Assembly (NCBI RefSeq): GCF_009720385.1
Contig: NZ_ML769306.1
Coordinates: forward strand, 187,005 to 251,004
Length of the DNA: 64,000 nt
Source: Catellatospora vulcania
Lineage (GTDB): Bacteria > Actinomycetota > Actinomycetes > Mycobacteriales > Micromonosporaceae
Direction of reading: 5' to 3'
Shown here: positions 1-64,000 of the stretch, one piece after another
Position numbering within the stretch: position 1 is the stretch's first letter
Layout: every line of letters begins with the position of its first letter
Notes under the pieces: model-generated
Database searches by the model: none
Seen by the model: the letters and a program-made list of their open reading frames with translations, nothing else
What the model was told of the DNA's origin: nothing
Made by a program: the position numbers and the translations under genes

Positions 1-1000
1 GCAGGGGCGAGAAGGGGTCCACCGTGATCGCCCGGCCCCGGGACCAGGTGCCGAGCACCTGACCGTCGACCAGCACGGTCGGCCGGATCACGCCGCCGCC
101 GGGCCACACCCGTGCCTCGAACGCGGCGTCGACCGACTCCTGCCGGGTGCGGTAGCCGGTCAGGTAGTTGTCGTAGGCGGGCAGCAGCCGCACGTCCGGC
201 GGGCCGGGCTCACCGGCCGGCTCCGGTTGCCGGGCCAGCACCGCCGAGTCCCCGTCGGTGACGATCGTCGCGGCCTGGGCCAGGTCCCGCCAGGCCTGGC
301 GGGCCGAGCCGAGCGCGAGGCCCGACCACGACGCGAAGTCGTCCACGCCCGCCGGGGCGTACGCGGCCAGGTACCGGCGAGCCAGTTCGGCCACGGCCGC
401 CTCGCCCGTCATGCCGCGTTCCGCGGTCGCCGGAATCCAGTCGTGCAGCAGCGCATACGTCGGCTCACCCGCGCGCAGCGGCCCGTGGCAGAGCAGCCCG
501 GTCAGTGCGGCGTGCCGGATCAGGTGGAACGGCGCCTGGCCCGTCGGGGCGATCCCGATCACGGCGAGGCGTTCGGTCAGCTCGGCCCGGGTGAGCGGGC
601 CGTGTGTGCCGAGCGCCTGGCCGATCAGCTCGTCGGCGCGGCGGCGCAGGTCGTCGGTGAGGCCGAGCTCCCGGTAGCGGTGACGGGTCGCGCCGAGCAC
701 GCGCGGGGCGAGCAGCCGGGTGACCCAGCCGACGTCCTCCGCCGGGATCGTGTGCAGCGTGCCGCGCATGAACCAGTTGCGCACGATCGAGCGGTCCTGC
801 TCGTACGCGGTGCGGATCGCCTGGGCGGTCAGGTCCTGCCCGCGGGCCCGGATACCGAGGTCGGCGGCCGTGGTGTCCTGGGCCTGGATCGCGAAGACCT
901 GCCGCACGACGTCAGCGGCGCCATCCCCGCGGCGGTCGCCGGCCAGCAGCTGCGCACGGGCACGCGCCGTACGCACGGGATCGTCGGCGCGGCGGGGCAC
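1..1000 (-). CDS. Winged-helix DNA-binding (HTH_42/AlkZ-like) protein, 3' end cut by window edge
   Basis: A 333-codon partial frame runs off the left edge. It begins at a GTG (998-1000), 10 bases after the lspA stop, so the two genes may be co-transcribed; no clear ribosome site fixes this start. Residues show QAQDTTAADLGIR (39-51), NWFMRGTLH (75-83), a helix-turn-helix-like GPLTRAELTERL (134-145) and AYDNYLTGYR (275-284). That order is typical of the winged-helix family containing YcaQ/AlkZ-type DNA glycosylases, which unhook crosslinked bases, although most actinomycete members are uncharacterised. Family call is firm; a glycosylase role is inference. Confidence 0.8.
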   Translation of the reverse strand, partial: MPRRADDPVRTARARAQLLAGDRRGDGAADVVRQVFAIQAQDTTAADLGIRARGQDLTAQAIRTAYEQDRSIVRNWFMRGTLHTIPAEDVGWVTRLLAPRVLGATRHRYRELGLTDDLRRRADELIGQALGTHGPLTRAELTERLAVIGIAPTGQAPFHLIRHAALTGLLCHGPLRAGEPTYALLHDWIPATAERGMTGEAAVAELARRYLAAYAPAGVDDFASWSGLALGSARQAWRDLAQAATIVTDGDSAVLARQPEPAGEPGPPDVRLLPAYDNYLTGYRTRQESVDAAFEARVWPGGGVIRPTVLVDGQVLGTWSRGRAITVDPFSPL

Positions 1001-1010
1001 GGCGTAGAAG

Positions 1011-1559
1011 CTACGGCACCTCGACGGGCTGCTCGGGCGCGGCCTCGGGCTCGGCCGCCGGGCCCGTGATCGGGATGTTGCGCAGGCTGAGCACCAGGAT
1101 CAGGCCCACGCCGACCACCAGCGCGATGTCCGCGACGTTGCCCACGAACGGGCCGTAGTCGATGAAGTCCACCACGTGGCCGCGCATGAATCCCGGCTCG
1201 CGCAGCAGCCGGTCCAGCAGGTGGGTGGTCGCGCCGCCGAGCATCAGGCCGAGCCCGACGGCCCAGGCCCGCGACCCCACCCGGCGGGAGATGTAGGTGA
1301 TCGTCCCGACGGCCGCAGCCGCGATCAAGGTCAGCACCCAGGTGTACTCGGTGCCGATGGAGAACGCCGCGCCCGGGTTGTAGGTCAGCCGCAACTGCAG
1401 CAGCTCGCCGATCACGTCGATCGGCGCGCGGCCGGTCAGCGCCGACACCGCCCACCACTTGGTCAGCTGATCCACCACCACCAGCACGGCGGCCAGGGCG
1501 AGCACCGCCGCGAACAGCCGCGGTACGCGGGCGGTGGATGCGGACTGCCCTGTTGCCAT
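1011..1559 (-). CDS. lspA: Lipoprotein signal peptidase (type II), LspA
   Basis: A 182-residue polytopic membrane protein that would cleave prolipoprotein signal peptides at the lipobox cysteine. Four hydrophobic segments are visible (about 14-32, 72-92, 96-115, 140-160). The two catalytic aspartates are D116 in GGATTHLLDR and D144 in VGNVADIAL. The usual GN before LxDR is TH here, a modest departure. NPGAAFSI (61-68) is also conserved in the family. The ATG at 1557-1559 is chosen because it gives the normal family length; an in-frame upstream extension to 1787 has no family features. Several probable lipoproteins in this window (27.7, 39.6 and 57.5 kb) would be substrates. Confidence 0.93.
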   Translation of the reverse strand: MATGQSASTARVPRLFAAVLALAAVLVVVDQLTKWWAVSALTGRAPIDVIGELLQLRLTYNPGAAFSIGTEYTWVLTLIAAAAVGTITYISRRVGSRAWAVGLGLMLGGATTHLLDRLLREPGFMRGHVVDFIDYGPFVGNVADIALVVGVGLILVLSLRNIPITGPAAEPEAAPEQPVEVP

Positions 1560-1609
1560 CACGATCTCTCCGTACGCCGTCGACCAGCTCACCGGCTGGC
1601 AACCATAAC

Positions 1610-1930
1610 CTACGGAAGGATGCTGATTCCGATCATGCGCGCGCCGGTCTCGGTCCGCGGGCGGTGCGTGCTGCCGGGGGCGAAGACCACGTAGCTGCCC
1701 GGCCCCAGCCGGTGCCCCCGGTCGATGAACTCGCCCGAGACCACGTAGTAGCGCTCCTCGCCGTCGTGCACGTCCACCTCCGGCCACTGCGTGCCGGGGG
1801 CGAAGTCGTACATCCAGCCGCGTGCCCGGTCGGTGGCCGGCAGCCGCCGCCGGACGATACCGGGCACGACCTCGACGGGTTCGACCTCGTCGACGTGGAC
1901 GATCTGCATGTCGTCGCGCTGCTCTGTCAC
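1610..1930 (-). CDS. Small cupin-domain protein
   Basis: A 106-residue single-domain cupin. The beta-barrel motif is seen as a stretch around WPEVDVHDGEERYYVVSG followed by LGPGSYVVFAPGSTHRPRT, that is, the two conserved cupin motifs with D/H/E metal-ligand candidates in the first and a histidine in the second. The GTG start at 1928-1930 overlaps the TGA of the upstream gene (GTGA), so translation is probably coupled; ATG at 1907-1909 is an alternative that loses seven residues. Its partners are a flavin-type oxidoreductase-fold protein and a VOC protein. Substrate unknown. Confidence 0.75.
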   Translation of the reverse strand: MTEQRDDMQIVHVDEVEPVEVVPGIVRRRLPATDRARGWMYDFAPGTQWPEVDVHDGEERYYVVSGEFIDRGHRLGPGSYVVFAPGSTHRPRTETGARMIGISILP

Positions 1931-2790
1931 TGTGACGATCTCCAGGTCAGGGTGGGTCCCGGTGTCTCGACGACCCGGTCGACGACGAAGTCGATCATTC
2001 GTTCCGCGCCCGGATGCCCGGCCACCCGGCCCGGGTCCCAGTCGATGGAGGCCCGGCCGGTCAGCCGCAGCGCGGGCCGCGCTCCGGTCCAGTCGACGAA
2101 CAGCAGCCCGCAGCGCGGCTGCACGTGCAGGTTGCCGAGCGTCATGTACATGGCGTTGCCGCGGTACTCCGGCCACGACAGGGTCCTGCCATCGCGGGCC
2201 AGGACGAATCCCGGCGCGCCGCCACGGTGCGAGACGTCGACGCCGTGACCGGCGGCGCTTGTCGCGATGAAGAAGGTGTCCGCCCTGGCCACGAAGCGCG
2301 ACTGCTCCTCCGTGAGCCGGGTGCCGGCGGCCGCGGCCGGGCCGCTGTCGGCCTCGCCATGGACCTCCCGGGGCGTGATGTGCTTCGGGCAGTTCGCGAA
2401 GACCTGGTCGGCGGTGATGATCAACCGGCTGCCGTGGACCTGGCCGGTGCCGTTGACGCGCATGCGGCGGCGGCCGGCCGGTTCGAGCACGAGTGCGCCG
2501 ATCGCGCTCGGGACGATGAACGCCCCCGCCAGCGGGTCGCCGGCGGCCGGCACGGTCTCGGCGATCACCTCGCGCTCGCCCTCGGCGTGCAGGAACCCCG
2601 GCGGCCCGTACAGCGCGCTCGCCCAGAGGGCTCCTGCGGCGTCGGCTCCGCCGATGAGCAGCATGCGCTGTTCGGTGAGGAAACGGCGGGCGACCTCGGG
2701 CAGCCGGACGCCCATGCCGGCCGAGCCGAGCCCGTCGTGGTCGTAGCCGGACCGGCGCTGCACGTACAGCTCTCCTGGATGTGTCCGCAT
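1927..2790 (-). CDS. Pyridoxamine 5'-phosphate oxidase-fold (FMN-binding) family protein
   Basis: 287 residues. The pattern is that of the large bacterial proteins carrying a split-barrel flavin-binding fold: FLTEQRMLLIGGADAAGALW near residue 40, then FIVPSAIGALVLEPAGRRRM, ITADQVFANCPKHI, a second barrel beginning ADTFFIATSAAGHGVDVSHR, and GNAMYMTLGNLHVQPRCGLL. Such proteins are annotated as PPOX-related and many bind FMN or F420; the reaction here is unknown. ATG 2788-2790 is taken because it begins right at the conserved region. The stop overlaps the cupin start by GTGA and it lies 7 bases after the VOC gene, so the three form one operon. Confidence 0.82.
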   Translation of the reverse strand: MRTHPGELYVQRRSGYDHDGLGSAGMGVRLPEVARRFLTEQRMLLIGGADAAGALWASALYGPPGFLHAEGEREVIAETVPAAGDPLAGAFIVPSAIGALVLEPAGRRRMRVNGTGQVHGSRLIITADQVFANCPKHITPREVHGEADSGPAAAAGTRLTEEQSRFVARADTFFIATSAAGHGVDVSHRGGAPGFVLARDGRTLSWPEYRGNAMYMTLGNLHVQPRCGLLFVDWTGARPALRLTGRASIDWDPGRVAGHPGAERMIDFVVDRVVETPGPTLTWRSSQ

Positions 2791-2797
2791 GGCGCGC

Positions 2798-3247
2798 TCA
2801 GAAGAACCCGCACGCGGGGCCGTCGCCGGTGGCGGGCACCGGTCGGGACGGCCTCTCGACGGCATGGAACTCCAGGCGGATGCCGTCAGGGTCGAAGCAG
2901 AACAGCTGCCCGGCGGCGGCCGGCTCGCCGGTCACCCCGCTGTCGTCGCGGATGGTTGAGCCGAGCGTGCGCAGCCGAACCTCGACCTGCGCCAGCGCCG
3001 CCACATCGGCGACCTGGAACGCGAGGTGATGCAGGCCGGCCCGGTCGGCCGGGAACGGCGCGGCGCTCTGCTGCCAGAGGGTGATCATCGGCACGCCGCC
3101 GCTGCCCAGGAAGGCGTAGCGCCGTCCGTCGGCGTCGGCACGGCCGACGATCTCGACGCCGAGCGCGTCACGGTAGAAGTCGATGGACCGGTCGAGATCG
3201 GTGACGTTCAGCCCGACGTGGCCGATGGTGATGCCTTGGTCGATCAT
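2798..3247 (-). CDS. VOC-family (glyoxalase/dioxygenase fold) protein
   Basis: 149 residues with one complete VOC domain made of two beta-alpha-beta-beta-beta modules. The first module starts ITIGHVGLNVTDLDRSIDFY, the second AGLHHLAFQVADVAAL, and it ends in the characteristic FCFDPDGIRLEFHAVE. The metal ligands expected of the fold are present: H10 in GHVGLN, a second histidine in LHHLAF, and the terminal E of LEF. It is the first gene of the minus-strand operon with the PPOX-fold and cupin genes and faces the CGNR regulator across an 88-base intergenic region holding two dyads. Substrate unknown. Confidence 0.88.
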   Translation of the reverse strand: MIDQGITIGHVGLNVTDLDRSIDFYRDALGVEIVGRADADGRRYAFLGSGGVPMITLWQQSAAPFPADRAGLHHLAFQVADVAALAQVEVRLRTLGSTIRDDSGVTGEPAAAGQLFCFDPDGIRLEFHAVERPSRPVPATGDGPACGFF

Positions 3248-3258
3248 GTCACTACCTT

Positions 3259-3332
3259 CTAATGGCTTTTAACTCCCTGCCCGTTAGAACGTAGCACGGT
3301 GACCTAATGCCATCAAGGGCAGATACCATTAG
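3259..3332. promoter_or_regulatory. Two identically spaced inverted repeats in a divergent promoter region
   Basis: Four copies of a heptamer form two dyads: CTAATGG (3259-3265) with CCGTTAG (3281-3287), and CTAATGC (3304-3310) with CCATTAG (3326-3332). In each dyad the arms start exactly 22 bases apart, and the dyads are 45 bases apart. The last arm ends 3 bases before the ATG of the CGNR gene, so binding there would block its own expression. This looks like a paired operator for a dimeric regulator, most simply the CGNR protein itself. Confidence 0.6.
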
Positions 3333-3335
3333 GGC

Positions 3336-3896
3336 ATGCGCCTAGCGATCGAGCTCGCCAACACCCTCCACGCCCGCCAGGGCGAGCTCCGCGACGAGCT
3401 CCAGACGCCCGCGGACCTCGCCGCCTGGCTCGACCGCGTCGGAGCGCTGCTCGCCGTGCCCGTCGAGGGCGGGTCACCGCTCGCGGTCAGCCGCGGTGAC
3501 CTCGCGGCCGCCCGCGACCTGCGGGATGCCGTCCGCGCCGTCGCGGCGGCCGCATCCACCGGGCAGGCCCCGGACCCGGAGCACGTCGAGCGCCTGAACG
3601 CCGCGGTCCGGGCCGCTCCACGCTGGCAGGAGCTGGTCATCGACGAGATGGCGCCGGCAGCCGCGACCCGGCACGGCACGACGGCCGTCCCCGGCGCCCT
3701 GGCCGAGGTGGCCGCCGACGCGGTCGACCTGCTCTCCGCCGGCCGCATCGGCGCCTGCGCCGCGCCGGGATGCGTGCTGCTGTTCCTCCGCGACCGGCCG
3801 AACCGCGAGTGGTGCGGCAACGCCTGCGGCAACCGGGCCCGGGTGGCGCGCCACCACGACCGGCACAAGCAGGCGACACCGCAACAGGGCGGGTGA
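3336..3896 (+). CDS. ABATE-domain / CGNR zinc-finger transcriptional regulator
   Basis: 186 residues. The N-terminal two thirds (1-130) match the helical ABATE-type ligand-sensing region, starting RLAIELANTLHARQG. The C-terminal zinc finger has C141, C146, C160 and C164, the last in the family signature CGNR (164-167), followed by a basic RARVARHHDRHK tail that would contact DNA. These proteins are thought to be stress- or ligand-responsive transcription factors. It is divergent from the VOC/PPOX/cupin operon and the intergenic dyads suggest it controls that operon and itself. The ATG at 3336 fits the usual N-terminus. Confidence 0.87.
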   Translation: MRLAIELANTLHARQGELRDELQTPADLAAWLDRVGALLAVPVEGGSPLAVSRGDLAAARDLRDAVRAVAAAASTGQAPDPEHVERLNAAVRAAPRWQELVIDEMAPAAATRHGTTAVPGALAEVAADAVDLLSAGRIGACAAPGCVLLFLRDRPNREWCGNACGNRARVARHHDRHKQATPQQGG

Positions 3897-3933
3897 CCTG
3901 ACGCCGGATCGCCGTCAGACCCGGGTCTCCTAC

Positions 3934-3964
3934 CGGTGAGCAGGCACGCAGGCGCTGCTCACCG
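3934..3964. terminator. Hairpin between convergent genes
   Basis: CGGTGAGCAG (3934-3943) and CTGCTCACCG (3955-3964) are a perfect 10-bp inverted repeat with an 11-base loop. It lies between the CGNR gene and the convergent methyltransferase gene and overlaps the latter's stop codon. A weaker hairpin, CTGACG/CGTCAG, sits at 3898-3918. There is no T-run, as is common in actinomycetes. Confidence 0.6.
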
Positions 3965-4570
3965 TCCGCCCAGCACCGCCGCGATCGTGGCCTGCGGCCG
4001 TTGAGTGCCGTCGGCGGGACGATGCAGGCGCTCGACCTCCGTGAAACCGGCCCGCGCCAGCCGCGCGGAGAACTCGTCGACCGGCCAGCGATAGGCCGTC
4101 ACGACCTTGTGGTCGAAGGCCGCGACGTCGTCGCCGTGCACGAAGCCGACCACCAGCGTGCCGGCGGGGGCCATCACCCGCCGGAACTCGGCGAGCACAC
4201 CGTCGAGGTCCTGCGGCGGCAGGTGGATCAGCGAGTAATAGGCCAGGATGCCCGCGATCGAACCGTCGCCGGCGTCGAGGTTCTTCATCGACCCGAGTCG
4301 GTACGTGCCGTCCGGGTGGGTCGCCTTCGCATGGGCGATGAACTCGGGCACCAGGTCGATCCCCGTGGCGTCGACGCCGAGTGAGCGGAGGTAGCCGGTG
4401 ATGTGGCCGGGGCCGCAGCCCAGATCGAGCACGGCGCCAGGCTTGATCGTCAGATGTCGCCCGATGAGGGAAAGATCCTCGGCGGGCACCTGGTGAGCAG
4501 CGCCGAACAGGTCGATGTAGAGGTGTGCGACGGAGGCGTACGCGTCCCGAACCTGCTCCACGTTCACCAC
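3959..4570 (-). CDS. Class I SAM-dependent methyltransferase
   Basis: 203 residues with a Rossmann methyltransferase core. SAM-binding motif I is VLDLGCGPGHITGYL (residues 47-61) and the acidic post-I residue is in GIDLVPEF. Motif IV-like ILAYYSLIHLPP and the strand GTLVVGFVHGDD follow. The family often methylates small molecules and here carries no obvious specificity domain. It is a single-gene unit: convergent with the CGNR gene, separated by 4 bases from the DUF3040-like gene upstream, with which it may be co-transcribed. Confidence 0.88.
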   Translation of the reverse strand: MVNVEQVRDAYASVAHLYIDLFGAAHQVPAEDLSLIGRHLTIKPGAVLDLGCGPGHITGYLRSLGVDATGIDLVPEFIAHAKATHPDGTYRLGSMKNLDAGDGSIAGILAYYSLIHLPPQDLDGVLAEFRRVMAPAGTLVVGFVHGDDVAAFDHKVVTAYRWPVDEFSARLARAGFTEVERLHRPADGTQRPQATIAAVLGGR

Positions 4571-4574
4571 GCGA

Positions 4575-4808
4575 CTATAGGGGTCCCTGCGTACACGTAC
4601 CCAGCAGGCCTACGACCAGCACCATGAACGCGAGCGCCAGCCCGGCGGCGGCCAGGGCGGACCCGAGCTGCGCCCGGTCGCGCCGGCGGTACTCCACGGG
4701 TGCGAAGGCGACGCCGTTGCTCAGCCCCGCCACGAAAACCGGATCGCCGGCGCGGGTGTACTCGGCCAGCCCCTCCAGTAGTTCCCGGTCCTCCGGACGC
4801 AGCGACAT
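4575..4808 (-). CDS. DUF3040-like small membrane protein
   Basis: 77 residues. The N-terminus MSLRPEDRELLEGLAEYT followed by DPVFVAGL and a run of arginines before one hydrophobic helix (about 50-68) is the layout of DUF3040 proteins, common in actinomycetes and of unknown role. The ATG at 4806-4808 is preceded by a strong AGGAGG site (complement of 4815-4820), which fixes the start and rejects the longer in-frame extension to 4919. Topology suggests a cytoplasmic N-terminus with a short outside tail. Confidence 0.75.
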   Translation of the reverse strand: MSLRPEDRELLEGLAEYTRAGDPVFVAGLSNGVAFAPVEYRRRDRAQLGSALAAAGLALAFMVLVVGLLGTCTQGPL

Positions 4809-4909
4809 CGCCCACCTCCTGTGCCTCCCGCCTACCCGGCACACGCGCTCGCACACCACCCTCACCGCGGGGACTTCGACGCGCGATCGGCACATCCGGT
4901 CACCGGCGG

Positions 4910-4940
4910 TTGACATCAAGCGCGGTTGAGGTTCTAGCGT
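4910..4940 (+). promoter_or_regulatory. Probable sigma-70-type promoter for a leaderless transcript
   Basis: TTGACA at 4910-4915 and TAGCGT at 4935-4940 form -35 and -10 elements with a 19-base spacer. The GTG at 4948 lies 7 bases after the -10 hexamer, the spacing expected when the transcript begins at the start codon itself. No good ribosome-binding site precedes either GTG. Confidence 0.5.
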
Positions 4941-4947
4941 GCCAGCT

Positions 4948-5475
4948 GTGGATCACACAGCTGCCTTGGAGCCGGTGGGCCTCCGGTTGCGGGAGGCTTT
5001 CGGCCGCTACCCCACGGGTGTGGCCGTCATCTGCGCAGCCGGCCCACAAGGGCCGGTCGGGCTGACCGCCTCCAGCGTCGCTTCGGTGTCGCTCACGGTG
5101 CCGGCGCTGTCCTTCTCGGTCATGGACACACGGTCGGCACGCCATCTGCTTCAGGCCGAAAGCCTGGTCGTCCACCTGCTGGGGCCTGCGCACGTCGGTG
5201 TGGCCCGGGACTTCTCCCGCTCGGGCGGGCCCCGATTCACCCCTGACCAGGGCTGGCGCACGCTGCCGACCGGGGAACCGTTCCTGCCCGGCGCACTGGC
5301 CGCGCTTCGCGTCAGGCCGTTGCGGCAGGTCCCGGTCGGCGACGCGACGCTCGTCGTCGCCCGCGTCCTCGACGTGCACCACGGACCCGAAGGCGGGCAG
5401 CTGATCTACCACGCCCGCCGGTTCCACACCTCACCACTGCCAACGGAGGCAACCTCATGCGACTGTCACGCCTGA
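4948..5475 (+). CDS. Flavin reductase-like, FMN-binding family protein
   Basis: About 175 residues. Near the N-terminus LREAFGRYPTGVAVICA, then GLTASSVASVSLTVPALSFSV, is the classic flavin reductase (short-chain, two-component oxygenase partner) signature, in which the loop with TASS binds FMN phosphate. These enzymes use NAD(P)H to supply reduced flavin to a monooxygenase. The start could be GTG 4939 or GTG 4948; the latter fits a leaderless transcript. The 3' end overlaps sodN by 19 bases, so the two are co-transcribed. No partner monooxygenase lies next to it. Confidence 0.85.
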   Translation: MDHTAALEPVGLRLREAFGRYPTGVAVICAAGPQGPVGLTASSVASVSLTVPALSFSVMDTRSARHLLQAESLVVHLLGPAHVGVARDFSRSGGPRFTPDQGWRTLPTGEPFLPGALAALRVRPLRQVPVGDATLVVARVLDVHHGPEGGQLIYHARRFHTSPLPTEATSCDCHA

Positions 5476-5861
5476 TGCGCCCGCGCCTCGTCGCCAGCGC
5501 CCACTGCGACCTGCCGTGTGGCGTCTACGACCCGGCCCAGGCCCGGATCGAGGCCGAGTCGATCAAGGCCATCTGCGAGAAGTACCAGGCCAACACCGAC
5601 CCGGAGTTCCGCACCCGGGCGCTGATCATCAAGGAGCAGCGGGCCGAGCTGGTCAAGCACCACCTGTGGGTGCTGTGGACCGACTACTTCAAGGCTCCGC
5701 ACTTCGAGAAGTACCCGAACCTGAACCAGCTGTTCAACGAGGCCACCAAGCTGGCCGGCGCCGGTGGCACCAAGGGCCAGGCCGACCCGGCCGTCGCCGA
5801 GCAGCTGCTGGGCAGGATCGAGGAGATCTCCAAGATCTTCTGGGAGACCAAGCAGAGCTGA
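5457..5861 (+). CDS. sodN: Nickel-containing superoxide dismutase
   Basis: 134 residues. After a 15-residue leader the mature enzyme would begin HCDLPCGVYDP (from H16). This is the nickel hook: the His1 amine and side chain, Cys2 (C17) and Cys6 (C21) bind nickel after leader removal. The remainder, including EKYQANTDPEF, KEQRAELVKHHLWVLWTDYFK and FEKYPNL, is standard. The enzyme dismutates superoxide in the cytoplasm as a hexamer. Its start lies inside the flavin reductase gene. The sodX peptidase usually found beside sodN is not in this neighbourhood, so processing must be supplied elsewhere. Confidence 0.97.
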   Translation: MRLSRLMRPRLVASAHCDLPCGVYDPAQARIEAESIKAICEKYQANTDPEFRTRALIIKEQRAELVKHHLWVLWTDYFKAPHFEKYPNLNQLFNEATKLAGAGGTKGQADPAVAEQLLGRIEEISKIFWETKQS

Positions 5862-5871
5862 CGACGTCACC

Positions 5872-5907
5872 CCCTGGGCAGGATCTCGACTCGGGAACTG
5901 CCCAGGG
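5872..5907 (+). terminator. Terminator hairpin after sodN
   Basis: CCCTGGGCAG (5872-5881) pairs perfectly with CTGCCCAGGG (5898-5907) around a 16-base loop, beginning 11 bases after the sodN stop. No T-run follows. Confidence 0.65.
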
Positions 5908-6006
5908 CGCCGCGAGGCCTGTCGGAGTCACGTTCCGCTGGGTGGATGAACCCTCCTACCGGAGGCATCCCCATTCCACGATCATGATCGCGATAGCATC
6001 GTCGGC

Positions 6007-6738
6007 ATGGCAACGCGGCTCGTGCAGATCAACATGAAGGCTCTCGACGACTCCGCGCTGGGCGGCTTCTGGGCGCAGGCGCTCGGCTGGGCAGTCTCCA
6101 GCGAGGAACCCGGCGTGACCAACCTCGAACCCGAGGGCTTCGTCTATCCCGACCCGATCGCCGTCTGCATCGACCTCGTCATCTCCCCGAAACCCAAGAC
6201 GGTGAAGAACCGCGTGCATGTCGACCTCGCCACAACCTCGCCTGCCCATCAGGCGGAGCTGGTCGCGCGCCTGGAGGAGCTCGGCGCGACACGCGCCGAC
6301 ATAGGCCAGGGCGACGTCGCATGGACAGTCATGGCCGACCCTGAGGGCAACGAGTTCTGCGTGCTGGACTCGCTCTACGCGCAGACCGGACCGATCGCCT
6401 CCGTTGTCGTCGACTGCGCCGATCCCCGAGCCATGGCCGACTTCTGGGGCCAGGCCACGGACTGGACCGTGCACAAGGTCACCGAGCACAGCGCGGTGCT
6501 GCGCTCCGCCCAGGGCGTCGGCCCCTATCTGCAGTTCCTCCGCACACCTGACGTGAAGACCGGATGGAACCGCGTCCACCTCGACATCCGCCCGTACCCG
6601 GGCGACGACCCCGCGGCCGAAGCGGCCAGGCTGCGCGCTCTCGGCGCCACCGCCGTCGACCTGGGCGAGAGCGCTGTCTCGTGGACGGTCCTCGCCGACC
6701 CGGAGGGCAACGAGTTCTGCCTGCTCACCCCAGCCTGA
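6007..6738 (+). CDS. Double-domain VOC-family protein
   Basis: 243 residues formed of two related VOC-like halves. The halves repeat the same landmarks: LGATRADIGQGDVAWTVMADPEGNEFCVL (here split across 95-125) and its counterpart LGATAVDLGESAVSWTVLADPEGNEFCLL near the C-terminus; each half ends in the PEGNEFC signature. Such glyoxalase-like proteins are frequent in actinomycetes and include antibiotic-binding members, but there is no specific evidence for substrate here. Start ATG 6007 has no strong ribosome site. It stands alone between the sodN terminator and a short decayed stretch. Confidence 0.85.
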   Translation: MATRLVQINMKALDDSALGGFWAQALGWAVSSEEPGVTNLEPEGFVYPDPIAVCIDLVISPKPKTVKNRVHVDLATTSPAHQAELVARLEELGATRADIGQGDVAWTVMADPEGNEFCVLDSLYAQTGPIASVVVDCADPRAMADFWGQATDWTVHKVTEHSAVLRSAQGVGPYLQFLRTPDVKTGWNRVHLDIRPYPGDDPAAEAARLRALGATAVDLGESAVSWTVLADPEGNEFCLLTPA

Positions 6739-6934
6739 TCCGAACTTCCAGCGGCACACGCTGCTCGCCGACCGCCTCGTCGGCCGAACGGCAGGTACGG
6801 CTGGCTGAACGGCCGCGTCTACGAGCACCTGGTCCCGACGATGACCTTCCACGAAGAGCTACCACCCGACGAGGCGGCACGCCGGCTGTCCCGCGTCACC
6901 GAGGCCCGCCAGACCGACCTCATGGCGCAGGTCG
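6739..6934 (+). other. Intergenic stretch with a possible gene relic
   Basis: Between the VOC gene and the next convergent gene a plus-strand frame near 6790-6952 reads GRYGWLNGRVYEHLVPTM and then FHEELPPDEAARRLSRVTEA without any start codon or family N-terminus. It looks like the remains of a longer gene, but I cannot name the family. No promoter or hairpin was recognised. Confidence 0.25.
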
Positions 6935-7462
6935 CTACTGCTCGACCTCCTTGATGTAGTCCTCGCGCCGCCGGTCCTCGTGGGTGATCAGCTTGTCGCG
7001 GTGCAGTTTGTCGGCCCAGTCGTCGGACTCCCACGTGTCGGTCTCCGACACCGTGCCCATGAACGGCGACAGCGACTCGGCCTCGTCCTCGTTGTCGAAC
7101 TGCTCCCGGGTCGACCGGAGGCCGAGCAGCCACGCCATCACGGCGGTCACGACCGCGTACGCGACGAACTGCATACGCATGACGTTCGGCAGCGTCACCG
7201 CGGTCACCGCGAGGATCAGCAGCGCTATCGTCAGCAGGCCCGTGCTCATGCCGAGCCGGCGGTAGGAGCGGGCGTGGCCGCGGTCGGTCCTGATCGCGTA
7301 GTACACGAGCACCAGCGAGCTGAGGATCAGGGCGATCTCCCGCAGCGGCTCCCAGAGCAGCACGATGCGCGCGTCCGCCAGCTCGCGACCGTACGCGACG
7401 CCGAAGCCGAGGTTGACGGCTGCCGCGAGATACGCCAGATACTTCACCCGACTGGCATTCAT
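6935..7462 (-). CDS. Membrane protein of unknown function with acidic tail
   Basis: 175 residues. Three or four transmembrane helices occupy about 8-26, 36-55, 68-90 and 98-117 (for example LILSSLVLVYYAI and LLTIALLILAVTAVTL). They are followed by a charged cytoplasmic tail rich in acidic and later basic residues, ending DRRREDYIKEVEQ. I do not recognise the family. ATG 7460-7462 begins MNASRVKYL; an in-frame ATG 12 bases upstream is an alternative. It is divergent from the membrane-anchored PemK-like gene. Confidence 0.65.
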   Translation of the reverse strand: MNASRVKYLAYLAAAVNLGFGVAYGRELADARIVLLWEPLREIALILSSLVLVYYAIRTDRGHARSYRRLGMSTGLLTIALLILAVTAVTLPNVMRMQFVAYAVVTAVMAWLLGLRSTREQFDNEDEAESLSPFMGTVSETDTWESDDWADKLHRDKLITHEDRRREDYIKEVEQ

Positions 7463-7614
7463 GCGCGAGACCATAATGCCCGCGCAGCGGTTCGTGGTGC
7501 CCGTTGATCGTGGCCACCGTCGCGACTGGCGGCCTGACCAGCAAGGAGACCCGGTGACGACTCCCCCACCGGTCTCGTTACGATCACTCGGTCGTCCGAA
7601 ATGGAGGGATCTCG

Positions 7615-8475
7615 ATGGCGCGGCGCAACAACCCGTCCGGGTGTGGGTGTGTTCTGCTCCTCCTGGTCGGGCCGTTCCTGGCGAGCTTGGTCGTCTCCGT
7701 TCCCGGCACGGTCCTCGCCTCACCCGCGATCGTGGCGTTCCTGCTGGCACGAGACCCGAGCCAGATCGCGGCGTACCCCTCGTGGTGGGCCGGTGTGGCG
7801 CTGGCACCGCTCGTGGCGTACCTCGTGGTCCGGTTCGCCGGCCGGGGCAGGGTGTACCCCCGGCACCGCGTCCACCTGGTCCGTGCCGGCATCCTGACGG
7901 CACTGAGCGCGAGCGCGGCGCTGCTGGCGTTGGTGCTCCACCAGAAGTACGCCGGTGGCACGGTGACCGGCGCGACGCCGCCGGCCGGGCCGCAGCCGCT
8001 GACGCTGGAGAATGCCCTGCCGCTGGTCGGCCCGGTGGCGGCGGGCACGACGGCGCTGGTGTTCTACTTCGTGCTCCGGCTGCTCGACCGCCGGCTCCCG
8101 CACCGGTCCGAGGCCGCGTCGCGCGGCCGGACCGCACCCGCCTGGCTCGATCCGCAGCCGCAGGAGATCTGGTGGGGCGAGATCGAGTTCCGCGAGGGCG
8201 ACGGCTCCAAAGACCGCCCGTTCGTCGTGCTGCGGGCACTGCCGCAGCACGTGGAGGTCCTGCAGATCACGTCGCAGGACAAGTCGCACCGCGACGACCA
8301 CATTCCGTTCCGGACCGGCAGCTCCGACCCGTACGCCGTCGACGACGGCTACCTTGAGCTCAGGGTCAGGCAAGTGAACAGGCTCGACCTGCGCCGAAGG
8401 GACTCCGCCCGCTGCCCGGATCAGATCTGGCACCGGGTGCGGTCGATGCAGGCGGACAACGCGCCGCGAGGGTGA
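7615..8475 (+). CDS. Four-helix membrane protein with C-terminal PemK/MazF-like domain
   Basis: 286 residues. Four hydrophobic segments lie at about 11-33, 58-74, 90-108 and 136-156. After a linker, residues 183-286 begin QEIWWGEIEFREGDGSKDRP and continue FVVLRAL, which matches the opening strands of PemK/MazF toxins (IWWADL...RPVLVL). MazF-type proteins cut RNA; no antitoxin gene is adjacent, so a toxin role is unproven and a nuclease-fold sensor is as likely. A GGAGG sequence ends about 8 bases before the ATG. Next downstream is a DUF3592-like membrane protein. Confidence 0.6.
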   Translation: MARRNNPSGCGCVLLLLVGPFLASLVVSVPGTVLASPAIVAFLLARDPSQIAAYPSWWAGVALAPLVAYLVVRFAGRGRVYPRHRVHLVRAGILTALSASAALLALVLHQKYAGGTVTGATPPAGPQPLTLENALPLVGPVAAGTTALVFYFVLRLLDRRLPHRSEAASRGRTAPAWLDPQPQEIWWGEIEFREGDGSKDRPFVVLRALPQHVEVLQITSQDKSHRDDHIPFRTGSSDPYAVDDGYLELRVRQVNRLDLRRRDSARCPDQIWHRVRSMQADNAPRG

Positions 8476-8571
8476 CCGCCGGATGTCGCGGCCCCGTTCA
8501 CGGCAGGGCGGGCTGAGGCAGGCGGGTCGTCGTGGGGCCCGCGTCGCGGACGGATCGACGATCGGTTCGCG

Positions 8572-9036
8572 ATGCCCGACAATGCTGAGGTGCCCAGGTT
8601 TCTGGCAGCGAGCTTCGATCCCGCGAACGCGGCCAGGTTCATGGTGCTGATCGCGGTCTGCCTGCTGTTCGCCGTCAGTGTGGGCTACTCCTACACGAAG
8701 ATCTGGCTGCGGCGGCTGCGCGGCGTCACGGGGTGGGCCACCGTGGTCAACCGCTCCGACCGGCACCAGGACGACATCGTCATCCACCACGCCGACGTGC
8801 GGATCGACGGCGGCCCGACGGTGCATCTGAGGCTCGACGACCGCCGTGAGGTGCCGGTCGTCGGCGATCGCATCAGGGTGCGGTACGACCGGCGCCGTCC
8901 ATCCAATGTCGACGAGATCCGGCGGACGTGGGGCGCCTACCTCACGGCGACCGCCGTCGAAATCATCATGATCTTCTGTGTCGTCGGCTCGATCGCCACC
9001 ATCGTGGTGCTGGTCGCCGCGATGTTCGACTCCTGA
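8572..9036 (+). CDS. DUF3592-like membrane protein
   Basis: 154 residues. Transmembrane helices at about 22-42 and 127-150 flank a soluble beta-rich segment (52-115) reading GWATVVNRSDRHQDD and then VRIDGGPTVHLRLDDRREVP, ending VGDRIRVRYDRRRPSNV. That layout, a loop between two helices with a VGDxVxVRYDP-like motif, is that of DUF3592 proteins, whose role is unknown. The start at ATG 8572 lacks a clear ribosome site; ATG 8641 would remove the N-terminal 23 residues. Confidence 0.72.
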   Translation: MPDNAEVPRFLAASFDPANAARFMVLIAVCLLFAVSVGYSYTKIWLRRLRGVTGWATVVNRSDRHQDDIVIHHADVRIDGGPTVHLRLDDRREVPVVGDRIRVRYDRRRPSNVDEIRRTWGAYLTATAVEIIMIFCVVGSIATIVVLVAAMFDS

Positions 9037-9127
9037 GCAACCGCACCGTACGCGAGCACGTCGGACGCCGGAGCCGCATGCGGAACGTGGTGCAGATCCA
9101 CAAGACCCGGGCGAGCGCAGGGCGCGG

Positions 9128-9156
9128 TTGACATGCGCCGGCCGATCCTCTTGTCT
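9128..9156 (+). promoter_or_regulatory. Candidate promoter for the two-component operon
   Basis: TTGACA (9128-9133) is followed after 17 bases by TTGTCT (9151-9156), 59 bases upstream of the kinase ATG. The -35 is consensus and the -10 is weak. Confidence 0.35.
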
Positions 9157-9214
9157 GGCTGCCGACGACAACCGGCACCGGTGTGCCGGCTCCGGCTGCG
9201 AGAAGGAACCGCCG

Positions 9215-10327
9215 ATGGGACTGCAGGCACCGCTGTGGCGGGCCGTCACCGTGTTCCGGGTGGCCGCGCTCGTGTACGCCACCGTCCTGATGCTGGCCGG
9301 CTTCCGTGACTTCACCCGGCCCTGGCTGGGCTGGGCGGTCCTCGCGGCGATGGTGGCCTGGACCGCTGTCACCGGCGTGCGCTACCACGACCCCGCGGGC
9401 CGCAGCCGGGCCTGGCTGGCCGCCGACCTGGCCGTCACCCTCACCTGCCTGCTCGCGTCCATGGTGGTGGTGCCCGCCGAGCGGCTGGCCTCGGGCGGCC
9501 CGACCCTGCCGATGGCCTGGGTGGCCGGAGCCGTCCTGGTCTGGGCGTTGCGCGGCGGGCGGCGGGCGGGCGGGATCGCCGCGCTGATCGTCGGCGCGGC
9601 CGACCTGTTCCTGCGCGGCGAGATCACCTCCGCCACCGTCAACGGCACGGTGCTGCTGCTGCTCGCGGGCGGGGTCATGGGATACGTGTCCCGGCTGACC
9701 GACGTGGCGGAGACCCGGATGCAGCGCGCCGCCGAACTGGACGCCGCGACCCGGGAACGCGAGCGCCTGGCCCGCGGTATCCACGACTCCGTGCTGCAGG
9801 TGCTCGCACTCGTCCAGCGCCGCGGCACGGAGCTGGGCGGCGAGGCCGCGGAGCTGGGCCGGCTGGCGGGCGAGCAGGAGGCGGTGCTGCGCTCGCTGGT
9901 GGGGGTGCACGACACGGCGGCAGCCGCGGGCAGCGCCGACCTGCGGGTGCTACTGGGGAGGTTCGGCTCGCCGCGGGTCACCGTCGCCACGCCCGCCACG
10001 CCGGTGGTGCTGCCGGCCGGGGTCGCCGCCGAGGTGGCCGCGGCGGCCGGCAGCGCGCTGGACAACGTGGCCGCCCACTGCGGTCCCGCGGCGCGGGCCT
10101 GGGTGCTGGTCGAGCAGGAGCCGGACGCGGTCACCGTGTCGATCCGGGACGACGGGCCGGGCATCGTGCCGGGCCGGCTCGCCGAGGCGGCGGCGTCGGG
10201 CCGGCTCGGGGTGGCGCAGTCGATCCAGGGCCGCATCCGCGACCTCGGCGGGGTCGTCTCCATCGTCAGCGGGCCCGGCCAGGGCACCGAGGTGGAGCTG
10301 CGGGTGCCGCTGCCCGGGTTAGGCTGA
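9215..10327 (+). CDS. MacS-family sensor histidine kinase
   Basis: 370 residues. The N-terminal half has five to six membrane helices (roughly 12-160) and no extracellular sensor domain. The dimerisation/phosphoacceptor helix carries RERLARGIHDSVLQVLALVQ, the NarL-type HisKA_3 H-box with the phospho-histidine in GIHDS. The ATPase domain shows the N-box SALDNVAAHCG and the G1 box DDGPGI. GLGVAQSIQGRI and the closing GQGTEVELRVPL complete it. The ATG at 9215 has AGAAGGAA upstream. Its response regulator follows after 5 bases. MacS kinases of Streptomyces are linked to morphology; the signal here is unknown. Confidence 0.88.
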   Translation: MGLQAPLWRAVTVFRVAALVYATVLMLAGFRDFTRPWLGWAVLAAMVAWTAVTGVRYHDPAGRSRAWLAADLAVTLTCLLASMVVVPAERLASGGPTLPMAWVAGAVLVWALRGGRRAGGIAALIVGAADLFLRGEITSATVNGTVLLLLAGGVMGYVSRLTDVAETRMQRAAELDAATRERERLARGIHDSVLQVLALVQRRGTELGGEAAELGRLAGEQEAVLRSLVGVHDTAAAAGSADLRVLLGRFGSPRVTVATPATPVVLPAGVAAEVAAAAGSALDNVAAHCGPAARAWVLVEQEPDAVTVSIRDDGPGIVPGRLAEAAASGRLGVAQSIQGRIRDLGGVVSIVSGPGQGTEVELRVPLPGLG

Positions 10328-10332
10328 CGCGC

Positions 10333-10974
10333 GTGGTGGACGTGATGGTGGTCGACGACCATCCGATGTGGCGCGACGGTGTGGCGCGTGATCTCACCGA
10401 CGCCGGGTACACGGTGGTCGCGGCGGTCGGCGAAGGCGCGCAGGCGGTGCGGATCGGCCCGTCGGTGCGCCCCGACGTCGTGGTGCTCGACCTGCAGCTG
10501 CCGGACCTGTCCGGGGTGGAGGTCATCCGCGGCCTGGTCGCGGCGGTGCCGCAGGTGCGGGTGCTGGTGCTGTCGGCCAGTGGCGAGCAGCAGGACGTGC
10601 TCGACGCGGTCAAGGCCGGGGCGGCGGGCTATCTGCTGAAGTCGGCTGCGCGGGAGGAGTTCCTGGACGCGGTGCGGCGCACCGCGGAGGGCGATGCCGT
10701 GTTCACGGCCGGGCTCGCGGGCCTGGTGCTGGGCGAGTACCGCCGACTGGCGGCCGCGCCCGGCGACGGACCGGACGCCCCGCGGCTCAGCGAGCGGGAG
10801 ACCGAGGTGCTGCGGCTGGTCGCCAAGGGGCTCACCTACCGGCAGATCGCCGAGCGGCTCACGCTGTCGCACCGGACGGTGCAGAACCATGTGCAGAACA
10901 CGCTGGGCAAGTTGCAGTTGCACAACCGGGTGGAACTGGTGCGCTACGCGATCGAGCAGGGCCTGGACGACTGA
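10333..10974 (+). CDS. NarL/LuxR-type response regulator
   Basis: 213 residues. The receiver domain begins VVDVMVVDDHPMWRDG with the paired acidic residues; the phospho-acceptor aspartate is in VVLDLQLPDLSG, and the conserved lysine in GYLLKSA. The C-terminal HTH domain (about 155-213) reads LSERETEVLRLVAKGLTYRQ and then RTVQNHVQNTLGKL, the LuxR/GerE signature. GTG 10333 is the start. It is paired with the MacS-type kinase and lies 70 bases before the ketosynthase fusion gene, whose expression it may control. Confidence 0.9.
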   Translation: MVDVMVVDDHPMWRDGVARDLTDAGYTVVAAVGEGAQAVRIGPSVRPDVVVLDLQLPDLSGVEVIRGLVAAVPQVRVLVLSASGEQQDVLDAVKAGAAGYLLKSAAREEFLDAVRRTAEGDAVFTAGLAGLVLGEYRRLAAAPGDGPDAPRLSERETEVLRLVAKGLTYRQIAERLTLSHRTVQNHVQNTLGKLQLHNRVELVRYAIEQGLDD

Positions 10975-11044
10975 GTACGGCGCACATCCTGGTTGAGCGC
11001 CTGAGCGGATGCGCCCACGCCCGTCGGCTGGCTGAATCGGGGGT

Positions 11045-12937
11045 ATGACTGCTTTCCCGAACGTGTACCTGACCGGGTTCGGCGCGTACCTGCCCGGCGA
11101 GCCCCTGGACGCCGAGCAGATCGCCCAGCGGCTGGGCGCGGGGGCGCGCGGAGCCGGCCTGCGGGCCCGGGTGCTGGCCGCCAACGGCATCCGGACCCGG
11201 CACTACGCGCTCGACGAGCACGGCTCGGTCACCATGCTGAACGAGGAGCTGGCCGCCGCGGCCGTGCAGGAGGCGCTGAAGGACCGGGACCTGCCGCTGG
11301 AGTCGGTCGGCATGTTGGCCGCCGGGACCACCCAGGGCGACCTGCTGGTGCCGGGCTTCGGGTCGATGGTGCACGGCCGGCTGGGCGGCCCGCCGATGGA
11401 GGTGCTGTCCGCGGGCGGGGTGTGCGCGTCGAGCATGGCGGCGCTTTCGGCCGCGGCGCGGGCGGTGCGGCTCGGCGAGCACGAGGCCGCCGTGGTCGTC
11501 GGGTCGGAGCTGGTCAGCCGCTCGCTGCGGCAGAGCCGGTACGAAGGTGACCGGGTGAGCTTCGATGCGGAGTTCCTGCGCTGGACGCTGTCGGACGGGG
11601 CGGGGGCGGTCGTGCTGGAGCCGCGACCGCGCCCGGACGGGCTGAGTCTGCGCGTGGACTGGACGCACCTGGTGTCGTACGCCGGGGAGCGGCCGGTGTG
11701 CATGTCGGCCGGTGGCGAACCGGTCGCCGGGAAGACGTGGCTGGACGGGCCCGATGTGGCCGGTGCGGAGCGGGCCGGGCTGGTGCGGCTACGGCAGGAC
11801 GTGAAGTCGCTGCCCGCGCTGTTCCGGCTGGGCCTGCGCGAGTACATGGGGCTGGTGCGGGCGGGCCGGTTCACGCCCGACGGCATCGACCACGTGCTGT
11901 GCCACTACAGCGCCGAGCATTTCCGGGGTGAGATCTTCGGGCTGCTCCGCGAGGCGGATCTGATGATCGACGAGGAACGCTGGTTCACGAACCTGCACAC
12001 GCGCGGCAATACCGGCGCGGCCAGCATCTTCGTGATGCTGGAGGAGGCGGCGCGGTCGGGCCGGTTCAGCCCCGGCGAGCGCATCCTGCTCATCGTGCCG
12101 GAATCCGGACGCTACTCGCTCGCGTTCGCGCAGCTCACCTGTGTCGCCGCCGGTGACACCGACGAGACTGCCCCGGCGCCGCGCCCGGTGCGGGCGGCTC
12201 CGGCGGTCCCGGCCGCGTTGCAGCCCACCGCGGTCGCCGCGACGCCGTCGCCGCTGGTGGCGCACGAAGGTGACGGGGAGCTGGTGCGCTGGACGGTGCT
12301 GGAGCTGGCCCGGGTGTGGGAGGACTTCGAGCGGCAGGTGCGGTCCACGCCGCTGGTGCGCCGGATCGACACCGGCACGGCGACCCTCGACGACTACCGG
12401 CGGCTGCTGGTGCACCTGCGCCAGCAGGTCGTGGAGGGCGGGCGCTGGATCAGCCGGGCCGCGTCGAACTTCTCCGTCGAGATGTTCGCGCTGCGCAGCG
12501 CGGCGATCAAGCACGCGGCCGAGGAGCACCGCGACTACCAGCTGCTCGAACGCGACTTCTGCGCGGTCGGCGGCACCCTGGCCGAGATCCGGGGGGCGCG
12601 CAAGAACATCGGGTCGGAGGCGCTGTCGGCGTACGTGTTCCACCAGGCGAGCCAGCCGGATCCGGTGGACCTGTTGGGGGCGATGTTCGTCATCGAAGGG
12701 CTGGGCGCGGGCCTGGTGCTGGGCTGGGCGCGGGCGCTGCGCGAGCAGCTGGACCTGCGCGAGGACCAGGTGAGTTTCCTGGGTTATCACGGGGACGCCG
12801 ACGACGCGCACTTCGCGGAGCTGGCGCACCTGCTGCGGGAGGCGGTGCCGGACCGGGCGGCCGCGGCCCGGGTGGTGCGCACGGCCGAGGTCGTCGCACG
12901 GCTGTACGCGATGCAGCTGACGGAGGTGGATGCGTGA
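11045..12937 (+). CDS. StlD/DarB-like ketosynthase fused to a haem-oxygenase-like domain
   Basis: 630 residues, about 250 more than a normal KAS III-fold ketosynthase. Residues 1-370 form the thiolase fold with the full catalytic triad: C127 in GGVCASSM, H287 in LCHYSAEHF and N322 in GNTGAAS. GTTQGD (94-99) and overall layout resemble StlD/DarB enzymes, which join two acyl thioesters into cyclohexanedione/resorcinol precursors. An Ala/Pro-rich linker (371-405) leads to an all-helical domain (410-628) with HAAEEHRD (490-497), FVIEGLGAG (548-556) and YHGDADDAHF (581-590), the pattern of haem-oxygenase-like di-iron proteins. The stop overlaps the next gene by GTGA. The product is unknown. Confidence 0.82.
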   Translation: MTAFPNVYLTGFGAYLPGEPLDAEQIAQRLGAGARGAGLRARVLAANGIRTRHYALDEHGSVTMLNEELAAAAVQEALKDRDLPLESVGMLAAGTTQGDLLVPGFGSMVHGRLGGPPMEVLSAGGVCASSMAALSAAARAVRLGEHEAAVVVGSELVSRSLRQSRYEGDRVSFDAEFLRWTLSDGAGAVVLEPRPRPDGLSLRVDWTHLVSYAGERPVCMSAGGEPVAGKTWLDGPDVAGAERAGLVRLRQDVKSLPALFRLGLREYMGLVRAGRFTPDGIDHVLCHYSAEHFRGEIFGLLREADLMIDEERWFTNLHTRGNTGAASIFVMLEEAARSGRFSPGERILLIVPESGRYSLAFAQLTCVAAGDTDETAPAPRPVRAAPAVPAALQPTAVAATPSPLVAHEGDGELVRWTVLELARVWEDFERQVRSTPLVRRIDTGTATLDDYRRLLVHLRQQVVEGGRWISRAASNFSVEMFALRSAAIKHAAEEHRDYQLLERDFCAVGGTLAEIRGARKNIGSEALSAYVFHQASQPDPVDLLGAMFVIEGLGAGLVLGWARALREQLDLREDQVSFLGYHGDADDAHFAELAHLLREAVPDRAAAARVVRTAEVVARLYAMQLTEVDA

Positions 12938-13785
12938 AGGGCCCGACCGTGTGGACGGCGATCATGGCCGATCCGACCGTGCCGATCGACCGCGACGTGC
13001 TGCGGATGGTGGTGGCCGACCAGCGGCAGTGGACCCGCCGCTGGCTCTATCCGCCGGCGCGGATCGTGTCGCGGGTCGCGGTGTGGCTGATCCGGGTGGT
13101 CAAGGTGCTGCTGCCGTGGACGTTCTCGGCGCATACGGCGATGGACCGGCTGTGCGTGTGGTTCCTGCGCCGGTTCGTCTCACCGCGGGCCGGTGAGCTG
13201 CTGATCCGGCACTTCCTCATCGAGACGGACCTGCTGGCGTTCATCGCCCGCAACAGCGGCGTGGCCGGGGTGACCGAGCCGGTGCTGCGCCCCACCACGC
13301 TCGCCGGGCTCGGGGACCGGGCGGTGATCGAGCACGACGTCAATGTGTACGACGTGCTCATCGCGCTGGGCGCGGGACGCCGCGGGCCGCGCGGGCCGCT
13401 GGACTTCTCGATGCTGGCGCTGCCGCCAGTCGACGCCTCACCAGGCCTGCGGCGGCTGCTGCGGTTGGACATCCAGACCGCGCTGTGCCTGATGAACATC
13501 CCGTTCGCGCTGTGCCTGACCCCGGAGGAGTACCGGCGCGCGGTGCACTCGATGCGGCTCGACGAGTCGCTGATGACGGTGCTCGCGGAGCTGACCGGCG
13601 ACGACACGTTCCTGCGCTGGCGGCCGGGCGGGGTGGTGGTGCGGGTGGACAGCGGCCTGGATGTGCCGCGCGCGGTGTACGAGCACGCGGTGATCCACGA
13701 GTACGCCCACGCCCGGCTCGTCGCCCTTGCGGCGGGCCAGGCGGACGCCGACCGGCGGCACGTGGCGGCGGCCGCGGCACGGTGA
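12934..13785 (+). CDS. Unknown protein with membrane segment and HExxH motif, partner of the ketosynthase fusion
   Basis: 283 residues, translated from a GTG that overlaps the ketosynthase stop (GTGA), so the two proteins are probably made together. A hydrophobic segment at about 43-64 suggests membrane attachment. Histidine- and acid-rich clusters stand out: IRHFLIETD (91-99), VIEHDVNVYD (131-140) and YEHAVIHEYAHARL (249-262). The last contains HEYAH (255-259), an HExxH pattern that could bind zinc or iron. I do not recognise the family. Alternatives are a metallopeptidase-like protein or a metal-dependent membrane enzyme acting on the ketosynthase product. Confidence 0.75.
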   Translation: MKGPTVWTAIMADPTVPIDRDVLRMVVADQRQWTRRWLYPPARIVSRVAVWLIRVVKVLLPWTFSAHTAMDRLCVWFLRRFVSPRAGELLIRHFLIETDLLAFIARNSGVAGVTEPVLRPTTLAGLGDRAVIEHDVNVYDVLIALGAGRRGPRGPLDFSMLALPPVDASPGLRRLLRLDIQTALCLMNIPFALCLTPEEYRRAVHSMRLDESLMTVLAELTGDDTFLRWRPGGVVVRVDSGLDVPRAVYEHAVIHEYAHARLVALAAGQADADRRHVAAAAAR

Positions 13786-13835
13786 ACCGGCTCCCGCTCC
13801 CGGCTCGGCTGCCGGGGCGGGGAGCCGGGGCGGTG

Positions 13836-15008
13836 TCAGCCGGCCGCGGTGTACTCGGGCAGCGCCTGGACGCCTCTGGCCGGCGTGAGCCGCTGCACTG
13901 CCCCGATCGCCCGCAGCAGCGGCGCGGCGACGGCGTCGCGGACCCACCTGCCGCCTGCGGTCCTGGGCACCATGAGCCGGACGTTGGGTCCGATCTGTTG
14001 CTTCCTGCGCACCAGGTCGCGGTGGCTGTCCTGGTAGCGCGCGAAGGCGAGCCGGTGGTCCCCGCCGGCCGCGGCGAGCTCCCCGGCCAGCCGGTACGCC
14101 CCGACCAGCGCCAGTTCAGCGCCCGCGCCCGAGGCCGGCGAGGCGCACCAGGCGGCGTCGCCGACCAGCGCCACCCGTCCGGTGGACCAGGAGTCCATCT
14201 GCACCTGGCTCAGCGCGTCGAAGTAGAAGTCCGGATCGGCCAGCGCGGCGGCGAGCAGGTCCCTGATCCGCCACGACGTCTCGCCGGCGAACGCGTCGCG
14301 CACCAGGCGCTTGTGCTGGTCGACGTCGCGGTGGTCGTAGGTCAGCACGCCGGAGCGGAAGATGAAGTACGCCTTGGCCTGGGCGTGGTTTCCGGAGCGG
14401 TAGATCCCGGCCATCTTGCCGGGCAGGTTGTACATGGTCACCCAGCGGTCCTCGCCCAGTGCCGCGTCGGCGTCGGCGAACGCGAAGTAGTGGTCCTTGT
14501 GCCTGAGGAACTGCGACGGCGGACCGAACGCCAGCCGGCGGACCGTCGAGTGCATGCCGTCGGCGCCGACGACGAGGTCGAACCGGCGGGTGTCCATGCG
14601 GTCGAAGGAGACCGTGACGCCGTCGGCGTCCTGCTCCAGGTGGCGGATGGAGTCGTCGAAGACGTATTCGACGTTTGCTTCGGTGGCCCCGTGGAGCAGC
14701 GCCACCAGGTCGCCGCGCATGATCTCGATCGCGCCGGGGTCGTTGATGTCGAGGCGCGCGACGCTCCGGTCGGCGGCGTCGACGAACTTCATGCCCTGTA
14801 CGTCGGTGGCTGCCGCGCGGAGCTGCGGCATGATCCCCATTCGTGCTGTCACGTCGAGGGCCTGGCCGCGCACGTCGACGCCGTTGCCGCCGGGACGCAG
14901 CCGCGGTGCGCGCTCGATCACCGTCGGGCGCAGGCCGTACCGGGCCAGCCAGTGCGCGAGCGTCAGCCCGGCGATGCTCCCGCCCGAGATCAGGATCTGC
15001 TCGTTCAT
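13836..15008 (-). CDS. FAD-dependent aromatic-ring-type monooxygenase
   Basis: 390 residues of the PHBH-fold flavin monooxygenases. The FAD-binding dinucleotide motif is ISGGSIAGLTLAHWLARYG (7-25; GGSIAG replaces the usual GxGxxG), the second is VVGADGMHSTVRR, and the ribityl-binding motif is GRVALVGDAAWCASP. These enzymes hydroxylate aromatic or polyketide substrates with NAD(P)H and oxygen; the TetX-like subgroup inactivates tetracyclines, a possibility not tested here. The start is preceded by AGGGAG. It is divergent from a TetR regulator across a dyad-containing region, which suggests substrate-induced expression. Confidence 0.88.
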   Translation of the reverse strand: MNEQILISGGSIAGLTLAHWLARYGLRPTVIERAPRLRPGGNGVDVRGQALDVTARMGIMPQLRAAATDVQGMKFVDAADRSVARLDINDPGAIEIMRGDLVALLHGATEANVEYVFDDSIRHLEQDADGVTVSFDRMDTRRFDLVVGADGMHSTVRRLAFGPPSQFLRHKDHYFAFADADAALGEDRWVTMYNLPGKMAGIYRSGNHAQAKAYFIFRSGVLTYDHRDVDQHKRLVRDAFAGETSWRIRDLLAAALADPDFYFDALSQVQMDSWSTGRVALVGDAAWCASPASGAGAELALVGAYRLAGELAAAGGDHRLAFARYQDSHRDLVRRKQQIGPNVRLMVPRTAGGRWVRDAVAAPLLRAIGAVQRLTPARGVQALPEYTAAG

Positions 15009-15032
15009 CCAGGTCGCTCCCTACGCTACGAT

Positions 15033-15079
15033 AACTGAAATGCACGTTCCAGTTAGAGTATGTGGAAGGGACGTTCCAG
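15033..15079. promoter_or_regulatory. TetR-type operator candidates between divergent genes
   Basis: An imperfect dyad with arms AACTG (15033-15037) and CAGTT (15050-15054) spans 22 bases, and the nonamer ACGTTCCAG occurs twice, at 15044-15052 and 15071-15079. The second copy ends at the base before the TetR ATG (15080), so it would also shut off the regulator. Confidence 0.5.
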
Positions 15080-15658
15080 ATGTCAACGCGAGGCGAGACC
15101 GGACGCCGAGCCGACGCAGTCCGCAACAGGCAACTCGCCCTGCAGGCGGCCACGGCCCTGCTGGCCCAGCCGGGCACCGCGCTCACCGTCGAGGCCATCG
15201 CCACCAAGGCGGGCCTGGGCGCGGCGACCGTGGTGCGCGCCTTCGGCGGCAAGGACGCGCTCCTGGATGCCGCAGTGTCCGGCCTGCTCGAACCGGTGGT
15301 CCGGCGGGCCAGGGCCCTACTGGAGCAGACCGCCGCCGAAGACGCCCTGCGCACCTTCCTCGCCGAGCTGATCGCCTTCCAGTCCGCACACCACGCCATC
15401 AGCGACCAGCTGGGCGACCTCGATCTGCCCGCCACGACCGCCCAGCGGGCAGAACTGGTGCGCAACGTGGAGGAGATGATCACAAGGGCGCGAGCCGACG
15501 GCGCGATCCGCACCGACCTGAGTCCCGCCGTCGTCACCACCCTGATCGGGCAGGCCGCCTATGCGGTCGCGCGGGCGCGACCCGCGTCCCGGGAACTCGC
15601 TGACGCCTGTGTCACCGTCCTCATGGACGGCCTGCGCCCGCAGCGCCGCGTCCGGTGA
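15080..15658 (+). CDS. TetR/AcrR-family transcriptional regulator
   Basis: 192 residues from ATG 15080. The DNA-binding domain reads LALQAATALLAQPGTALTVE and then AIATKAGLGAATVVRAFGGK, a TetR helix-turn-helix in which the recognition helix has TVVRAFG instead of the more usual TLYRHFP. The C-terminal helices (about 75-185) form the ligand pocket. A GTG at 15062 would add six residues but lies inside the operator repeats. Position opposite the FAD monooxygenase gene suggests it represses that gene until a toxic substrate binds. Confidence 0.88.
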   Translation: MSTRGETGRRADAVRNRQLALQAATALLAQPGTALTVEAIATKAGLGAATVVRAFGGKDALLDAAVSGLLEPVVRRARALLEQTAAEDALRTFLAELIAFQSAHHAISDQLGDLDLPATTAQRAELVRNVEEMITRARADGAIRTDLSPAVVTTLIGQAAYAVARARPASRELADACVTVLMDGLRPQRRVR

Positions 15659-15928
15659 CGGCACGCCAGAATCCCGAATGCGGCCGCCGCGGGTGCGGGC
15701 CCGCCTTCGGGCAGGGCAGGCTGGTCGGTTCAGATCGTGCGGCAGGGTGCAGCTGCCTCCCCGCACGCTCTGCCACTGGCAGTACGGCACCGACGCGCCG
15801 CCGCTCCAGCCCGGCGCGCCCTGCCCCTCCCCCACGGGCGCTGCCCTGGCAGCCGGTCGCGTTGTATCCGTTGACGCGCCCGCCGTAGTCGGTGGAATGT
15901 GACCCGGCACCACCTCGTTGACCGGTGT

Positions 15929-16690
15929 ATGAGCGTTTCCACCAGCACGGGCACCCGCACCCGGATCGAGCACGGCGCCAAGCGCGTCCGCGTCTACTTC
16001 AACGGCCAGGTCCTGGCCGACACGAGCAGGCCGGTGCTCGTCTGGGAGGTGCCGTACTACCCGGCCTACTACGTGCCCGTCGAGGATGTACGCAGCGAGC
16101 TGCTCAAACCGACCGGCCGCACGGCCGACGCGCCGGGACTGGGCGAAGGCGACCTCTACACCGTGCAGGTCGGCGACCGCACCGCCGAGGACGCCGCGGT
16201 GCGCTACGAGCACTCGCCGACAGCGGAGCTGCGGGGGCTCGTGCGGTTCGAGTGGGCGGCCATGGACGCCTGGTTCGAGGAGGACGAGGAGGTGTACACC
16301 CATCCCCGCGACCCGCACACCCGGGTCGACATCCTGGCCAGCTCACGCCATGTACGGGTCGAGGTCGACGGGGTGACCGTGGCCGAGTCGCACCGCCCGA
16401 CGATCCTGTTCGAGACCGGCCTGCCGCCGCGCTTCTACCTGCCGAAGACCGACGTCCGGCTCGACCTGCTGACGCCCACCGCGACGGTCAGCCACTGCCC
16501 GTACAAGGGCCAGGCCGAGTACTGGTCGGTGCGGGCCGGCGACACGGTGCACGACGACATCGTGTGGTCGTACCGCACGCCGCTGCACGAGAGCCGGAGG
16601 GTCGAAGGGCTGGTCTCGTTCTACAACGAGAAGGTCGACCTCTATGTGGACGGTGTGCTGCAGAAACGGCCGAACACGAAGTTCAGCTGA
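15929..16690 (+). CDS. Tandem DUF427 protein
   Basis: 253 residues made of two DUF427 domains. The first covers RVRVYFNGQVLADTSRPVLV, YYPAYYVPVEDVRSELL and GLVRFEWAAMDAWFEEDEEV; the second repeats this as HVRVEVDGVTVAESHRPTIL, PPRFYLPKTDVRLDLL and EGLVSFYNEKVDLYVDG. The repeated small beta fold with conserved Tyr, His and acidic residues is widespread in actinomycetes and fungi without known function. The 270 bases upstream hold no other gene that I can see. Confidence 0.85.
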   Translation: MSVSTSTGTRTRIEHGAKRVRVYFNGQVLADTSRPVLVWEVPYYPAYYVPVEDVRSELLKPTGRTADAPGLGEGDLYTVQVGDRTAEDAAVRYEHSPTAELRGLVRFEWAAMDAWFEEDEEVYTHPRDPHTRVDILASSRHVRVEVDGVTVAESHRPTILFETGLPPRFYLPKTDVRLDLLTPTATVSHCPYKGQAEYWSVRAGDTVHDDIVWSYRTPLHESRRVEGLVSFYNEKVDLYVDGVLQKRPNTKFS

Positions 16691-16891
16691 CGGTCGTCGT
16701 CCCCGAGGCCGCCGCGCCTCACGCCATGCTGGGCGTCATCACCACGGCCATCAGCGCGACAACCGCTGCGACCGACCACTTGCCGAATCTCCTCTGCATG
16801 TCCGCAGAGTCGGTCCGGTCGCGCGACAACGCCAGCGACGGTCGATGATCTGACGGCCGGCCCAGTGCGGAGACATCCACCGCCGCCAGCC

Positions 16892-17491
16892 TCAACTGAT
16901 CCACTGTGTCGAGGCGGCGGTTGTTCTGACCCAGGCGGCGACCTTTTGGGCGGTCTGCTCCGGGGTATCCGTGCCGGTGTCCAGGACGGTGCGGATGGCG
17001 CGTCGCAGGTGCGCGGCAAAGGCCAGGTGCTCGTCGATCGCATGCTCACGCCATGACGGCCTGTCCTGGAGCCGGGCGCGGCGCTGCTCATCCGTGCAGT
17101 CCAGGACGGCAAAGTGAGTCGGCCCCATCCAGCGCCACGACGGCAGGCCCACCAATTGCTCGGGCATCAGCGGCCCCAACAGGACAGTGCCGCGGCCTCC
17201 CTGCGCGATCCCGTGCGCCACACTCAGCCAGGCATCGCGGAACGCGTCCCAGTCGACCGGGCCGGTGGTCTTCATCGGGTCGATCAGCCAATCGACGTCG
17301 AAGACCACGCACTCAGGCAACGCAGCGGCCAGCGGCGCGAAGATCGCCGACTTTCCGGATCCGGACGCACCGGTGATGACGTACAGCGGCTCGCGGCGGG
17401 CAGGTTCGGTCCAGCCGCAGCGCGCGCAGACGGCGACATCAGCGGCCGGTTCGAGACCGACCGCAGGTTCACAACGCTGGCAATAACGCAT
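16892..17491 (-). CDS. P-loop kinase-like protein with N-terminal zinc ribbon
   Basis: 199 residues. C4/C7 (CQRC) and C22/C25 (CARC) form a probable zinc ribbon in the first 25 residues. The Walker A motif GASGSGKS follows at about 41-48, then VVFDVDWLID as a Walker B-like strand. The rest, with RRARLQDRPSWREHAIDEHL as a lid, resembles small AAA/nucleotide kinase proteins of actinomycetes. The substrate is unknown; the fold suggests phosphorylation of a nucleotide or small molecule. It stands alone with no convincing operon partner. Confidence 0.78.
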   Translation of the reverse strand: MRYCQRCEPAVGLEPAADVAVCARCGWTEPARREPLYVITGASGSGKSAIFAPLAAALPECVVFDVDWLIDPMKTTGPVDWDAFRDAWLSVAHGIAQGGRGTVLLGPLMPEQLVGLPSWRWMGPTHFAVLDCTDEQRRARLQDRPSWREHAIDEHLAFAAHLRRAIRTVLDTGTDTPEQTAQKVAAWVRTTAASTQWIS

Positions 17492-17660
17492 CGCGTGACT
17501 CTCCTCGACCGCGTGACCTCAAGGTGCCTATTGAGGCGTGGGTGACCAGGCGCAACCAGCCCAGCCCAGGCGGCCGTAGAGTGCGCTCGCCCGAACACCT
17601 TGACCTTGTACACACCATGCTGTCGACCGGATAACGGGCGGTCGCCGCCATCGCGCGCCA

Positions 17661-17682
17661 CGCTCCGCGACGCCGCGGAGCG
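17661..17682 (-). terminator. Terminator hairpin of the SnoaL-like gene
   Basis: CGCTCCGCG (17661-17669) and CGCGGAGCG (17674-17682) form a perfect 9-bp stem with a 4-base loop, immediately after the stop of the minus-strand gene at 17684. Confidence 0.6.
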
Positions 17683-17683
17683 G

Positions 17684-18091
17684 TCAGGACTCGGGCGGCG
17701 TCATGGTCACGCCGAGCTGCGTCGCCTTGGCGAACAGGTCGGCCATGGCCCACACCGCGGTGACACGTCCATCGCGTACCACGAAGAAGTGCACGCCGTC
17801 CCACGTGATCGTCTTGCCGGTGGGACGCACCGGCCCCCAGTCGCCCACGTGGCGAGCCGTCGCCCGCCACCGTACGGCGACCTGCTCGCCGTCGCTGACC
17901 AGTGAATGCACCTCGTACCGGGTGTCGGCCCAGGTGGCCGCGTCAGCGGCGTGCCACTGACGTAGTCCGGCAAGGGTGTCGGGCCTGCCGCCGTGGTCGA
18001 ACGGGTCCGCATAGAAGCGCTCCAGCTCGTCGGTGCGCCCGCCGTTCCATACCCGGTCGATGAGCTCCCGGACCGTCTGCTCCGCCGTCAT
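17684..18091 (-). CDS. SnoaL-like / NTF2-fold protein
   Basis: 135 residues of the NTF2-like cone fold. The N-terminal helix VRELIDRVWNGGRTDELERF, the strand VAVRWRATARHVGDWG and the closing GVHFFVVRDGRVTAVWAMAD are typical of the SnoaL-like ester cyclase/polyketide cyclase family. Most members of this subgroup are uncharacterised and may hydrolyse or isomerise small molecules. It is a single gene followed by a hairpin. The start ATG at 18089-18091 fits the family N-terminus. Confidence 0.85.
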   Translation of the reverse strand: MTAEQTVRELIDRVWNGGRTDELERFYADPFDHGGRPDTLAGLRQWHAADAATWADTRYEVHSLVSDGEQVAVRWRATARHVGDWGPVRPTGKTITWDGVHFFVVRDGRVTAVWAMADLFAKATQLGVTMTPPES

Positions 18092-18183
18092 GGTCCTGCA
18101 CCGTAGCAGATGAAGATCATCATCTCTGGACGGTCAAGCCGTCCTTTGCCGCCGACGGCCGCCACGGCCGGGATGACAGGTCT

Positions 18184-18198
18184 CGCGCTTCGAGCGCG
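18184..18198 (-). terminator. Possible terminator at the end of the polysaccharide operon
   Basis: CGCGCT (18184-18189), TCG, AGCGCG (18193-18198) form a tight 6-bp hairpin 38 bases beyond the GH16 stop. A second short hairpin, GGACGG/CCGTCC, is at 18128-18144. Either could end the long minus-strand operon. Confidence 0.35.
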
Positions 18199-18235
18199 GA
18201 CGGCGTGGCGGCCGTTCTCACGGACCGGCTGAGGA

Positions 18236-19408
18236 TCAGATACGGACGAACTTGACGGCGTCGGCGCGGGCACAGCCCGAGCCGCTGGAGGTCAGCTTCA
18301 CCGAACCGGCGGTGCCGGACGGGAAGTAGTAGGAGCCCAGCGACACCCAGCCGGACGTGCCTGTGGTGCCGTTGACGTACGAGGTGCTGGTGACGCCGTC
18401 GTGGACGGTGTCGTAGCGGGCGTTGGTGTCGCTGCCCGAGTGCACGATCTTGTGTACGTACACCTGGTATGTCCCGGCCGCGCGCAGGTTGGGCCGCCAG
18501 GTGGCGGTGTTGCCGGCACTGTGGCAGGCGGCGTACCGGGTGGGCGAGCCGTAGTTCCAGCCGGTCAGGGTCGAGTCCAGCCAGCTGCCCGTCTCGGAGT
18601 AGCCGTAGGCGGCCGGTCCGTCGTTGTCGAGGTGGTAGTCCTTCTGCCAGAACCTGACGTAGTCGAACTGCACGGCGGCGGGCAGGAACGCGGGGTCCGG
18701 CGACGTGCCGTAGCCGATGCTGGTCAGCCAGATGCTGGTGTGGTCGTGCGTCCACTGGCTCGGCGTGTACGGGGCCGTGTACTTCAGCACCCCGTCGATG
18801 TAGAACTTCACCGAGGTCTCGGCCCAGTCGATGCCGTAGGTGTGCCACTGGCGCAGGTCGAGGCCGGTGTTGTAGGTCGAGCCCGGGTGGTAGGGGCCCG
18901 ACGATCCGCTGCCGTTCCAGGTGTGCACGCCGGAGTGGTTGTTGCGCAGCAGCGCGGGTGACGACGTCGAGTCGATCTCGAAACCGTCGATCTCGGTGCG
19001 CTGCTCGGCCGGGAACGTCGTGGACCCGTTGCCCGCCATCAGCCAGAACGAGCTGTGCCAGCCCACCCCGTCGTTGATCTTCGCGCGGGTCTCGTAGTAG
19101 CCGTAGCGCAGGGTCTGCTTGCTGACGAGCCCGCCGCCGGTGAAGCTCTTGCCGGCGTACGCCTCCTGCTTGAGGTTGATGCTCATCAGCCCGCCGGAGA
19201 CGGTCACGTTCTCCGGCCGCTGGGCGCTGTAGGCCTTGACGTCGGTGCGGTAGTTCCACTTGGCGGTGTCGACGGCGGTGCCGTCGAAGTCGTCGCTGAA
19301 GACCATGGTCCAGCCGGTGCCGGTCGGGTCGGCGTGCGCGGGTGCCGCCGCGCCGAGGCCGGTGACGACCCCGAGCACGGCCGCCAGGGTGATGAGACGT
19401 CGCATCAT
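18236..19408 (-). CDS. Secreted GH16 family glycoside hydrolase with C-terminal golvesin-like module
   Basis: 390 residues. A signal peptide ends near AAPAHA (residue 26). The GH16 jelly-roll shows TEIDGFEIDS with E139 (nucleophile), D141 and E144 (acid/base), plus GYYETRAKIND and WHTYGIDWAETSVKFYIDG. After about residue 265, YGYSETGSWLDSTLTGW and TWRPNLRAAGTYQVYVHK begin a beta-rich module like the golvesin/xanthan-lyase C-terminal domain, also present on the GH2 protein of this operon. GH16 enzymes cut beta-1,3/1,4-glucans or galactans; which one is undetermined. The ATG overlaps the stop of the broken enolase gene (ATGA), so it should still be translated. Confidence 0.88.
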   Translation of the reverse strand: MMRRLITLAAVLGVVTGLGAAAPAHADPTGTGWTMVFSDDFDGTAVDTAKWNYRTDVKAYSAQRPENVTVSGGLMSINLKQEAYAGKSFTGGGLVSKQTLRYGYYETRAKINDGVGWHSSFWLMAGNGSTTFPAEQRTEIDGFEIDSTSSPALLRNNHSGVHTWNGSGSSGPYHPGSTYNTGLDLRQWHTYGIDWAETSVKFYIDGVLKYTAPYTPSQWTHDHTSIWLTSIGYGTSPDPAFLPAAVQFDYVRFWQKDYHLDNDGPAAYGYSETGSWLDSTLTGWNYGSPTRYAACHSAGNTATWRPNLRAAGTYQVYVHKIVHSGSDTNARYDTVHDGVTSTSYVNGTTGTSGWVSLGSYYFPSGTAGSVKLTSSGSGCARADAVKFVRI

Positions 19409-20333
19409 TTCCTCCCTTGCCAGAGGCGGGTGTCGGCCAGTCGGCGCACCGTCGCTTCGTCGACGGTGATACCGAGGCCGGGTGTGGTGGGCACGGTGCG
19501 GACCATCGGCCCGTCCGGCCCGGGGTGGGGCGTGTCGAGGTCGGGGGCGATGGCGGCGAGCGGGTTCTCGCCGGCCCAGTGCTCCATGACCTCCAGGTTC
19601 GGCATCGCCGCGGCGCACTGCAGGCTCGCTGCGAAGTGCACCGCCGAGCCGATGCTCACGTGCGGGGTGGCCTGCGCGCCGAACGCGTCGGCGAGCGCGG
19701 CGATCCGCATCGTCTCGGTGATCCCGCCGGCACGGCACACGTCGGGTTGCAGGACGTGCAGCGCGCCGGCGCGCAGGAACTCCAGCGCCCCGTGCCGGTT
19801 GGCCAGCGAGTCCAGGGCCAGCGGCAGGTCCAGCCGGGCGGCGCGGCGGGGATGCCTGAGGCGTACACGGGCACGGCAGTGCGGAAGGCGCCGCCGAGCA
19901 GCCGGTGCACGGGCACGCCCAGGGTGTGCCCCCAGGCGTCCCACAGGGCGATGTCGACCCCGGCGATCGCCTCCAGCCAGAAGCCGGAGTCGTGCCCGCG
20001 CACCCGCATCGCGGCGTACATCCGCTCCCAGGTCACCGTGATCTCGTCGACGGAGGTCCCGACGACCAGCGGCGTCAGCAGTTCCGTGACGAGGGCGGCG
20101 GTGACCCGGGCGGCCACGGGGGCTTTGCACTCGCCCCAGCCGATGACGCCGTCGGCCGTCTCGACCCGCACGAGCACGGTGTCGATGGTCGCGGAGTAGG
20201 CGTAGCGGCGGCGGGCCTGGACCGGGTAGGTCCCGAGCGCCGCGCCGCTGCTGCTCCAGGCGCGGGCGCCCCAGTAGCGTTCGCCGATCGGCTCGGCGAG
20301 CAGCGCGAAGGCTTCGACGGAGACGACTTTCAC
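19405..20333 (-). pseudogene. Enolase-superfamily (mandelate racemase-like) gene with internal deletion and frameshift
   Basis: It starts at GTG 20331-20333, two bases after the GH2 stop. The N-terminal half (VKVVSVEAFALLAEP to AGVDIALWDAW and VPVYASGIP) is in one frame; the C-terminal half (LPLALDSLANRHGALEFL, LHVLQPDVCRAGGITETM) is in another, switching near 19,850. Compared with the intact paralogue at 30.4 kb, about 90 codons are missing at the junction. They should hold the KxH/KxK catalytic base and the first two metal-ligand strands (DAHWAY, FLEAP equivalents). The product cannot be an active dehydratase. The junction is in a GCCG-rich run. An assembly error is possible but would need about 270 missing bases. 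Confidence 0.8.
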
Positions 20334-20335
20334 GG

Positions 20336-23300
20336 TCAGGCCACCGGGGTGAGGCGGATCGCGTTGCTGCGCAGGAAGCCGCCGCTGAACGTCGACACGA
20401 CCTTGCCCGCACCCGCCGCCATCGCCCAGGTGCCCAGGGTGGTCCAGGCACCGGACTGGGTCACCTGGTTGACCGTGACGGTGGCGGCGCCGCCGGTGTG
20501 GGTGACGGCGTACTGGGCGGCGGTGGTGCTGCCGCTGTTGGCCGGGACCCAGATCTCGACCCGGTAGTTCGCGGCGGCGGCCAGGGTGGGCCGCCAGGTG
20601 GCGCTCGCCCCGGCCGCCTCGGTGTAGCGGCTCGGGGTGCCGTCGACGCCGGTCAGCGCGCTCGCCGACCACACGCCGGTCTCGGTGTAGCCGACGACGC
20701 CGGAGCAGTTCGGGGCGGTGGCGGTCACGGTCAGCGTCACCTGGCGTGGGCCGGGTGTGCCGGGCACCAGGTAGGCGGCCGACGGGGCGCTGACCCCGGC
20801 CGGGCCGACGGCGCGGACCCGGTGGGTGCGCCCGGCCGCCTCGGCCGTGGTCCCGAGCAGCAGCTGGCTGGTGCCTGCGACGGTCGCGAGCGGTGTCTCG
20901 GCCCCGCATTCGTCGACGGTGACGAGGTAGCCCTCGGCCCCGGCGACAGCCGTCCAGGTCAGCGTGGTCTGCCCGGCGGTCGTGCTGCTGGTCAGGCCGG
21001 TCGGGGCGGCGGGCACGGTGCCCGGCGCAGCGGGGCGGGTGCGGGCGGTGACGGCCACGGGCGTCGACCAGCCGGTGGCGGTCTGGGTGCGTACTGCGAG
21101 CTGGTAGTCGCGGTCGGGCTGCAGACCCGGCACGGTCAGCAGGTCGACCGCGGCAGCCTCGATCACGTGGGTGGCGCCGCCGGTGACGGCCACCTCGTGC
21201 CGTTCGGCGTAGCGGTGCGGGGTGAGGCGTACGCCGAGGCTGTCGTCGCCGCGCAGCACCCCGTGCACGGTGGCCGCGGCCGGTGCCGCGCTGCTCTGGG
21301 GCACCGCGGTGCGGGGCTCCGACCAGGCGGTCAGGATCGCGGAGGTGGTGCGGGCGCGGATCCGCACACTGTGCGCCGCTCCCCCGGCCAGTCCCTCGAT
21401 CCTGGTGGAGGCCTTGAGCGTGGTCAGGTAGTCGCGGACGACGGTGCCGCCCGTGCTCACTTCGACCTGGTAGTTGACCGCGCCGGGCACGGTCATGAAA
21501 CCTGCGACGAGGCCGCCGGGGATCGGCGCCAGGTCCTGCCAGCGCGGCGGCAGCCCGAGCGCGGCGGCGGTCGGTGTGACGGTGACGGGAGCGGACGGCG
21601 CGGAGCTGCCGAACCCGTTGCGGGCGGTGACGGTGACCTGGTACGCGGTGCCGTTGACCAGCCCGGTCAGCTCGGCGAACGGGTTGGCGGTGTCGACGGA
21701 GGTGACCACGGTGGACCCGGCGGTCGCGGTGGCCCGGTAGCCGACGGCCCCGGCGACCGGGGTGAAAGCCACGCGCAGCGCGCCGTCGGCGGCGATCGCG
21801 ACCACGCCGCCGGGGGTGGCCGGGGCCCGCAGGTCGGCGGTGGCGACGGCCATCTCGTAGCCGAGCGGGCTGAGCAGGGTCAGCCGCTGCCCGACCGCCG
21901 TGCCGGGGTCGGTCCAGCCGACGCCGACCTGCACCGGGGCGGCTCCGGGCATGATGTCGGGCAGGTCGATCAGGCGGCCGTCGAGCACCGTTCCGGACGC
22001 GCTGGTGACCTGCCAGGCGAGCCGGTAGCCGCGCAGCGGGTAGGCGGGGGCGTCGGTGGCCAGGGCGCCGCGCGGGGTCAGCGTGAGCAGGCTCAGCCGC
22101 GTGCCGGAACCCGCCGAGGTGGTGACGGCAAGCGACCGGATCGGCGCGTTGGTCGCCTGCAGCTGCGGGTAGGCCCGCTTGAGCTGCCCCCACACGTTCT
22201 GGATGCCCCAACCGCGGACCTGGTTGGGTGAGGTCCCGCTGAAGTTGCTGCGGTAGTCGTTGAAGGTCCAGTGCGACGAGCCGATCAGCCACGGGCGGCC
22301 GGTGAAGACGGTCGCCGACGCCGCAGAGGTCGTCGTGAAGTCCACGTCCTCGCGGGTGATCGGGAACGTGAACGTGTCGGAGCTGTACTCGCTGACGAAG
22401 ATCGGTTTCGTCGGGTAGAGGCCGTGCACGTGGTCGGCGCCGGAGGCGAAGCCGCCGTACATGTTGATGCAGGCGAAGTCGGTGTACTGCAGCGCCTCGT
22501 CGGCGCCGGTGGCGGCGGCCCCGAAGCTGTTGGAGACGTAGGTGTACAGGCGGGTGCTGTCCAGGGTGGTCCGGGCGAGGGCGATGATGTCGCGGACGTA
22601 GGTGCGCCCGGCCGCGCTCGCGCCCTGGATCTCGTTGGCCACCGACCAGGCGATCACCGACGGGTGGTTGTAGTCGCGGCGGATCATGTCGGTGAGCTGG
22701 CCGACCGTCACCGGGTCCGTGGGATTGAGGTTCGCGCCGCTCCCCCAGACCGGGATCTCCTCGATGATCAGCAGACCGCGTTCGTCGGCGTAGTCGAGCA
22801 GCTCCGGGGCCTGCGGCACGTGGTGGATGCGGGCCAGGTTCGCCCCGGACGCCTTCATCCGGTCCAGGTCCCGGCGGATCAGGTACGTCGGCTCGGTCGC
22901 CCCGGCGATCCGGTCGTCGCCGACCCGGTTGTATCCGTTGAGGCGTACCGGCTCGCCGTTGAGCAGCAGCGACGTGCCCTGGACCTGCACCGTGCGCAGC
23001 CCGAACCGGTCCGCCAGCGCGTGGCGCACCGTGCCGCCGACCTTCGCCGTGGTGGTGAACGTGTACAGGTTCGGCCGGTCCAGGCCCCACAGCGCGAAGC
23101 TGCCGGCGGGCAGGCTCACGGTGAGCAGCCCTTCCGTGCTGCCGCCCGCCGGGACGCTTACCTGCACGCTGGGCACGGTGACACCGGACAGCGGCTGCCC
23201 GGCCGCGTCGGTGACCGCGCCGGACAGCGTCACCGTCTGCGTCGACGCCGACCGGTTGGTGACGGTGACCCAGTTCTTGAGCACCGCCGACGGCCCGGCC

Positions 23301-23914
23301 AGTGTCACCGTGGTGATGACGTGCTGGCGTTCGAGGCGGACCGCGTCGTTGACGGTGAAGCCGACCGAGCGGCTGAACCCGCCCCACGGCCACCACGCGC
23401 CCACGGAGTAGGTGTTGTCGACCGCGACGGCGATCGTGTTGTCGCCGGTCGCGGCGAGCAGGCTGGTCACGTCGTACTCGAAGGCCGTGTAGCCGCCCTT
23501 GTGCTCGCCCAGCAGCGTGCCGTTGAACCAGACCTTCGCCTGGTAGTACAGGGCTTCGAAGCGCAACCGCACCACCTGCCGGGCGGTGTGGGCGGGGCTG
23601 GGCACGCGCTCGCGGTACCAGGCCAGGCCGCGGTAGTTGGCGTAGGTGTCGTGGACATCCCAGTTGCCGGGGACGAGCTGCTCGGCCCACGCGGCGTCGT
23701 TGAGGGCCGTTCCGGCGTAGCCGCCGGCCTCGCCGGTCCGGCCGGGGTCGGTGGCGAACTTCCAGATGCCGTCGAGGGTGATGTCGGTCTGTCCGGCGGT
23801 GGTGGCGTGGCCGGGGGTCAGCGCGTCGGCGACGCCGGGCAGGGACAGGGGCAGGAGCGCACCGGCGCAGCCTGCGCCGAGGAGTTTCAGGACGTTGCGG
23901 CGTGGCAGGGACAT
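20336..23914 (-). CDS. Secreted GH2 family glycoside hydrolase with Fn3 and golvesin-like domains
   Basis: 1192 residues. The N-terminus MSLPRRNVLKLLGAGCAGAL is a twin-arginine signal. GH2 sugar-binding, immunoglobulin-like and TIM-barrel domains span about 40-600: acid/base E428 in SVANEIQG and nucleophile E509 in FVSEYSS, with HHVPQAPELLDYADERGLL between. From about 690 to 1050 there are several Fn3-like repeats (for example TVTARNGFGSSAPSAPVTVT). The last 120 residues are a golvesin-like module shared with the GH16 enzyme. The family includes beta-galactosidases and beta-glucuronidases; the GH88 neighbour favours an acidic glycan. An AGG-rich site precedes the ATG. The downstream enolase gene starts 2 bases after its stop. 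Confidence 0.88.
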   Translation of the reverse strand: MSLPRRNVLKLLGAGCAGALLPLSLPGVADALTPGHATTAGQTDITLDGIWKFATDPGRTGEAGGYAGTALNDAAWAEQLVPGNWDVHDTYANYRGLAWYRERVPSPAHTARQVVRLRFEALYYQAKVWFNGTLLGEHKGGYTAFEYDVTSLLAATGDNTIAVAVDNTYSVGAWWPWGGFSRSVGFTVNDAVRLERQHVITTVTLAGPSAVLKNWVTVTNRSASTQTVTLSGAVTDAAGQPLSGVTVPSVQVSVPAGGSTEGLLTVSLPAGSFALWGLDRPNLYTFTTTAKVGGTVRHALADRFGLRTVQVQGTSLLLNGEPVRLNGYNRVGDDRIAGATEPTYLIRRDLDRMKASGANLARIHHVPQAPELLDYADERGLLIIEEIPVWGSGANLNPTDPVTVGQLTDMIRRDYNHPSVIAWSVANEIQGASAAGRTYVRDIIALARTTLDSTRLYTYVSNSFGAAATGADEALQYTDFACINMYGGFASGADHVHGLYPTKPIFVSEYSSDTFTFPITREDVDFTTTSAASATVFTGRPWLIGSSHWTFNDYRSNFSGTSPNQVRGWGIQNVWGQLKRAYPQLQATNAPIRSLAVTTSAGSGTRLSLLTLTPRGALATDAPAYPLRGYRLAWQVTSASGTVLDGRLIDLPDIMPGAAPVQVGVGWTDPGTAVGQRLTLLSPLGYEMAVATADLRAPATPGGVVAIAADGALRVAFTPVAGAVGYRATATAGSTVVTSVDTANPFAELTGLVNGTAYQVTVTARNGFGSSAPSAPVTVTPTAAALGLPPRWQDLAPIPGGLVAGFMTVPGAVNYQVEVSTGGTVVRDYLTTLKASTRIEGLAGGAAHSVRIRARTTSAILTAWSEPRTAVPQSSAAPAAATVHGVLRGDDSLGVRLTPHRYAERHEVAVTGGATHVIEAAAVDLLTVPGLQPDRDYQLAVRTQTATGWSTPVAVTARTRPAAPGTVPAAPTGLTSSTTAGQTTLTWTAVAGAEGYLVTVDECGAETPLATVAGTSQLLLGTTAEAAGRTHRVRAVGPAGVSAPSAAYLVPGTPGPRQVTLTVTATAPNCSGVVGYTETGVWSASALTGVDGTPSRYTEAAGASATWRPTLAAAANYRVEIWVPANSGSTTAAQYAVTHTGGAATVTVNQVTQSGAWTTLGTWAMAAGAGKVVSTFSGGFLRSNAIRLTPVA

Positions 23915-23978
23915 GACGCCTCCAGGGTGGGGACGGGGCGGGTGGGAGCGGGTGGGGTGGAGCAGGCCGTGCCGGGAC

Positions 23979-24923
23979 TCAGCGGGGCGAGTCGGTCGCG
24001 GCGGCGTCGAGGAGCGCGAGCAGGAGCGGGCCCTGGCCCCAGGGGAAGACGCCGGTGGTGCGGTGCAGGTAGATGTCGGGCGGCCCGGCGGGGGTGGCCG
24101 CCGAGACCGGTAGCCCGCCGTGGCCGTCGAGGGCGTTCACGGCCGCGCGCAGGCTCCGGTCGGCGAGGGCACGCCAGGCCGGATCGACCATCCGGGTAAG
24201 CAGTCCGTGCTGGATCCCGGCGGCGACGAGCGCGGACACGCTGTGCTCGAACGGGGCCGCCGGGTCGTCGACGATGGTTCGCCACCGGCCGTCGGTCTCG
24301 TACCGGGCGAGCGCGTCCAGCAGGTGCGAGGTCCGCTCCCGCAGGGGGTGGTGAGCCGGGTCGGCGGTGGTGAGGGGGACGAGCCCGTGCAGTGCCCAGC
24401 CCTGGCCGCGTCCCCAGTGGACGCCGTCGGCTCGGGCCGGGCCGGTGTTGTAGGAGTGGCTGAACAGGCCGGTCGCGTCCTGGAGCCGGTCGCAGGCCAG
24501 GGTCATCGCAGCGGTGGCCGCGTCCGGGTGCCCGGCCAGGAGGAGGCCGGGGCCGTCGGTGTGCATGCAGTCGACCCAGACGGTGTCGCCGAGGTCGGGC
24601 AGGTCGGGGCGGTGGAGCGGCAGTGGTGCGCCGTCCTGCCAGACGGCCGCGACGAACCTGGTGATCGCCGCGTCGACCCGGATCGCCGGACGCAGCCGGT
24701 GCAGCTCGACGAGCACCTCGACCGGGATGAGGTGATCGGTGGGCTGAACCTGTCGACCGAGGGCGGGGGCGGTCAGGTCCGCGACGGTGTCGATCCACTG
24801 CGGACGGTCGTAGCGCGCTCCTGCGCGCAGCAGCCCGAGCAGGGCCATGCCCTCGCCGAAGCCCCAGATCCGGAAGTCGTGGTCGAGCGTGCGCGCCGCC
24901 ACGGCCTCGATCGTGTCGCGCAT
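23979..24923 (-). CDS. GH88/GH105-type unsaturated uronyl hydrolase
   Basis: 314 residues forming an (alpha/alpha)6 barrel. VWVDCMHTDGPGLLLAG (about 115-131) and HWGRGQGWALHGLVPL (about 169-184) carry the acidic and histidine residues of the family, and HSVSALVAAGIQHG follows. Such enzymes hydrate the double bond of unsaturated glucuronyl or galacturonyl residues left by polysaccharide lyases, releasing 5-keto-4-deoxyuronate. No signal peptide is visible, so it works in the cytoplasm on imported oligomers. It lies 13 bases after the FAH-family gene in the same operon. No lyase gene is in the window. Confidence 0.85.
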   Translation of the reverse strand: MRDTIEAVAARTLDHDFRIWGFGEGMALLGLLRAGARYDRPQWIDTVADLTAPALGRQVQPTDHLIPVEVLVELHRLRPAIRVDAAITRFVAAVWQDGAPLPLHRPDLPDLGDTVWVDCMHTDGPGLLLAGHPDAATAAMTLACDRLQDATGLFSHSYNTGPARADGVHWGRGQGWALHGLVPLTTADPAHHPLRERTSHLLDALARYETDGRWRTIVDDPAAPFEHSVSALVAAGIQHGLLTRMVDPAWRALADRSLRAAVNALDGHGGLPVSAATPAGPPDIYLHRTTGVFPWGQGPLLLALLDAAATDSPR

Positions 24924-24936
24924 CCGCCCACCCCCT

Positions 24937-25779
24937 TCAGGCCTGGCCGACGCGCTGGCGCTGGCGGCCGAGGCCGTCGATCTCGACCTCGACGATCTGA
25001 CCGGCCCGCAGGTAGGGCCGGTCGGGCAGCCCGATGGCGCAGCCAGGCGGGGTGCCGGTGTTGATCACGTCGCCGGGTTCGAGGACCATGAACTGGCTGA
25101 CGTGCCAGACCAGGTACGCCACGTCGAAGATCATGTCGGCGGTGGTGCCGTTCTGGCGCAGCAGCCCGTCGACCCACAGCCGCATGCCCAGGTCGTTCAC
25201 GTCGCCGACGGTGTCGGGGGTGACCAGCCACGGGCCGAGCGGGTTGAAGGTCTCGCAGCACTTGCCCTTGTCCCAGGTGCCGCCGCGCTCGTGCTGGAAG
25301 ACGCGCTCGGAGACGTCGTGGGAGATCGCGTAGCCGCCGATCACGGCCTTCGCGTCGGCCGGGGAGTCCAGGTAGCGGGCAGTGGCGCCGATGACGACGG
25401 CGAGTTCGACCTCCCAGTCCACGGCGGTGCCGCCGCGCGGCAGCAGCACCTCGTCGTCGGGTCCGACGACGGTGTTGGCCGCCTTGAGGAACAGCGCCGG
25501 TTCGTCGGGCCAGGTCTGCAGGCCCGGCTTGCGGAAGTTGGGCCCGACACAGACGATCTTGCCGGGCCGCGCCACCGGCGCGCCGATCCGCTGTCCCGCG
25601 AGGTCGAGCACGGGCAGGTCCCCGACCGCCAGGGCCCGTGCGGCACGGTCGACCCCGCCGCCGTCGAGGAATCCACCGTCGACGTCAGAGGTGACCGACG
25701 ACAGGTCGTAGGCGGTGCCGTCCCGGTCGAGCAGGGCGGGCCGTTCGCGGCCCGCCGGCCCGACACGCATGAATCGCAT
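24937..25779 (-). CDS. Fumarylacetoacetate hydrolase (FAH) family protein
   Basis: 280 residues. The FAH C-terminal fold is seen in KIVCVGPNFRKPGLQ, then DWEVELAVVIGATARYL with acidic metal ligands, YAISHDVSERVFQHERGG, and PGDVINTGTPPGCAIGL. This family includes 2,4-diketo-3-deoxy-L-fuconate and -rhamnonate hydrolases as well as other C-C hydrolases, so in this locus it probably cleaves or processes a diketo-deoxy sugar acid. ATG 25777-25779 with GAGG upstream is chosen over longer in-frame extensions. It lies 25 bases after the aldolase gene. Confidence 0.88.
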   Translation of the reverse strand: MRFMRVGPAGRERPALLDRDGTAYDLSSVTSDVDGGFLDGGGVDRAARALAVGDLPVLDLAGQRIGAPVARPGKIVCVGPNFRKPGLQTWPDEPALFLKAANTVVGPDDEVLLPRGGTAVDWEVELAVVIGATARYLDSPADAKAVIGGYAISHDVSERVFQHERGGTWDKGKCCETFNPLGPWLVTPDTVGDVNDLGMRLWVDGLLRQNGTTADMIFDVAYLVWHVSQFMVLEPGDVINTGTPPGCAIGLPDRPYLRAGQIVEVEIDGLGRQRQRVGQA

Positions 25780-25804
25780 CGCAGCGCCTCGCTTTTCCGA
25801 TGTG

Positions 25805-26428
25805 TCAGGTGGGCCAGGCCGCCGCCGCGGCGGTGGCGAAGGCGTGGGCTCGGTGGCGCAGTTCGGGCCAGTCGGCGGCATCGACGACGGCTGCGCTGAC
25901 GAGGGCGCTGCCGACACCGACCGCTACCGCACCCGCCGCGGCATAGGACGCCACCAGGTCGGCGGTGACGCCGCCGGTGGGGGCGAGCTTCAACTCCGGC
26001 ATGGGGGCGAGCAGCTCACGTACGTAGCCGGGACCCATCGCCGCGGCGGGGAACACCTTGACCAGCGCCGCGCCCGCCTCGGCCGCGGTTTCGATCTCGG
26101 TCGGGCTGAACGCCCCGCACATCACCGGCAGATCGGTCGCGGCCAGCACGGGCAGCCGCAGCGTCGGGGTGACCAGGAACTGCGCCCCGGCGTCGCGTGC
26201 CGACAGCGCCTGCTCCGGACTGCGTACGCTGCCCGCGCCGACCAGGCACTCCGGCGGCAGGGCGGCGCGCAGCGCGGTGACCGCGTCGAGCGCGCCGGGC
26301 GTGGTCAGGGTGACCTCGACCGCGGTGAGGCCCGCGCCGGCGATGATCTCGCCGACGCGGACCGCGTCCGTGGCGGACGGCAGCCTGATGATGGCGATCA
26401 CTCGGCTGAGCCCGCCGTTGACCGTCAT
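25805..26428 (-). CDS. KDPG/KHG-type aldolase
   Basis: 207 residues, a class I TIM-barrel aldolase. The conserved glutamate is in LTAVEVTLTTPGAL, the substrate-binding GAGSVRSPEQAL follows, and the Schiff-base lysine is in ALVKVFPAAAMGPGYV; LKLAPTGGVTADL completes the phosphate site. The family splits 2-keto-3-deoxy-6-phosphogluconate or -galactonate to pyruvate and glyceraldehyde 3-phosphate, consistent with the PfkB-type KDG kinase across the divergent promoter. The ATG overlaps the stop of the binding-protein gene (ATGA). Confidence 0.9.
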   Translation of the reverse strand: MTVNGGLSRVIAIIRLPSATDAVRVGEIIAGAGLTAVEVTLTTPGALDAVTALRAALPPECLVGAGSVRSPEQALSARDAGAQFLVTPTLRLPVLAATDLPVMCGAFSPTEIETAAEAGAALVKVFPAAAMGPGYVRELLAPMPELKLAPTGGVTADLVASYAAAGAVAVGVGSALVSAAVVDAADWPELRHRAHAFATAAAAAWPT

Positions 26429-27720
26429 GAGGTCAGGGCGTCCATCTGGGACTTCGCCGTGGCGAGAGCCTCCTTCGGGGACGCCTTGCCGATGAGCGCC
26501 GACTGCACCCCGTTGGCCAGTGCCGACTCGATCTGGGCGAACTTCGGGTAGATCCAGAACGGGTCGGCCGTGGTGTTCGCGCCGATGGTGCTGGTGAAGG
26601 CGGTGACGTAGGCGTCGGCGGTGACGTCGGCGCCGGCGAGCCCGGCCTTGGTGGTCGGCGGCAGGCCCGCGCTCTTGAACCACTTCGCGGTGTACGCCGG
26701 GTCGCTGGTGACGGTGGCGGCGAACTTCGCCGCGGCCGCGGACCCGTCGCCCTGCAGGACGGCCAGGGCGTGGCCCCACGCGAGGTGGCGCGGGGTGCCG
26801 CCGGATCCCTTGACCGGCCGGGAGATCGGCATCAGCTTGCTGCCGAGGTCCTTGTCGGCGGCGGTCTTGGTGACCGCGCCGCGCGCGCCGATGGCGTCCT
26901 CGTAGAAGCCGACCTTGCCCTGGGAGAACAGGGCGCGGGCGTCGAAGCGGTTGACGTCGGCCGCGATCAGCTTCTCGTCGTAGAGCTTCTTGTACCAGGT
27001 CAGCGCCTCGACGCTGGCGTCGTCGCCGACGACGATCTTCCCGCCGTCGACGACCGGCGAGCCGAACGTCCACATCCAGGCGATGAAGTCCTTGAGCTGG
27101 TCGACCTTGGTCATCGCGGCCCACGGCACGACGCCGCCGCCGAGGCCCTTCAGCGCCCGCAGGGCCTGCTCGAACTCGTCGACCGTCTTGGGCGCGGCGG
27201 TGATACCGGCCTTGCCGAGCAGCTCGGAGTTGCCGATGAGGCCGATGCCGGCCGAGGTCCACGGCAGGCCGTACTGCTTGCCGGCGGCCTTGCCGATGCC
27301 GATCGCGGCGTCGGTGTAGCCGCCCTTGTCGACCAGGGGGCCGAGGTCGACGAGCTTGCCGGTGGCGGCCAGGGTGGTCAGCCAGGCGACGTCGAGCTGC
27401 ACGACCCCGCTGAGGCTGCCGCCCTGCACCTGCAGCAGGAGCTGGTTGAGGTAGTCGTTGTAGGGGTACGAGGCAGTGGTGATCTTGCCGCCGGACGCGC
27501 CGGCGTACGTGTCGACCAGGCCGGTGAGCGCGTCCTTGGTGGACGCCTCGTTGAGCGACCAGGCGGTGAAGTTGAAGTCCTTGACCCCGTTGTCGGCGAG
27601 GGGGTCGCCGGAGGTGGTGGCGGGACCGCTGGAGGGCGCGCAGGCGGCCAGGGCGCCTGCGCCGGCGGCGAGGCCGAGGAGCTTGAGCGCGCCGCGGCGG
27701 CTCATCGGTGACAGAGACAT
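26425..27720 (-). CDS. Sugar ABC transporter substrate-binding lipoprotein (Tat-type signal)
   Basis: 431 residues. MSRRGALKLLGLAAGAGALAAC combines a twin-arginine motif with a lipobox ending at the cysteine (about residue 27), so it is exported folded and lipid-anchored. The body matches family 1 solute-binding proteins: FNFTAWSLNEASTKDAL, YGLPWTSAGIGLIGNSELLG, and ALFSQGKVGFYEDAIGA. It would capture oligosaccharides or acid sugars for the two permeases encoded just upstream. A GGAG site precedes the ATG by about 7 bases. It couples by ATGA to the aldolase gene. Confidence 0.92.
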   Translation of the reverse strand: MSLSPMSRRGALKLLGLAAGAGALAACAPSSGPATTSGDPLADNGVKDFNFTAWSLNEASTKDALTGLVDTYAGASGGKITTASYPYNDYLNQLLLQVQGGSLSGVVQLDVAWLTTLAATGKLVDLGPLVDKGGYTDAAIGIGKAAGKQYGLPWTSAGIGLIGNSELLGKAGITAAPKTVDEFEQALRALKGLGGGVVPWAAMTKVDQLKDFIAWMWTFGSPVVDGGKIVVGDDASVEALTWYKKLYDEKLIAADVNRFDARALFSQGKVGFYEDAIGARGAVTKTAADKDLGSKLMPISRPVKGSGGTPRHLAWGHALAVLQGDGSAAAAKFAATVTSDPAYTAKWFKSAGLPPTTKAGLAGADVTADAYVTAFTSTIGANTTADPFWIYPKFAQIESALANGVQSALIGKASPKEALATAKSQMDALTS

Positions 27721-27760
27721 CGTTGTTCTCCAGGGAGGTGTGGTGTGGGAGGGGTGTTGC

Positions 27761-28651
27761 TCAGCCCTTGACCGCGCCGCTGGTCAGACCGGCGACGAGG
27801 TAGCGCTGCAGGACGGCGAATCCGATGACGACGGGCAGGGACACCACGAGCGAGGCGGCCATGAGGTCGGGCCAGGCGGCCTGGAACTCACCGAGATAGG
27901 TGTTGACCAGGCCGGGAGGCAGGGTCTGCTTCGCCGGCCCGGCGAGGGTGAGGGCGAAGATGAAGTCGTTCCAGCCCCGGATGAACGCGAACAGGCCGGT
28001 GGCGACGAGGCCGGGCAGCGATACCGGCAGCAGGATGCGGTGGATGACGGAGCCCTGTCCCGCGCCGTCGACCTTGGCCGCTTCGAGCAGCTCGTTGGGG
28101 ATCGTGTCGAAGAAGCCCTTGAGCATCCACACGCACAGCGGCAGCGTGAAGGTGGTGAAGGACAGGATCAGCGCCAGGTAGGAGTTGAGCAGCCCGTAGG
28201 CGCTGAAGACCAGGTAGAGGGTGATGAGCAGCAGCGCCTGCGGGAACATCTGCGAGGCGAGGATCAGCGACATCAGGGACCGGCGGCCCCGGTAGCGGAA
28301 CTTGCTGAACGAGTACGCCGTGTAGGCCGACACCAGCACCGTCAGCACCGCGGTGAGGCTGGAGACGATCAGGCTGTTGACGAGGTAGCGGCCCAGGACC
28401 GCGTTGTCGGCGAGGTTGGCGAAGTGCTCCAGGGTGAAGTGCTCGGGCCACAGCCGCGGCGGGAACCGGAACACGTCGTCGTTGGGCGTGAACGCGGTGA
28501 CCAGCAGCCAGTAGACGGGCCCGAAGGCGAACACCCCGATGACGGCGACGGTCGCGGCCGCACCCAGGTTGCCCGGCCTGCGCCTGCGCGGCGGGGGCAC
28601 GGCCGCGGGTGTGGTGGCGGTCTGCGTGGGGGCGTGGACGGTGGCGGTCAC
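27761..28651 (-). CDS. Carbohydrate ABC transporter permease (MalG-type)
   Basis: 296 residues with six predicted membrane helices after a Pro-rich N-terminus. The EAA loop that docks the ATPase is ELLEAAKVDGAGQGSVIHRI, followed by LLPVSLPGLVATGLFAFIRG. YSFSKFRYRGRRSLMSLIL and WMLKGFFDTIPNE are typical of the MalG/CUT1 class. The GTG at 28649-28651 overlaps the stop of the partner permease (GTGA). No ATPase gene is present in this operon; a shared MsiK-type ATPase is the usual answer in actinomycetes. Confidence 0.92.
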   Translation of the reverse strand: MTATVHAPTQTATTPAAVPPPRRRRPGNLGAAATVAVIGVFAFGPVYWLLVTAFTPNDDVFRFPPRLWPEHFTLEHFANLADNAVLGRYLVNSLIVSSLTAVLTVLVSAYTAYSFSKFRYRGRRSLMSLILASQMFPQALLLITLYLVFSAYGLLNSYLALILSFTTFTLPLCVWMLKGFFDTIPNELLEAAKVDGAGQGSVIHRILLPVSLPGLVATGLFAFIRGWNDFIFALTLAGPAKQTLPPGLVNTYLGEFQAAWPDLMAASLVVSLPVVIGFAVLQRYLVAGLTSGAVKG

Positions 28652-29547
28652 GACTGCTCCTCCCGTTCGGCGAACCGGACGTAGACGACGACCAGCACGA
28701 GCAGCAGCACCAGCCAGAGCGCGCCGAGCGCGCCCGCCCGGCCCAGGTCGAAGCCCTTGAACGCGGTGTCGTAGACGGCGACGGCGAAGGTGGTGGTGGC
28801 CCCGGCCGGGCCGCCGCCGGTGAGCACGTAGATCGTGTCGAAGTGCTGGAAGTTCCAGATGATCTCCAGCAGGACCACGATGCCGATGATCCCGCGCAGG
28901 TGCGGCAGGGTGACGTGCCAGAACCGGCGCAGCACCCCCGCGCCGTCCATGCCGGCCGCCTCGTGCAGCACGCCGGGCACGGTCTGCAGGCCGGCGAGCA
29001 GCATCACCATGATCCACGGGAAGCTGGCCCAGGTCTTGGCGATGATGACGGCGTACATGGCGGTGTCGGGGTCGCCGAGCCAGCTCACCGGTTCGGCGAT
29101 CAGTCCGAGGCGGACCAGAATGCCGTTGAGCAGCCCGTAGTTGGCGTTGAAGATCCACAGCCAGGCGAAGGAGACGACCACGCCCGGGATGACCCAGGGG
29201 AACAGGAACGCCCCGCGCAGCAGCGCCCGGCCCGGCAGCCTGGTGTTGAGCGCCAGTGCCAACGCGAAGCCGATGAGGAACGGCGCGATCGTGCCGAGCC
29301 CGGTGAACACGATGGTGTTCCACAGCACCGGCCAGAACTGGTCGTCCAGCACGGCCCGGAAGTTGCCGAGGCCGACGAACTCCCGGCCCGGCTGCACCAG
29401 GCTCTGCTCGAACAGGCTCGTGGTCAGCGACCCGATGAGCGGGTAGAAGACGATCGCGCCGAACAGCACCAGCGCGGGCAGGGTCAGCAGGAAGCCGAAG
29501 GTCCGGTCGGACAGGGGCCGCCGCTCGGCGGTGGGCAACGGCGTCAT
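28648..29547 (-). CDS. Carbohydrate ABC transporter permease (MalF-type)
   Basis: 299 residues with six membrane helices. LTLPALVLFGAIVFYPLIGS begins the first, FLFPWVIPGVVVSFAWLWIF is the third, and the EAA loop is VLHEAAGMDGAGVLRRFWHV. YVLTGGGPAGATTTFAV near the C-terminus is also characteristic of CUT1 permeases. ATG 29545-29547 overlaps the IclR stop by ATGA, which selects this start over the ATG nine bases upstream. It pairs with the MalG-type permease downstream. Confidence 0.92.
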   Translation of the reverse strand: MTPLPTAERRPLSDRTFGFLLTLPALVLFGAIVFYPLIGSLTTSLFEQSLVQPGREFVGLGNFRAVLDDQFWPVLWNTIVFTGLGTIAPFLIGFALALALNTRLPGRALLRGAFLFPWVIPGVVVSFAWLWIFNANYGLLNGILVRLGLIAEPVSWLGDPDTAMYAVIIAKTWASFPWIMVMLLAGLQTVPGVLHEAAGMDGAGVLRRFWHVTLPHLRGIIGIVVLLEIIWNFQHFDTIYVLTGGGPAGATTTFAVAVYDTAFKGFDLGRAGALGALWLVLLLVLVVVYVRFAEREEQS

Positions 29548-30359
29548 GCCTGCCACACCTCCGCGTACGCCTGCTGCGACGGCACCCGGGCCGGGCCGTG
29601 GTAGCCCAGGCCCATGCTGATGGAGTCGGCGGCCTCGATGACCGCGCTGGCGAGCGCCGCCTCCCGGTTCTGCAAGTCGATTGCAGAGAGCGGCCCCGAC
29701 ACCGACAGCGCGGCGACGACGGCGCCGGAGGCGTCGCGGATCGGGGCGGCGACGCAGGCCCGGCCGAGCGCCAGCTCCTCGATCTCGCTGGCGTAGCCGC
29801 GGGCCACGGCCTGGGCGATCGCCTCGTCGAGTGCCTCGTGAGTGGTCAGCGTGCGCGGGGTGTAGCCCGGCAGGTCCTCCAGCAGCACCCGGCGCTCGGT
29901 CGGGCTGAGCCCGCTGAGCAGGGCCTTGCCGAGCCCGGTGCTGTGCAGCGGGTTGCGCTGGCCGGCGAGCGTGAACGGCCGCGGGGCCTGCCGTCCCTCG
30001 AAGTTGAGCAGGTAGAACAGCTCGTCGCCGCGGCGGATGGCGACGTTGGCGCCCAGGCCGAGTTCGGCGGCGAGGTTCTGGGCGACCTGGCGGGCCTCGC
30101 GGTGCACCGGGTGGCTGTTGAGCACCGCCCCGCCGAAGGAGACCATGTCCAGGCCCAGCCGGTACAGGCCGCTCACCGGGTCGCGGTCCACGAAGCCGGC
30201 CGCCTCCAGGGTCGCCAGCAGCCGCGACGCGGTCGACAGGGTGAGCCCGACCGCACTGGCCACATCGGAGACGCGCAGCTCGGCGCGCCCGGCCGTGAAG
30301 ACCCGCAGCACACCGAGCGCTCGCTCGACGCTCTGGTTGCCGCTTGTATCCGAAGCCAT
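29544..30359 (-). CDS. IclR-family transcriptional regulator
   Basis: 271 residues. The N-terminal winged helix reads VERALGVLRVFTAGRAELRV and then AVGLTLSTASRLLATLEAAG. The effector domain has LGANVAIRRGDELFYLLNFE, HSTGLGKALLSGL and, near the end, GRACVAAPIRDASGAVVAAL with the conserved cysteine region. IclR proteins commonly sense sugar acids. It is the first gene of the minus arm and lies beside a perfect dyad that separates it from the plus arm, so it probably regulates both arms and itself. AGAGGGG precedes the ATG. Confidence 0.92.
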   Translation of the reverse strand: MASDTSGNQSVERALGVLRVFTAGRAELRVSDVASAVGLTLSTASRLLATLEAAGFVDRDPVSGLYRLGLDMVSFGGAVLNSHPVHREARQVAQNLAAELGLGANVAIRRGDELFYLLNFEGRQAPRPFTLAGQRNPLHSTGLGKALLSGLSPTERRVLLEDLPGYTPRTLTTHEALDEAIAQAVARGYASEIEELALGRACVAAPIRDASGAVVAALSVSGPLSAIDLQNREAALASAVIEAADSISMGLGYHGPARVPSQQAYAEVWQA

Positions 30360-30383
30360 GTGAGAAAGCCCCTCTGGAAGTTG

Positions 30384-30420
30384 CTTGCGCGATACGGCAA
30401 GGTATCCCGTATGTTGCAAG
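30384..30420. promoter_or_regulatory. 37-bp dyad operator between the divergent arms of the polysaccharide locus
   Basis: CTTGC (30384-30388), N3, ATACGG (30392-30397), N9, CCGTAT (30407-30412), N3, GCAAG (30416-30420). All 11 specified bases on each side pair without mismatch. It sits between the IclR gene (starting 30359, minus) and the dehydratase gene (starting 30448, plus), the expected place for the IclR binding site. Confidence 0.7.
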
Positions 30421-30447
30421 GCGTCAATCAGTGAGTGGGAGCACCTT

Positions 30448-31599
30448 GTGAAAGTAACGGCCGTGGAGTCCTATGTCGTCAAGCTGCGCCCACCGGAGGC
30501 ATATCTGGGCGCACGGCCGGCCGGTGCGGCCCCGGGCGACGCCTACTACCTGCGGCCGCCGTGGCGCAGCCTCTACTCCGACCGGTTCGAGTCGCTGCTG
30601 GTCCGGATCACCTGCGACGACGGCACGTACGGCTGGGGTGAGGCACTGGCTCCCGTCGCGCCGGAGATCGCGCAGGCCGTCGTCGACCGGCTGCTGGCAC
30701 CGGTGCTCATCGGCCGCGACCCGCGCCGCGTACGGCCGCTGTGGTCCACGCTCACCGGTCTGATGCGCGAACGCGGCCACCTCACCGGTCACCAGGCCGA
30801 CGCCCTGGCCGCGGTCGACATCGCACTGTGGGACCTCGCCGGCAAGGCTCACGGCGCACCCGTGCACGCGCTGCTGGGCGGAGCGTTCCGCGACGAGATC
30901 CCCACCTACGTCTCCGGGCTGGCCAAACCGAGCGACGCCGAACGCGCGGCGCTGGCCCGGCAGTGGACCGACGGCGGCGTACGCGCCATCAAGCTGCACC
31001 TGGGCCACGGTGTGGCCGCCGACCTCGCCACCTTCGACGCCGTCCAGGCCGCGCACCCGGACCTGCGGGTCGCGGTCGACGCCCACTGGGCCTACTCCCT
31101 CGGCGACGCGCTGCGGCTCGGCCGCGCCCTCGACGAGCGCGGCGCCTGGTTCCTGGAGGCGCCGCTGGTGCCCGAGGACGTGACCGCCCACCGCGAGCTC
31201 GCCGCCGCACTGAGCACCCCGATCGCGGTCGGCGAGGCGATGCGCAACCGTTTCGAGTTCCGCGACTGGCTGCACGCCCGTGCCGTGGACCTGTGCCAGC
31301 CCGACGTCGGGCGCACCGGCATCACCGAGGCGATGGAGATCGCCGCGCTCGCCGCAGCCCACCACCTGCCCCTCGCCCCGCACCACTCCGTCGGGCTCGG
31401 CGTCGCCGTCGCCGCCGGCCTGCACGTCAGCGCCGCAGTCGACGACATGCCGGCGTTCGAGTTCCAACCCGCCACCATGGCGGTGGCCAACCGGATCCTG
31501 ACCAGCCCGCTGACCGGCGGTCCGGTGGCCTTCGCACTCCCCCGGTCACCCGGCCTCGGCGTCGAGGTCGACATCAGCACCCTGCAGGAGGAAGCATGA
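30448..31599 (+). CDS. Enolase-superfamily acid-sugar dehydratase (mandelate racemase-like)
   Basis: 383 residues with the capping domain and TIM barrel intact. Landmarks are VDIALWDLAGKAHGAPVHAL, a KLHLG strand (K-x-H in place of the usual KxK), metal ligands in VAVDAHWAYSL, WFLEAPLVPED and IAVGEAMRNR, and an Asp/His pair in CQPDVGRTG and APHHSVGLG. This pattern suits dehydration of an aldonate or a similar acid sugar to a 2-keto-3-deoxy acid. The GTG is preceded by GGGAG. It couples by ATGA to the DapA-family gene. Its broken paralogue is in the opposite arm. Confidence 0.9.
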   Translation: MKVTAVESYVVKLRPPEAYLGARPAGAAPGDAYYLRPPWRSLYSDRFESLLVRITCDDGTYGWGEALAPVAPEIAQAVVDRLLAPVLIGRDPRRVRPLWSTLTGLMRERGHLTGHQADALAAVDIALWDLAGKAHGAPVHALLGGAFRDEIPTYVSGLAKPSDAERAALARQWTDGGVRAIKLHLGHGVAADLATFDAVQAAHPDLRVAVDAHWAYSLGDALRLGRALDERGAWFLEAPLVPEDVTAHRELAAALSTPIAVGEAMRNRFEFRDWLHARAVDLCQPDVGRTGITEAMEIAALAAAHHLPLAPHHSVGLGVAVAAGLHVSAAVDDMPAFEFQPATMAVANRILTSPLTGGPVAFALPRSPGLGVEVDISTLQEEA

Positions 31600-32495
31600 C
31601 CCGCTCGTCCGACGTACACGGCCTGATCCCCGTCCTGGCCACCCCCTTCCAGCCCGACGGCTCGCTCGACCTGCCGTCGCTGCGGCGGCTGGTGGAGTTC
31701 CAGGTGGCCTCCGGGGTGGACGGCGTCGCCGTCTTCGGCTTCGCCAGCGAGGGGTTCACGCTGACCACCGCCGAACGGGCGAGCATCCTGCAGACCGTCG
31801 TGGCGGCCGCGCCCGCCGAGCTGCCGATCGTGGCGGGGGTCGCCGCCGTCGGCACCCGGGACGCGGTCGAGCAGACCCGCGCCGCGGCCGCGAACGGTGC
31901 CAGCGTCGCCATGGTGGTGCCGCCGTTCATGGTCAAGCCGAGCCCCGCGCAGATGGTCGACTTCTACGGTGTCGTCGCCGCCGAGGGCGGGCTGCCGATC
32001 ATGGTGCAGGACGCTCCCGGGCCGACCGGGGTCAACATGCCGGTCTCGCTGCTCGTCGAACTGTCCAAGATCGACGGCGTGGCGTCGGTCAAGGTCGAGA
32101 CCCAGCCGACCACGCCGAAGGTCGCCGCCGTGCACGAGGGCACCGCCGACGACTTCCTCACCCTCGGCGGGCAGAACGCGCTGTTCCTGCTGGAGGAGTA
32201 CGCCCGCGGCGCGGTCGGCACCATGCCCGCCTGCGAGTTCCCCGACCTGCTGGCACCCGTGCTGCGCCAGTGGACGGCCGGGGACGCCGCCGCGGCACGG
32301 GCGTCGTTCGCCACGCTGCTGCCGCTCATCCGGTTCGGGCTGCAGCCGGGCATCGCCTGGTCGATCCACAAGCATGTGCTGGTACGCCGGGGAATCATCG
32401 CCTCGGCGACGGTGCGCCCGCCCGCCGTGGACGCCGACGCCGCCACCCTCGCCTGGCTCGACGACATCCTCACCGACCTCGGGCTCCTGTCGTGA
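31596..32495 (+). CDS. Dihydrodipicolinate synthase-family lyase/aldolase
   Basis: 299 residues of the NAL/DapA TIM-barrel family. The Schiff-base lysine is in GVASVKVETQPTTP. The usual GTTGE is FASEG here and the usual YNxP is QDAP (near residue 143), so the conserved tyrosine of the catalytic triad is absent. The neighbourhood suggests action on a 2-keto-3-deoxy sugar acid (aldolase or dehydratase), not lysine synthesis. ATG overlaps the dehydratase stop, and its own stop overlaps the SDR start (GTGA). Confidence 0.88.
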   Translation: MTRSSDVHGLIPVLATPFQPDGSLDLPSLRRLVEFQVASGVDGVAVFGFASEGFTLTTAERASILQTVVAAAPAELPIVAGVAAVGTRDAVEQTRAAAANGASVAMVVPPFMVKPSPAQMVDFYGVVAAEGGLPIMVQDAPGPTGVNMPVSLLVELSKIDGVASVKVETQPTTPKVAAVHEGTADDFLTLGGQNALFLLEEYARGAVGTMPACEFPDLLAPVLRQWTAGDAAAARASFATLLPLIRFGLQPGIAWSIHKHVLVRRGIIASATVRPPAVDADAATLAWLDDILTDLGLLS

Positions 32496-33190
32496 TCGGC
32501 CGCGGCGTCCTGCTCGTCGGCTCCAGCTCACCGATCGGGCAGGCCATCGGCGCTTCCTTCGCCGCGAGCGGCGACACCGTCGTCGGCGTCTCCCTGCACC
32601 AGCCCGCCGACCTGATCGCCGACTGCGCCAGCGCCGAGGGCGCACAGGCTGCGGTGCAGGCCGTCGTCGACCGCGCCGGATCACTCGACGTCGTGGTCCT
32701 CGCGGCGGCGGTCATGCCCGTCGCGCCGATCACCGCGACCACGGACGCGCAGTGGCACGCCGCACTCGACGCGGTGCTCGGCACGGCGTTCGCAGTGTGC
32801 CGCACCGCGCTGCCGATCATGCGCCGTGGCAGCACGATCGTGGCGGTGAGCTCGGTCAACGCCACCCTCGCCGCGCCCGGACTGCCCGCCTACGCCGCGG
32901 CCAAGGCAGGACTCGAAGGCCTGGTCCGCCAGCTGGCCCTCGAGTACGGCCCGCGCGGGATCACCGTCAACGCCGTCGCCCCCGGCCTCATCGACGACGG
33001 CGGCTCCCCCGCGGCGACGGCCGGCTACCCGCTGGGCCGGACCGGCCGGCCGCACGAGGTCGCCGCCGCCGTGCACTTCCTCGCCGGAGCCGGCTTCGTC
33101 ACCGGCGCGGTGCTGCCGGTCGACGGCGGCCTGTCCATCGCGTCCCCGGCCGCGTTCCTGCGCGAGGACCTGCGGGCACGATGGCAGTGA
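32492..33190 (+). CDS. Short-chain dehydrogenase/reductase
   Basis: 232 residues. The nucleotide-binding motif is LLVGSSSPIGQAIGASF, a GxxxxxG variant lacking the middle glycine of the usual pattern. The catalytic serine is in VAVSSVNATLA and YAAAKAG supplies Tyr and Lys; NAVAPGLID and VLPVDGGLSI are conserved. In this operon it may reduce a 4-deoxy-5-hexulose uronate or oxidise a sugar acid; the direction is not evident. It overlaps the following kinase gene by 10 bases. Confidence 0.88.
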   Translation: MIGRGVLLVGSSSPIGQAIGASFAASGDTVVGVSLHQPADLIADCASAEGAQAAVQAVVDRAGSLDVVVLAAAVMPVAPITATTDAQWHAALDAVLGTAFAVCRTALPIMRRGSTIVAVSSVNATLAAPGLPAYAAAKAGLEGLVRQLALEYGPRGITVNAVAPGLIDDGGSPAATAGYPLGRTGRPHEVAAAVHFLAGAGFVTGAVLPVDGGLSIASPAAFLREDLRARWQ

Positions 33191-34137
33191 GCCGGCGGCT
33201 CGACATCGTCGGCTTCGGCGAGGCGATGGCGCTGTTCCAGCCCTTCGACGGCGCCGACCTGCGTACCGCAGCCCAGGTCGGCGTGCACGTGGCGGGCGCG
33301 GAGCTGAACCTGTGCGCCGCGGCCGCCCGGGTCGGGCTGCGGGCCGGGTTCTGCAGCAGGGTCGGCGACGACCCGCTCGGGACCCGGGTCGTCGACCACG
33401 CCGGGTCGCTGGGCGTCGACACCGGACTCGTCACCGTCGACGCGCAGCGCCCGACCGGGCTGTTCCTCAAGGACGTCCGGCCCGACGGGGTGCGGCGGGT
33501 GCACTACTACCGGCGCGGCTCGGCGGCGTCGGCGATGAGCGGCGACGACGTTGCCCGGCTGCTCGCCGATCCACCCCGGCTCGTCGCGGTCTCGGGCATC
33601 ACCTCGGCGCTGGGCGAGGGGCCGCGGGCGGCGGTACGCGCGCTGCTGCACCGCGCCCGCGCGGCTGGGACCACGGTCGCCTTCGACCCCAACCTGCGCC
33701 CGGCGCTCGGCGACGTGGACGGCCAGCTCGCCGAGGCCCGCGCGCTGCTGCCGCACGTCGACGTCCTGCTCCTCGGGCTGGACGAGGCCGAGCCGCTGTT
33801 CGGCACGGCCGACCCCGCCTCGATCTTCCGGGCCGCGGCGGCCGCCGGGGTACGCGAGACGGTACTCAAAGCCGGCGCCGACGGCTGCTACCACGCCACG
33901 GACGCCGGGTTCGCGCACCTGCCAACGGCCGCGTCCACGGTGGTGGACCCGGTCGGGGCGGGCGACGCGTTCGGCGGCGGTTACCTGGCCGCACGGCTGC
34001 GAGGTGCGGCCCCGTCCGGGGCGGCGTGGCTCGGCAGCCGGCTCGCGGCAGGCGTCGTGGCGGCCGACGGCGACACGGACGGGCTGCCCGCAGCCGACAC
34101 GGCACGGGCGCTCCTGTGCGACGCCGTCGGGCGGTGA
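33181..34137 (+). CDS. PfkB-family sugar kinase, probable 2-keto-3-deoxy acid kinase
   Basis: 318 residues of the ribokinase fold. DIVGFGEAMALFQP opens the protein, the substrate lid includes GAELNLCAAAARVGLRAGF, FDPNLRPALGDV matches KDG kinases, and DPVGAGDAFGGGYLAARL contains the catalytic aspartate in GAGD. KDG kinases feed KDPG-type aldolases, and such an aldolase is in the opposite arm of this locus. ATG 33181 lies inside the SDR gene, so the two are coupled. Confidence 0.9.
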   Translation: MAVSRRLDIVGFGEAMALFQPFDGADLRTAAQVGVHVAGAELNLCAAAARVGLRAGFCSRVGDDPLGTRVVDHAGSLGVDTGLVTVDAQRPTGLFLKDVRPDGVRRVHYYRRGSAASAMSGDDVARLLADPPRLVAVSGITSALGEGPRAAVRALLHRARAAGTTVAFDPNLRPALGDVDGQLAEARALLPHVDVLLLGLDEAEPLFGTADPASIFRAAAAAGVRETVLKAGADGCYHATDAGFAHLPTAASTVVDPVGAGDAFGGGYLAARLRGAAPSGAAWLGSRLAAGVVAADGDTDGLPAADTARALLCDAVGR

Positions 34138-34159
34138 CCAGATTTCGGAGGTGTGGCAC

Positions 34160-35062
34160 GTGGACGTGATCTCGGCGGAGGCGTACCAGCTCGGCGAAGG
34201 CCCGCGGGTCGATCCGCGCACCGGTGAGCTGCTCTGGGTCGACATCGCCGCCGGGCGGCTGCACCGGGGCCGCTGGCACGGCGCGACGCTGACACCCACC
34301 GCCGGGTACCAGGTGGGAACCCACGTCGGTGCCGTGGCTCCCGTCGCCGGGGACGGCGCCGGGTGGGTGGTGGCGGCCGGACGGGGATTCGCGCACGTGG
34401 CCGCCGACGGCACCGTACGCCCGCTCGGGCAGCTCCGGCCGGACGACGGCATTTCCAAAGCCGACGCGATCACCGCCGACGGCACCCGCATGAACGACGG
34501 CGCCTGCGACCCGGCGGGACGTTTCCTGGCCGGCAGCCAGATCCTGCCCGGCACGGCGCCCCGCTCCGGGGCGCTGCACCGGCTCGACCCTGACCGGACG
34601 GTCAGCACGGTCCTCACGGGTGTCGGGTGTTCCAACGGGATCGGCTGGAACGCCGACGGAACAGCCATGTTCTACATCGACTCCCTGGCGCGCCGGCTCG
34701 ACGTCTTCGACTACGACCCCGCGACCGGTGCGGCGACCGCGCGGCGGGAGCTGGCCGCCTTCGACGACGGCAGCCCGGACGGGCTTTGCGTCGACGACGA
34801 GGGCTGCGTCTGGGTGGCGGTGTGGGACGCCTGGTGCGTACGCCGGTTCACCGCCACCGGGCGGCTGCTCACCACACTGGAGCTGCCGGTGCCCCGGCCC
34901 ACCGCGGTCTGCCTAGCGGGCACGGCGCTGGTGGTGACGACCGCGTGGGCGGGACTGGATCCGGCGGCCCGTGCCCGAGCGCCGCTCAGCGGCCGTATCT
35001 TCGCCGTCGACATCGGAGTCACCGGCCCGGCCGCCACCGCCTGGGCCGGTGTGCCCTGCTGA
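34160..35062 (+). CDS. SMP-30/gluconolactonase/LRE-family lactonase
   Basis: 300 residues forming a six-bladed propeller. Metal ligands of the family are all visible: the glutamate in YQLGEGPRVD, the asparagine in MNDGACDPAGRF, the asparagine in GCSNGIGWNADG and the aspartate in GSPDGLCVDDEG. It would open a sugar lactone to the acid, supplying substrate for the dehydratase at the head of the operon. The start GTG 34160 is fixed by GGAGG at 34147-34151; a GTG at 34151 is inside that site. This is the last gene of the plus arm. Confidence 0.9.
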   Translation: MDVISAEAYQLGEGPRVDPRTGELLWVDIAAGRLHRGRWHGATLTPTAGYQVGTHVGAVAPVAGDGAGWVVAAGRGFAHVAADGTVRPLGQLRPDDGISKADAITADGTRMNDGACDPAGRFLAGSQILPGTAPRSGALHRLDPDRTVSTVLTGVGCSNGIGWNADGTAMFYIDSLARRLDVFDYDPATGAATARRELAAFDDGSPDGLCVDDEGCVWVAVWDAWCVRRFTATGRLLTTLELPVPRPTAVCLAGTALVVTTAWAGLDPAARARAPLSGRIFAVDIGVTGPAATAWAGVPC

Positions 35063-35129
35063 GGCCATACCATCGCGAGCGGGTCTTCTCTGCGCCTTCC
35101 CCAAATGAGTGACACAAGGATGCGGTTTG

Positions 35130-35759
35130 ATGTTCCACAACTCGCAGCTCATACCCTATGCCCTGGTCGCCCTGCTCGGGGCCGTCGCTCCCGGGCCCGA
35201 CTTCGCGCTGGTCACTCGATATGCCTCGCGGTGGGGAAGACGCGCCGGCCTGCTCGCCGCCGGCGGAGTGGCCTCCGGCATGGCGGTGAACACGGCGGCT
35301 GCGGTACTGGGTCTCGGGGCGGTGCTGGCCGCTTCGCCGAAGGTCTACACCGTCGTTCGGCTGATCGGCGCCGTGTACCTCCTGTACCTGGGCATCCGGT
35401 TAGTGGTCTCGATACTGCGGGTCAGGCGCGACGGAGTTCCCTCGAAGACCGAGCCCGAATCGCGGCATTCCGCACGCACGGCATTCTGGCGAGGCTTTGT
35501 GGTCAACATCCTGAACCCGAAGGCGATGGTGTTCCTGGTGGCGCTGATGCCCCAGTTCCTGCCGCAATCACCAGCCATGGTGGACCGGGCGGCGCTCGGT
35601 GTGATCACCGTGCTCGTGGTCCTGCTCTGGTTCGTCGTGGTGGCGCTCGGATTCTCCCTGCTCCGCCGGTTCTTCGAACAGCCACGCGCGCGCCGGGCCT
35701 TGGACGCCGTCACCGCGATCGTGCTGATCGGGCTTGGCGTGAAGATCGCCTTGGACTGA
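35130..35759 (+). CDS. LysE/RhtB-family exporter
   Basis: 209 residues with six membrane helices. The family signature is AVAPGPDFALVTRYASRWGRR after the first helix, and GFVVNILNPKAMVFLVALMP after the fourth. These proteins export amino acids or related metabolites. ATG 35130 has AAGGA eight bases upstream and is preferred to the GTG at 35109. It follows the sugar operon by 67 bases without an evident functional link. Confidence 0.88.
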   Translation: MFHNSQLIPYALVALLGAVAPGPDFALVTRYASRWGRRAGLLAAGGVASGMAVNTAAAVLGLGAVLAASPKVYTVVRLIGAVYLLYLGIRLVVSILRVRRDGVPSKTEPESRHSARTAFWRGFVVNILNPKAMVFLVALMPQFLPQSPAMVDRAALGVITVLVVLLWFVVVALGFSLLRRFFEQPRARRALDAVTAIVLIGLGVKIALD

Positions 35760-35857
35760 TCGTGCGTACCTGGGCTGCATGGGCGGCCGGGCCGGGACAC
35801 CGACGTCCGGGGCGCAGCGGAGCAGACGCCGAGGTTCGGCGGTGCCCGGCACCGGGG

Positions 35858-36295
35858 TCAGCGGGTACGCCGTGGGCGGCGGGCCGCTGCCGTCGGACGT
35901 AGACAGTGCAGGTGTGCGGTGATGGAGCGACGCCGGTCGGTGTGATGCCACGGCGGGGCGCTGTCCGAAACGTCGCAGGGCGTGGCCGCGAGCAGCTGGT
36001 CGGCACGTAGCGCCTGGATGGCGGCACGGATGTGCGGCGGCGGGTCGGCGATCGTCAGGTGCACACCCAGTCGCAGCGCGCTGGTGCGGAAGAGCATCAG
36101 CACGCTGACGCCCGCGGCGTCGATCGCGTCGAGGCCGGCGCAGTCCACGGTGAGCTGGTCGGTGGGAAAACGGTCGAGCACGACACCGATCGCTTTGCCC
36201 AGCTGGTGTGCGGTGGTCGAGTCGAGCCGCCCGCGGGCGGTCAGGTAGACGCCCACCGGTGAGGTGTACAGGCGCAGCTCCAGCTTCTCGGTCAT
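35858..36295 (-). CDS. STAS-domain protein (anti-sigma factor antagonist-like)
   Basis: 145 residues from ATG 36293-36295; a GTG at 36308-36310 would add five. The STAS core is visible in GVYLTARGRLDSTTAHQLGK and VDCAGLDAIDAAGVSVLMLF. DAAGVS holds the serine that partner-switching kinases phosphorylate in SpoIIAA-type proteins. The C-terminal 40 residues after the domain are basic and His-rich and unlike the core. No anti-sigma kinase or sigma factor gene is adjacent, so the partner is elsewhere. Confidence 0.8.
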   Translation of the reverse strand: MTEKLELRLYTSPVGVYLTARGRLDSTTAHQLGKAIGVVLDRFPTDQLTVDCAGLDAIDAAGVSVLMLFRTSALRLGVHLTIADPPPHIRAAIQALRADQLLAATPCDVSDSAPPWHHTDRRRSITAHLHCLRPTAAARRPRRTR

Positions 36296-36408
36296 CGGCC
36301 GCTCGCTCACGTCGTTGTGATGGTCGGGTTCCGCTGTCGATTCCCCGTACGGCGTGCCGCTAATCCTCGAACTCCATCACGATTGGGCAACAAGCGGACA
36401 GTGGCCGA

Positions 36409-38712
36409 TCAGGCGACCGGCGCACCGACGTCGAGCCGGTAGACGCCCAGGCCGTAGGTGCCCGCCGTGATCAGGGTGCGGCCGCCGGAGACGGCGGTCG
36501 CCAGGTCCATCACCGACACCACGGGCAGGCCGGTGCCCGCGGCCGACCAGGTGGCGCCCGCGTCGGTGGAGGTGAAGACACCGACGTCGGTGCCGACGTA
36601 GAGCGCGTTGCGGTTCTGCGGATCGAGGACCAGGTCGTTGACGGGCGCGTTGGGGAGGTTTCCGGAGATCTGCTGCCAGCTGGCGCCGCCGTTGGTGGTG
36701 CGGTAGACGTGGGCGGCCGCGTCGCCGGTGGTGTATCCGGACAGGGTGGCGTAGACGAGGTTGGCGTCCGTGGGGTCGACGGCGAGCCGGGTGACCCAGC
36801 GCTGCGGCAGCGCGGTGCCGATCTCGGTCCAGGTGCTGCCGGTGTTGCGGGTGACCCAGACGCGGCCGTCGTCGGTGCCGACGTAGATGGTCGCGGCGCT
36901 GGTCTTCGCGACGGCGATCGTGGAGATGGTGTTGTAGCTGGTGCTGCCGCTGCTGCCCCGGCTCAGGTCACCGCTGATCGCGGTCCAGCTCTGCGCCGAG
37001 TTGGTGGAGCGGTTGAGCCGGTTGCCGCCGTAGTACATGACGGCCGGGTTCGACGGGTCGAACACGACGGGCGTCAGCCAGGCGCGGCGGTCCGAGGTCG
37101 TCGATCCGAAGCTGCTCATCGAGTTGCCGCCGTTGGTGGAGCGGCCGCAGGAGCCGTTCTGCGAGCAGGCGTACACCTTCTGGTGGTTGGTGGGGTCGAT
37201 GAGGTTCTGCAGGCCGTCGCCGCCGTAGTAGGACCCCCACGCCGACCAGGACCGGACCGAGCCGTTGTCCTGCAGGCCGCCGCTGATGCGCGTGACGTCC
37301 TGCTGGGACACCGCGACGGTGTAGAACTGCATGTTGCCCAGCCGGGTGGTCTTGGTCCAGGAGCCGCTCAGCGACCCGTTCGCGGTGGAGCGGTAGATGC
37401 CGCCGTCGTTGCCGAGGAAGACGCGGTTGGCGACCCGGGGGTCGAACGCCAGGGCGTGCTGGTCGGCGTGGAACGAGCTGGAGTTGCTGGTCCAGCTCCC
37501 GCCGGCGTTGCTGGATTCGAGCATCGGGACGCCGGGCACCCAGACGTGCTGGGGCGCGAGGGGGTCGACGAAGATCCGGGAGAACCACCAGCCGAAGGTG
37601 GACTGGGAGGAGTTCAGCGCCGTCGTGTTGGTGATCTTCGTCCAGGTGTCGCCGCGGTTGGTGGAGGTCCAGAAGCCGAGGAAGTTGCCGGTGGCGTTGG
37701 CCGCGATCGCGTACACCCGGTTGGCGTCGCTCTTGGCGACCGCCACGCCCATCCGGCCCACGTTGGCGCCCGACGCCGGCAGCGTGCTGGCGAGCCGGGT
37801 GAAACTCGTGCCGCCGTCGGTGGACCGGAACAGGCCGGAACCGACCCCGCCGTAGCGGCGGCTGCCGGGCATCCGCTGGTGGTCCCACATGGTGACGTAG
37901 ATCCGGTTCGGGTCGGCGGGGTCGAGGGCGACGTCCGAGGCGCCGGTGGTGGAGTTGGCGCCGGCGAGGATCTGCGTCCAGGCGGCGCCGCCGTCGGTGG
38001 TGCGGTAGAGGCCGCGGGCACCGCCGGGCACGTACAGGTTTCCGGTGGCCGCGACCAGGATCCGGTTCTCGTTGGCGGGGTCGACGACGATGCGGCCGAT
38101 CCGGTTGGTGCCGGTCAGGCCGATCGACTGCCAGGTCACGCCGTGGTCGGTCGAGCGGTAGACGCCCGTGCCGGGGAATGAGGCGCTGCCGCCGCCGGGG
38201 TTGGCCTCGCCGGTCCCGGCGTAGAGGACGCCCGCGCTGGTGATCGCGATCGCGCCGACGGCCTGGGTGATGGCGGAGTCCCACGCGTAGTTGAACGTGC
38301 TGCCCGAGTCGGTGCTCTTCCAGACGCCGCCCGAGGCGGTCGCGGCGTAGACCGTGTTGGCGACCGACGGGTCGACGACCAGGTCGGTGACCCGGCCGCC
38401 GAGATTCGTCGGGCCCATCGACTGCCAGGCGGGCAGCGCGGCGAACGTGGACGCGCCCGCGGCGCCGATCCGCGCGGCCTGGGCACGGGCTCGCCCCGCC
38501 AGCGCGACAAGGTCACCGGTCTGACCGGCGCCCAGGCGCTGGGCCATGAACCACTCGTCGGCGCCGGACGGGCCGGTGACACCTTCGAGCGCCTCCAGTG
38601 CGGCGACGTCGACTCCGATCACGACGTCAGCGGGCAGGCGGTGCGCGTCGGCGGCGGCGACGAACGACAGGCCCAAAAGGACGGTAAGACTGAAACCCAG
38701 TGATGATCTCAT
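36409..38712 (-). CDS. Large secreted Asp-box beta-propeller protein (sialidase/GH74-like fold)
   Basis: 767 residues. A signal peptide (MRSSLGFSLTVLLGLSFVAA) is followed by repeated propeller blades, each with an Asp-box such as STDSGSTF, STDHGVTW, TTDGGAAW, STDGGTSF, STNRGDTW, TRNTGSTW, TTNGGASW and STDAGATW. At least ten copies are present. The arrangement resembles xyloglucan-degrading GH74 proteins and VPS10/sortilin propellers, but I could not identify catalytic acids with confidence, so binding or structural roles remain open. It is divergent from the second sugar ABC transporter, which could take up a product. Confidence 0.8.
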   Translation of the reverse strand: MRSSLGFSLTVLLGLSFVAAADAHRLPADVVIGVDVAALEALEGVTGPSGADEWFMAQRLGAGQTGDLVALAGRARAQAARIGAAGASTFAALPAWQSMGPTNLGGRVTDLVVDPSVANTVYAATASGGVWKSTDSGSTFNYAWDSAITQAVGAIAITSAGVLYAGTGEANPGGGSASFPGTGVYRSTDHGVTWQSIGLTGTNRIGRIVVDPANENRILVAATGNLYVPGGARGLYRTTDGGAAWTQILAGANSTTGASDVALDPADPNRIYVTMWDHQRMPGSRRYGGVGSGLFRSTDGGTSFTRLASTLPASGANVGRMGVAVAKSDANRVYAIAANATGNFLGFWTSTNRGDTWTKITNTTALNSSQSTFGWWFSRIFVDPLAPQHVWVPGVPMLESSNAGGSWTSNSSSFHADQHALAFDPRVANRVFLGNDGGIYRSTANGSLSGSWTKTTRLGNMQFYTVAVSQQDVTRISGGLQDNGSVRSWSAWGSYYGGDGLQNLIDPTNHQKVYACSQNGSCGRSTNGGNSMSSFGSTTSDRRAWLTPVVFDPSNPAVMYYGGNRLNRSTNSAQSWTAISGDLSRGSSGSTSYNTISTIAVAKTSAATIYVGTDDGRVWVTRNTGSTWTEIGTALPQRWVTRLAVDPTDANLVYATLSGYTTGDAAAHVYRTTNGGASWQQISGNLPNAPVNDLVLDPQNRNALYVGTDVGVFTSTDAGATWSAAGTGLPVVSVMDLATAVSGGRTLITAGTYGLGVYRLDVGAPVA

Positions 38713-38726
38713 ATTCCCCACCCCGG

Positions 38727-38768
38727 CTAGACATGCAATGCTACGCATCTATACATCTAAAGGTCTAG
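38727..38768. promoter_or_regulatory. Inverted and tandem repeats upstream of the second sugar ABC operon
   Basis: CTAGAC (38727-38732) and GTCTAG (38763-38768) are inverted, 36 bases apart. Between them CATCTA occurs at 38746 and 38754 and GTCTA at 38763, an 8-9 base spacing. This AT-rich island in GC-rich DNA is a likely control region for one or both divergent genes. Confidence 0.35.
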
Positions 38769-38777
38769 AGGTGTCCG

Positions 38778-39611
38778 GTGTCCTGGCACGACTTCGCCAA
38801 GCTCCGCCGCAGGCGGACCTACGGCGCCGTCGCCGTGACGGCGCTCTTCGCCTCGCCGCTGCTGCTGCTGTTCACCGGTTCCCTGCGCGAACCGGGCCTG
38901 CCGCCCGTCATCGCGCCGCCACTCATCCCCGACGACGCCGGCTTCACGGCCTACCACCAGGCCGTCTCCCACGGCGACCTGGTACGCGCGGCCGCCAACT
39001 CGATGATCGTCGCCGCGGTCGGCGTACCGCTGAGCCTGCTCGTGGCCTCCCTGGCGGGATTCGCCCTGGCCCAGCTCCCGCGCCGCCTCACGAACACCGT
39101 CATCGGCCTGTCCGTGCTGGCGATGACGGTGCCCGCCGCCGCGCTGCTGCTGCCGCGCTTCGTGCTGTTCCGCACGCTCCAGCTGACCGACACGCTCGTC
39201 CCGCTCATCGCACCCGCGCTTATCGCGACCTCACCGCTCTACCCGCTGATCTACTACCTCGCCTTCCGGTCCATCCCCGCCGACAGCTACGACCTCTGCC
39301 GGCTCGCCGACCTCACACCGATGCAGACCTGGCGGCGCATGGCGCTGCCCCAGGTCCAGCCGGTCACCGCGGCGCTGGCCGCGCTCACCTTCGTACTGAC
39401 CTGGTCCAACCTGCTCGACCCGATGGTCTACCTCTACGACCGGGCGACCTTCACCCTGCCGCTGGCACTGCGTGCCCTGGCGGCGATGGACCCGCACAAC
39501 CAGCCCGTGTTCCTCGCCGGCGCCGTCCTGGCCACCCTGCCGACCCTGCTCGTGCTCGGGGTCGCCCAGCGCCGGTTCATGCACTCCTACGGCCCCGAAG
39601 GAGCCCCGTGA
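38778..39611 (+). CDS. Carbohydrate ABC transporter permease (MalG-type)
   Basis: 277 residues, six membrane helices. The EAA-type loop is DSYDLCRLADLTPMQTWRRM, somewhat divergent (no EAA itself), followed by ALPQVQPVTAALAALTFVLTW. AGFALAQLPRRLTNTVIGL and YLAFRSIPADSYD resemble MalG/UgpE permeases. GTG 38778 has AGAGG upstream. The stop overlaps the binding-protein GTG. It heads a complete four-gene importer. Confidence 0.88.
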   Translation: MSWHDFAKLRRRRTYGAVAVTALFASPLLLLFTGSLREPGLPPVIAPPLIPDDAGFTAYHQAVSHGDLVRAAANSMIVAAVGVPLSLLVASLAGFALAQLPRRLTNTVIGLSVLAMTVPAAALLLPRFVLFRTLQLTDTLVPLIAPALIATSPLYPLIYYLAFRSIPADSYDLCRLADLTPMQTWRRMALPQVQPVTAALAALTFVLTWSNLLDPMVYLYDRATFTLPLALRALAAMDPHNQPVFLAGAVLATLPTLLVLGVAQRRFMHSYGPEGAP

Positions 39612-40936
39612 AGCGCACTGTCGCCCTGCTGAGCCTGCTCACCATGTTCACCGCCACCGCGGTCACCGCCGGGTGCGGCGCCGACGCCGACCCGGCCGCC
39701 GACACCGTGTCCCTGCTGGTCGCCGGCACCCCCGACGAACTCGCCGCCTACCGCACGCTCGCCGCCGAATACGAGAAGGCCTCCCCCGGCGCGACGGTGG
39801 CCCTGATCGAGGCGAGTAGCGCCAAGGACCTCATGACCAGGGTGTCCACCTCCATTGCCGGGAACGCCGCCCCTGACCTGTTCTTGATCAACTACCGCAC
39901 CTTCGGCCAGTTCGCCACCAAGGGAGCCCTCGCGCCGATGACCGCCCGGCTCGCCGCCTCGGGCAGCCTGCACGACAAGGACTTCTACCCGCAGGCCATG
40001 GGGGCCTTCCGCTGGCGCGGCGAGCAGATGTGCCTGCCGCAGAACATCTCCAGCCTCGCCGTCTACTACAACCGCAGCCTGTTCACGAAATACCAGGTCC
40101 CCGAGCCCGTGGCGGGCTGGCACTGGAACGACATGGTCGCCGTCGCGCAGGCGCTGACCCGTGACGCCAACGGCCGGACCGTCCGGGCCGGAGAGCCGGA
40201 GACCGCCGGAACGCCGGTCGCCGTGCACGGGCTCGGCATCACGCCCGAGCTGATCCGGCTCGCACCGCTGATCTGGTCCAACGGCGGCGACATCGTCGAC
40301 GACCCGAACGCGCCGACCCGGCTCACCCTCGACACGCCCCAGGCCCGGCAGGTGCTCCAGGACTTCCTGGAACTGCCGAAGATCGGCGTCGTCCCGTCCG
40401 ACGTCGAGATGGAGACCCAGGACCACGAGGCCCGGTTCGCGGCCGGGAAGCTGGCGATGTTCGTCTCCTCCCGGCGGGTCACCACCGCCTTCCGGGCGAT
40501 CACCGGATTCGAGTGGGACGTCGCCCCGCTGCCGCAGTACCAGTCCCCGGCCAACATCCTGCACAGCGACGCGTACTGCATGACCAAGGCGTCAAGCCAC
40601 CAGGACGCGGCGTGGCGCTTCCTCGAATACGCGCTGAGCGACCCCGGGGCCGCGCTCATGGCCCGGACCGGGCGCACCGTGCCGTCGCGGACCTCGGTGG
40701 CGACCTCGCCGGCGTTCCTGTCGCCGGGCACGTCACCGGCCCGCTCGCAGATCTTCCTGGACACGATCCCGACGCTGCGGGCGGTGCCGACGATCTCGAC
40801 CTGGCCGGAGATCGAGGACGCCACCGGCAAGGTGCTGGAGAACGCCTTCTTCCACGGCGACCCGCTCGACAAGGTCATCGCCGACCTGGACACGGCGACC
40901 CGCGCCGTCTTCCAGCGCGGCACGGCGGCGCGGTGA
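39608..40936 (+). CDS. Sugar ABC transporter substrate-binding lipoprotein
   Basis: 442 residues. The Sec signal ends in the lipobox VTAGC (cysteine about residue 23). Family 1 binding-protein features include VSLLVAGTPDELAAYRTLAA, APDLFLINYRTFGQFATKGA, SLAVYYNRSLFTKY and FAAGKLAMFVSSRRV. The ligand is not obvious from sequence. The GTG overlaps the upstream permease stop (GTGA) and its stop overlaps the ATPase start in the same way, giving tight coupling. Confidence 0.92.
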   Translation: MKRTVALLSLLTMFTATAVTAGCGADADPAADTVSLLVAGTPDELAAYRTLAAEYEKASPGATVALIEASSAKDLMTRVSTSIAGNAAPDLFLINYRTFGQFATKGALAPMTARLAASGSLHDKDFYPQAMGAFRWRGEQMCLPQNISSLAVYYNRSLFTKYQVPEPVAGWHWNDMVAVAQALTRDANGRTVRAGEPETAGTPVAVHGLGITPELIRLAPLIWSNGGDIVDDPNAPTRLTLDTPQARQVLQDFLELPKIGVVPSDVEMETQDHEARFAAGKLAMFVSSRRVTTAFRAITGFEWDVAPLPQYQSPANILHSDAYCMTKASSHQDAAWRFLEYALSDPGAALMARTGRTVPSRTSVATSPAFLSPGTSPARSQIFLDTIPTLRAVPTISTWPEIEDATGKVLENAFFHGDPLDKVIADLDTATRAVFQRGTAAR

Positions 40937-41994
40937 CAGCCGGGCTGAGCCTGCACGGCGTGCACCTGACGCGCGGGGCGGTCACCGCCCTACGCGGCGT
41001 CGACCTCGTCGTCGACCGCGGCGAGCTGCTGGTCGTCCTGGGCCCGTCCGGCGCGGGCAAGTCCTCACTGCTGCGGGCCATCGCCGGACTCGACCCCGTC
41101 ACCGGCGGCACCGTCAAGATCGGCGGGCGCGACGTCACCGGGCTGCGGCCCGGACAGCGCAACGTGTCCATGGTGTTCCAGTCCTATTCGCTGCTGCCGC
41201 ATCTGACGGTGGCCGACAACATCGCGTTCGGGCACCGGATCCGCGGCGCGGACCGCCGGGCCGCCGCGGCCCGCGCGGCACAGGCCGCGGCGACGGTCGG
41301 CTGCCAGGACCTGCTCACCCGCCGCCCGCACCAGCTGTCGGGCGGCGAGCGCCAGCGGGTGGCGCTGGCCCGGGTCCTGGTACGCGAGCCCGACGTGTTC
41401 CTGCTCGACGAGCCCCTGGCCAACCTGGACGCCGGGCTGCGGACCCGCATGCGCACCGAGATCAGGGCGGTGCACGACCGGCTCGGTGCGACGACGGTGT
41501 ACGTGACCCACGACCAGTCGGAGGCGATGGCGCTCGGCGACCGGATAGCCGTGCTCCGCGACGGCCGCATCGAGCAGGTCGACACACCCGACGAGGTGTG
41601 GCACCGCCCGCGCACCCGTCATGTCGCCTCCTTCGTCGGCGCGCCCGGCATGAACCTGCTCCCTGGCGACGGGCCGCTGCGCCTGCCGGGCGTGCAGGCG
41701 TCGGCCGTCGAGCTGGGGGTACGCCCGGAGCATGTGCGGCTGGGTGGCGACGGCACCACCCGGGACGGCCCGCCCGGCGACGTCGAACGCGTCGAGGTGC
41801 TCGGCGAGGACGCGCTCGTCCACGTCCGCCTGGGCGGGCACGCCCTGATCGCCCGGGTCCCGGCCCGGACCCGGCCCGCCCCCGGTGACCGGGTCACGGT
41901 CGGCGTCGCCGAGGAACACCTGCACGCCTTCGACCTCGTCACCGGCGAACGGATCCCGCTGCCCGCCGGGGCGGGCCGGGCGGCCGCCCGATGA
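40933..41994 (+). CDS. ABC transporter ATP-binding protein (MalK/UgpC-type)
   Basis: 353 residues. Walker A is GPSGAGKSSLLRAIAG, the Q-loop is MVFQSYSLLPHLTV, the signature is QLSGGERQRVALARVL, Walker B is VFLLDEPLANLD and the switch histidine is in YVTHDQSEAMAL. The C-terminal regulatory TOBE-like domain (about 235-353) includes LGVRPEHVRLG. It energises the permeases encoded on either side and, since the 28-kb importer lacks an ATPase, could in principle serve that one too. The GTG and stop both overlap neighbours. Confidence 0.95.
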   Translation: MTAGLSLHGVHLTRGAVTALRGVDLVVDRGELLVVLGPSGAGKSSLLRAIAGLDPVTGGTVKIGGRDVTGLRPGQRNVSMVFQSYSLLPHLTVADNIAFGHRIRGADRRAAAARAAQAAATVGCQDLLTRRPHQLSGGERQRVALARVLVREPDVFLLDEPLANLDAGLRTRMRTEIRAVHDRLGATTVYVTHDQSEAMALGDRIAVLRDGRIEQVDTPDEVWHRPRTRHVASFVGAPGMNLLPGDGPLRLPGVQASAVELGVRPEHVRLGGDGTTRDGPPGDVERVEVLGEDALVHVRLGGHALIARVPARTRPAPGDRVTVGVAEEHLHAFDLVTGERIPLPAGAGRAAAR

Positions 41995-42917
41995 GCCGCG
42001 ACCGCCGGCAGCTGCTGCTCATGCTCACGCCGTACCTGGTGGGGCTGGTGGTCCTGGTGTTGCTGCCCGCCGCGGCCACGATGGCGATGGCGTTCACCGA
42101 GACCGACCTGATCGCCGGCTCGCGGTTGGTCGGCTGGGACAACTTCGTCGAGCTCACCGGAGACCCCGCGGTCCGGGCCGCGGTCGGCAACTCGCTGTCC
42201 TACCTGGCCGTCTCGGTGCCGCTGCGCCTCGTCCTCGCGGTCGGGCTGGCCCTGCTGCTGCATCGGCGTGCCCGGGCCGTCGGCACCGCCCGGGCGGCGG
42301 TGCTGCTGCCCGGCGCGGTCCCGGAACTCGCCTACGGGCTGCTGTGGCTGTGGCTGCTCAACCCGATCCAGGGGCCGGTCAACCAGCTCCTCATGCTCGG
42401 CGGGCAGGGCGGGCGGACCATGTTCGGCAGCCTGCCGCCGCAGTGGCTGACCGACCCCGAGGACGCCCGCGCGGGCATCGTCCTGATGAGTCTGTTCACG
42501 ATCGGCGAGACGTTCGTCATCGTGCTCACGGCCCGGCTGGCGCTGCCGCCGGAGGCTTACGAGCTCGCCGAGCTGGAGGGAGCCCACGCCGGGCAGGTGC
42601 TGCGCCGGGTGACGCTGCCGCTGCTCGCGCCGGTGCTCACTGTCCTGGTCGTGCGGGACACGCTGCTGAGTCTGCAGGCGTCGTTCGTGCCGACGCTGGT
42701 CGTGACGAACGGCGGCCCGCCGCCGTACGCGACGACCTACCTGTCCCTGGTGCTCTACCAGGACGCGTTCGAGTACCTGCGGTACGGCTATGCCGCCGCG
42801 GTCGCCGCGCTCATGCTGGCGTTGACCGCGGTGGCGGTGCTGATCCAATGGCGGCTGCTGCGCCGCTGGGCGTCACGCGGCCTCGTCGGCGGGCAGGCGC
42901 GGCTGCCCGGGAACTGA
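41991..42917 (+). CDS. Carbohydrate ABC transporter permease (MalF-type)
   Basis: 308 residues, six membrane helices. LMLTPYLVGLVVLVLLPAAA opens the first, and the ATPase-docking loop is AYELAELEGAHAGQVLRRVT with E-L-A-E-L-E-G-A in place of EAA. VVTNGGPPPYATTYLSLVLY is the usual TGGGP-like motif. ATG 41991 overlaps the ATPase stop. The 3' end overlaps the convergent SDR gene by 45 bases. Confidence 0.92.
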   Translation: MSRDRRQLLLMLTPYLVGLVVLVLLPAAATMAMAFTETDLIAGSRLVGWDNFVELTGDPAVRAAVGNSLSYLAVSVPLRLVLAVGLALLLHRRARAVGTARAAVLLPGAVPELAYGLLWLWLLNPIQGPVNQLLMLGGQGGRTMFGSLPPQWLTDPEDARAGIVLMSLFTIGETFVIVLTARLALPPEAYELAELEGAHAGQVLRRVTLPLLAPVLTVLVVRDTLLSLQASFVPTLVVTNGGPPPYATTYLSLVLYQDAFEYLRYGYAAAVAALMLALTAVAVLIQWRLLRRWASRGLVGGQARLPGN

Positions 42918-43832
42918 CGGCTCGGCGCTCTTCGGCGACGTCGCGGGCAAGGGGCCTGCCGGTCCGGCGCCCGGCGCCTGCTCCGCCGTGCGGGCACGCC
43001 GGGCGGCGATGTCGCCCAACGCCGTGAACAGCGCCACCACCACCCGGTCGAAGGCGCGGTCCGGCAGCAGCCAGCGCAGGAACACCGCGGCACGTGCGCC
43101 ACGCCCGACCGCGTACCGGGCGCGCGGCCGGCGCACTGTCGCGGCCCGCGCGATCGCTTTCGCGACGACCGAGGGCGGCGAGATGTGGTCCGGCTCCGAC
43201 ATCAGCGTCGCCGCGTACCGGCGGGCGTGTGCGTCGTACGGTCCGCCGCCGGACGTGGCGAGCAGCCGCTCCCCCGCCACCTGCGGGAACTCGGTCGCGA
43301 TGCCGCCGGGCCGGATCACGACGACGTCGACGCCCAGCGGCCGCAGCTCCACCCGCAGGCAGTCGCTCAGGCCTTCCAGGGCGTACTTGGTCGAGTGGTA
43401 CCAGCTGCCCAGCGGCTGGTAGAGCCGCGCCCCGACCGAGGAGACGTTGATGATGCGACCCGAGCCCTGCGCCCGCAGGTGAGGCAGGACGAGCTGGCAG
43501 AGCCTGGCCGCGGCGAAGACGTCGACCTCGAACTGCCGGCGTGCCTCGTCCATCGGCACGTCCTCGAGCGCGCCGAACGACCCGTAGCCGGCGTTGTTGA
43601 CCAGCACGTCGATGCGACCCGACTCGGCCACCACGCGGTCGACCAGGGCCACCAGGGCGGCGTCGTCGGTGACGTCGACACAGGCGGTGTGGATGCCCAG
43701 CGCGGCCAGCGGCGCCATCCGGTCCAGCCGGCGGGCCACCGCGTACACGGTGAAGCCGAGCTCGTGCAGCCGCTGCGCGGTGGCCGCGCCGATCCCCGCG
43801 GAGGCACCGGTCACGACGGCGACCCTGCTCAT
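42873..43832 (-). CDS. Short-chain dehydrogenase/reductase
   Basis: 319 residues, longer than a minimal SDR because of a C-terminal extension with AVFLRWLLPDRAFDRVVVAL that may attach to membrane. Cofactor motif VVTGASAGIGAATAQRL, NNAGYGSFGALEDV, catalytic serine in IINVSSVGA and YHSTKYALEGL for Tyr/Lys are all present. The layout fits classical NADP-dependent SDRs of lipid or steroid type. ATG 43830-43832 has AAAGGTGG upstream. It is divergent from the P450 gene across a 216-base region with a dyad. Confidence 0.9.
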   Translation of the reverse strand: MSRVAVVTGASAGIGAATAQRLHELGFTVYAVARRLDRMAPLAALGIHTACVDVTDDAALVALVDRVVAESGRIDVLVNNAGYGSFGALEDVPMDEARRQFEVDVFAAARLCQLVLPHLRAQGSGRIINVSSVGARLYQPLGSWYHSTKYALEGLSDCLRVELRPLGVDVVVIRPGGIATEFPQVAGERLLATSGGGPYDAHARRYAATLMSEPDHISPPSVVAKAIARAATVRRPRARYAVGRGARAAVFLRWLLPDRAFDRVVVALFTALGDIAARRARTAEQAPGAGPAGPLPATSPKSAEPSVPGQPRLPADEAA

Positions 43833-43948
43833 GTGCGCCACCTTTCGGTGTCCGGAAGAGGCGATCACGGTACAGCGCAGCCGCCGGGGTGCGACATGGG
43901 CCGATTCGCCGGAGCCGATCGCTACTCGGTCGGCTGCCGTCCTGATGC

Positions 43949-43996
43949 GACAGTGGTCATTCAACAATTACCACCGGTAGGGTGACGGTCACTGTC
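43949..43996. promoter_or_regulatory. Dyad in the SDR/P450 intergenic region
   Basis: GACAGTG (43949-43955) and CACTGTC (43990-43996) are a perfect 7-bp inverted repeat with starts 41 bases apart, about four helical turns. A possible -10 TGTAAT lies at 44037-44042, six bases before the P450 ATG, so that transcript may be leaderless. Confidence 0.45.
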
Positions 43997-44048
43997 GGGC
44001 ATCCGTCGCTTTGCGATCGGCCTCCCATGCAACGGCTGTAATCGATAT

Positions 44049-45224
44049 ATGATCCCGGCCGCTGAAAGTGCCTTCGCGCAACGATCCAGCTCACCCGCCG
44101 CGCTCGGGCGCAACCTCGCGGCACTCGGGCAGCAGGAACCGATCATCTTCGACGAGCTCATGAACGCGCCACTGGTGTTACGGCACCGGGACGTGAGCGC
44201 CGCACTGCGCGACACCGCCACCTTCAGCACCCGCTTCTACGGCATGGGCCCGATGAGCGAGGCGATGATCGCGCTCGACGGGCCGCAGCACCAGCGGTTG
44301 CGCCGCAGCCACAACCGCTTCTTCAGCGCGAGCGCCAGCGCGAAGTACGCCCAGGCCGTGGTGCCGATCGCGCAGCGCACCTTCGGGGCGCTCGCCGGGA
44401 AGCCCGAGGTGGAGCTGGTCGAAGAGAGCATCGCGCGGTACCCGATGGAGGTCTTCCTCACCCTGCTCGGCATGCCCGACGATCTCGGTGACCAGGGTCT
44501 GCTGTGGGTGCGGGCGATCATCACCTGGCTGGGCTCGCCGATGGACCCGTCCGTGGCCGAAGCCGGGCGACAGGCGTATGCGCAGCTGAGCGAGTACACG
44601 TCCACGCTGGTGCGGCAGGAGCTTCGGGACCGCAACGACAACATGCTCGGCGAGATCATCAGGGCGTTCGAGGCGGAGGACGCCTACTCCCTGGAAGCCG
44701 TGACGACCGCCGTGGTCAGCCTGCTGCTCGGCGGTTTCGAGACCACGATCCAGATGATGTCGGCCACGGTCTGCTCGCTGCTGTTCAACCCCGGCGCGCT
44801 GGCGCAGGTGCGGGCCGACGGCAGGCTCACCGAGGCCGCGATCGACGAGGCCTTCCGGTGGGCCAATCCGACGGCCGGCCTCTACCGCCTGGTCACGCGC
44901 GACGTCGAGCTCTCCGGGACCGTCCTGGCCGCCGGCAGCATGGTCTACCTGTGCATCGCCGGGGCGCACTTCGACGAGCAGGTATACCCCGACGCCCAGA
45001 CGTTCCGCCTGGACCGGCGCGGCGGCGCCCACCTGGGCTTCGGCATCGGCCCGCACTACTGCGTCGGCGCACCGCTGGCCCGCATCGAAGTCAGCGCGGC
45101 CCTCAATGCACTCCTCGGCGCCTGCCCCGACCTGCGCCTGGACCCCGACACGCGACCCAGCTTCTTCTACGGCGCGCGCGGCTTCGTCCAGCACGGCACG
45201 GAGGCACTGCCCGTCCTGACGTGA
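44049..45224 (+). CDS. Cytochrome P450
   Basis: 391 residues. The haem-binding loop is FGIGPHYCVGAPLARIE with the iron ligand C338. The I-helix oxygen motif is GGFETT (228-233), and E267/R270 in EAFR form the ExxR pair. IALDGPQHQRLRR matches the C-helix. The size and motifs are those of soluble bacterial class I P450s, which need ferredoxin and a reductase; neither is encoded nearby. The substrate is unknown. It is divergent from an SDR and followed by a hairpin. Confidence 0.95.
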   Translation: MIPAAESAFAQRSSSPAALGRNLAALGQQEPIIFDELMNAPLVLRHRDVSAALRDTATFSTRFYGMGPMSEAMIALDGPQHQRLRRSHNRFFSASASAKYAQAVVPIAQRTFGALAGKPEVELVEESIARYPMEVFLTLLGMPDDLGDQGLLWVRAIITWLGSPMDPSVAEAGRQAYAQLSEYTSTLVRQELRDRNDNMLGEIIRAFEAEDAYSLEAVTTAVVSLLLGGFETTIQMMSATVCSLLFNPGALAQVRADGRLTEAAIDEAFRWANPTAGLYRLVTRDVELSGTVLAAGSMVYLCIAGAHFDEQVYPDAQTFRLDRRGGAHLGFGIGPHYCVGAPLARIEVSAALNALLGACPDLRLDPDTRPSFFYGARGFVQHGTEALPVLT

Positions 45225-45248
45225 CAACGGCCACCGGTTCGTGAGCCG

Positions 45249-45266
45249 TGCCCGCGCGGCCGGGCA
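45249..45266. terminator. Bidirectional hairpin between convergent genes
   Basis: TGCCCG (45249-45254) and CGGGCA (45261-45266) flank a six-base loop between the P450 stop and the stop of the convergent methyltransferase. Confidence 0.45.
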
Positions 45267-45269
45267 GGC

Positions 45270-45893
45270 TCAGTGTTCGCCGGTGCGGCGGATCGTGGCG
45301 AGCCAGCCCTGCGCTGTGGCCTGGATGGAACTCATCTCCAGCACGGCGGATTCGATGCGCTCCACCGTCCACCCCTGGCCGAAAACGGCCCGGATCTCGT
45401 CCTGAGTGACGCGGCGAGGCCCCCAGTCGCCCGGCTCCCGCTCGCTGAAGCAGAGCAGGTGATAGGTCCCGCCGACAGCGACCGCAGTGCGGACGACCTG
45501 CCCATAGGTGACGCGGTCGGCGTCGGACAGGGTGTGGAACAGCGCCGAGTCCAGCACGGTGTCCCAGCGCCCGTGCTCCGCGAGGCGCAGGACGTCGTCG
45601 ACGACGAAGGTCGCCGCCAGGCCCCGCGCGGCGGCCTTCGCCCTGGCCAGACCGATCGCGGTCGGCGAGGCGTCGATCCCGGTCGCGGTGAATCCGGCCG
45701 CCGCGGCCATCATGGCGTGCTCGCCGGTGCCGCAGCCGACGTCGAGCACCCGGCCGCGCAGACCGCCCGCGGCGGCCACGGCGGCGAGCGCCGGTTGTGG
45801 CCGGCCGATCTCCCACGGAGGAGTGCCGGCGTACGCGGCGTCGAAGCCGCGGCTGCGCTCGGAGTCAGGCGGCGTGGCGCTGGTGTCGGTCAT
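45270..45893 (-). CDS. Class I SAM-dependent methyltransferase
   Basis: 207 residues. FDAAYAGTPPWEIGRPQPAL at the N-terminus and motif I VLDVGCGTGEHAMMAAAAG are characteristic of a thiopurine-methyltransferase-like subgroup common in actinomycetes. GIDASPTAIGLARAKAA is motif II and DSALFHTLSDADR motif IV. The substrate is probably a small molecule. It is separated from the strictosidine-synthase-like gene by 69 bases on the same strand, and could share its transcript. Confidence 0.9.
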   Translation of the reverse strand: MTDTSATPPDSERSRGFDAAYAGTPPWEIGRPQPALAAVAAAGGLRGRVLDVGCGTGEHAMMAAAAGFTATGIDASPTAIGLARAKAAARGLAATFVVDDVLRLAEHGRWDTVLDSALFHTLSDADRVTYGQVVRTAVAVGGTYHLLCFSEREPGDWGPRRVTQDEIRAVFGQGWTVERIESAVLEMSSIQATAQGWLATIRRTGEH

Positions 45894-45962
45894 GTGTCGA
45901 TGATTCCACCACGGCGGGAATGCGGCCGCTTTCAGCTGCCTGGCGGGTCGGCCACCACCGGC

Positions 45963-46964
45963 TCACGGCAGCCTGAAGTGCGCAATCGCTGCCGAGTGCA
46001 GGCTGCCGAGCCATACCGTGCCTGCCTCCTCGCGCACTCCGGTGGCCATGGAGAACCCTGGCGTGGCCGTCTGCAGGTCGTGGACGGTGCGTCCGGCGGC
46101 GTCGACGGCCTGGACCCAGACGGTGTCGGCGGGCTGCGGCAGCAATGCGTCCGGCAATGCCCACAGCAGCCGCCGCAGGACCGGCGGCCGCGAGGCGAGC
46201 AGGTCGAGTGCGCGGTTGCGCGGCGAGCCCATCGCGATCCAGATCAGACCATCGCTGCCGCGGGCGATGTTGTCCGGGAAGCCGGGCAGGTTGTCCACGA
46301 GCACGTCGCGGTGGCCCGGCTGCGGGCCGGTCAGCCAGAGCCTGGTCAACCGGTATGCGCCGGTCTCCGCGACGGCGACGAACGACTCGTCGGCGGCGAG
46401 GGCGACGCCGTTGGCGAAGTGCAGACCGGTGAGGACGGTGGTGACCGTGCCGTCCGGGTCGCGGCGCAGCAGGCGTCCCGTTCCGGAGTGCTCGATGAGG
46501 TCGGCCTTCCAGTGCGCGAGGTCGAACCGGGCCGACGAGTCGCTGAACCAGATGGTGCCGTCGGCGGCGATAGCCGCGTTGTTGCAGATCCGCAGTGGTA
46601 CGCCGTCGATCCGCGTGCCCGCCGGAACGAGATCCTCGATCGCCCCGTCGACGGGCTGCACGCGGAGCAGGCCGCGAGCGGCGTCGCAGACGACAAGGGC
46701 GCCATCGGGGTCGACCTCGATGCCGAGTGGGCGACCGCCGGTTTCGGCCACGACGTCCACACCGTCTTCGCGGACCCGGAGGATCCTGCCGTCGGCGAGG
46801 CCGGTGTAGACCGCGCCGTCGGGCGCCACCGCGACGTCCTCGGGCCCGATGCCGGGCAGCGGGTGGAGGACGGGCTGCGGCATGGCGACCGCGCCGTGCG
46901 GGCGGCGCGCTCGGGCGGGTGTGGCCGGTGGCTGCCACACGATCGGCTTGATACTGGGCTTCAT
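45963..46964 (-). CDS. Strictosidine synthase-like / SMP-30 six-bladed propeller protein
   Basis: 333 residues. The propeller strands repeat patterns such as PEDVAVAPDGAVYTGLADGR, LGIEVDPDGALVVCDAARG and GTIWFSDSSARFDLAHWKAD, then GLHFANGVALAADESFVAVA and FPDNIARGSDGLIWIAM. The order and spacing fit plant strictosidine-synthase-like proteins, which in bacteria are lactonase- or hydrolase-like and mostly uncharacterised. No signal peptide is visible. It lies 12 bases after the PEP-mutase-like gene stop, so it is in the same operon. Confidence 0.85.
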   Translation of the reverse strand: MKPSIKPIVWQPPATPARARRPHGAVAMPQPVLHPLPGIGPEDVAVAPDGAVYTGLADGRILRVREDGVDVVAETGGRPLGIEVDPDGALVVCDAARGLLRVQPVDGAIEDLVPAGTRIDGVPLRICNNAAIAADGTIWFSDSSARFDLAHWKADLIEHSGTGRLLRRDPDGTVTTVLTGLHFANGVALAADESFVAVAETGAYRLTRLWLTGPQPGHRDVLVDNLPGFPDNIARGSDGLIWIAMGSPRNRALDLLASRPPVLRRLLWALPDALLPQPADTVWVQAVDAAGRTVHDLQTATPGFSMATGVREEAGTVWLGSLHSAAIAHFRLP

Positions 46965-46976
46965 GGGACGCTCAGA

Positions 46977-47873
46977 CTAAGTCCCAGCCGCCGGTGGCGC
47001 TACGGTGTGGGCCGGGACGCCGGCAAGTCCGGTCGGCGAGCTGGACTCCAGCGCTGCGGGGTGCTGGGCACGGACGAGGTCGGCGATGACCCCCGCCAGG
47101 TGCGCCCGGCCGGCCCGGTAGAGGTGCGGGCCGAGGCTGATCCGCGCCACGCCGAGTTCGGCCAGCCGGACGAGATTCCGGCCGCTGTCGGCGAGGACGT
47201 TGACCGCGACGCCGGTGGCGACGAGCCGGGCGATGCCGGCCTCGTCGGACAGCAGGATCGGGAACACGCAGTCCGCGCCGGCCGCCGCGTACAGGCGGGC
47301 ACGCCGGAGGGTCTCGTCCAGCCGCCCGGCCGGATCACCCGGTGCCGTGTCGAGGTAGACGTCGATGCGGGCGGTCACGACCAGGTCGACACCGCACGCC
47401 TCGGCCGCCTCCCGGACCTCGGCGAGCAGGTCAGCCTGGCGTGCGGCGTCGACGAGACGGCCGGTACGCGGATCGGTGTCCTCCAGGTTGCAGCCCGCGG
47501 CCCCGGTGGCGGCGAGCCGTTCGACCAGCTCGACGGGCCTCATGCCGTACCCGCGTTCCAGGTCCGCGGTGACCGGCACGTCCACGGCCGCGGCGATGCG
47601 GGCGACCATGTCGAGCATCTCCCCGACCGGGGTCGCCTCGCCGTCGGCGTAGCCGAGGCTGTCGGCGATCGCCGCGCTGCTGGTGGCGACCGCGGGCAGC
47701 CCGGCTTGGGCGACCAGGCGAGCGCCCCGGCAGTCCCAGACGTTCGGCAGCAACAGTGGCTCACCCGGCCGGTGCAGGCTGCGCAGGAGCGCGGCCCGGC
47801 CGGACACGGCCACCGCCTGGTCCGCGGTCGGCCGGGGTGCGGCCCCCGGGGACCAGGCGCTGGGCGGTGTCAT
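46977..47873 (-). CDS. Isocitrate lyase/PEP mutase superfamily protein
   Basis: 298 residues. PLLLPNVWDCRGARLVAQAG, TSSAAIADSLGYADGE, VTADLERGYGM and GCNLEDTDPRTGRLV follow the order of the PEP mutase/ICL fold, with the metal and substrate acids in ADLERG and LEDTD. VVTARIDVYL corresponds to the usual ARTDA. The KKCGH of isocitrate lyase is absent, so it belongs to the 2-methylisocitrate-lyase-like/oxaloacetate-hydrolase-like side of the family. ATG 47871-47873 overlaps the AhpD-like gene stop (ATGA). Confidence 0.88.
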   Translation of the reverse strand: MTPPSAWSPGAAPRPTADQAVAVSGRAALLRSLHRPGEPLLLPNVWDCRGARLVAQAGLPAVATSSAAIADSLGYADGEATPVGEMLDMVARIAAAVDVPVTADLERGYGMRPVELVERLAATGAAGCNLEDTDPRTGRLVDAARQADLLAEVREAAEACGVDLVVTARIDVYLDTAPGDPAGRLDETLRRARLYAAAGADCVFPILLSDEAGIARLVATGVAVNVLADSGRNLVRLAELGVARISLGPHLYRAGRAHLAGVIADLVRAQHPAALESSSPTGLAGVPAHTVAPPAAGT

Positions 47874-48325
47874 TTCAGCGTCCACGGCCGGGCGGTCGCG
47901 CCCAGCCGGCTCCAGGCGTTGATGACGGTGACCGTCCAGATGAGCTCGGCGAGTTCGACCTCGGTGAAGTGCTCGCCCGCCCGTGCGATCGTCTCCTCGG
48001 CGACCGGCGCCTCGCTCAGCCTCGTCATCGCCTCGGCGAGTTCCAGGGCGGCCTGCTCACGGCCGGTGAAGAACGGGGCCTCCCGCCACACCGGCAGCGT
48101 GTACACCCGCCGCGGGTCCTCGCCGCCGGTGACGGCGTCGCCGCTGTGCATGTCGACGCAGTACGCGCAGCCGTTGATCTGGGACACCCTGGTGCGGACC
48201 AGTTCGAGCAGTCCCGTCTCCAGCTTGGTGTCGCGGGAGGCGGTGTCCAGGGCGTTCATGGCCTTGTTGAGGTGCGGGGCGAGCTTGTCGACCGCGACTC
48301 GGACCGGGATCTCGTTGATGTTCAT
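47870..48325 (-). CDS. Carboxymuconolactone decarboxylase/AhpD-family protein
   Basis: 151 residues. QINGCAYCVDMHSGDAVTGG contains the CxxC plus histidine signature of AhpD-like alkylhydroperoxidase proteins, and LAEAMTRLSEAP and VINAWSRLGATARPW are conserved helices. The pair of cysteines suggests a peroxidase or disulfide reductase role. It is the first gene of a coupled operon with the PEP-mutase-like gene and is divergent from a MocR regulator. Confidence 0.9.
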   Translation of the reverse strand: MNINEIPVRVAVDKLAPHLNKAMNALDTASRDTKLETGLLELVRTRVSQINGCAYCVDMHSGDAVTGGEDPRRVYTLPVWREAPFFTGREQAALELAEAMTRLSEAPVAEETIARAGEHFTEVELAELIWTVTVINAWSRLGATARPWTLK

Positions 48326-48366
48326 GGACCCACCGTATGGCGGTAATGGCCTGCCGCTAAGGTCCA
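48325..48366. promoter_or_regulatory. Inverted repeat between AhpD-like and MocR genes
   Basis: TGGACC (48325-48330) and GGTCCA (48361-48366) are inverted with starts 36 bases apart in the 46-base gap between divergent starts. TAAGGT at 48358-48363 could be a -10 for a leaderless MocR message starting at GTG 48372. Confidence 0.4.
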
Positions 48367-48371
48367 ATAGT

Positions 48372-49760
48372 GTGACCGATGGTTGGGCCAATTCCGGTGT
48401 CGATCTGCATCTGGACCTCGACCTCGCCGGTGGGCGGCGCACCGCGCTGGAGCAGGCGCTGCGGACGGCCATCCGGTCCGGGCGGCTGGCCGCGCACACC
48501 AGGCTGCCCTCGACCCGGACGCTGGCAGCAGAGCTGAACCTGGCCCGCAACACCGTCGCCGCCGCGTACGAGCAGCTCACCGCGGAGGGCTATCTCCACG
48601 CCCGCACCGGATCCGGGACCACGGTTGCCGGGGTGCCCGAAGCCCACACCGGTGCGGCCGCGCGCACGACCGCTCCCACGCCCCGTTTCGACCTGCGCCC
48701 GGGCAGCCCCGACGTGGCCACCTTCCCGGTCGACGCGTGGGTTCGGGCCACCCGCCGGGCGCTGGCGCGCGCACCCGTGTCCACGTACGACTACGGCGAC
48801 CCGCGGGGGCGGGCCGAACTGCGCACGGCGCTGGCCGGATATCTGGGCCGCGCCCGCGGCGTGCGCGCCGACCCGGAGCACATCATCGTCTGCTCCGGAT
48901 ACGTCCAGGCCCTCTCGCTGCTCGCCGGAGTGCTGCGCGGGCCGATCGCGATGGAGGACCCCGGGCTCGCGTTCCACCGCGACGTGGTCCGCCACACCGG
49001 CTGCGAGGTGCTCGCCCTGCCCGTCGACGAGCAGGGCGCCTGCACCGGTCAGCTGGGCGGCGGCGCGCTGGCGCCGGCACGGGCCGCCGTGCTGACCCCG
49101 GCCCACCAGTACCCGACCGGTGTGACGCTGCACCCCGAACGCCGCCGCGCGGCGGTCGCGTGGGCCCGAGCGCACCGGGGGCTGGTGATCGAGGACGACT
49201 ATGACGGCGAGTTCCGCTACGACCGGCAACCCGTCGGCGCGCTGCAGGGCATCGCACCCGAGCACGTCGCCTACGTCGGCACCGCCGCGAAGACCCTGGG
49301 CCCGGCGCTGCGGCTGGCCTGGATGGTGCTGCCCGAACGTCTCGTCGAGCCGGTCGCCCACGCCAAGCGACTCACCGATCTGCACACCGAGACCATCGGC
49401 CAGCTCACCCTCGCCGAACTGATCACCAGCCACGCCTACGACCGGCACATCCGCGCCTGCCGGCTGCACTACCGCCGACGGCGTGACCTGCTCATCGAAC
49501 GCCTGGGCCGCAGCCACCAGCTGCACGGCATCGCGGCCGGGATGCACGCGCTCCTCCCCCTGCCGGCAACAGGTCCCGGTGAGGACGACGTCATCGCCCG
49601 CGCAGCCCTCCGCGGTCTGGCCCTCAGCGGACTTCGCGCGCACATGCACGCCCCCGGGCAGGACCCGGCCATGGGCCTGATCGTCGGCTACGCCGCACCG
49701 GGCCAGGGCGCCTATCCCGCAGCACTGGACCTGCTCGCGCGCGCTCTACGCGGGACCTGA
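48372..49760 (+). CDS. MocR/PdxR-type regulator (GntR HTH fused to aminotransferase domain)
   Basis: 462 residues. The GntR winged helix (about 10-80) reads ALEQALRTAIRSGRLAAHTR and LARNTVAAAYEQLTAEGYL. The rest is a fold-type I aminotransferase: VIEDDYDGEFRYDRQPVGAL, the PLP lysine in YVGTAAKTLGPALRLAWM and VAHAKRLTDLHTE. MocR proteins bind PLP and amino-acid-like effectors and usually regulate the divergent gene, here the AhpD-like/PEP-mutase operon. GTG 48372 begins just before the conserved region. Confidence 0.9.
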   Translation: MTDGWANSGVDLHLDLDLAGGRRTALEQALRTAIRSGRLAAHTRLPSTRTLAAELNLARNTVAAAYEQLTAEGYLHARTGSGTTVAGVPEAHTGAAARTTAPTPRFDLRPGSPDVATFPVDAWVRATRRALARAPVSTYDYGDPRGRAELRTALAGYLGRARGVRADPEHIIVCSGYVQALSLLAGVLRGPIAMEDPGLAFHRDVVRHTGCEVLALPVDEQGACTGQLGGGALAPARAAVLTPAHQYPTGVTLHPERRRAAVAWARAHRGLVIEDDYDGEFRYDRQPVGALQGIAPEHVAYVGTAAKTLGPALRLAWMVLPERLVEPVAHAKRLTDLHTETIGQLTLAELITSHAYDRHIRACRLHYRRRRDLLIERLGRSHQLHGIAAGMHALLPLPATGPGEDDVIARAALRGLALSGLRAHMHAPGQDPAMGLIVGYAAPGQGAYPAALDLLARALRGT

Positions 49761-49791
49761 ACCCCGCCGTACGGCAGTTCCGGCGAGACGG

Positions 49792-50262
49792 TCAACGGGA
49801 GTTCGTGGGCAACGGGCTCGCCAGCTGCAGGGGGCTGTCGTAGAGCGGAAGGCGTGCCCCGTCGCTGTCCCGGACGACCGCCCGGTTCCCGAGCGGATCT
49901 GCCAGCACCACGGAAGGCCATGCCATACCCTGCCACGAACCCAGGCCGGCACAGGTGCCGTGCGGGTAGTCGCGGCTGGTCACCGTACCCACGCGGACTT
50001 CGGTCGGGGTCTCGGTCACCGACAGGGTGAACTGGCCGGAGCAGTAGCCGTCCTCGCTCCACGCCACGCCGATCTTCAGCAACTTCGGGCTGCTGTGGTC
50101 CAACAGCACCTTCTGCGGCTCGTGCTGCGTCACGATCGGGCCGGGTGCCACGGCTAACGGCCCGAGACCCAGACGTCCGGCGCCGAAGCACAACAGCAGC
50201 AGCACCCCCGGCACGGTGACGGCGACGAGCGCCGCCGGCAACCAACTGCGTTCCCCGTTCAT
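49792..50262 (-). CDS. Membrane-anchored protein of unknown function
   Basis: 156 residues. One hydrophobic segment (about 8-28, LPAALVAVTVPGVLLLLCFG) near the N-terminus acts as a signal anchor; the remaining 125 residues would be outside the membrane and contain two cysteines (in GYCSGQF and HGTCAGLG) that could pair. I do not recognise the domain. ATG 50260-50262 is chosen because it leads directly into the anchor. It is convergent with the MocR gene and lies 68 bases after the SOD-like gene on the same strand. Confidence 0.7.
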   Translation of the reverse strand: MNGERSWLPAALVAVTVPGVLLLLCFGAGRLGLGPLAVAPGPIVTQHEPQKVLLDHSSPKLLKIGVAWSEDGYCSGQFTLSVTETPTEVRVGTVTSRDYPHGTCAGLGSWQGMAWPSVVLADPLGNRAVVRDSDGARLPLYDSPLQLASPLPTNSR

Positions 50263-50330
50263 GCGACGAGTATCGATGCGCGTGGGGCAGCGCCGCCGCC
50301 CCGGCGCCGAAAGGCCGCCCAACCGTGACC

Positions 50331-50894
50331 TCAGGGCAGGTTGACGCAGGCCAGCCGCGCGCCCGCCATACCGGCGTGACCAGCCGCGGTCTGGGTCGCC
50401 TCAGCGTGCAGGATCAGCGACCGTGGCGGATTCTGCTCGTTGAAGGGCCACTGGTGGGTGGCGGAGCTCTGTGCGCTGCCGTCGGGGCCGGTGGTGAAGT
50501 CGAGCCACACCTCATTGGTCGCGTTGGCGTACGCCGGGTCGGCAGACGGCTTCTCCGGTGTGGCCGCCGGGTCGGCGGTGTGCTGGTAGTGCGGGCCCGC
50601 GGCGGCGCCGTCCGGGCCGCAGGGCCGCTGGTGCAGGTGTGCGCCGTAGGTGTGGTCGGGGTTGAGCCCGGTCAGCCACAGGGTGACCTTCGGCGTGGTG
50701 TCCGTGTCGGCGAGCGCCAGCCGTACGGTCGCCCCCGCAGGCACCAGAGTCGTGTCATAGGTGACGGCGGCCGCGCCAGGCGCGTACGTGCTGAATGCCG
50801 CCTCCACCTGCGGCGGTGGTGTGGGCTGGGCTGCCGCAAACGCGGCGAGCGCCAGCGCCGCGGGCATCGCCGCGGCGCGCGTGATGATCCTCAT
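50331..50894 (-). CDS. Secreted Cu/Zn superoxide dismutase-family protein
   Basis: 187 residues with a signal peptide (MRIITRAAAMPAALALAAFA). The SOD barrel shows HTYGAHLHQRPCG (HxH copper-ligand pair and the first cysteine), GPHYQHTAD (bridging and zinc histidines), NEVWLDF and LILHAEATQ, with ARLACVNLP giving the second cysteine. Spacing departs from classical SodC, so activity is uncertain. It would act outside the membrane, complementing the cytoplasmic nickel enzyme at 5.5 kb. Confidence 0.8.
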   Translation of the reverse strand: MRIITRAAAMPAALALAAFAAAQPTPPPQVEAAFSTYAPGAAAVTYDTTLVPAGATVRLALADTDTTPKVTLWLTGLNPDHTYGAHLHQRPCGPDGAAAGPHYQHTADPAATPEKPSADPAYANATNEVWLDFTTGPDGSAQSSATHQWPFNEQNPPRSLILHAEATQTAAGHAGMAGARLACVNLP

Positions 50895-50994
50895 GCCGTG
50901 GCCCCCTTCCGGTCGGGCTGTGCATCGGTCCGTCCCCTGCCGTACCCCGCCGCCCGGGACCGGGAAACGTAAGTGCAGGCCAACGGCCCTTCGA

Positions 50995-53697
50995 CTAGCC
51001 CTGGCCGGTCGAGGTGAGCAGGTGGTGCAGCTGTGCGCGGGACCGCACTCCGGTGCGCCGGTAGAGCTTGGTCAGTGTCGCCTCGACGGTCTTCACGCTG
51101 AGGAACAGCCTCGCGGCGATCTCGCGGTTCGAAGCCCCGCCGGTCGCCAGGCGCACGATCTGCGTCTCTGCCTCGGAGAGCTCCAGTGCCGCCTCGGTCA
51201 AGCCTTCCGGGTGGCTGCGCTCGGCGGCCGCACGTGCCGAGGACGCCCAGAAGGCGGCTCCCGCGTCGGCGAAGACCTCCTCCGCCTGCTGCACGGCCTC
51301 GCGGGCAGCCGAGCGCCGACGCCGACGGCGTTCCGCGCCGGCCAGTGCCAGCAGGCTGCGGCCGCGTTCCAGCGGCATGCCGAGCATCGCGAACTGCTCC
51401 TGGGAGCGGCGCAGCAGCACGACAGCGTGGGCGGGTTCGGCCACCGCACAGCGGTATACCCCTTCGGCCCGGTCCAGTGCCGCGATGACGCCCGCCCGGC
51501 CCAGCTCGCCGGCCACCGCCCGGGTCTCGTTGATCAACTGCTCGGCCGCGCCGGACTGACCCGCCCCGACCAGCGCTTCGGCGAGGTCGCCGTGCCAGCG
51601 CAGCAGGGACGGGTCGCGGACCTGCTGGCGCTGCTCGAGTTCCTGGACGTGGCGCAGGGCCCGCACGGCGGCGGTGGCGTCGCGGCAGGCGAGTTCGATC
51701 TGTCCGATGGCGTGCCAGGCACGGGCGAGGTAGATCTGGTCGTGCTCGTAGGTGGACGCGGCCAGGGCCCGTTCGGCGTAGGAGCGGGCCCGCTCGGGTG
51801 AGCCGACGGCCAGCTCGGCCAGGGCGGCGGTGTAGCACGACGGTCCCGGTGACAGCCCGGCCCGTTCGCTCAGCCGCAGCGCCCGCATCGACCGGGTGGC
51901 CGCGGAGTGGCAGCGGCCCGCGCGGAGCTCGACCTCGGCCAGGGAGCGCAGGATGTCGACGATGTCCTCGGGGATGCCGGAGGACTCCGCCGCGGGCAGC
52001 ATGGCGAGCAGCCCTCGGCGCGCGTGGGTGAGGTGGTCGTCGAAGAACGCGTGCCGCAGGGCGAGGTAGCGCGGCGAGTTGTGCAGCCCGTACGCGGCGG
52101 GGGTCTCGGGCAGCGCCAGGGCCCGGGCCAGGGTCGATTCGGCGGCGGGGTCGCCGAGGATGCGCTCCATCCGGGCGACCATCGTCAGCGCGAGGGCCTC
52201 GTCCGGGCACTGTGCGGCGAGGCGGGCGTGGCGGGCCGCGGCGCGGGCCTGCCCGGCGGCGCGGCGTGGGGAGCCTTCGGCGAGGTTGGCGCGCCAGGCC
52301 AGGCGCAGCCGTACGGCGGCGATGAGGGCGTGGTCGTCGCCCGCTTCGGCGAGCGCTCGGGCGAGCAGGTCGTCGAGTCCGTCGAGGGCCTGTCCTGCCG
52401 CGTCGGCCATGGCGACGCGGGCGCGGGCCCGGTCGGCCGGGGTGGACGGGGTCTCTTCGAGCAGGTTCACGGCGGCGCGTACCAGGTCGGTGCGGCCGGC
52501 TGCGCCGCCGGCGGCGGCTGCCGCGATCAGCCAGGTGGCGATCCGGTCGGCGGGGATGGCCAGGGTGGCCAGCGTCGCGGCGCGCAGCGCGAGTTCGGCG
52601 GCGCGGGTGGGCCGGCCCTGGGCCATTGCGGTCGTGGAGGCGTCGGCCAGTGACCGGGCCAGCGCCGCGTCGGGGGTCTGGCCGACGGCACTGGTGTGCC
52701 ACAGCCGGGTGCTGTCGTCGTCGGCGGTCGCGGCGAGTGCGCGGTGGCATTCGGCCAGCTGGTCGAGGTCGGCGTCGTGTCTGAGGGTGAGCGCCACGGC
52801 GCCGGCGGGCAGGGTGATCCGTCCGCTGGGGCTCAGCTCGGCGAGTCCGGCGTCGCGCGCGGCGGCGAGGTCCCTGGTGGCCCCGTCGCGGCCCGCGCGG
52901 TGCAGCAACTGCAGGCTGGGCCGCTCGGCCAGTGCCGCGAGCAGCAGGGATCCGCGCTGGGAGGCGTCGAGTGGGGCCAGCATACGGCGGGCTGCCGACA
53001 GCACGGCCGGGGTGGGGGTGGTGGTGTCGAAGGCGGCCGGGTCCACGCCGGTGCCCGCCGCGGTGCAGAGGGCCAGGATCAGGCCCGGGTTGCCGCCCGC
53101 GGCGGCGTGGATCTTGCCGGCCAGCCGGGCCGGTATCGCGTGCCTGCTCAGCAGCTGCGCGGTGTGGTGCAGTTCCAGCGGGGGCAGGGCCAGTGGCGTG
53201 GTGCCGGGCAGCGACGGCTGCTCCGAGCCGGTCGTGGCCAGTACGCCGAGGGTCCTGCCGCCGCGGCGCAGCAGGTAGGCGAGGATCTCGCGGCTGGGCG
53301 GGTCGAGCCAGTGGGCGTCGTCGATGACGAGGACCCCGGTCTGCAGGAGGCTGAGCAGCGCCAGGCGCAGCGCGAGCGGTTCCGGGTCGCCGGGGCGGCG
53401 GTTGAGCACGGCGTCGACGGCGTGGCGTTGCGGGACCGGCAGGGCGTCGCCGAGGCGCCCCTGCGCGTCGAGCAGCATGAGCAGGTCCGCCAATGCGCAG
53501 AAGGCGATGTCGCGGTCGGCGGGGCCGGGGTGCAGCGTCCAGCTGGGACGTATGCCGTCGGTGGCGGCGCCGGCCACGGCACTGCGCCCTGACCCGGCCA
53601 GGCCGTGCAGGGTGATCCGGCCGCCGTCGGCGAGCAGCCGCCGGACGGTGTCGAGCAGGGTTTCCCGGCCGATGAGGTCGGTGCCGGCGGTGTCCAT
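50995..53697 (-). CDS. LAL-type large LuxR-family ATPase regulator
   Basis: 900 residues. An AAA-type ATPase domain starts with LHGLAGSGRSAV (30-41), where the Walker A lysine is arginine, and Walker B is VLVIDDAHWLD. A long helical TPR-like middle follows (about 300-830). The C-terminal LuxR HTH reads LSEAETQIVRLATGGASNRE and FLSVKTVEATLTKLYRRTGV. LAL regulators are large activators, often in antibiotic or sugar-utilisation clusters; the target is not obvious here. The Arg in place of Lys suggests weakened nucleotide hydrolysis. A strong terminator separates it from the S1 protease gene upstream. Confidence 0.9.
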   Translation of the reverse strand: MDTAGTDLIGRETLLDTVRRLLADGGRITLHGLAGSGRSAVAGAATDGIRPSWTLHPGPADRDIAFCALADLLMLLDAQGRLGDALPVPQRHAVDAVLNRRPGDPEPLALRLALLSLLQTGVLVIDDAHWLDPPSREILAYLLRRGGRTLGVLATTGSEQPSLPGTTPLALPPLELHHTAQLLSRHAIPARLAGKIHAAAGGNPGLILALCTAAGTGVDPAAFDTTTPTPAVLSAARRMLAPLDASQRGSLLLAALAERPSLQLLHRAGRDGATRDLAAARDAGLAELSPSGRITLPAGAVALTLRHDADLDQLAECHRALAATADDDSTRLWHTSAVGQTPDAALARSLADASTTAMAQGRPTRAAELALRAATLATLAIPADRIATWLIAAAAAGGAAGRTDLVRAAVNLLEETPSTPADRARARVAMADAAGQALDGLDDLLARALAEAGDDHALIAAVRLRLAWRANLAEGSPRRAAGQARAAARHARLAAQCPDEALALTMVARMERILGDPAAESTLARALALPETPAAYGLHNSPRYLALRHAFFDDHLTHARRGLLAMLPAAESSGIPEDIVDILRSLAEVELRAGRCHSAATRSMRALRLSERAGLSPGPSCYTAALAELAVGSPERARSYAERALAASTYEHDQIYLARAWHAIGQIELACRDATAAVRALRHVQELEQRQQVRDPSLLRWHGDLAEALVGAGQSGAAEQLINETRAVAGELGRAGVIAALDRAEGVYRCAVAEPAHAVVLLRRSQEQFAMLGMPLERGRSLLALAGAERRRRRRSAAREAVQQAEEVFADAGAAFWASSARAAAERSHPEGLTEAALELSEAETQIVRLATGGASNREIAARLFLSVKTVEATLTKLYRRTGVRSRAQLHHLLTSTGQG

Positions 53698-53719
53698 GTC
53701 GCCTCACAGGATAGGGGTG

Positions 53720-53753
53720 GCCGGGGTGTGCCTGGGAGACCGCACACCCCGGC
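53720..53753 (-). terminator. Strong hairpin between S1 protease and LAL regulator
   Basis: GCCGGGGTGTGC (53720-53731) and GCACACCCCGGC (53742-53753) form a perfect 12-bp stem with a 10-base loop, 12 bases beyond the protease stop (read leftward), the clearest terminator in the window. Confidence 0.75.
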
Positions 53754-53765
53754 TGCCGTCGGCTG

Positions 53766-55904
53766 CTACAGGGTGATCGACCAGCTGTCGAGCACGCCGG
53801 TGTCACCGGGGCCGTAGTCGGTGACGCGCAGTTTCCAGACGCCGCCGGCGGGGCTGGACACGGACGGGACGGTGAAGGTCGCCGGGCCGCTCCAGGGGGT
53901 GCAGGTGTAGCCGCCGCTGTACTTGACGGCGTAGAGGTTGCCGTTGGGTGCGACCAGGGAGATGCCCAGGTCCTCGGCGCAGGTGTGGTTGATGGTGACG
54001 ACCAGGCTGACCGTGGTCGCGGCCGGTCCGGTCGCGGTGGACGTGACCGGGCTGAAGAACTGGTTGTAGTCGTAGATCTGGTAGTCGGTGTTGCTGGTGA
54101 AGGTGCGCCCGCCGCCGCCGGCGGGCTTGGTGCGCACGGAGAGCGCGGCGGTGGGGCTGGACTTGTTGCCGGCGGCGTCGCGGGCCTGGACGGTGAACGA
54201 GTACGCCGTGTCGGCGGTCAGCCCGGTGACGGTCGCGGTCAGGCCGGCGACCGTCGTGGCCAGGGTGGTGCCGCGGTAGACGTCGTAGGCACTGACGCCG
54301 ACGTTGTCGGTGGCCGCGTCCCAGGCCAGCGTGATCGACGTGCTGGTCTGGGCGGTGGAGCGCAGGTTGCCGGGCGCGGTCGGCGGCTGGGTGTCGCCCC
54401 CGCCGGGCTGGGTGCGGGCGCTGACCGCGGCCGAGGCGGGGCCGACGTTGCCGGCGGCGTCGCGGGCCTTGACCGTGAACGAGTACGCCGTGTCGGCGGT
54501 CAGCCCGGTGACGGTCGCGGTCAGGCCGGTGACCGTGGTGGCCAGCGTCGCACCGCGGTAGACGTCGTACGCGGTGACGCCGACGTTGTCGGTCGCGGCG
54601 TCCCAGGCCAGCGAGACGCTGCTCGCCGTGGCGCCGGTGGCGCGCGGGTTGCCCGGTGCGGTCGGCGCGGCCGTGTCCCCGCCGCCGGAGCCGGTGACGA
54701 GGGTGAGGTTCCACTTGGCCAGGGCCTCGTTGACCGGCTGGAAGATGGACAGGTCGGCGTCGTCGGTCGGGTTGGTCACGCAGCTGGACGGGCCGCCGTC
54801 GTGCAGGCCGACGGCCTTGTCGCCGAGCAGCCAGCCGCCGCCGGAGTCGCCGCCCAGCGAGCAGGCGGTGGTCCAGGTCAGGTCCTCGATGATCAGGCCG
54901 CCGCCGTAGTCGACCGACTTGTGGGTGTACTTGACGACGCCGCACTGCCATTTGGAGGTGTTGCCGGAGTGGCAGACCCGGTCGCCGACCATCGCCTCGG
55001 CGGAGCCGGTGATGGTGACCGCGGGCTGGTCCCAGGTGTTCACGGAGGCGGACAGGTTCCAGCCCGCCTCGGTGACGGCGACGACGCCCATGTCGCCCTC
55101 GCGGGCGTTGACGCTGCGGGTGCCGCCGACGTTCGAGGTGCCGATCCTGTTCTGCTGGCCGGACTGGCCGTACGCGGCCTGGTTGGCGTTGTTGGTGCAG
55201 TGCCCGGCGGTGAGGAAGTGCTTGCCGCCGGTGGAGTCGGTGGCGGCGAACCCGACGGAGCAGTTGCTCTCGGTGCCGGGCCACCAGGGGCTGCCGGTGC
55301 GGATGTCGCCGGCCTGCTGGCGCGGCTGGGAGTCGCTGTGCACGAGCCTGACCCCGCTGCCGAGGGCCCGCAACCGGGCGACAGCGGTGTCGGTGGCGGC
55401 GGTGTGCCGGGCCGTGTTGAAGTTGACGCTGACCACGTTGGCCTGCACGTCGACACCCCAGCCGTAGATGCCGGGCACGCCCTTGCCGACGACGGCGCGT
55501 ACGGACTTGGCCAGCCGCTGCAGCTCGACGGGGCCGCGGGTCACCAAATGCGGCTGTGCGCCCGCGGCGCGGACCTGAGCGGCGGCGGCTTCGGTCGTCA
55601 CCGCGACGACCAGGCCGCGCTGCGGGTCGAACCACTTCCCGGACGACTGTGCCTGTAGCGGGGCGGGCAGCGAGGCGGCGACGCGGTGCGCCTGCTCCTG
55701 TGCCTGGAGTTCACGCCGGGCGGTGTCGGCGCTGATGCCCAGGGCGCGGGCGACACCGTCTACCGCGGCCACGGGCGCGGCCCCGCTCTGCGGTGGGGCG
55801 CTCGACGCCGTCGCCGAGGTGACGGTCCAGGCCGTGACGGTCATGGTGCCGAGCAGCGCCGCGCCGGTGAGCGCGGCGGCGAATCTGGTGCGCGAACGCA
55901 TCAT
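53766..55904 (-). CDS. Secreted S1-family serine protease with two Fn3 domains and a P domain
   Basis: About 712 residues. A signal peptide ends near ATASSA; a pro-region (about 40-200) resembles streptogrisin propeptides. The chymotrypsin-fold domain has H235 in FLTAGHCTN, D271 in REGDMGVV and S354 in GGDSGGGW. Two Fn3 domains (about 410-500 and 503-594) are nearly identical. The C-terminus (about 600-712) with TFTSNTDYQIYDYN and VTINHTCAEDLGISLVAPNG is a proprotein-convertase P domain. AAGGAG lies 2 bases from ATG 55902-55904 and 5 from ATG 55899-55901, so either may be used. Confidence 0.92.
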   Translation of the reverse strand: MMRSRTRFAAALTGAALLGTMTVTAWTVTSATASSAPPQSGAAPVAAVDGVARALGISADTARRELQAQEQAHRVAASLPAPLQAQSSGKWFDPQRGLVVAVTTEAAAAQVRAAGAQPHLVTRGPVELQRLAKSVRAVVGKGVPGIYGWGVDVQANVVSVNFNTARHTAATDTAVARLRALGSGVRLVHSDSQPRQQAGDIRTGSPWWPGTESNCSVGFAATDSTGGKHFLTAGHCTNNANQAAYGQSGQQNRIGTSNVGGTRSVNAREGDMGVVAVTEAGWNLSASVNTWDQPAVTITGSAEAMVGDRVCHSGNTSKWQCGVVKYTHKSVDYGGGLIIEDLTWTTACSLGGDSGGGWLLGDKAVGLHDGGPSSCVTNPTDDADLSIFQPVNEALAKWNLTLVTGSGGGDTAAPTAPGNPRATGATASSVSLAWDAATDNVGVTAYDVYRGATLATTVTGLTATVTGLTADTAYSFTVKARDAAGNVGPASAAVSARTQPGGGDTQPPTAPGNLRSTAQTSTSITLAWDAATDNVGVSAYDVYRGTTLATTVAGLTATVTGLTADTAYSFTVQARDAAGNKSSPTAALSVRTKPAGGGGRTFTSNTDYQIYDYNQFFSPVTSTATGPAATTVSLVVTINHTCAEDLGISLVAPNGNLYAVKYSGGYTCTPWSGPATFTVPSVSSPAGGVWKLRVTDYGPGDTGVLDSWSITL
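54115..54678. repeat. Tandem 282-bp duplication encoding Fn3 domains
   Basis: The stretch coding for AAGN...DTAYSFTVxARDAAG and YDVYRG occurs twice in the S1 protease gene with a period of 282 bases (94 codons); for example GTTGCCGGCGGCGTCGCGGG begins at 54165 and again at 54447. High DNA identity indicates recent duplication or ongoing gene conversion. Confidence 0.75.
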
Positions 55905-56367
55905 CTCTCCTTGGAGTAGGGGGATTCGGAGATCACCCCACTGGCGTCCGCAGAGGAGACACGTGGTCCGCGGGGTGGGGTAAACCGTTGAAGGCGCCAC
56001 CCGGCCGCATCGACGAGGATCGGTCCAGGTCGGGTGGACCGAAGATATGGCCGGTGACTCCGGTGCAGAACCCGCGATCTGTCCGGCAGGCGAACGCAAG
56101 GGAGAACCCTATTCATGCCGCGTTCACCCGACGGCCGACAGCGCGGCCGGGGCGAGGGCGAGCACACGCGGATGCAAGGGCTTTCCCCGTTTCGCGCACC
56201 CGGTCGCCGTCGGCACGATGAACCGGGCCACGGCACACCAGCGCCGCGGCCGGGCGGGGACCGCGCGTGGGCCGACCTCCACGCCACGGAACCCGCGGGG
56301 TGGCCGGGCACGCTCCGATCACCTCGGGCCTGCCCGCCACCGCGACCGCCGACCAGTGGAGCCGCAC
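55905..56367. other. 463-base intergenic region between divergent protease and glutaminase genes
   Basis: It must hold promoters for both genes. Just before the protease start there is a short palindrome, CTCCTTGGAG (55907-55916), overlapping its ribosome site. I see no convincing gene on either strand; the plus-strand frame opening near 56047 lacks any family features before the glutaminase ATG. Confidence 0.4.
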
Positions 56368-57240
56368 ATGAAACTCGACGTCGTCGTGGAGACGGTGTAC
56401 GCGGCAGCGCAGCTCATCGCGGCCCCCGACCGGCGCTTCGGCCTCGCCGCGGCCACCGTCGACGGGCGCGTGCACGGCGCCGGGCAGTGGCGGGAGCCGT
56501 TCGCGATCCAGAGCATCGCCAAGGTGTTCGCCCTGGCCCAGGTCATCGCCCTCGACGGCGACAAGGTCTGGGCGCGGGTCGGCCGCAGGCCCTCCAGCCG
56601 CCCCTACAACGCGATCTCCGAGTTGGACACCGAACGCGGCATCCCCCGCAACCCGCTGCTCAACTCAGGCGCGCTCGTCGTCGTCGACCGGCTGCTGGAA
56701 CTCACCGGCGGTCAGTCCTGCCACAGCGTGCTCGACCTGATCCGGGCCGAGTCCGCCAACCCCGCCCTGGACGTGGACCCCGCGGTGGCCCGCGCCGAGC
56801 ACGAGCGCGCCGAGCGCAACACCGCCATCGCGCACCTCATCGCGGCCTACGGCAACCTGCACCACCCCGTCGACGCGGTGTTGACGCACTACATCTGGCA
56901 GTGCGCGATCGCCGCCAGCTGCCACGACCTCGCCCAGGCCGGGCTGCTGCTGGCCCGGGGCGGGGTAGGGGCAGACGGACGGCGGCTGCTGGCCCCGCAG
57001 GACACCCGGCGCATCAACGCCACCATGCTGACCTGCGGCGCCTACGACGCGAGTGCCGACATCGCGCACCGCGTCGGACTCCCCCTGAAGTCGGGGGTGG
57101 GGGGAGGGATCCTGGCCGTGGCGCCCCGGGTGGGCACCGTCTGCGTGTGGGGCCCCGGCCTGGATTCCTCCGGCAACTCCGTGTCCGGCATGCTCGCGCT
57201 GGAGCACTTCGCCTCACTGAGCGGCTGGTCGGTGTTCTGA
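56368..57240 (+). CDS. glsA: Glutaminase (beta-lactamase-fold, GlsA type)
   Basis: 290 residues. The serine nucleophile motif is FAIQSIAKVFALAQVI (S-x-x-K), RPYNAISELDTERGIPRNPL and LLNSGALVV carry the conserved asparagine, and IAAYGNLHHPVDAVLTHYI and KSGVGGGILAVAP complete the fold. The enzyme deamidates glutamine to glutamate in the cytoplasm. The ATG at 56368 starts the conserved region; upstream codons have no family match. It stands alone on the plus strand. Confidence 0.93.
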   Translation: MKLDVVVETVYAAAQLIAAPDRRFGLAAATVDGRVHGAGQWREPFAIQSIAKVFALAQVIALDGDKVWARVGRRPSSRPYNAISELDTERGIPRNPLLNSGALVVVDRLLELTGGQSCHSVLDLIRAESANPALDVDPAVARAEHERAERNTAIAHLIAAYGNLHHPVDAVLTHYIWQCAIAASCHDLAQAGLLLARGGVGADGRRLLAPQDTRRINATMLTCGAYDASADIAHRVGLPLKSGVGGGILAVAPRVGTVCVWGPGLDSSGNSVSGMLALEHFASLSGWSVF

Positions 57241-57543
57241 CCGCGGGCGCCCCGGCGATGGAGGTACGCTACCGCCCGGTCACCGGACCGCCACGCTGAC
57301 GTCGGTCGACTTCACGAGCGCGGTCACCGTGTCCCCCCGCCGGCCAGGCCAAGGTCCTCGGCCGCCTCGCGAGCCGACGGCGTGAACCAGCCGTCCGGCG
57401 GACGGCAGGGGGAGCTCCGGCCCGTCCGGTCAAAGCCGACTGTCTTTGGTCAATGCGGCGTTTTGCCCCATGTACGTCGATACGCTCTGAGTGACCCGAC
57501 AGCGGCAGTCCACCCGGACGCCCGGACCGGAGGCGAGGACAGG
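57241..57543. other. 303-base intergenic region containing a decayed TOBE-domain relic
   Basis: Apart from the relic described separately (57280-57390, minus), the region near 57435-57490 is comparatively AT-rich (around TTTGGTCAATGCGG) and probably carries the promoter of the beta-lactamase-fold lipoprotein gene. I see no other gene. Confidence 0.4.
57280..57390 (-). pseudogene. Relic of a molybdate-type TOBE domain, frameshifted
   Basis: On the minus strand, WFTPSAREAAEDLGLA is followed one frame away by GDTVTALVKSTDVSVAVR and a stop at 57280. Joined, these give the C-terminal half of a Mop/TOBE domain (pattern SAEELGL..GDTVTALVKSTDVMIA). The frame changes in a run of six Cs (57333-57338), a typical slippage site. 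No upstream half of the protein is found, so this is a remnant. Confidence 0.55.
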
Positions 57544-58809
57544 GTGATCGAGACCGACGACCGGCCCCGCCGCCGCGCCGCGCTGGCCGCCGCCGTCGCG
57601 GGAGTGCTCGCGCTGGGGGCGTGCACGGTCCCCGCGGACGCGTCCGCGAAGGTCACCGCGATGGCCCCGACCCCTCAGGCCGAGGCCATCGCGAAGATCG
57701 TGGGCGACGAGATGGCCGCCCAGTCCCTGCGGGCGGTCATCGTGAAGGTGACCAGAGGCGACGAGGTCGTCACGTCCCAGGCGTTCGGCCAGTCCCTGGA
57801 CGGCGTGCCCGCCACCACGGACATGCGCTTCCGCAACGGCGCGGTCGTCTTCGCGTACCTCGGCACGCTGCTGATGCTCTTCGTCGACGAGGGCAGGGCC
57901 GGACTCGACGACACGATCGACCGCTGGATGCCGGCCCTGGCCGAATCCGGCAAGGTCACGCTGAAGATGCTGGCGAACCAGACCTCGGGCTACCCGGACT
58001 ACGAGACCGACCCCGGCTGGAACGCCGCCTTCAACGCCGACCCGTTCCAGTCCTGGACGGTGCAACGGCGGCTGAAGTACGCGTTCTCCCGGCCGATGCA
58101 GTTCGCGCCGGGCACCAACTGGAGCTACTCGCACACCAACTTCATGATCCTCGGCGAGATCCTCGCGAAGATCGGCGGCAAGCCGCTCGACGTGCTGCTG
58201 CGCGAGAAGGTCCTGGATCCGATGGGGTTGACGGACACCGTTGCCGCCCAGACCGGGGCCATCCCGCCGCCGGTGCTGCACTCGTTCAGCTCCGAGCGCC
58301 GCCAGGCGCTGGGCGTCCCGCCGAAGACCGCGTTCTACGAGGAGTCGACGTTCTGGAACTCCGACTGGGGCACCCCGCCCGGCGCGAACCAGACCTCGAC
58401 CATCGACGACCTGGCCACCACGGCCGTCGCCGTCGGCACCGGCAAGCTGCTGTCGGAGTCGAGCTACCGGGCGATGACCGACACGAACTTGATCGGGTTC
58501 GGGCAGGCGCAGGCCGACTGCGCCCCGTCCTGCTTCAAACAGGTCGACGGGTACAACTTCGGCCTGGGCGTGATCCGCTCCGGTGCCTGGATCATGCAGA
58601 ACCCCCTGGTCGGCGGGTACAGCGCGCCCGAGTCGTACCTGCCGCCGGAGAAGGTCGGCATCTCGGTGGCCGTCACCTTCCTGCCGGGCGCGTTCGACTG
58701 CGAGGGCAACTACCCCGACGCCAGCGACCACGTGTTCCGCCTGATCGCCGCGTACGTGGCCCCGAACCACGCCCCGCCGATGCCGAAGCCGTTCAAGAAA
58801 GCCTGCTGA
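57544..58809 (+). CDS. Beta-lactamase-fold (class C-like) lipoprotein lacking the catalytic serine
   Basis: 421 residues. A signal peptide with lipobox LGAC (cysteine 27) anchors it outside the membrane. The beta-lactamase/transpeptidase-like fold is clear from LFVDEGRAGLDDTIDRWMPA, NQTSGYPDYE and FAPGTNWSYSHTNFMILGEI. The active-site S-x-x-K is A100-V-V-F103 and the YxN motif is Y195-S-H197, so neither the nucleophile nor the general base is present. It is therefore unlikely to hydrolyse beta-lactams or peptides and may bind a cell-wall ligand. GTG 57544 is the first start giving the signal peptide. Confidence 0.85.
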   Translation: MIETDDRPRRRAALAAAVAGVLALGACTVPADASAKVTAMAPTPQAEAIAKIVGDEMAAQSLRAVIVKVTRGDEVVTSQAFGQSLDGVPATTDMRFRNGAVVFAYLGTLLMLFVDEGRAGLDDTIDRWMPALAESGKVTLKMLANQTSGYPDYETDPGWNAAFNADPFQSWTVQRRLKYAFSRPMQFAPGTNWSYSHTNFMILGEILAKIGGKPLDVLLREKVLDPMGLTDTVAAQTGAIPPPVLHSFSSERRQALGVPPKTAFYEESTFWNSDWGTPPGANQTSTIDDLATTAVAVGTGKLLSESSYRAMTDTNLIGFGQAQADCAPSCFKQVDGYNFGLGVIRSGAWIMQNPLVGGYSAPESYLPPEKVGISVAVTFLPGAFDCEGNYPDASDHVFRLIAAYVAPNHAPPMPKPFKKAC

Positions 58810-58875
58810 GTAAGAAGTTGTCCGGCGGGCCGCAGGCCCATAGCGTTGCCGGGCAGCCTCACCGCAGGGAGTCCC

Positions 58876-60087
58876 GTGAACCACCCGCCGCTCGCCGCAG
58901 ACCCGGTCGCCGAAACCCCCGCCGCCCCGCCCGCCCACCACGAGGAACAACGGGTCGCCTGGGCGGAGCTGTTCTTCGACCTGATCTGGGTGTTCGCGAT
59001 CACCCAGATCACCACGACGCTGGCCGGCGCGCACACCGCGGGCGAGGCCGCCCGCACGCTGCTGCTGTTCCTGCCGCTGTGGTGGGGCTGGGTCGGCACC
59101 ACCCTGGTGGCGAACCTGGCCGGCAGCCGCGTCGACCGGGCCGCGGGCAGGCTCGTGCTGTTCGGCTCCGCCGGTTGCGGCCTGCTGGTGTCGGTCGCCA
59201 TCGGCCGGGCCTGGGGCGAGCACGCGGTGCTGTTCGCCGTCGCGTACGCCGTGCTGCGGCTGGTGCTGTGGGCGGTCCGCAGTGGACTGTCCGGAACGCG
59301 CCGGCCGGCACTGGAGCCGTTCGCTGTCGCGCTGTTCGTCAGCGCCCCGCTGTACCTGGCCGGCGCCCTGCTCGGCGGGTCGTGGCAGACCGCGCTGTGG
59401 GCGGCCGCCGCGCTCATCGAGCTCAGCAGCCCGCGGCTGCTGCGGCGGCGGTTGAGCGGGATGCGGTTCGAGACAGCCCACCTGCCCGAGCGGTTCGGCC
59501 TGGTGCTGATCATCGCGCTGGGCGAGACAGTGGTGGCCACCGGCAACCAGGCCGCCGCGGGTCGCCTCGCCGCGCCCGAACTGGCCGCGCTGCTGCTCGC
59601 CTTCACCCTCATCGTGCTGCTGTGGTGGACGTACTTCCACTACGGGGCCCCGGCCGTGCGGCACAGCCTGGAGCACACGCCCGCCCAGTCCCGCATCGTC
59701 ACCGACGTGTTCAGCTACGCCCACCTCGGCTACGTGATCGCGATCGTGGCCGTCGCCGTCGGCCTGAAGAAGCTGCTCGCCCATCCCCTGGACGTGCCGC
59801 ACAGCCTGCCCGAACTGCTGCTGGCACCCGGCGTCGCGCTGTACCTGTGGGGGTTCTGCTACGCCCGCTGGCGCATGTTCGGCGCGGCGACGCTGCAGCG
59901 CTTCACCGCCGCGCTCGCCTGCTGCGCCGTGGCCGCGGCTGCCGTCGTGCTCCCGATCCTGGTGACGGCCGCGCTGCTGGTCGCGGTCCTGCTCGCGCTC
60001 AACGGGTTCGAGGCCTGGATCATCCGTACGCACCGGCCGCTGCCGCTGCTGCGGCTGCCCCGTGCTCGTGCCGGCACCGACAGCTGA
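58876..60087 (+). CDS. Low temperature requirement protein A (LtrA) family membrane protein
   Basis: 403 residues with about ten hydrophobic helices. RVAWAELFFDLIWVFAITQI at the start of the membrane domain is the LtrA signature (ELFFDLVFVFA), and HLPERFGLVLIIALGETVVA is the second conserved block. The function of LtrA proteins is unknown; the name comes from Listeria growth at low temperature. GTG 58876 has AGGGAG upstream. It follows the beta-lactamase-fold gene by 66 bases on the same strand. Confidence 0.9.
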   Translation: MNHPPLAADPVAETPAAPPAHHEEQRVAWAELFFDLIWVFAITQITTTLAGAHTAGEAARTLLLFLPLWWGWVGTTLVANLAGSRVDRAAGRLVLFGSAGCGLLVSVAIGRAWGEHAVLFAVAYAVLRLVLWAVRSGLSGTRRPALEPFAVALFVSAPLYLAGALLGGSWQTALWAAAALIELSSPRLLRRRLSGMRFETAHLPERFGLVLIIALGETVVATGNQAAAGRLAAPELAALLLAFTLIVLLWWTYFHYGAPAVRHSLEHTPAQSRIVTDVFSYAHLGYVIAIVAVAVGLKKLLAHPLDVPHSLPELLLAPGVALYLWGFCYARWRMFGAATLQRFTAALACCAVAAAAVVLPILVTAALLVAVLLALNGFEAWIIRTHRPLPLLRLPRARAGTDS

Positions 60088-60241
60088 GCCGACGAGGGCG
60101 TGACGGCGCTGCCCGGTGGGCATGAGGGTGGCGGGCGGCCGACGCCGCAAGCGCCGACGGCCCGATGCCGAGCGGCCCGCATCAACGCAAGAATCCATGG
60201 TCCGCGCCGTACCGGCGCGGCGGGTGTGAAACGAGGTCACG

Positions 60242-62404
60242 ATGGTCGCCGCTGCCCGCAGCCGTGAAGCGCGTGCCCTGGTCGCCGACGCCGCCGACGC
60301 GCAGCGGACCGCCCGCACGCTGCTCGACACCGAGCAGCACCTCGTCACGGAGATCCGCGGGCTCGCCGACGCCCACCGGCGGCGGCTGCTCGACGAGCGG
60401 CTGCACCAGGCCGACATCGCGCGGCTGCGGGACACGGCCGACGGCCGGTTGCGCCTCGGCCCGCTGCAGGCCGCCGGGTTCAGAACCGTCGGCGACCTCA
60501 TCGCCCGGCGCCAGCAGCTCCACCAGTACCCCGGCATGGGCTCGGCCAGCGTCGCGCAGATCGAGGCCGCCATCGAGTCGCTGGCCGAGACCGTCGAGGC
60601 CGACACGGTACTGCGCCCCGACCCCGACCGCCGCTCCCCGGAAGACACCCACCTGCTGCTGTCGCTGCACCGGCTGGCCGTCTTCCGCCGCCGGGCGCGC
60701 CCGGTCCTCGGCCGGGCCGGCGAGCTGCACGACGCCGTCGCCGGCCGCATCGACGGCGCGCGGCGGGCCAACAACCGCTGGCGCAGCCTGTTCCGCGGCC
60801 GCCAGGGCCGCCAGGCCGATGCCGCGGAGCTGGCCGCGCTCGAAGCCGACCTGCGCTCGCCGCGGCTGGAAACCGCCCGCACCCGGGTGCAGGCCGCCGC
60901 GACGGCGCTGGCGGCCGAACCCACGGCCAAGCAGCTTTGGCAGAAGTACAAGGCCGACGCCGCGACCTTCCTGACCCTGCTGGCCGAGGTCACCGGCCGG
61001 CGGACCGGCGAGCGGGGCCCGGCCGATCACCTGTCGGCCGACGACGCCGTGCGGATCGACGAGCTGCGCCTGGACACCAGCCTGCTGATCTCCACGCTGC
61101 GCGGCTACCAGTCGTTCGGCGCGCGTTTCATGGTCGTGCAGCGGCGGGTGATCCTCGGCGACGAGATGGGCCTGGGCAAGACCGTCGAAACCCTCGCCGC
61201 CATGTGCCACCTGGCGGCGCAGGGCGAGCGGCATTTCCTGGTGGTGTGCCCGCCGAGCCTTGCCGGCAACTGGATGCACGAGATCAAACGGCACTGCCGG
61301 CTGACCCCGCGTCTGCTCTACGGCGGCGACCTCGCCAAGAACACCGCCGCCTGGCGCGCCCAGGGCGGCATCGGCGTCGCCTCGTACACGGCCCTGGACC
61401 GGCTGGACCTCAAGGACGTCACGGTCGCCATGGCCGCCTTCGACGAGGCCCACTACATCAAGAACCCGGAGACCAGGCGCACCAAGCAGAGCCGCCGACT
61501 CATCGACCGGGTCGAGCGGGTCGCGCTGCTGACCGGCACCCCGCTGGAGAACCGGGTGTCGGAGTTCGCCGCGCTCACCGAGCACGTCAACGCCGACGTC
61601 GCCCAGCAGGCCGCCGCGGCGCCGTCCGCCGAGGCGTTCCGGCAGGCCATCGCCCCGGCGTACCTGCGCCGCAACCAGTCCGACGTGCTCGCCGAACTGC
61701 CCGCCCGGATCGAGAACGTGCTGCCGGTCACGCTGGCCCCTACCGAGGCCGCCGCCTACCGCAAGGCCGTCTGGGAGGGACACTTCATGACCATGCGCAG
61801 GGCCACGTTCGGCGACCCGGCGAAGACCTCCACCAAACTCGACCAGATCCGCGAGATCGCCGGTGAGGCGCTGGCCGAGGGGCACAAGGTCGTCGTGTTC
61901 TCGTACTTCCGGGACGTGCTCACCGCGGTCGCCGCGGCGCTGGGCGCCCGCGCGCACGGGCCGCTGACCGGCTCGACGCCACCCTTGCAGCGCCAGCAGG
62001 TCATCGACAAGTTCACCGCCGGCAAGAGACCGGCGGTGCTGGTCAGCCAGATCGAAGTCGGCGGCGTCGGCCTGAACCTGCAGACCGCCTCGGTCGTGAT
62101 CCTCGTCGAGCCGCAGTGGAAGCCCAGCACCGAGGAGCAGGCCATCGCCCGCTGCCACCGGATGGGTCAGGTCCGCCCGGTGCAGGTGTTCCGGCTGATC
62201 GCCGAGGACACCGTGGACACCAGCATGCGCGAGCTGGTCGCGGGCAAGGCCGCGATCTTCGACGAGTACGCCCGGCGCAGCGCGTTCAAGGACGCCAACG
62301 CCCAAGCCGTCGACACCTCCGACGGCGACAGCACCCGGGCCTCCGCCGAACGCCAGATCATCGAGCAGGAGCGAGCCCGGCTGCGGCAGTCCGGCGACGG
62401 GTGA
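60242..62404 (+). CDS. SNF2-family DEAD/DEAH-box helicase-like ATPase
   Basis: 720 residues. The N-terminal 280 residues include a helix-hairpin-helix-like stretch LQAAGFRTVGDLIARRQQL and a coiled helical part. Motif I is GDEMGLGKT (306-314), motif II DEAH (401-404), motif III LLTGTPLENR, and the C-terminal RecA domain has HKVVVFSYFRDVL, VSQIEVGGVGLNLQTA and IARCHRMGQVRPVQVFRLIA (motif VI). These ATPases remodel protein-DNA complexes and may act in repair. It ends in a charged tail. ATG 60242 has GAGG upstream. Confidence 0.92.
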   Translation: MVAAARSREARALVADAADAQRTARTLLDTEQHLVTEIRGLADAHRRRLLDERLHQADIARLRDTADGRLRLGPLQAAGFRTVGDLIARRQQLHQYPGMGSASVAQIEAAIESLAETVEADTVLRPDPDRRSPEDTHLLLSLHRLAVFRRRARPVLGRAGELHDAVAGRIDGARRANNRWRSLFRGRQGRQADAAELAALEADLRSPRLETARTRVQAAATALAAEPTAKQLWQKYKADAATFLTLLAEVTGRRTGERGPADHLSADDAVRIDELRLDTSLLISTLRGYQSFGARFMVVQRRVILGDEMGLGKTVETLAAMCHLAAQGERHFLVVCPPSLAGNWMHEIKRHCRLTPRLLYGGDLAKNTAAWRAQGGIGVASYTALDRLDLKDVTVAMAAFDEAHYIKNPETRRTKQSRRLIDRVERVALLTGTPLENRVSEFAALTEHVNADVAQQAAAAPSAEAFRQAIAPAYLRRNQSDVLAELPARIENVLPVTLAPTEAAAYRKAVWEGHFMTMRRATFGDPAKTSTKLDQIREIAGEALAEGHKVVVFSYFRDVLTAVAAALGARAHGPLTGSTPPLQRQQVIDKFTAGKRPAVLVSQIEVGGVGLNLQTASVVILVEPQWKPSTEEQAIARCHRMGQVRPVQVFRLIAEDTVDTSMRELVAGKAAIFDEYARRSAFKDANAQAVDTSDGDSTRASAERQIIEQERARLRQSGDG

Positions 62405-62492
62405 CCTACGGGCACCGGCCGCCGAGCCAGTCGCGCCAACCCCGCCGCGGCGGCCGGGACAGGCCCTATGCTGCAGGAACAGGGGGTGTGCG

Positions 62493-62657
62493 ATGCCTAC
62501 GCAGGGCAACGGGATGTCGGTCGGGGCGCGGGTGGCGGTCTTCACGGTGCTCGCCGGAGCGGCGGCCGCCGGGGTGGCCGGCGCGCTGCGCCGCCGCAAC
62601 CGCCGGGACCTCGTGATCGCCGAAAAGGATCTCGGGCCCAAGAACAAACCTCGCTGA
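62493..62657 (+). CDS. 54-residue single-helix membrane peptide
   Basis: A short frame with a GGGGGTG ribosome-site-like sequence upstream. It encodes MPTQGNGMSVGARVAVFTVL, then an alanine/glycine-rich helix, then a basic tail ending LGPKNKPR: one transmembrane helix of about 20 residues with an Arg-rich stop-transfer. Codon positions show the normal third-base GC bias. Family unknown; it may be co-transcribed with the helicase gene 88 bases upstream. Confidence 0.6.
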   Translation: MPTQGNGMSVGARVAVFTVLAGAAAAGVAGALRRRNRRDLVIAEKDLGPKNKPR

Positions 62658-62776
62658 CCTGTGCCTACGGGTCTGACAGCGTTGCCCGGCTCCGCTACGT
62701 CGTGCCGATGCATCGCTCCGGCACCCGTCTGCTGGGTGGGGCGTACCTCGTCCAGCCGTGACCTCCCGGGAGCAAC

Positions 62777-63583
62777 TCAGACCGTGGTCCACTCGTGGCC
62801 GTCGCGGGCGTAGTCGGTGCGCTGGTGGGTGCCGAAGCGGTCGCCGTCCCAGTGCCGGGTCGACACGGTCATCCGGTCGCCCTCGGCCTCGATCAGGTTG
62901 TAGCTGTTGGGTTCGCCCTTGAGCCGGTCCGAGAACGCCGTGCCGCACTGCGCCACGACCAGGCCGTCGGCGACGCCGCTGTACGCCAGGTGGATGTGCC
63001 CGCCGAGCAGCAGGTCCGCGCGCCGGCGCAACCGCCGCAGGGCCGCCTTCGACCGGCCGACCAGTCCGCGGTGCTGTCCTGCAGGGGTCAGCAGGAACGG
63101 GTGGTGGGCGATGACCACGCGCAAATCGTCGCCCGGTGCCTCGTCGAAGGCCGCGCCGATCGAGGTGAGCTGCCTGGCGTCGATCCGGCCCCGCGACCAG
63201 TCGGGGTGCCAGCCCCACTGCCTGGCGGTGTTGACACCTACGGCGACCAGGCCGTCAGCCTTGTGCGCGACTGCGCCGTACGGGTCGGAGTCCAGGTGCT
63301 GCCGCCACGGCCGCCAGGGCCGGGTGAACCGCGCCCACACCCGCCAGCCGGGCAGGTCGTGGTTGCCGGGCACGACCAGCGCCGGGGCGGGCAGCTCGGC
63401 CAGGAACGCGCGAGCCGCCCGGAACTCGGCCTCGCGCGCCGTCTGGGTCAGGTCGCCGCACACCGCGACCAGCGTCGGGGCGGCTTCGTGCAGCTCGGCC
63501 AGCAACGCCTGCGCGACCGCCGGAATGTCGCGGCCGAAGTGCAGGTCGGCGATCTGCGCGATGCGCAGGTTCACCGGCTTCAC
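62777..63583 (-). CDS. Calcineurin-like metallophosphoesterase
   Basis: 268 residues. Di-metal phosphoesterase motifs are in order: IAQIADLHFG (D-x-H), VAVCGDLTQTA (GD), LVVPGNHDLPGW (GNHD), VVIAHHPFLL (H) and LLLGGHIHLAY (GHxH). The substrate is not evident; relatives act on cyclic nucleotides or lipids. GTG 63581-63583 overlaps the stop of the upstream lipid-kinase remnant (GTGA), an arrangement that suggests the two were once a functional pair. Confidence 0.9.
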   Translation of the reverse strand: MKPVNLRIAQIADLHFGRDIPAVAQALLAELHEAAPTLVAVCGDLTQTAREAEFRAARAFLAELPAPALVVPGNHDLPGWRVWARFTRPWRPWRQHLDSDPYGAVAHKADGLVAVGVNTARQWGWHPDWSRGRIDARQLTSIGAAFDEAPGDDLRVVIAHHPFLLTPAGQHRGLVGRSKAALRRLRRRADLLLGGHIHLAYSGVADGLVVAQCGTAFSDRLKGEPNSYNLIEAEGDRMTVSTRHWDGDRFGTHQRTDYARDGHEWTTV

Positions 63584-63798
63584 GCGGCCGCGCCCCGTGC
63601 CGGCACGGCCAGCGCCCGGATCTCATACCGCAGTGGCGGCGACAGCCGCTCGATCTCGCCGTCGCTCATCACGCTCATCGCCGTCGTCTTGCCACTCACC
63701 TGCACAGTCTTACCCGTATAGGTCCGGATCCGCGCGTCGTGCCGCCGGCTGCCGTGGAACAGTTTCGCGGTGACCGCGACCACGGCGACGCGTTCCAC
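63580..63798 (-). pseudogene. C-terminal stub of a diacylglycerol/lipid-kinase-like gene
   Basis: 72 codons from GTG 63796-63798. The sequence DARIRTYTGKTVQVSGKTT followed by MSDGEIERL resembles the C-terminal strands of DagK-type lipid kinases (pattern ...VERYRGRTVELRA...QVDGDPI...). The same frame stays open about 50 codons further upstream but has no start codon and no DagK catalytic region; that region is instead occupied by a signal-peptide-like minigene. Either a truncated gene or a short protein; coupling to the phosphoesterase is retained. Confidence 0.45.
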
Positions 63799-63833
63799 GG
63801 TCGGAGTCCAGGTCCGCGCGGTGAACGGCCGGG

Positions 63834-63923
63834 TCAGCTCGGGATCGCCGACGCGGGAGCCGCCAGACCGGTCAGCACCGCCGTGGCGGCGAACAGGCCG
63901 CAGATGGCGCGCCTCAGCTGCAT
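63834..63923 (-). CDS. 29-codon frame encoding only a signal peptide
   Basis: ATG 63921-63923 follows a good AAAGGAAG ribosome site. The product, beginning MQLRRAICGLFAATAVL and ending in a signal-peptidase site LAAPASA plus three residues, is a complete Sec signal and nothing more. It may be the start of a secreted protein cut by a frameshift (the next frame runs on into the lipid-kinase-like stub), or a leader-like minigene. Confidence 0.4.
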   Translation of the reverse strand: MQLRRAICGLFAATAVLTGLAAPASAIPS

Positions 63924-63943
63924 TGCCGCTTCCTTTCGCGAGG

Positions 63944-64000
63944 TCACAGAAATGCGCCGACGACCGGGGTCGCGTTGTCCGCGCCCCAGTTCAGGATGGC
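63944..64000 (-). CDS. 3' end of a gene cut by the right window edge
   Basis: Eighteen codons ending in TGA at 63944-63946 read AILNWGADNATPVVGAFL. The frame continues past the edge. Too little is visible for a family call. Confidence 0.3.
   Translation of the reverse strand, partial: AILNWGADNATPVVGAFL

Follow-up and report, generated by a model that had tools for sequence, protein, structure and literature searches.

A conserved ketosynthase, haem-oxygenase-like and DUF6999 cassette as a candidate source of an oxidised alkyl-ring lipid, with a putative MacR site upstream

In the present analysis, a ketosynthase (KS), a haem-oxygenase-like domain (HO) and a DUF6999 protein were found in this order at all 90 distinct DUF6999 loci examined, and the cassette, which takes up two or three genes, is no local oddity. 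We propose that its three functions would yield a small oxidised alkyl-ring lipid and that MacRS would activate it in most of the lineages in which KS and HO are fused; for this reading as a whole we see about an even chance. New here are the TGAGTA element that tracks MacS, the departure of HO from the printed ligand motif, and the finding that HExxH is not a feature of the DUF6999 family.

The 90 loci are what was left of 98 when 8 same-genome duplicates were dropped, and the counts leave out L037, a Streptomyces plasmid with KS and no HO, as well as the DUF6999 loci L121–L128. KS and HO are fused in 43/90 loci and separate in 47/90, the latter comprising 46 loci of Actinomycetota and one Pseudoalteromonas plasmid. 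The initial annotation had made its reading depend on the pairing of the fusion with its neighbour being kept in related genomes, and kept it is. Moreover, in a sample of 296 genomes the three with DUF6999 were the three that hold both KS and HO, and one further genome held KS only. Distances correlate at 0.92, 0.89 and 0.85 across 30 of the 90 loci, the tree and the distance test having been made on these 30 loci plus three outside KS. No conserved fourth gene was seen around the cassette loci, and no reductase or ferredoxin lies within the cassette.

The window is a stretch of 64,000 nucleotides of contig NZ_ML769306.1 of Catellatospora vulcania, a soil actinobacterium (Micromonosporaceae). 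On its forward strand, genes for a kinase and a regulator are followed by the KS-HO fusion of 630 aa (11045–12937), in which the KS domain comprises residues 1–370 (11045..12154) and the HO domain residues 406–630 (12260..12934). The Ala/Pro-rich linker between them, residues 371–405 (12155..12259; elsewhere given as 371–410), is present in the sequence as was first described, with pLDDT <50 at residues 375–395. The DUF6999 protein of 283 aa (12934..13785) has a GTG start and shares 4 bp (GTGA) with the stop of the fusion, and the coordinates and lengths first given for this overlapping pair were correct. The inputs for structure prediction had 52 and 43 rows.

For the KS domain, StlD is the best match both by sequence (39% identity over 360 aligned residues) and by fold, which was compared over residues 3–367. 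The intact Cys-His-Asn triad of KAS III type, on which the initial annotation had relied, holds: C127, H287 and N322 line up with the Cys, His and Asn of StlD and are invariant in 41/41 aligned KS. Fold, triad and KAS III type are shared with StlD/DarB (NF005293, NF053539; PDB 5gk0–5gk2), and both NCBIfam models are matched by all 40 KS-holding rows of the 52-row alignment. In contrast to StlD/DarB, the KS of the window lies below both curated cut-offs (330.3 vs 450 bits for NF005293 and 281.8 vs 550 for NF053539, as compared for the window protein), and the cassette KS has an HO domain either fused to it or next to it, and is always accompanied by DUF6999. The products of DarB are described as 4-carboxy-2,5-dialkylcyclohexane-1,3-diones (PMC5515871), and in our model KS would likewise join a 3-oxoacyl thioester and a 2-enoyl thioester, both from fatty-acid metabolism, to such a dione. 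Alternatively, the KS product may be linear, arising from an OleA-like head-to-head condensation or as a simple 3-oxoacid, and HO would turn it into an alkene, ketone or aldehyde by cleavage or desaturation, with no ring formed; we give this roughly one chance in four.

Returning to the cyclic product, the fusion would let KS pass the free acid straight to HO, and oxidation of the KS product by HO is probable. HO would abstract the hydrogen adjacent to the carboxyl-bearing carbon, with expulsion of CO2, in the manner of UndA, a member of the same superfamily which is described as converting fatty acids to 1-alkenes and CO2 (PMC13108848). On the KS product this reaction would give a cyclohexenedione, which is a tautomer of a 2,5-dialkylresorcinol, so that HO would stand in for the aromatase DarA. 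That HO performs exactly this decarboxylative aromatisation is a tentative proposal, possible rather than likely. If so, it is predicted to be a second, unrelated route to the aromatase step after ketosynthases of StlD/DarB type. A link to acyl substrates fits the setting of sister HO genes, since in 4/4 plasmid regions, picked from 16 other records, the sister gene lies between a gene for an AMP-binding protein and an SDR gene.

The HO domain scores 35.1 bits against Pfam PF14518 (cut-off 28.9), its model is helical with good confidence, and the unfused HO protein of Pseudoalteromonas gave no PF14518 match. Pfam domain and predicted helical bundle are shared with haem-oxygenase-like dimetal oxidases (PF14518; UndA, SznF, CADD, BesC), and so are the Glu on the second core helix and HxxxDxxH on the third; unlike in these enzymes, the first core helix of the cassette HO bears HxxxEHxD instead of an E...H pair, and the domain is carried on a ketosynthase. 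Residues H490, E494, H495, D497, E551, H582, D586 and H589 are invariant, with H490, E494, D497, E551, D586 and H589 kept in 41/41 rows and H582 in 42/42; across the distinct loci, HxxxEHRD occurs in 89/90 and HxxxDxxH in 90/90. In an alignment of HO to four sister proteins, with 3dde added for helix 1, the candidate ligands read E494-D497-E551-H582-D586-H589 with H490 extra, and D497 takes the place of the first-helix His of the sisters, with the invariant H490 seven residues before it. The printed motif E-H-E-H-(D/E)-H is broken at its second residue. The cassette HO points to an oxidase with a putative metal site outside that motif.

The same D497, found where four sister proteins have His, would also suit an HO that is not a dimetal oxidase, holding one metal or none and serving either as an enzyme with a mononuclear site or to hold the substrate; within this fold, FlcD is described as mononuclear and PqqC as metal-free (PMC11363339). 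The invariance of the putative ligands, however, argues for a functional site and not a decayed one, and we regard an HO with fewer metals as unlikely. In the most far-reaching form of our proposal, one protein chain would both assemble a dialkylresorcinol-type lipid and aromatise it: KS would hand the 4-carboxy-cyclohexanedione for oxidative decarboxylation to an HO whose metal site is rearranged, with Asp at the usual His position of helix 1 and the His shifted by seven residues, DUF6999, helical and without a recognised solved fold, would be the constant third enzyme, and MacRS would switch the whole unit on in fused lineages. In this full form the proposal is doubtful, at about one chance in four.

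The DUF6999 protein matches PF22523 over nearly its full length (275.8 bits, cut-off 27), a family with no described member for comparison, and the name DUF6999 was found nowhere in the literature searched. Its model is helical (pLDDT 88.2, pTM 0.86), none of the PDB chains compared matched it convincingly, and the protein resembles no protein of known role. The earlier interpretation is supported in its architecture and weakened in two features of this protein. HEYAH is present at residues 255–259 as claimed, but HExxH is found in only 7/90 distinct loci, and the first His is Cys in 41/44 aligned rows. The claimed membrane segment is borderline, the best 19-residue family-mean hydropathy being 1.57 at residues 38–56, which sit inside one long modelled helix (33–59). 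In our model, this protein would act on the lipophilic product by modifying, binding or delivering it, perhaps at the membrane. The cassette gives a Pfam family without assigned function a strong functional context.

Upstream of the fusion, the kinase (9215..10327, +; PF19354, HATPase_c) is of MacS type, as first proposed, and passes the MacS equivalog model NF047322 (463.9 bits, cut-off 300). The NarL-type response regulator (10333..10974, +; PF00072 and PF00196) has its best NCBIfam match to NarL PRK10651 at 151.7 bits, below the cut-off of 250, and is called MacR-like because it is paired with MacS, the sole ground for the name. A TGAGTAC element (10972..10978, +) overlaps the stop codon of the regulator, 73 bp 5′ of the ATG of the fusion, and resembles the presumed MacR consensus site. 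Within 150 bp upstream, TGAGTA occurs in 38/43 fused cassettes and 0/47 unfused, and TGAGTAC in 33/43 fused loci, counts which are not independent since the loci are related. Shuffling gave means of 0.23 for TGAGTAC and 0.48 for TGAGTA (maximum 3 each, 100 shuffles), and the upstream regions hold 34 TGAGTAC sites where the remaining sequence of these loci would predict 0.12.

MacS was searched for in genomes of 36 of 80 loci, picked non-randomly to span genera with the other 44 left out, and found in 14/36; the box lies within 150 bp in 12 of these 14 and ∼1.25 kb upstream in the other two, and all 22 genomes without MacS also lack the box. Because TGAGTA tracks MacS in this way, MacR control is likely even where the genes are unlinked. 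That MacRS does not control the cassette, box and linkage reflecting shared ancestry or a box for another regulator, would suit the relatedness of the fused lineages and the overlap of the window box with the regulator gene, but is improbable given that the box is present in 11/13 fused loci without a linked kinase and that the two without it (L070 and L087) lack MacS genome-wide. We consider control of the cassette by MacR, through a putative binding site, likely; phospho-MacR would bind the TGAGTAC element and activate transcription. A lipid pathway would join the likely MacR regulon, whereas the direct targets described for MacRS of Streptomyces coelicolor are membrane proteins and lipoproteins (PMC9739842). 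At the cassette of the window the box consists of a half-site and a weak repeat, with a second TGAG at 10994 (+), 22 bp after the element; a strict direct-repeat pattern gave no match, and the three genomic matches to the palindrome with up to two mismatches all lie away from the cassette. One perfect palindrome was found in a relative.

The feature is confirmed, is strongly conserved and extends beyond the initial description: it is a three-function cassette with a rearranged oxidase motif, a predicted product and a likely MacR promoter. A gene for a MacS sensor kinase (9215-10327, + strand; 463.9 bits with the NCBI MacS equivalog model, cut-off 300) and a response regulator gene (10333-10974, +) precede a gene for a fusion protein of 630 residues (11045-12937, +), which overlaps by GTGA with the gene of a 283-residue DUF6999 protein (12934-13785, +; 275.8 bits, cut-off 27). 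In the fusion, residues 1-370 form a StlD-like ketosynthase (KS), which an Ala/Pro linker joins to a haem-oxygenase-like (HO) domain matching PF14518 with 35.1 bits (cut-off 28.9). The coordinates and domains given for the fusion in the initial annotation are confirmed.

The fusion was present in 15 of the 61 genomes searched, with DUF6999 directly downstream in all 15, and in 10 of the 11 same-genus genomes, G006 being the sole one without it (own genome included in each count). A locus set was assembled from the best 80 of 87 confirmed loci of a DUF6999 genome scan, the window, 16 loci from further genomes and one Pseudoalteromonas plasmid, i.e. 98 loci, or 90 after removal of 8 duplicates. 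KS, HO and DUF6999 occur in this order in 90/90 distinct loci (43 fused, 47 with separate KS and HO), so that the neighbourhood survey proposed in the initial annotation found the pairing conserved, and of these loci the window and 14 of the 16 were found via the fusion protein and are not an unbiased test, the remaining ones being found via DUF6999 and the Pseudoalteromonas plasmid via either protein. In a 296-genome phylum sample, DUF6999 occurs in three genomes; a search for KS and HO at E up to 1e-20, with at most 4 candidates scored per genome, gave both in the same three, and a KS alone in one more. Caulobacter vibrioides, a control in that search, also carries DUF6999, as do 9 of 397 genomes of the order, where loci L121-L128 are counted by the presence of DUF6999 alone. 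Given this low frequency and the joint occurrence of the three parts, distribution of the cassette is sporadic, and it is inherited or moved as a whole unit.

Pairwise distances among KS, HO and DUF6999 correlate at 0.85 to 0.92 (30 loci). In the KS tree, an unfused actinobacterial group falls inside the clade containing fused Glycomyces and Phytomonospora, and the separate forms in this group may derive from a fused ancestor, though long branches leave the root uncertain. No conserved fourth gene was seen beside the cassette in the loci examined; the divergent pair of an FAD-dependent monooxygenase (-) and a TetR-type regulator with SbtR-like C-terminal domain (+) at 13836-15658 is not kept in 17 other loci compared. 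Among the search results listed, none describes a KS-HO-DUF6999 cassette, and the initial annotation likewise knew of no described system with this layout. Just upstream of the Pseudoalteromonas cassette, L036:11439-11996 encodes a protein of 185 aa that has hydrophobic stretches and several His motifs but no Pfam match. Related proteins occur in 21 other plasmid records, and some of them carry the annotation diguanylate cyclase. A Streptomyces plasmid cluster (L037:5703-13122) holds a StlD-like ketosynthase, two acyl carrier proteins, an FAD monooxygenase, an SCP2 protein, a KAS II and a P450, and no annotated HO protein.

In the predicted structure of the fusion (mean pLDDT 86.4, pTM 0.63), long helices span residues 412-433, 448-475, 478-507, 543-569, 577-599 and 604-626. 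H490, E494, H495, D497, E551, D586 and H589 are invariant in 41/41 aligned rows and H582 in 42/42; HxxxDxxH is kept in 90/90 distinct loci and HxxxEHRD in 89/90. PMC11363339 gives the HO superfamily motif as E-H-E-H-(D/E)-H, one helix bearing the first two residues, with E-H-X-H-D-H or E-H-X-H-E-H in ~85% of sequence groups analysed. By alignment, this helix reads EEHRD in the window HO and EExGH in four sister proteins of gammaproteobacterial plasmids, all four having His at the D497 position and Tyr at the H490 position, while the solved relative 3dde, unlike the window HO, has His at both. From this pattern, the putative metal-ligand set of HO departs from the printed motif in a fixed manner. 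The Pseudoalteromonas HO protein retains these residues by alignment and has no PF14518 match.

Within 150 bp upstream of fused cassettes, TGAGTAC occurs in 33/43 and TGAGTA in 38/43 loci (means of 0.23 and 0.48 in 100 dinucleotide shuffles, maximum 3 each), versus 0/47 for unfused cassettes. Upstream windows contain 34 TGAGTAC sites, against 0.12 expected from the frequency in the remainder of these loci, and there is often another TGAG 22-23 bp beyond the first box; the window's own site is a half-site with a weak repeat only. Five fused loci lack TGAGTA within 150 bp. In Phytomonospora (L027), a perfect TGAGTACCGGTACTCA, which we take to be the MacR consensus, lies slightly beyond this limit; in L042 (a Glycomyces) and L046 TGAGTAC is ~1.25 kb upstream; and in two further loci, both from Glycomyces (L070, L087), no box was found upstream of the cassette. 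In L042 the box precedes a gene (6023-7201, presumably for a D-Ala-D-Ala carboxypeptidase) between MacRS and the cassette, and L046 has the same spacing.

The box lies within 150 bp of the cassette in fused loci with linked MacS (27/30) and without (11/13). When MacS was sought genome-wide in 36 cassette-bearing genomes, it was found in 14. In 12 of these the box is no more than 150 bp upstream, and the remaining two are L042 and L046; the 22 genomes without MacS, L070 and L087 among them, have no box (strict count, one-sided hypergeometric p = 7e-8, kinship ignored). The best single argument for MacR control is that kinase and box are both absent in L070 and L087, whose cassettes are fused. 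The cassette likely carries a MacR promoter; control by the adjacent kinase pair had been proposed as possible in the initial annotation. By eye, -10-like sequences lie only a few bases before start codons in many loci (11027-11045 and other upstream regions), which suggests leaderless transcripts there.

DarA, the partner of DarB, is an aromatase. DarB converts a 3-oxoacyl and a 2-enoyl chain to 4-carboxy-2,5-dialkylcyclohexane-1,3-diones (PMC5515871), and dialkylresorcinol was obtained by co-expression of darB and darA (PMC3992019). We infer that KS would make a DarB-type acid, on which the fused HO would act like UndA, a superfamily member converting fatty acids to 1-alkenes and CO2 (PMC13108848): a neighbouring hydrogen and CO2 would be removed, giving a cyclohexenedione, a tautomer of a dialkylresorcinol, which DUF6999 would then modify or carry. 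Against this mechanism, the KS score falls under the cut-off of curated StlD/DarB models, and the altered putative ligand set would count against UndA-type chemistry. Alternatively, KS may make a linear product that HO cleaves or desaturates with no ring formed, a less probable reading that would fit the sister HO genes adjoining AMP-binding and SDR genes. With an UndA-type step on a DarB-type acid, it would make sense that the ketosynthase is fused to an oxidase and that the cassette has no additional conserved gene.

In the four gammaproteobacterial plasmids read (L136-L139), genes for an AMP-binding protein, an iron-containing redox enzyme (the sister HO-like protein) and an SDR form a run, possibly another undescribed lipid pathway, and in two of them a gene annotated as thermostable hemolysin precedes it.
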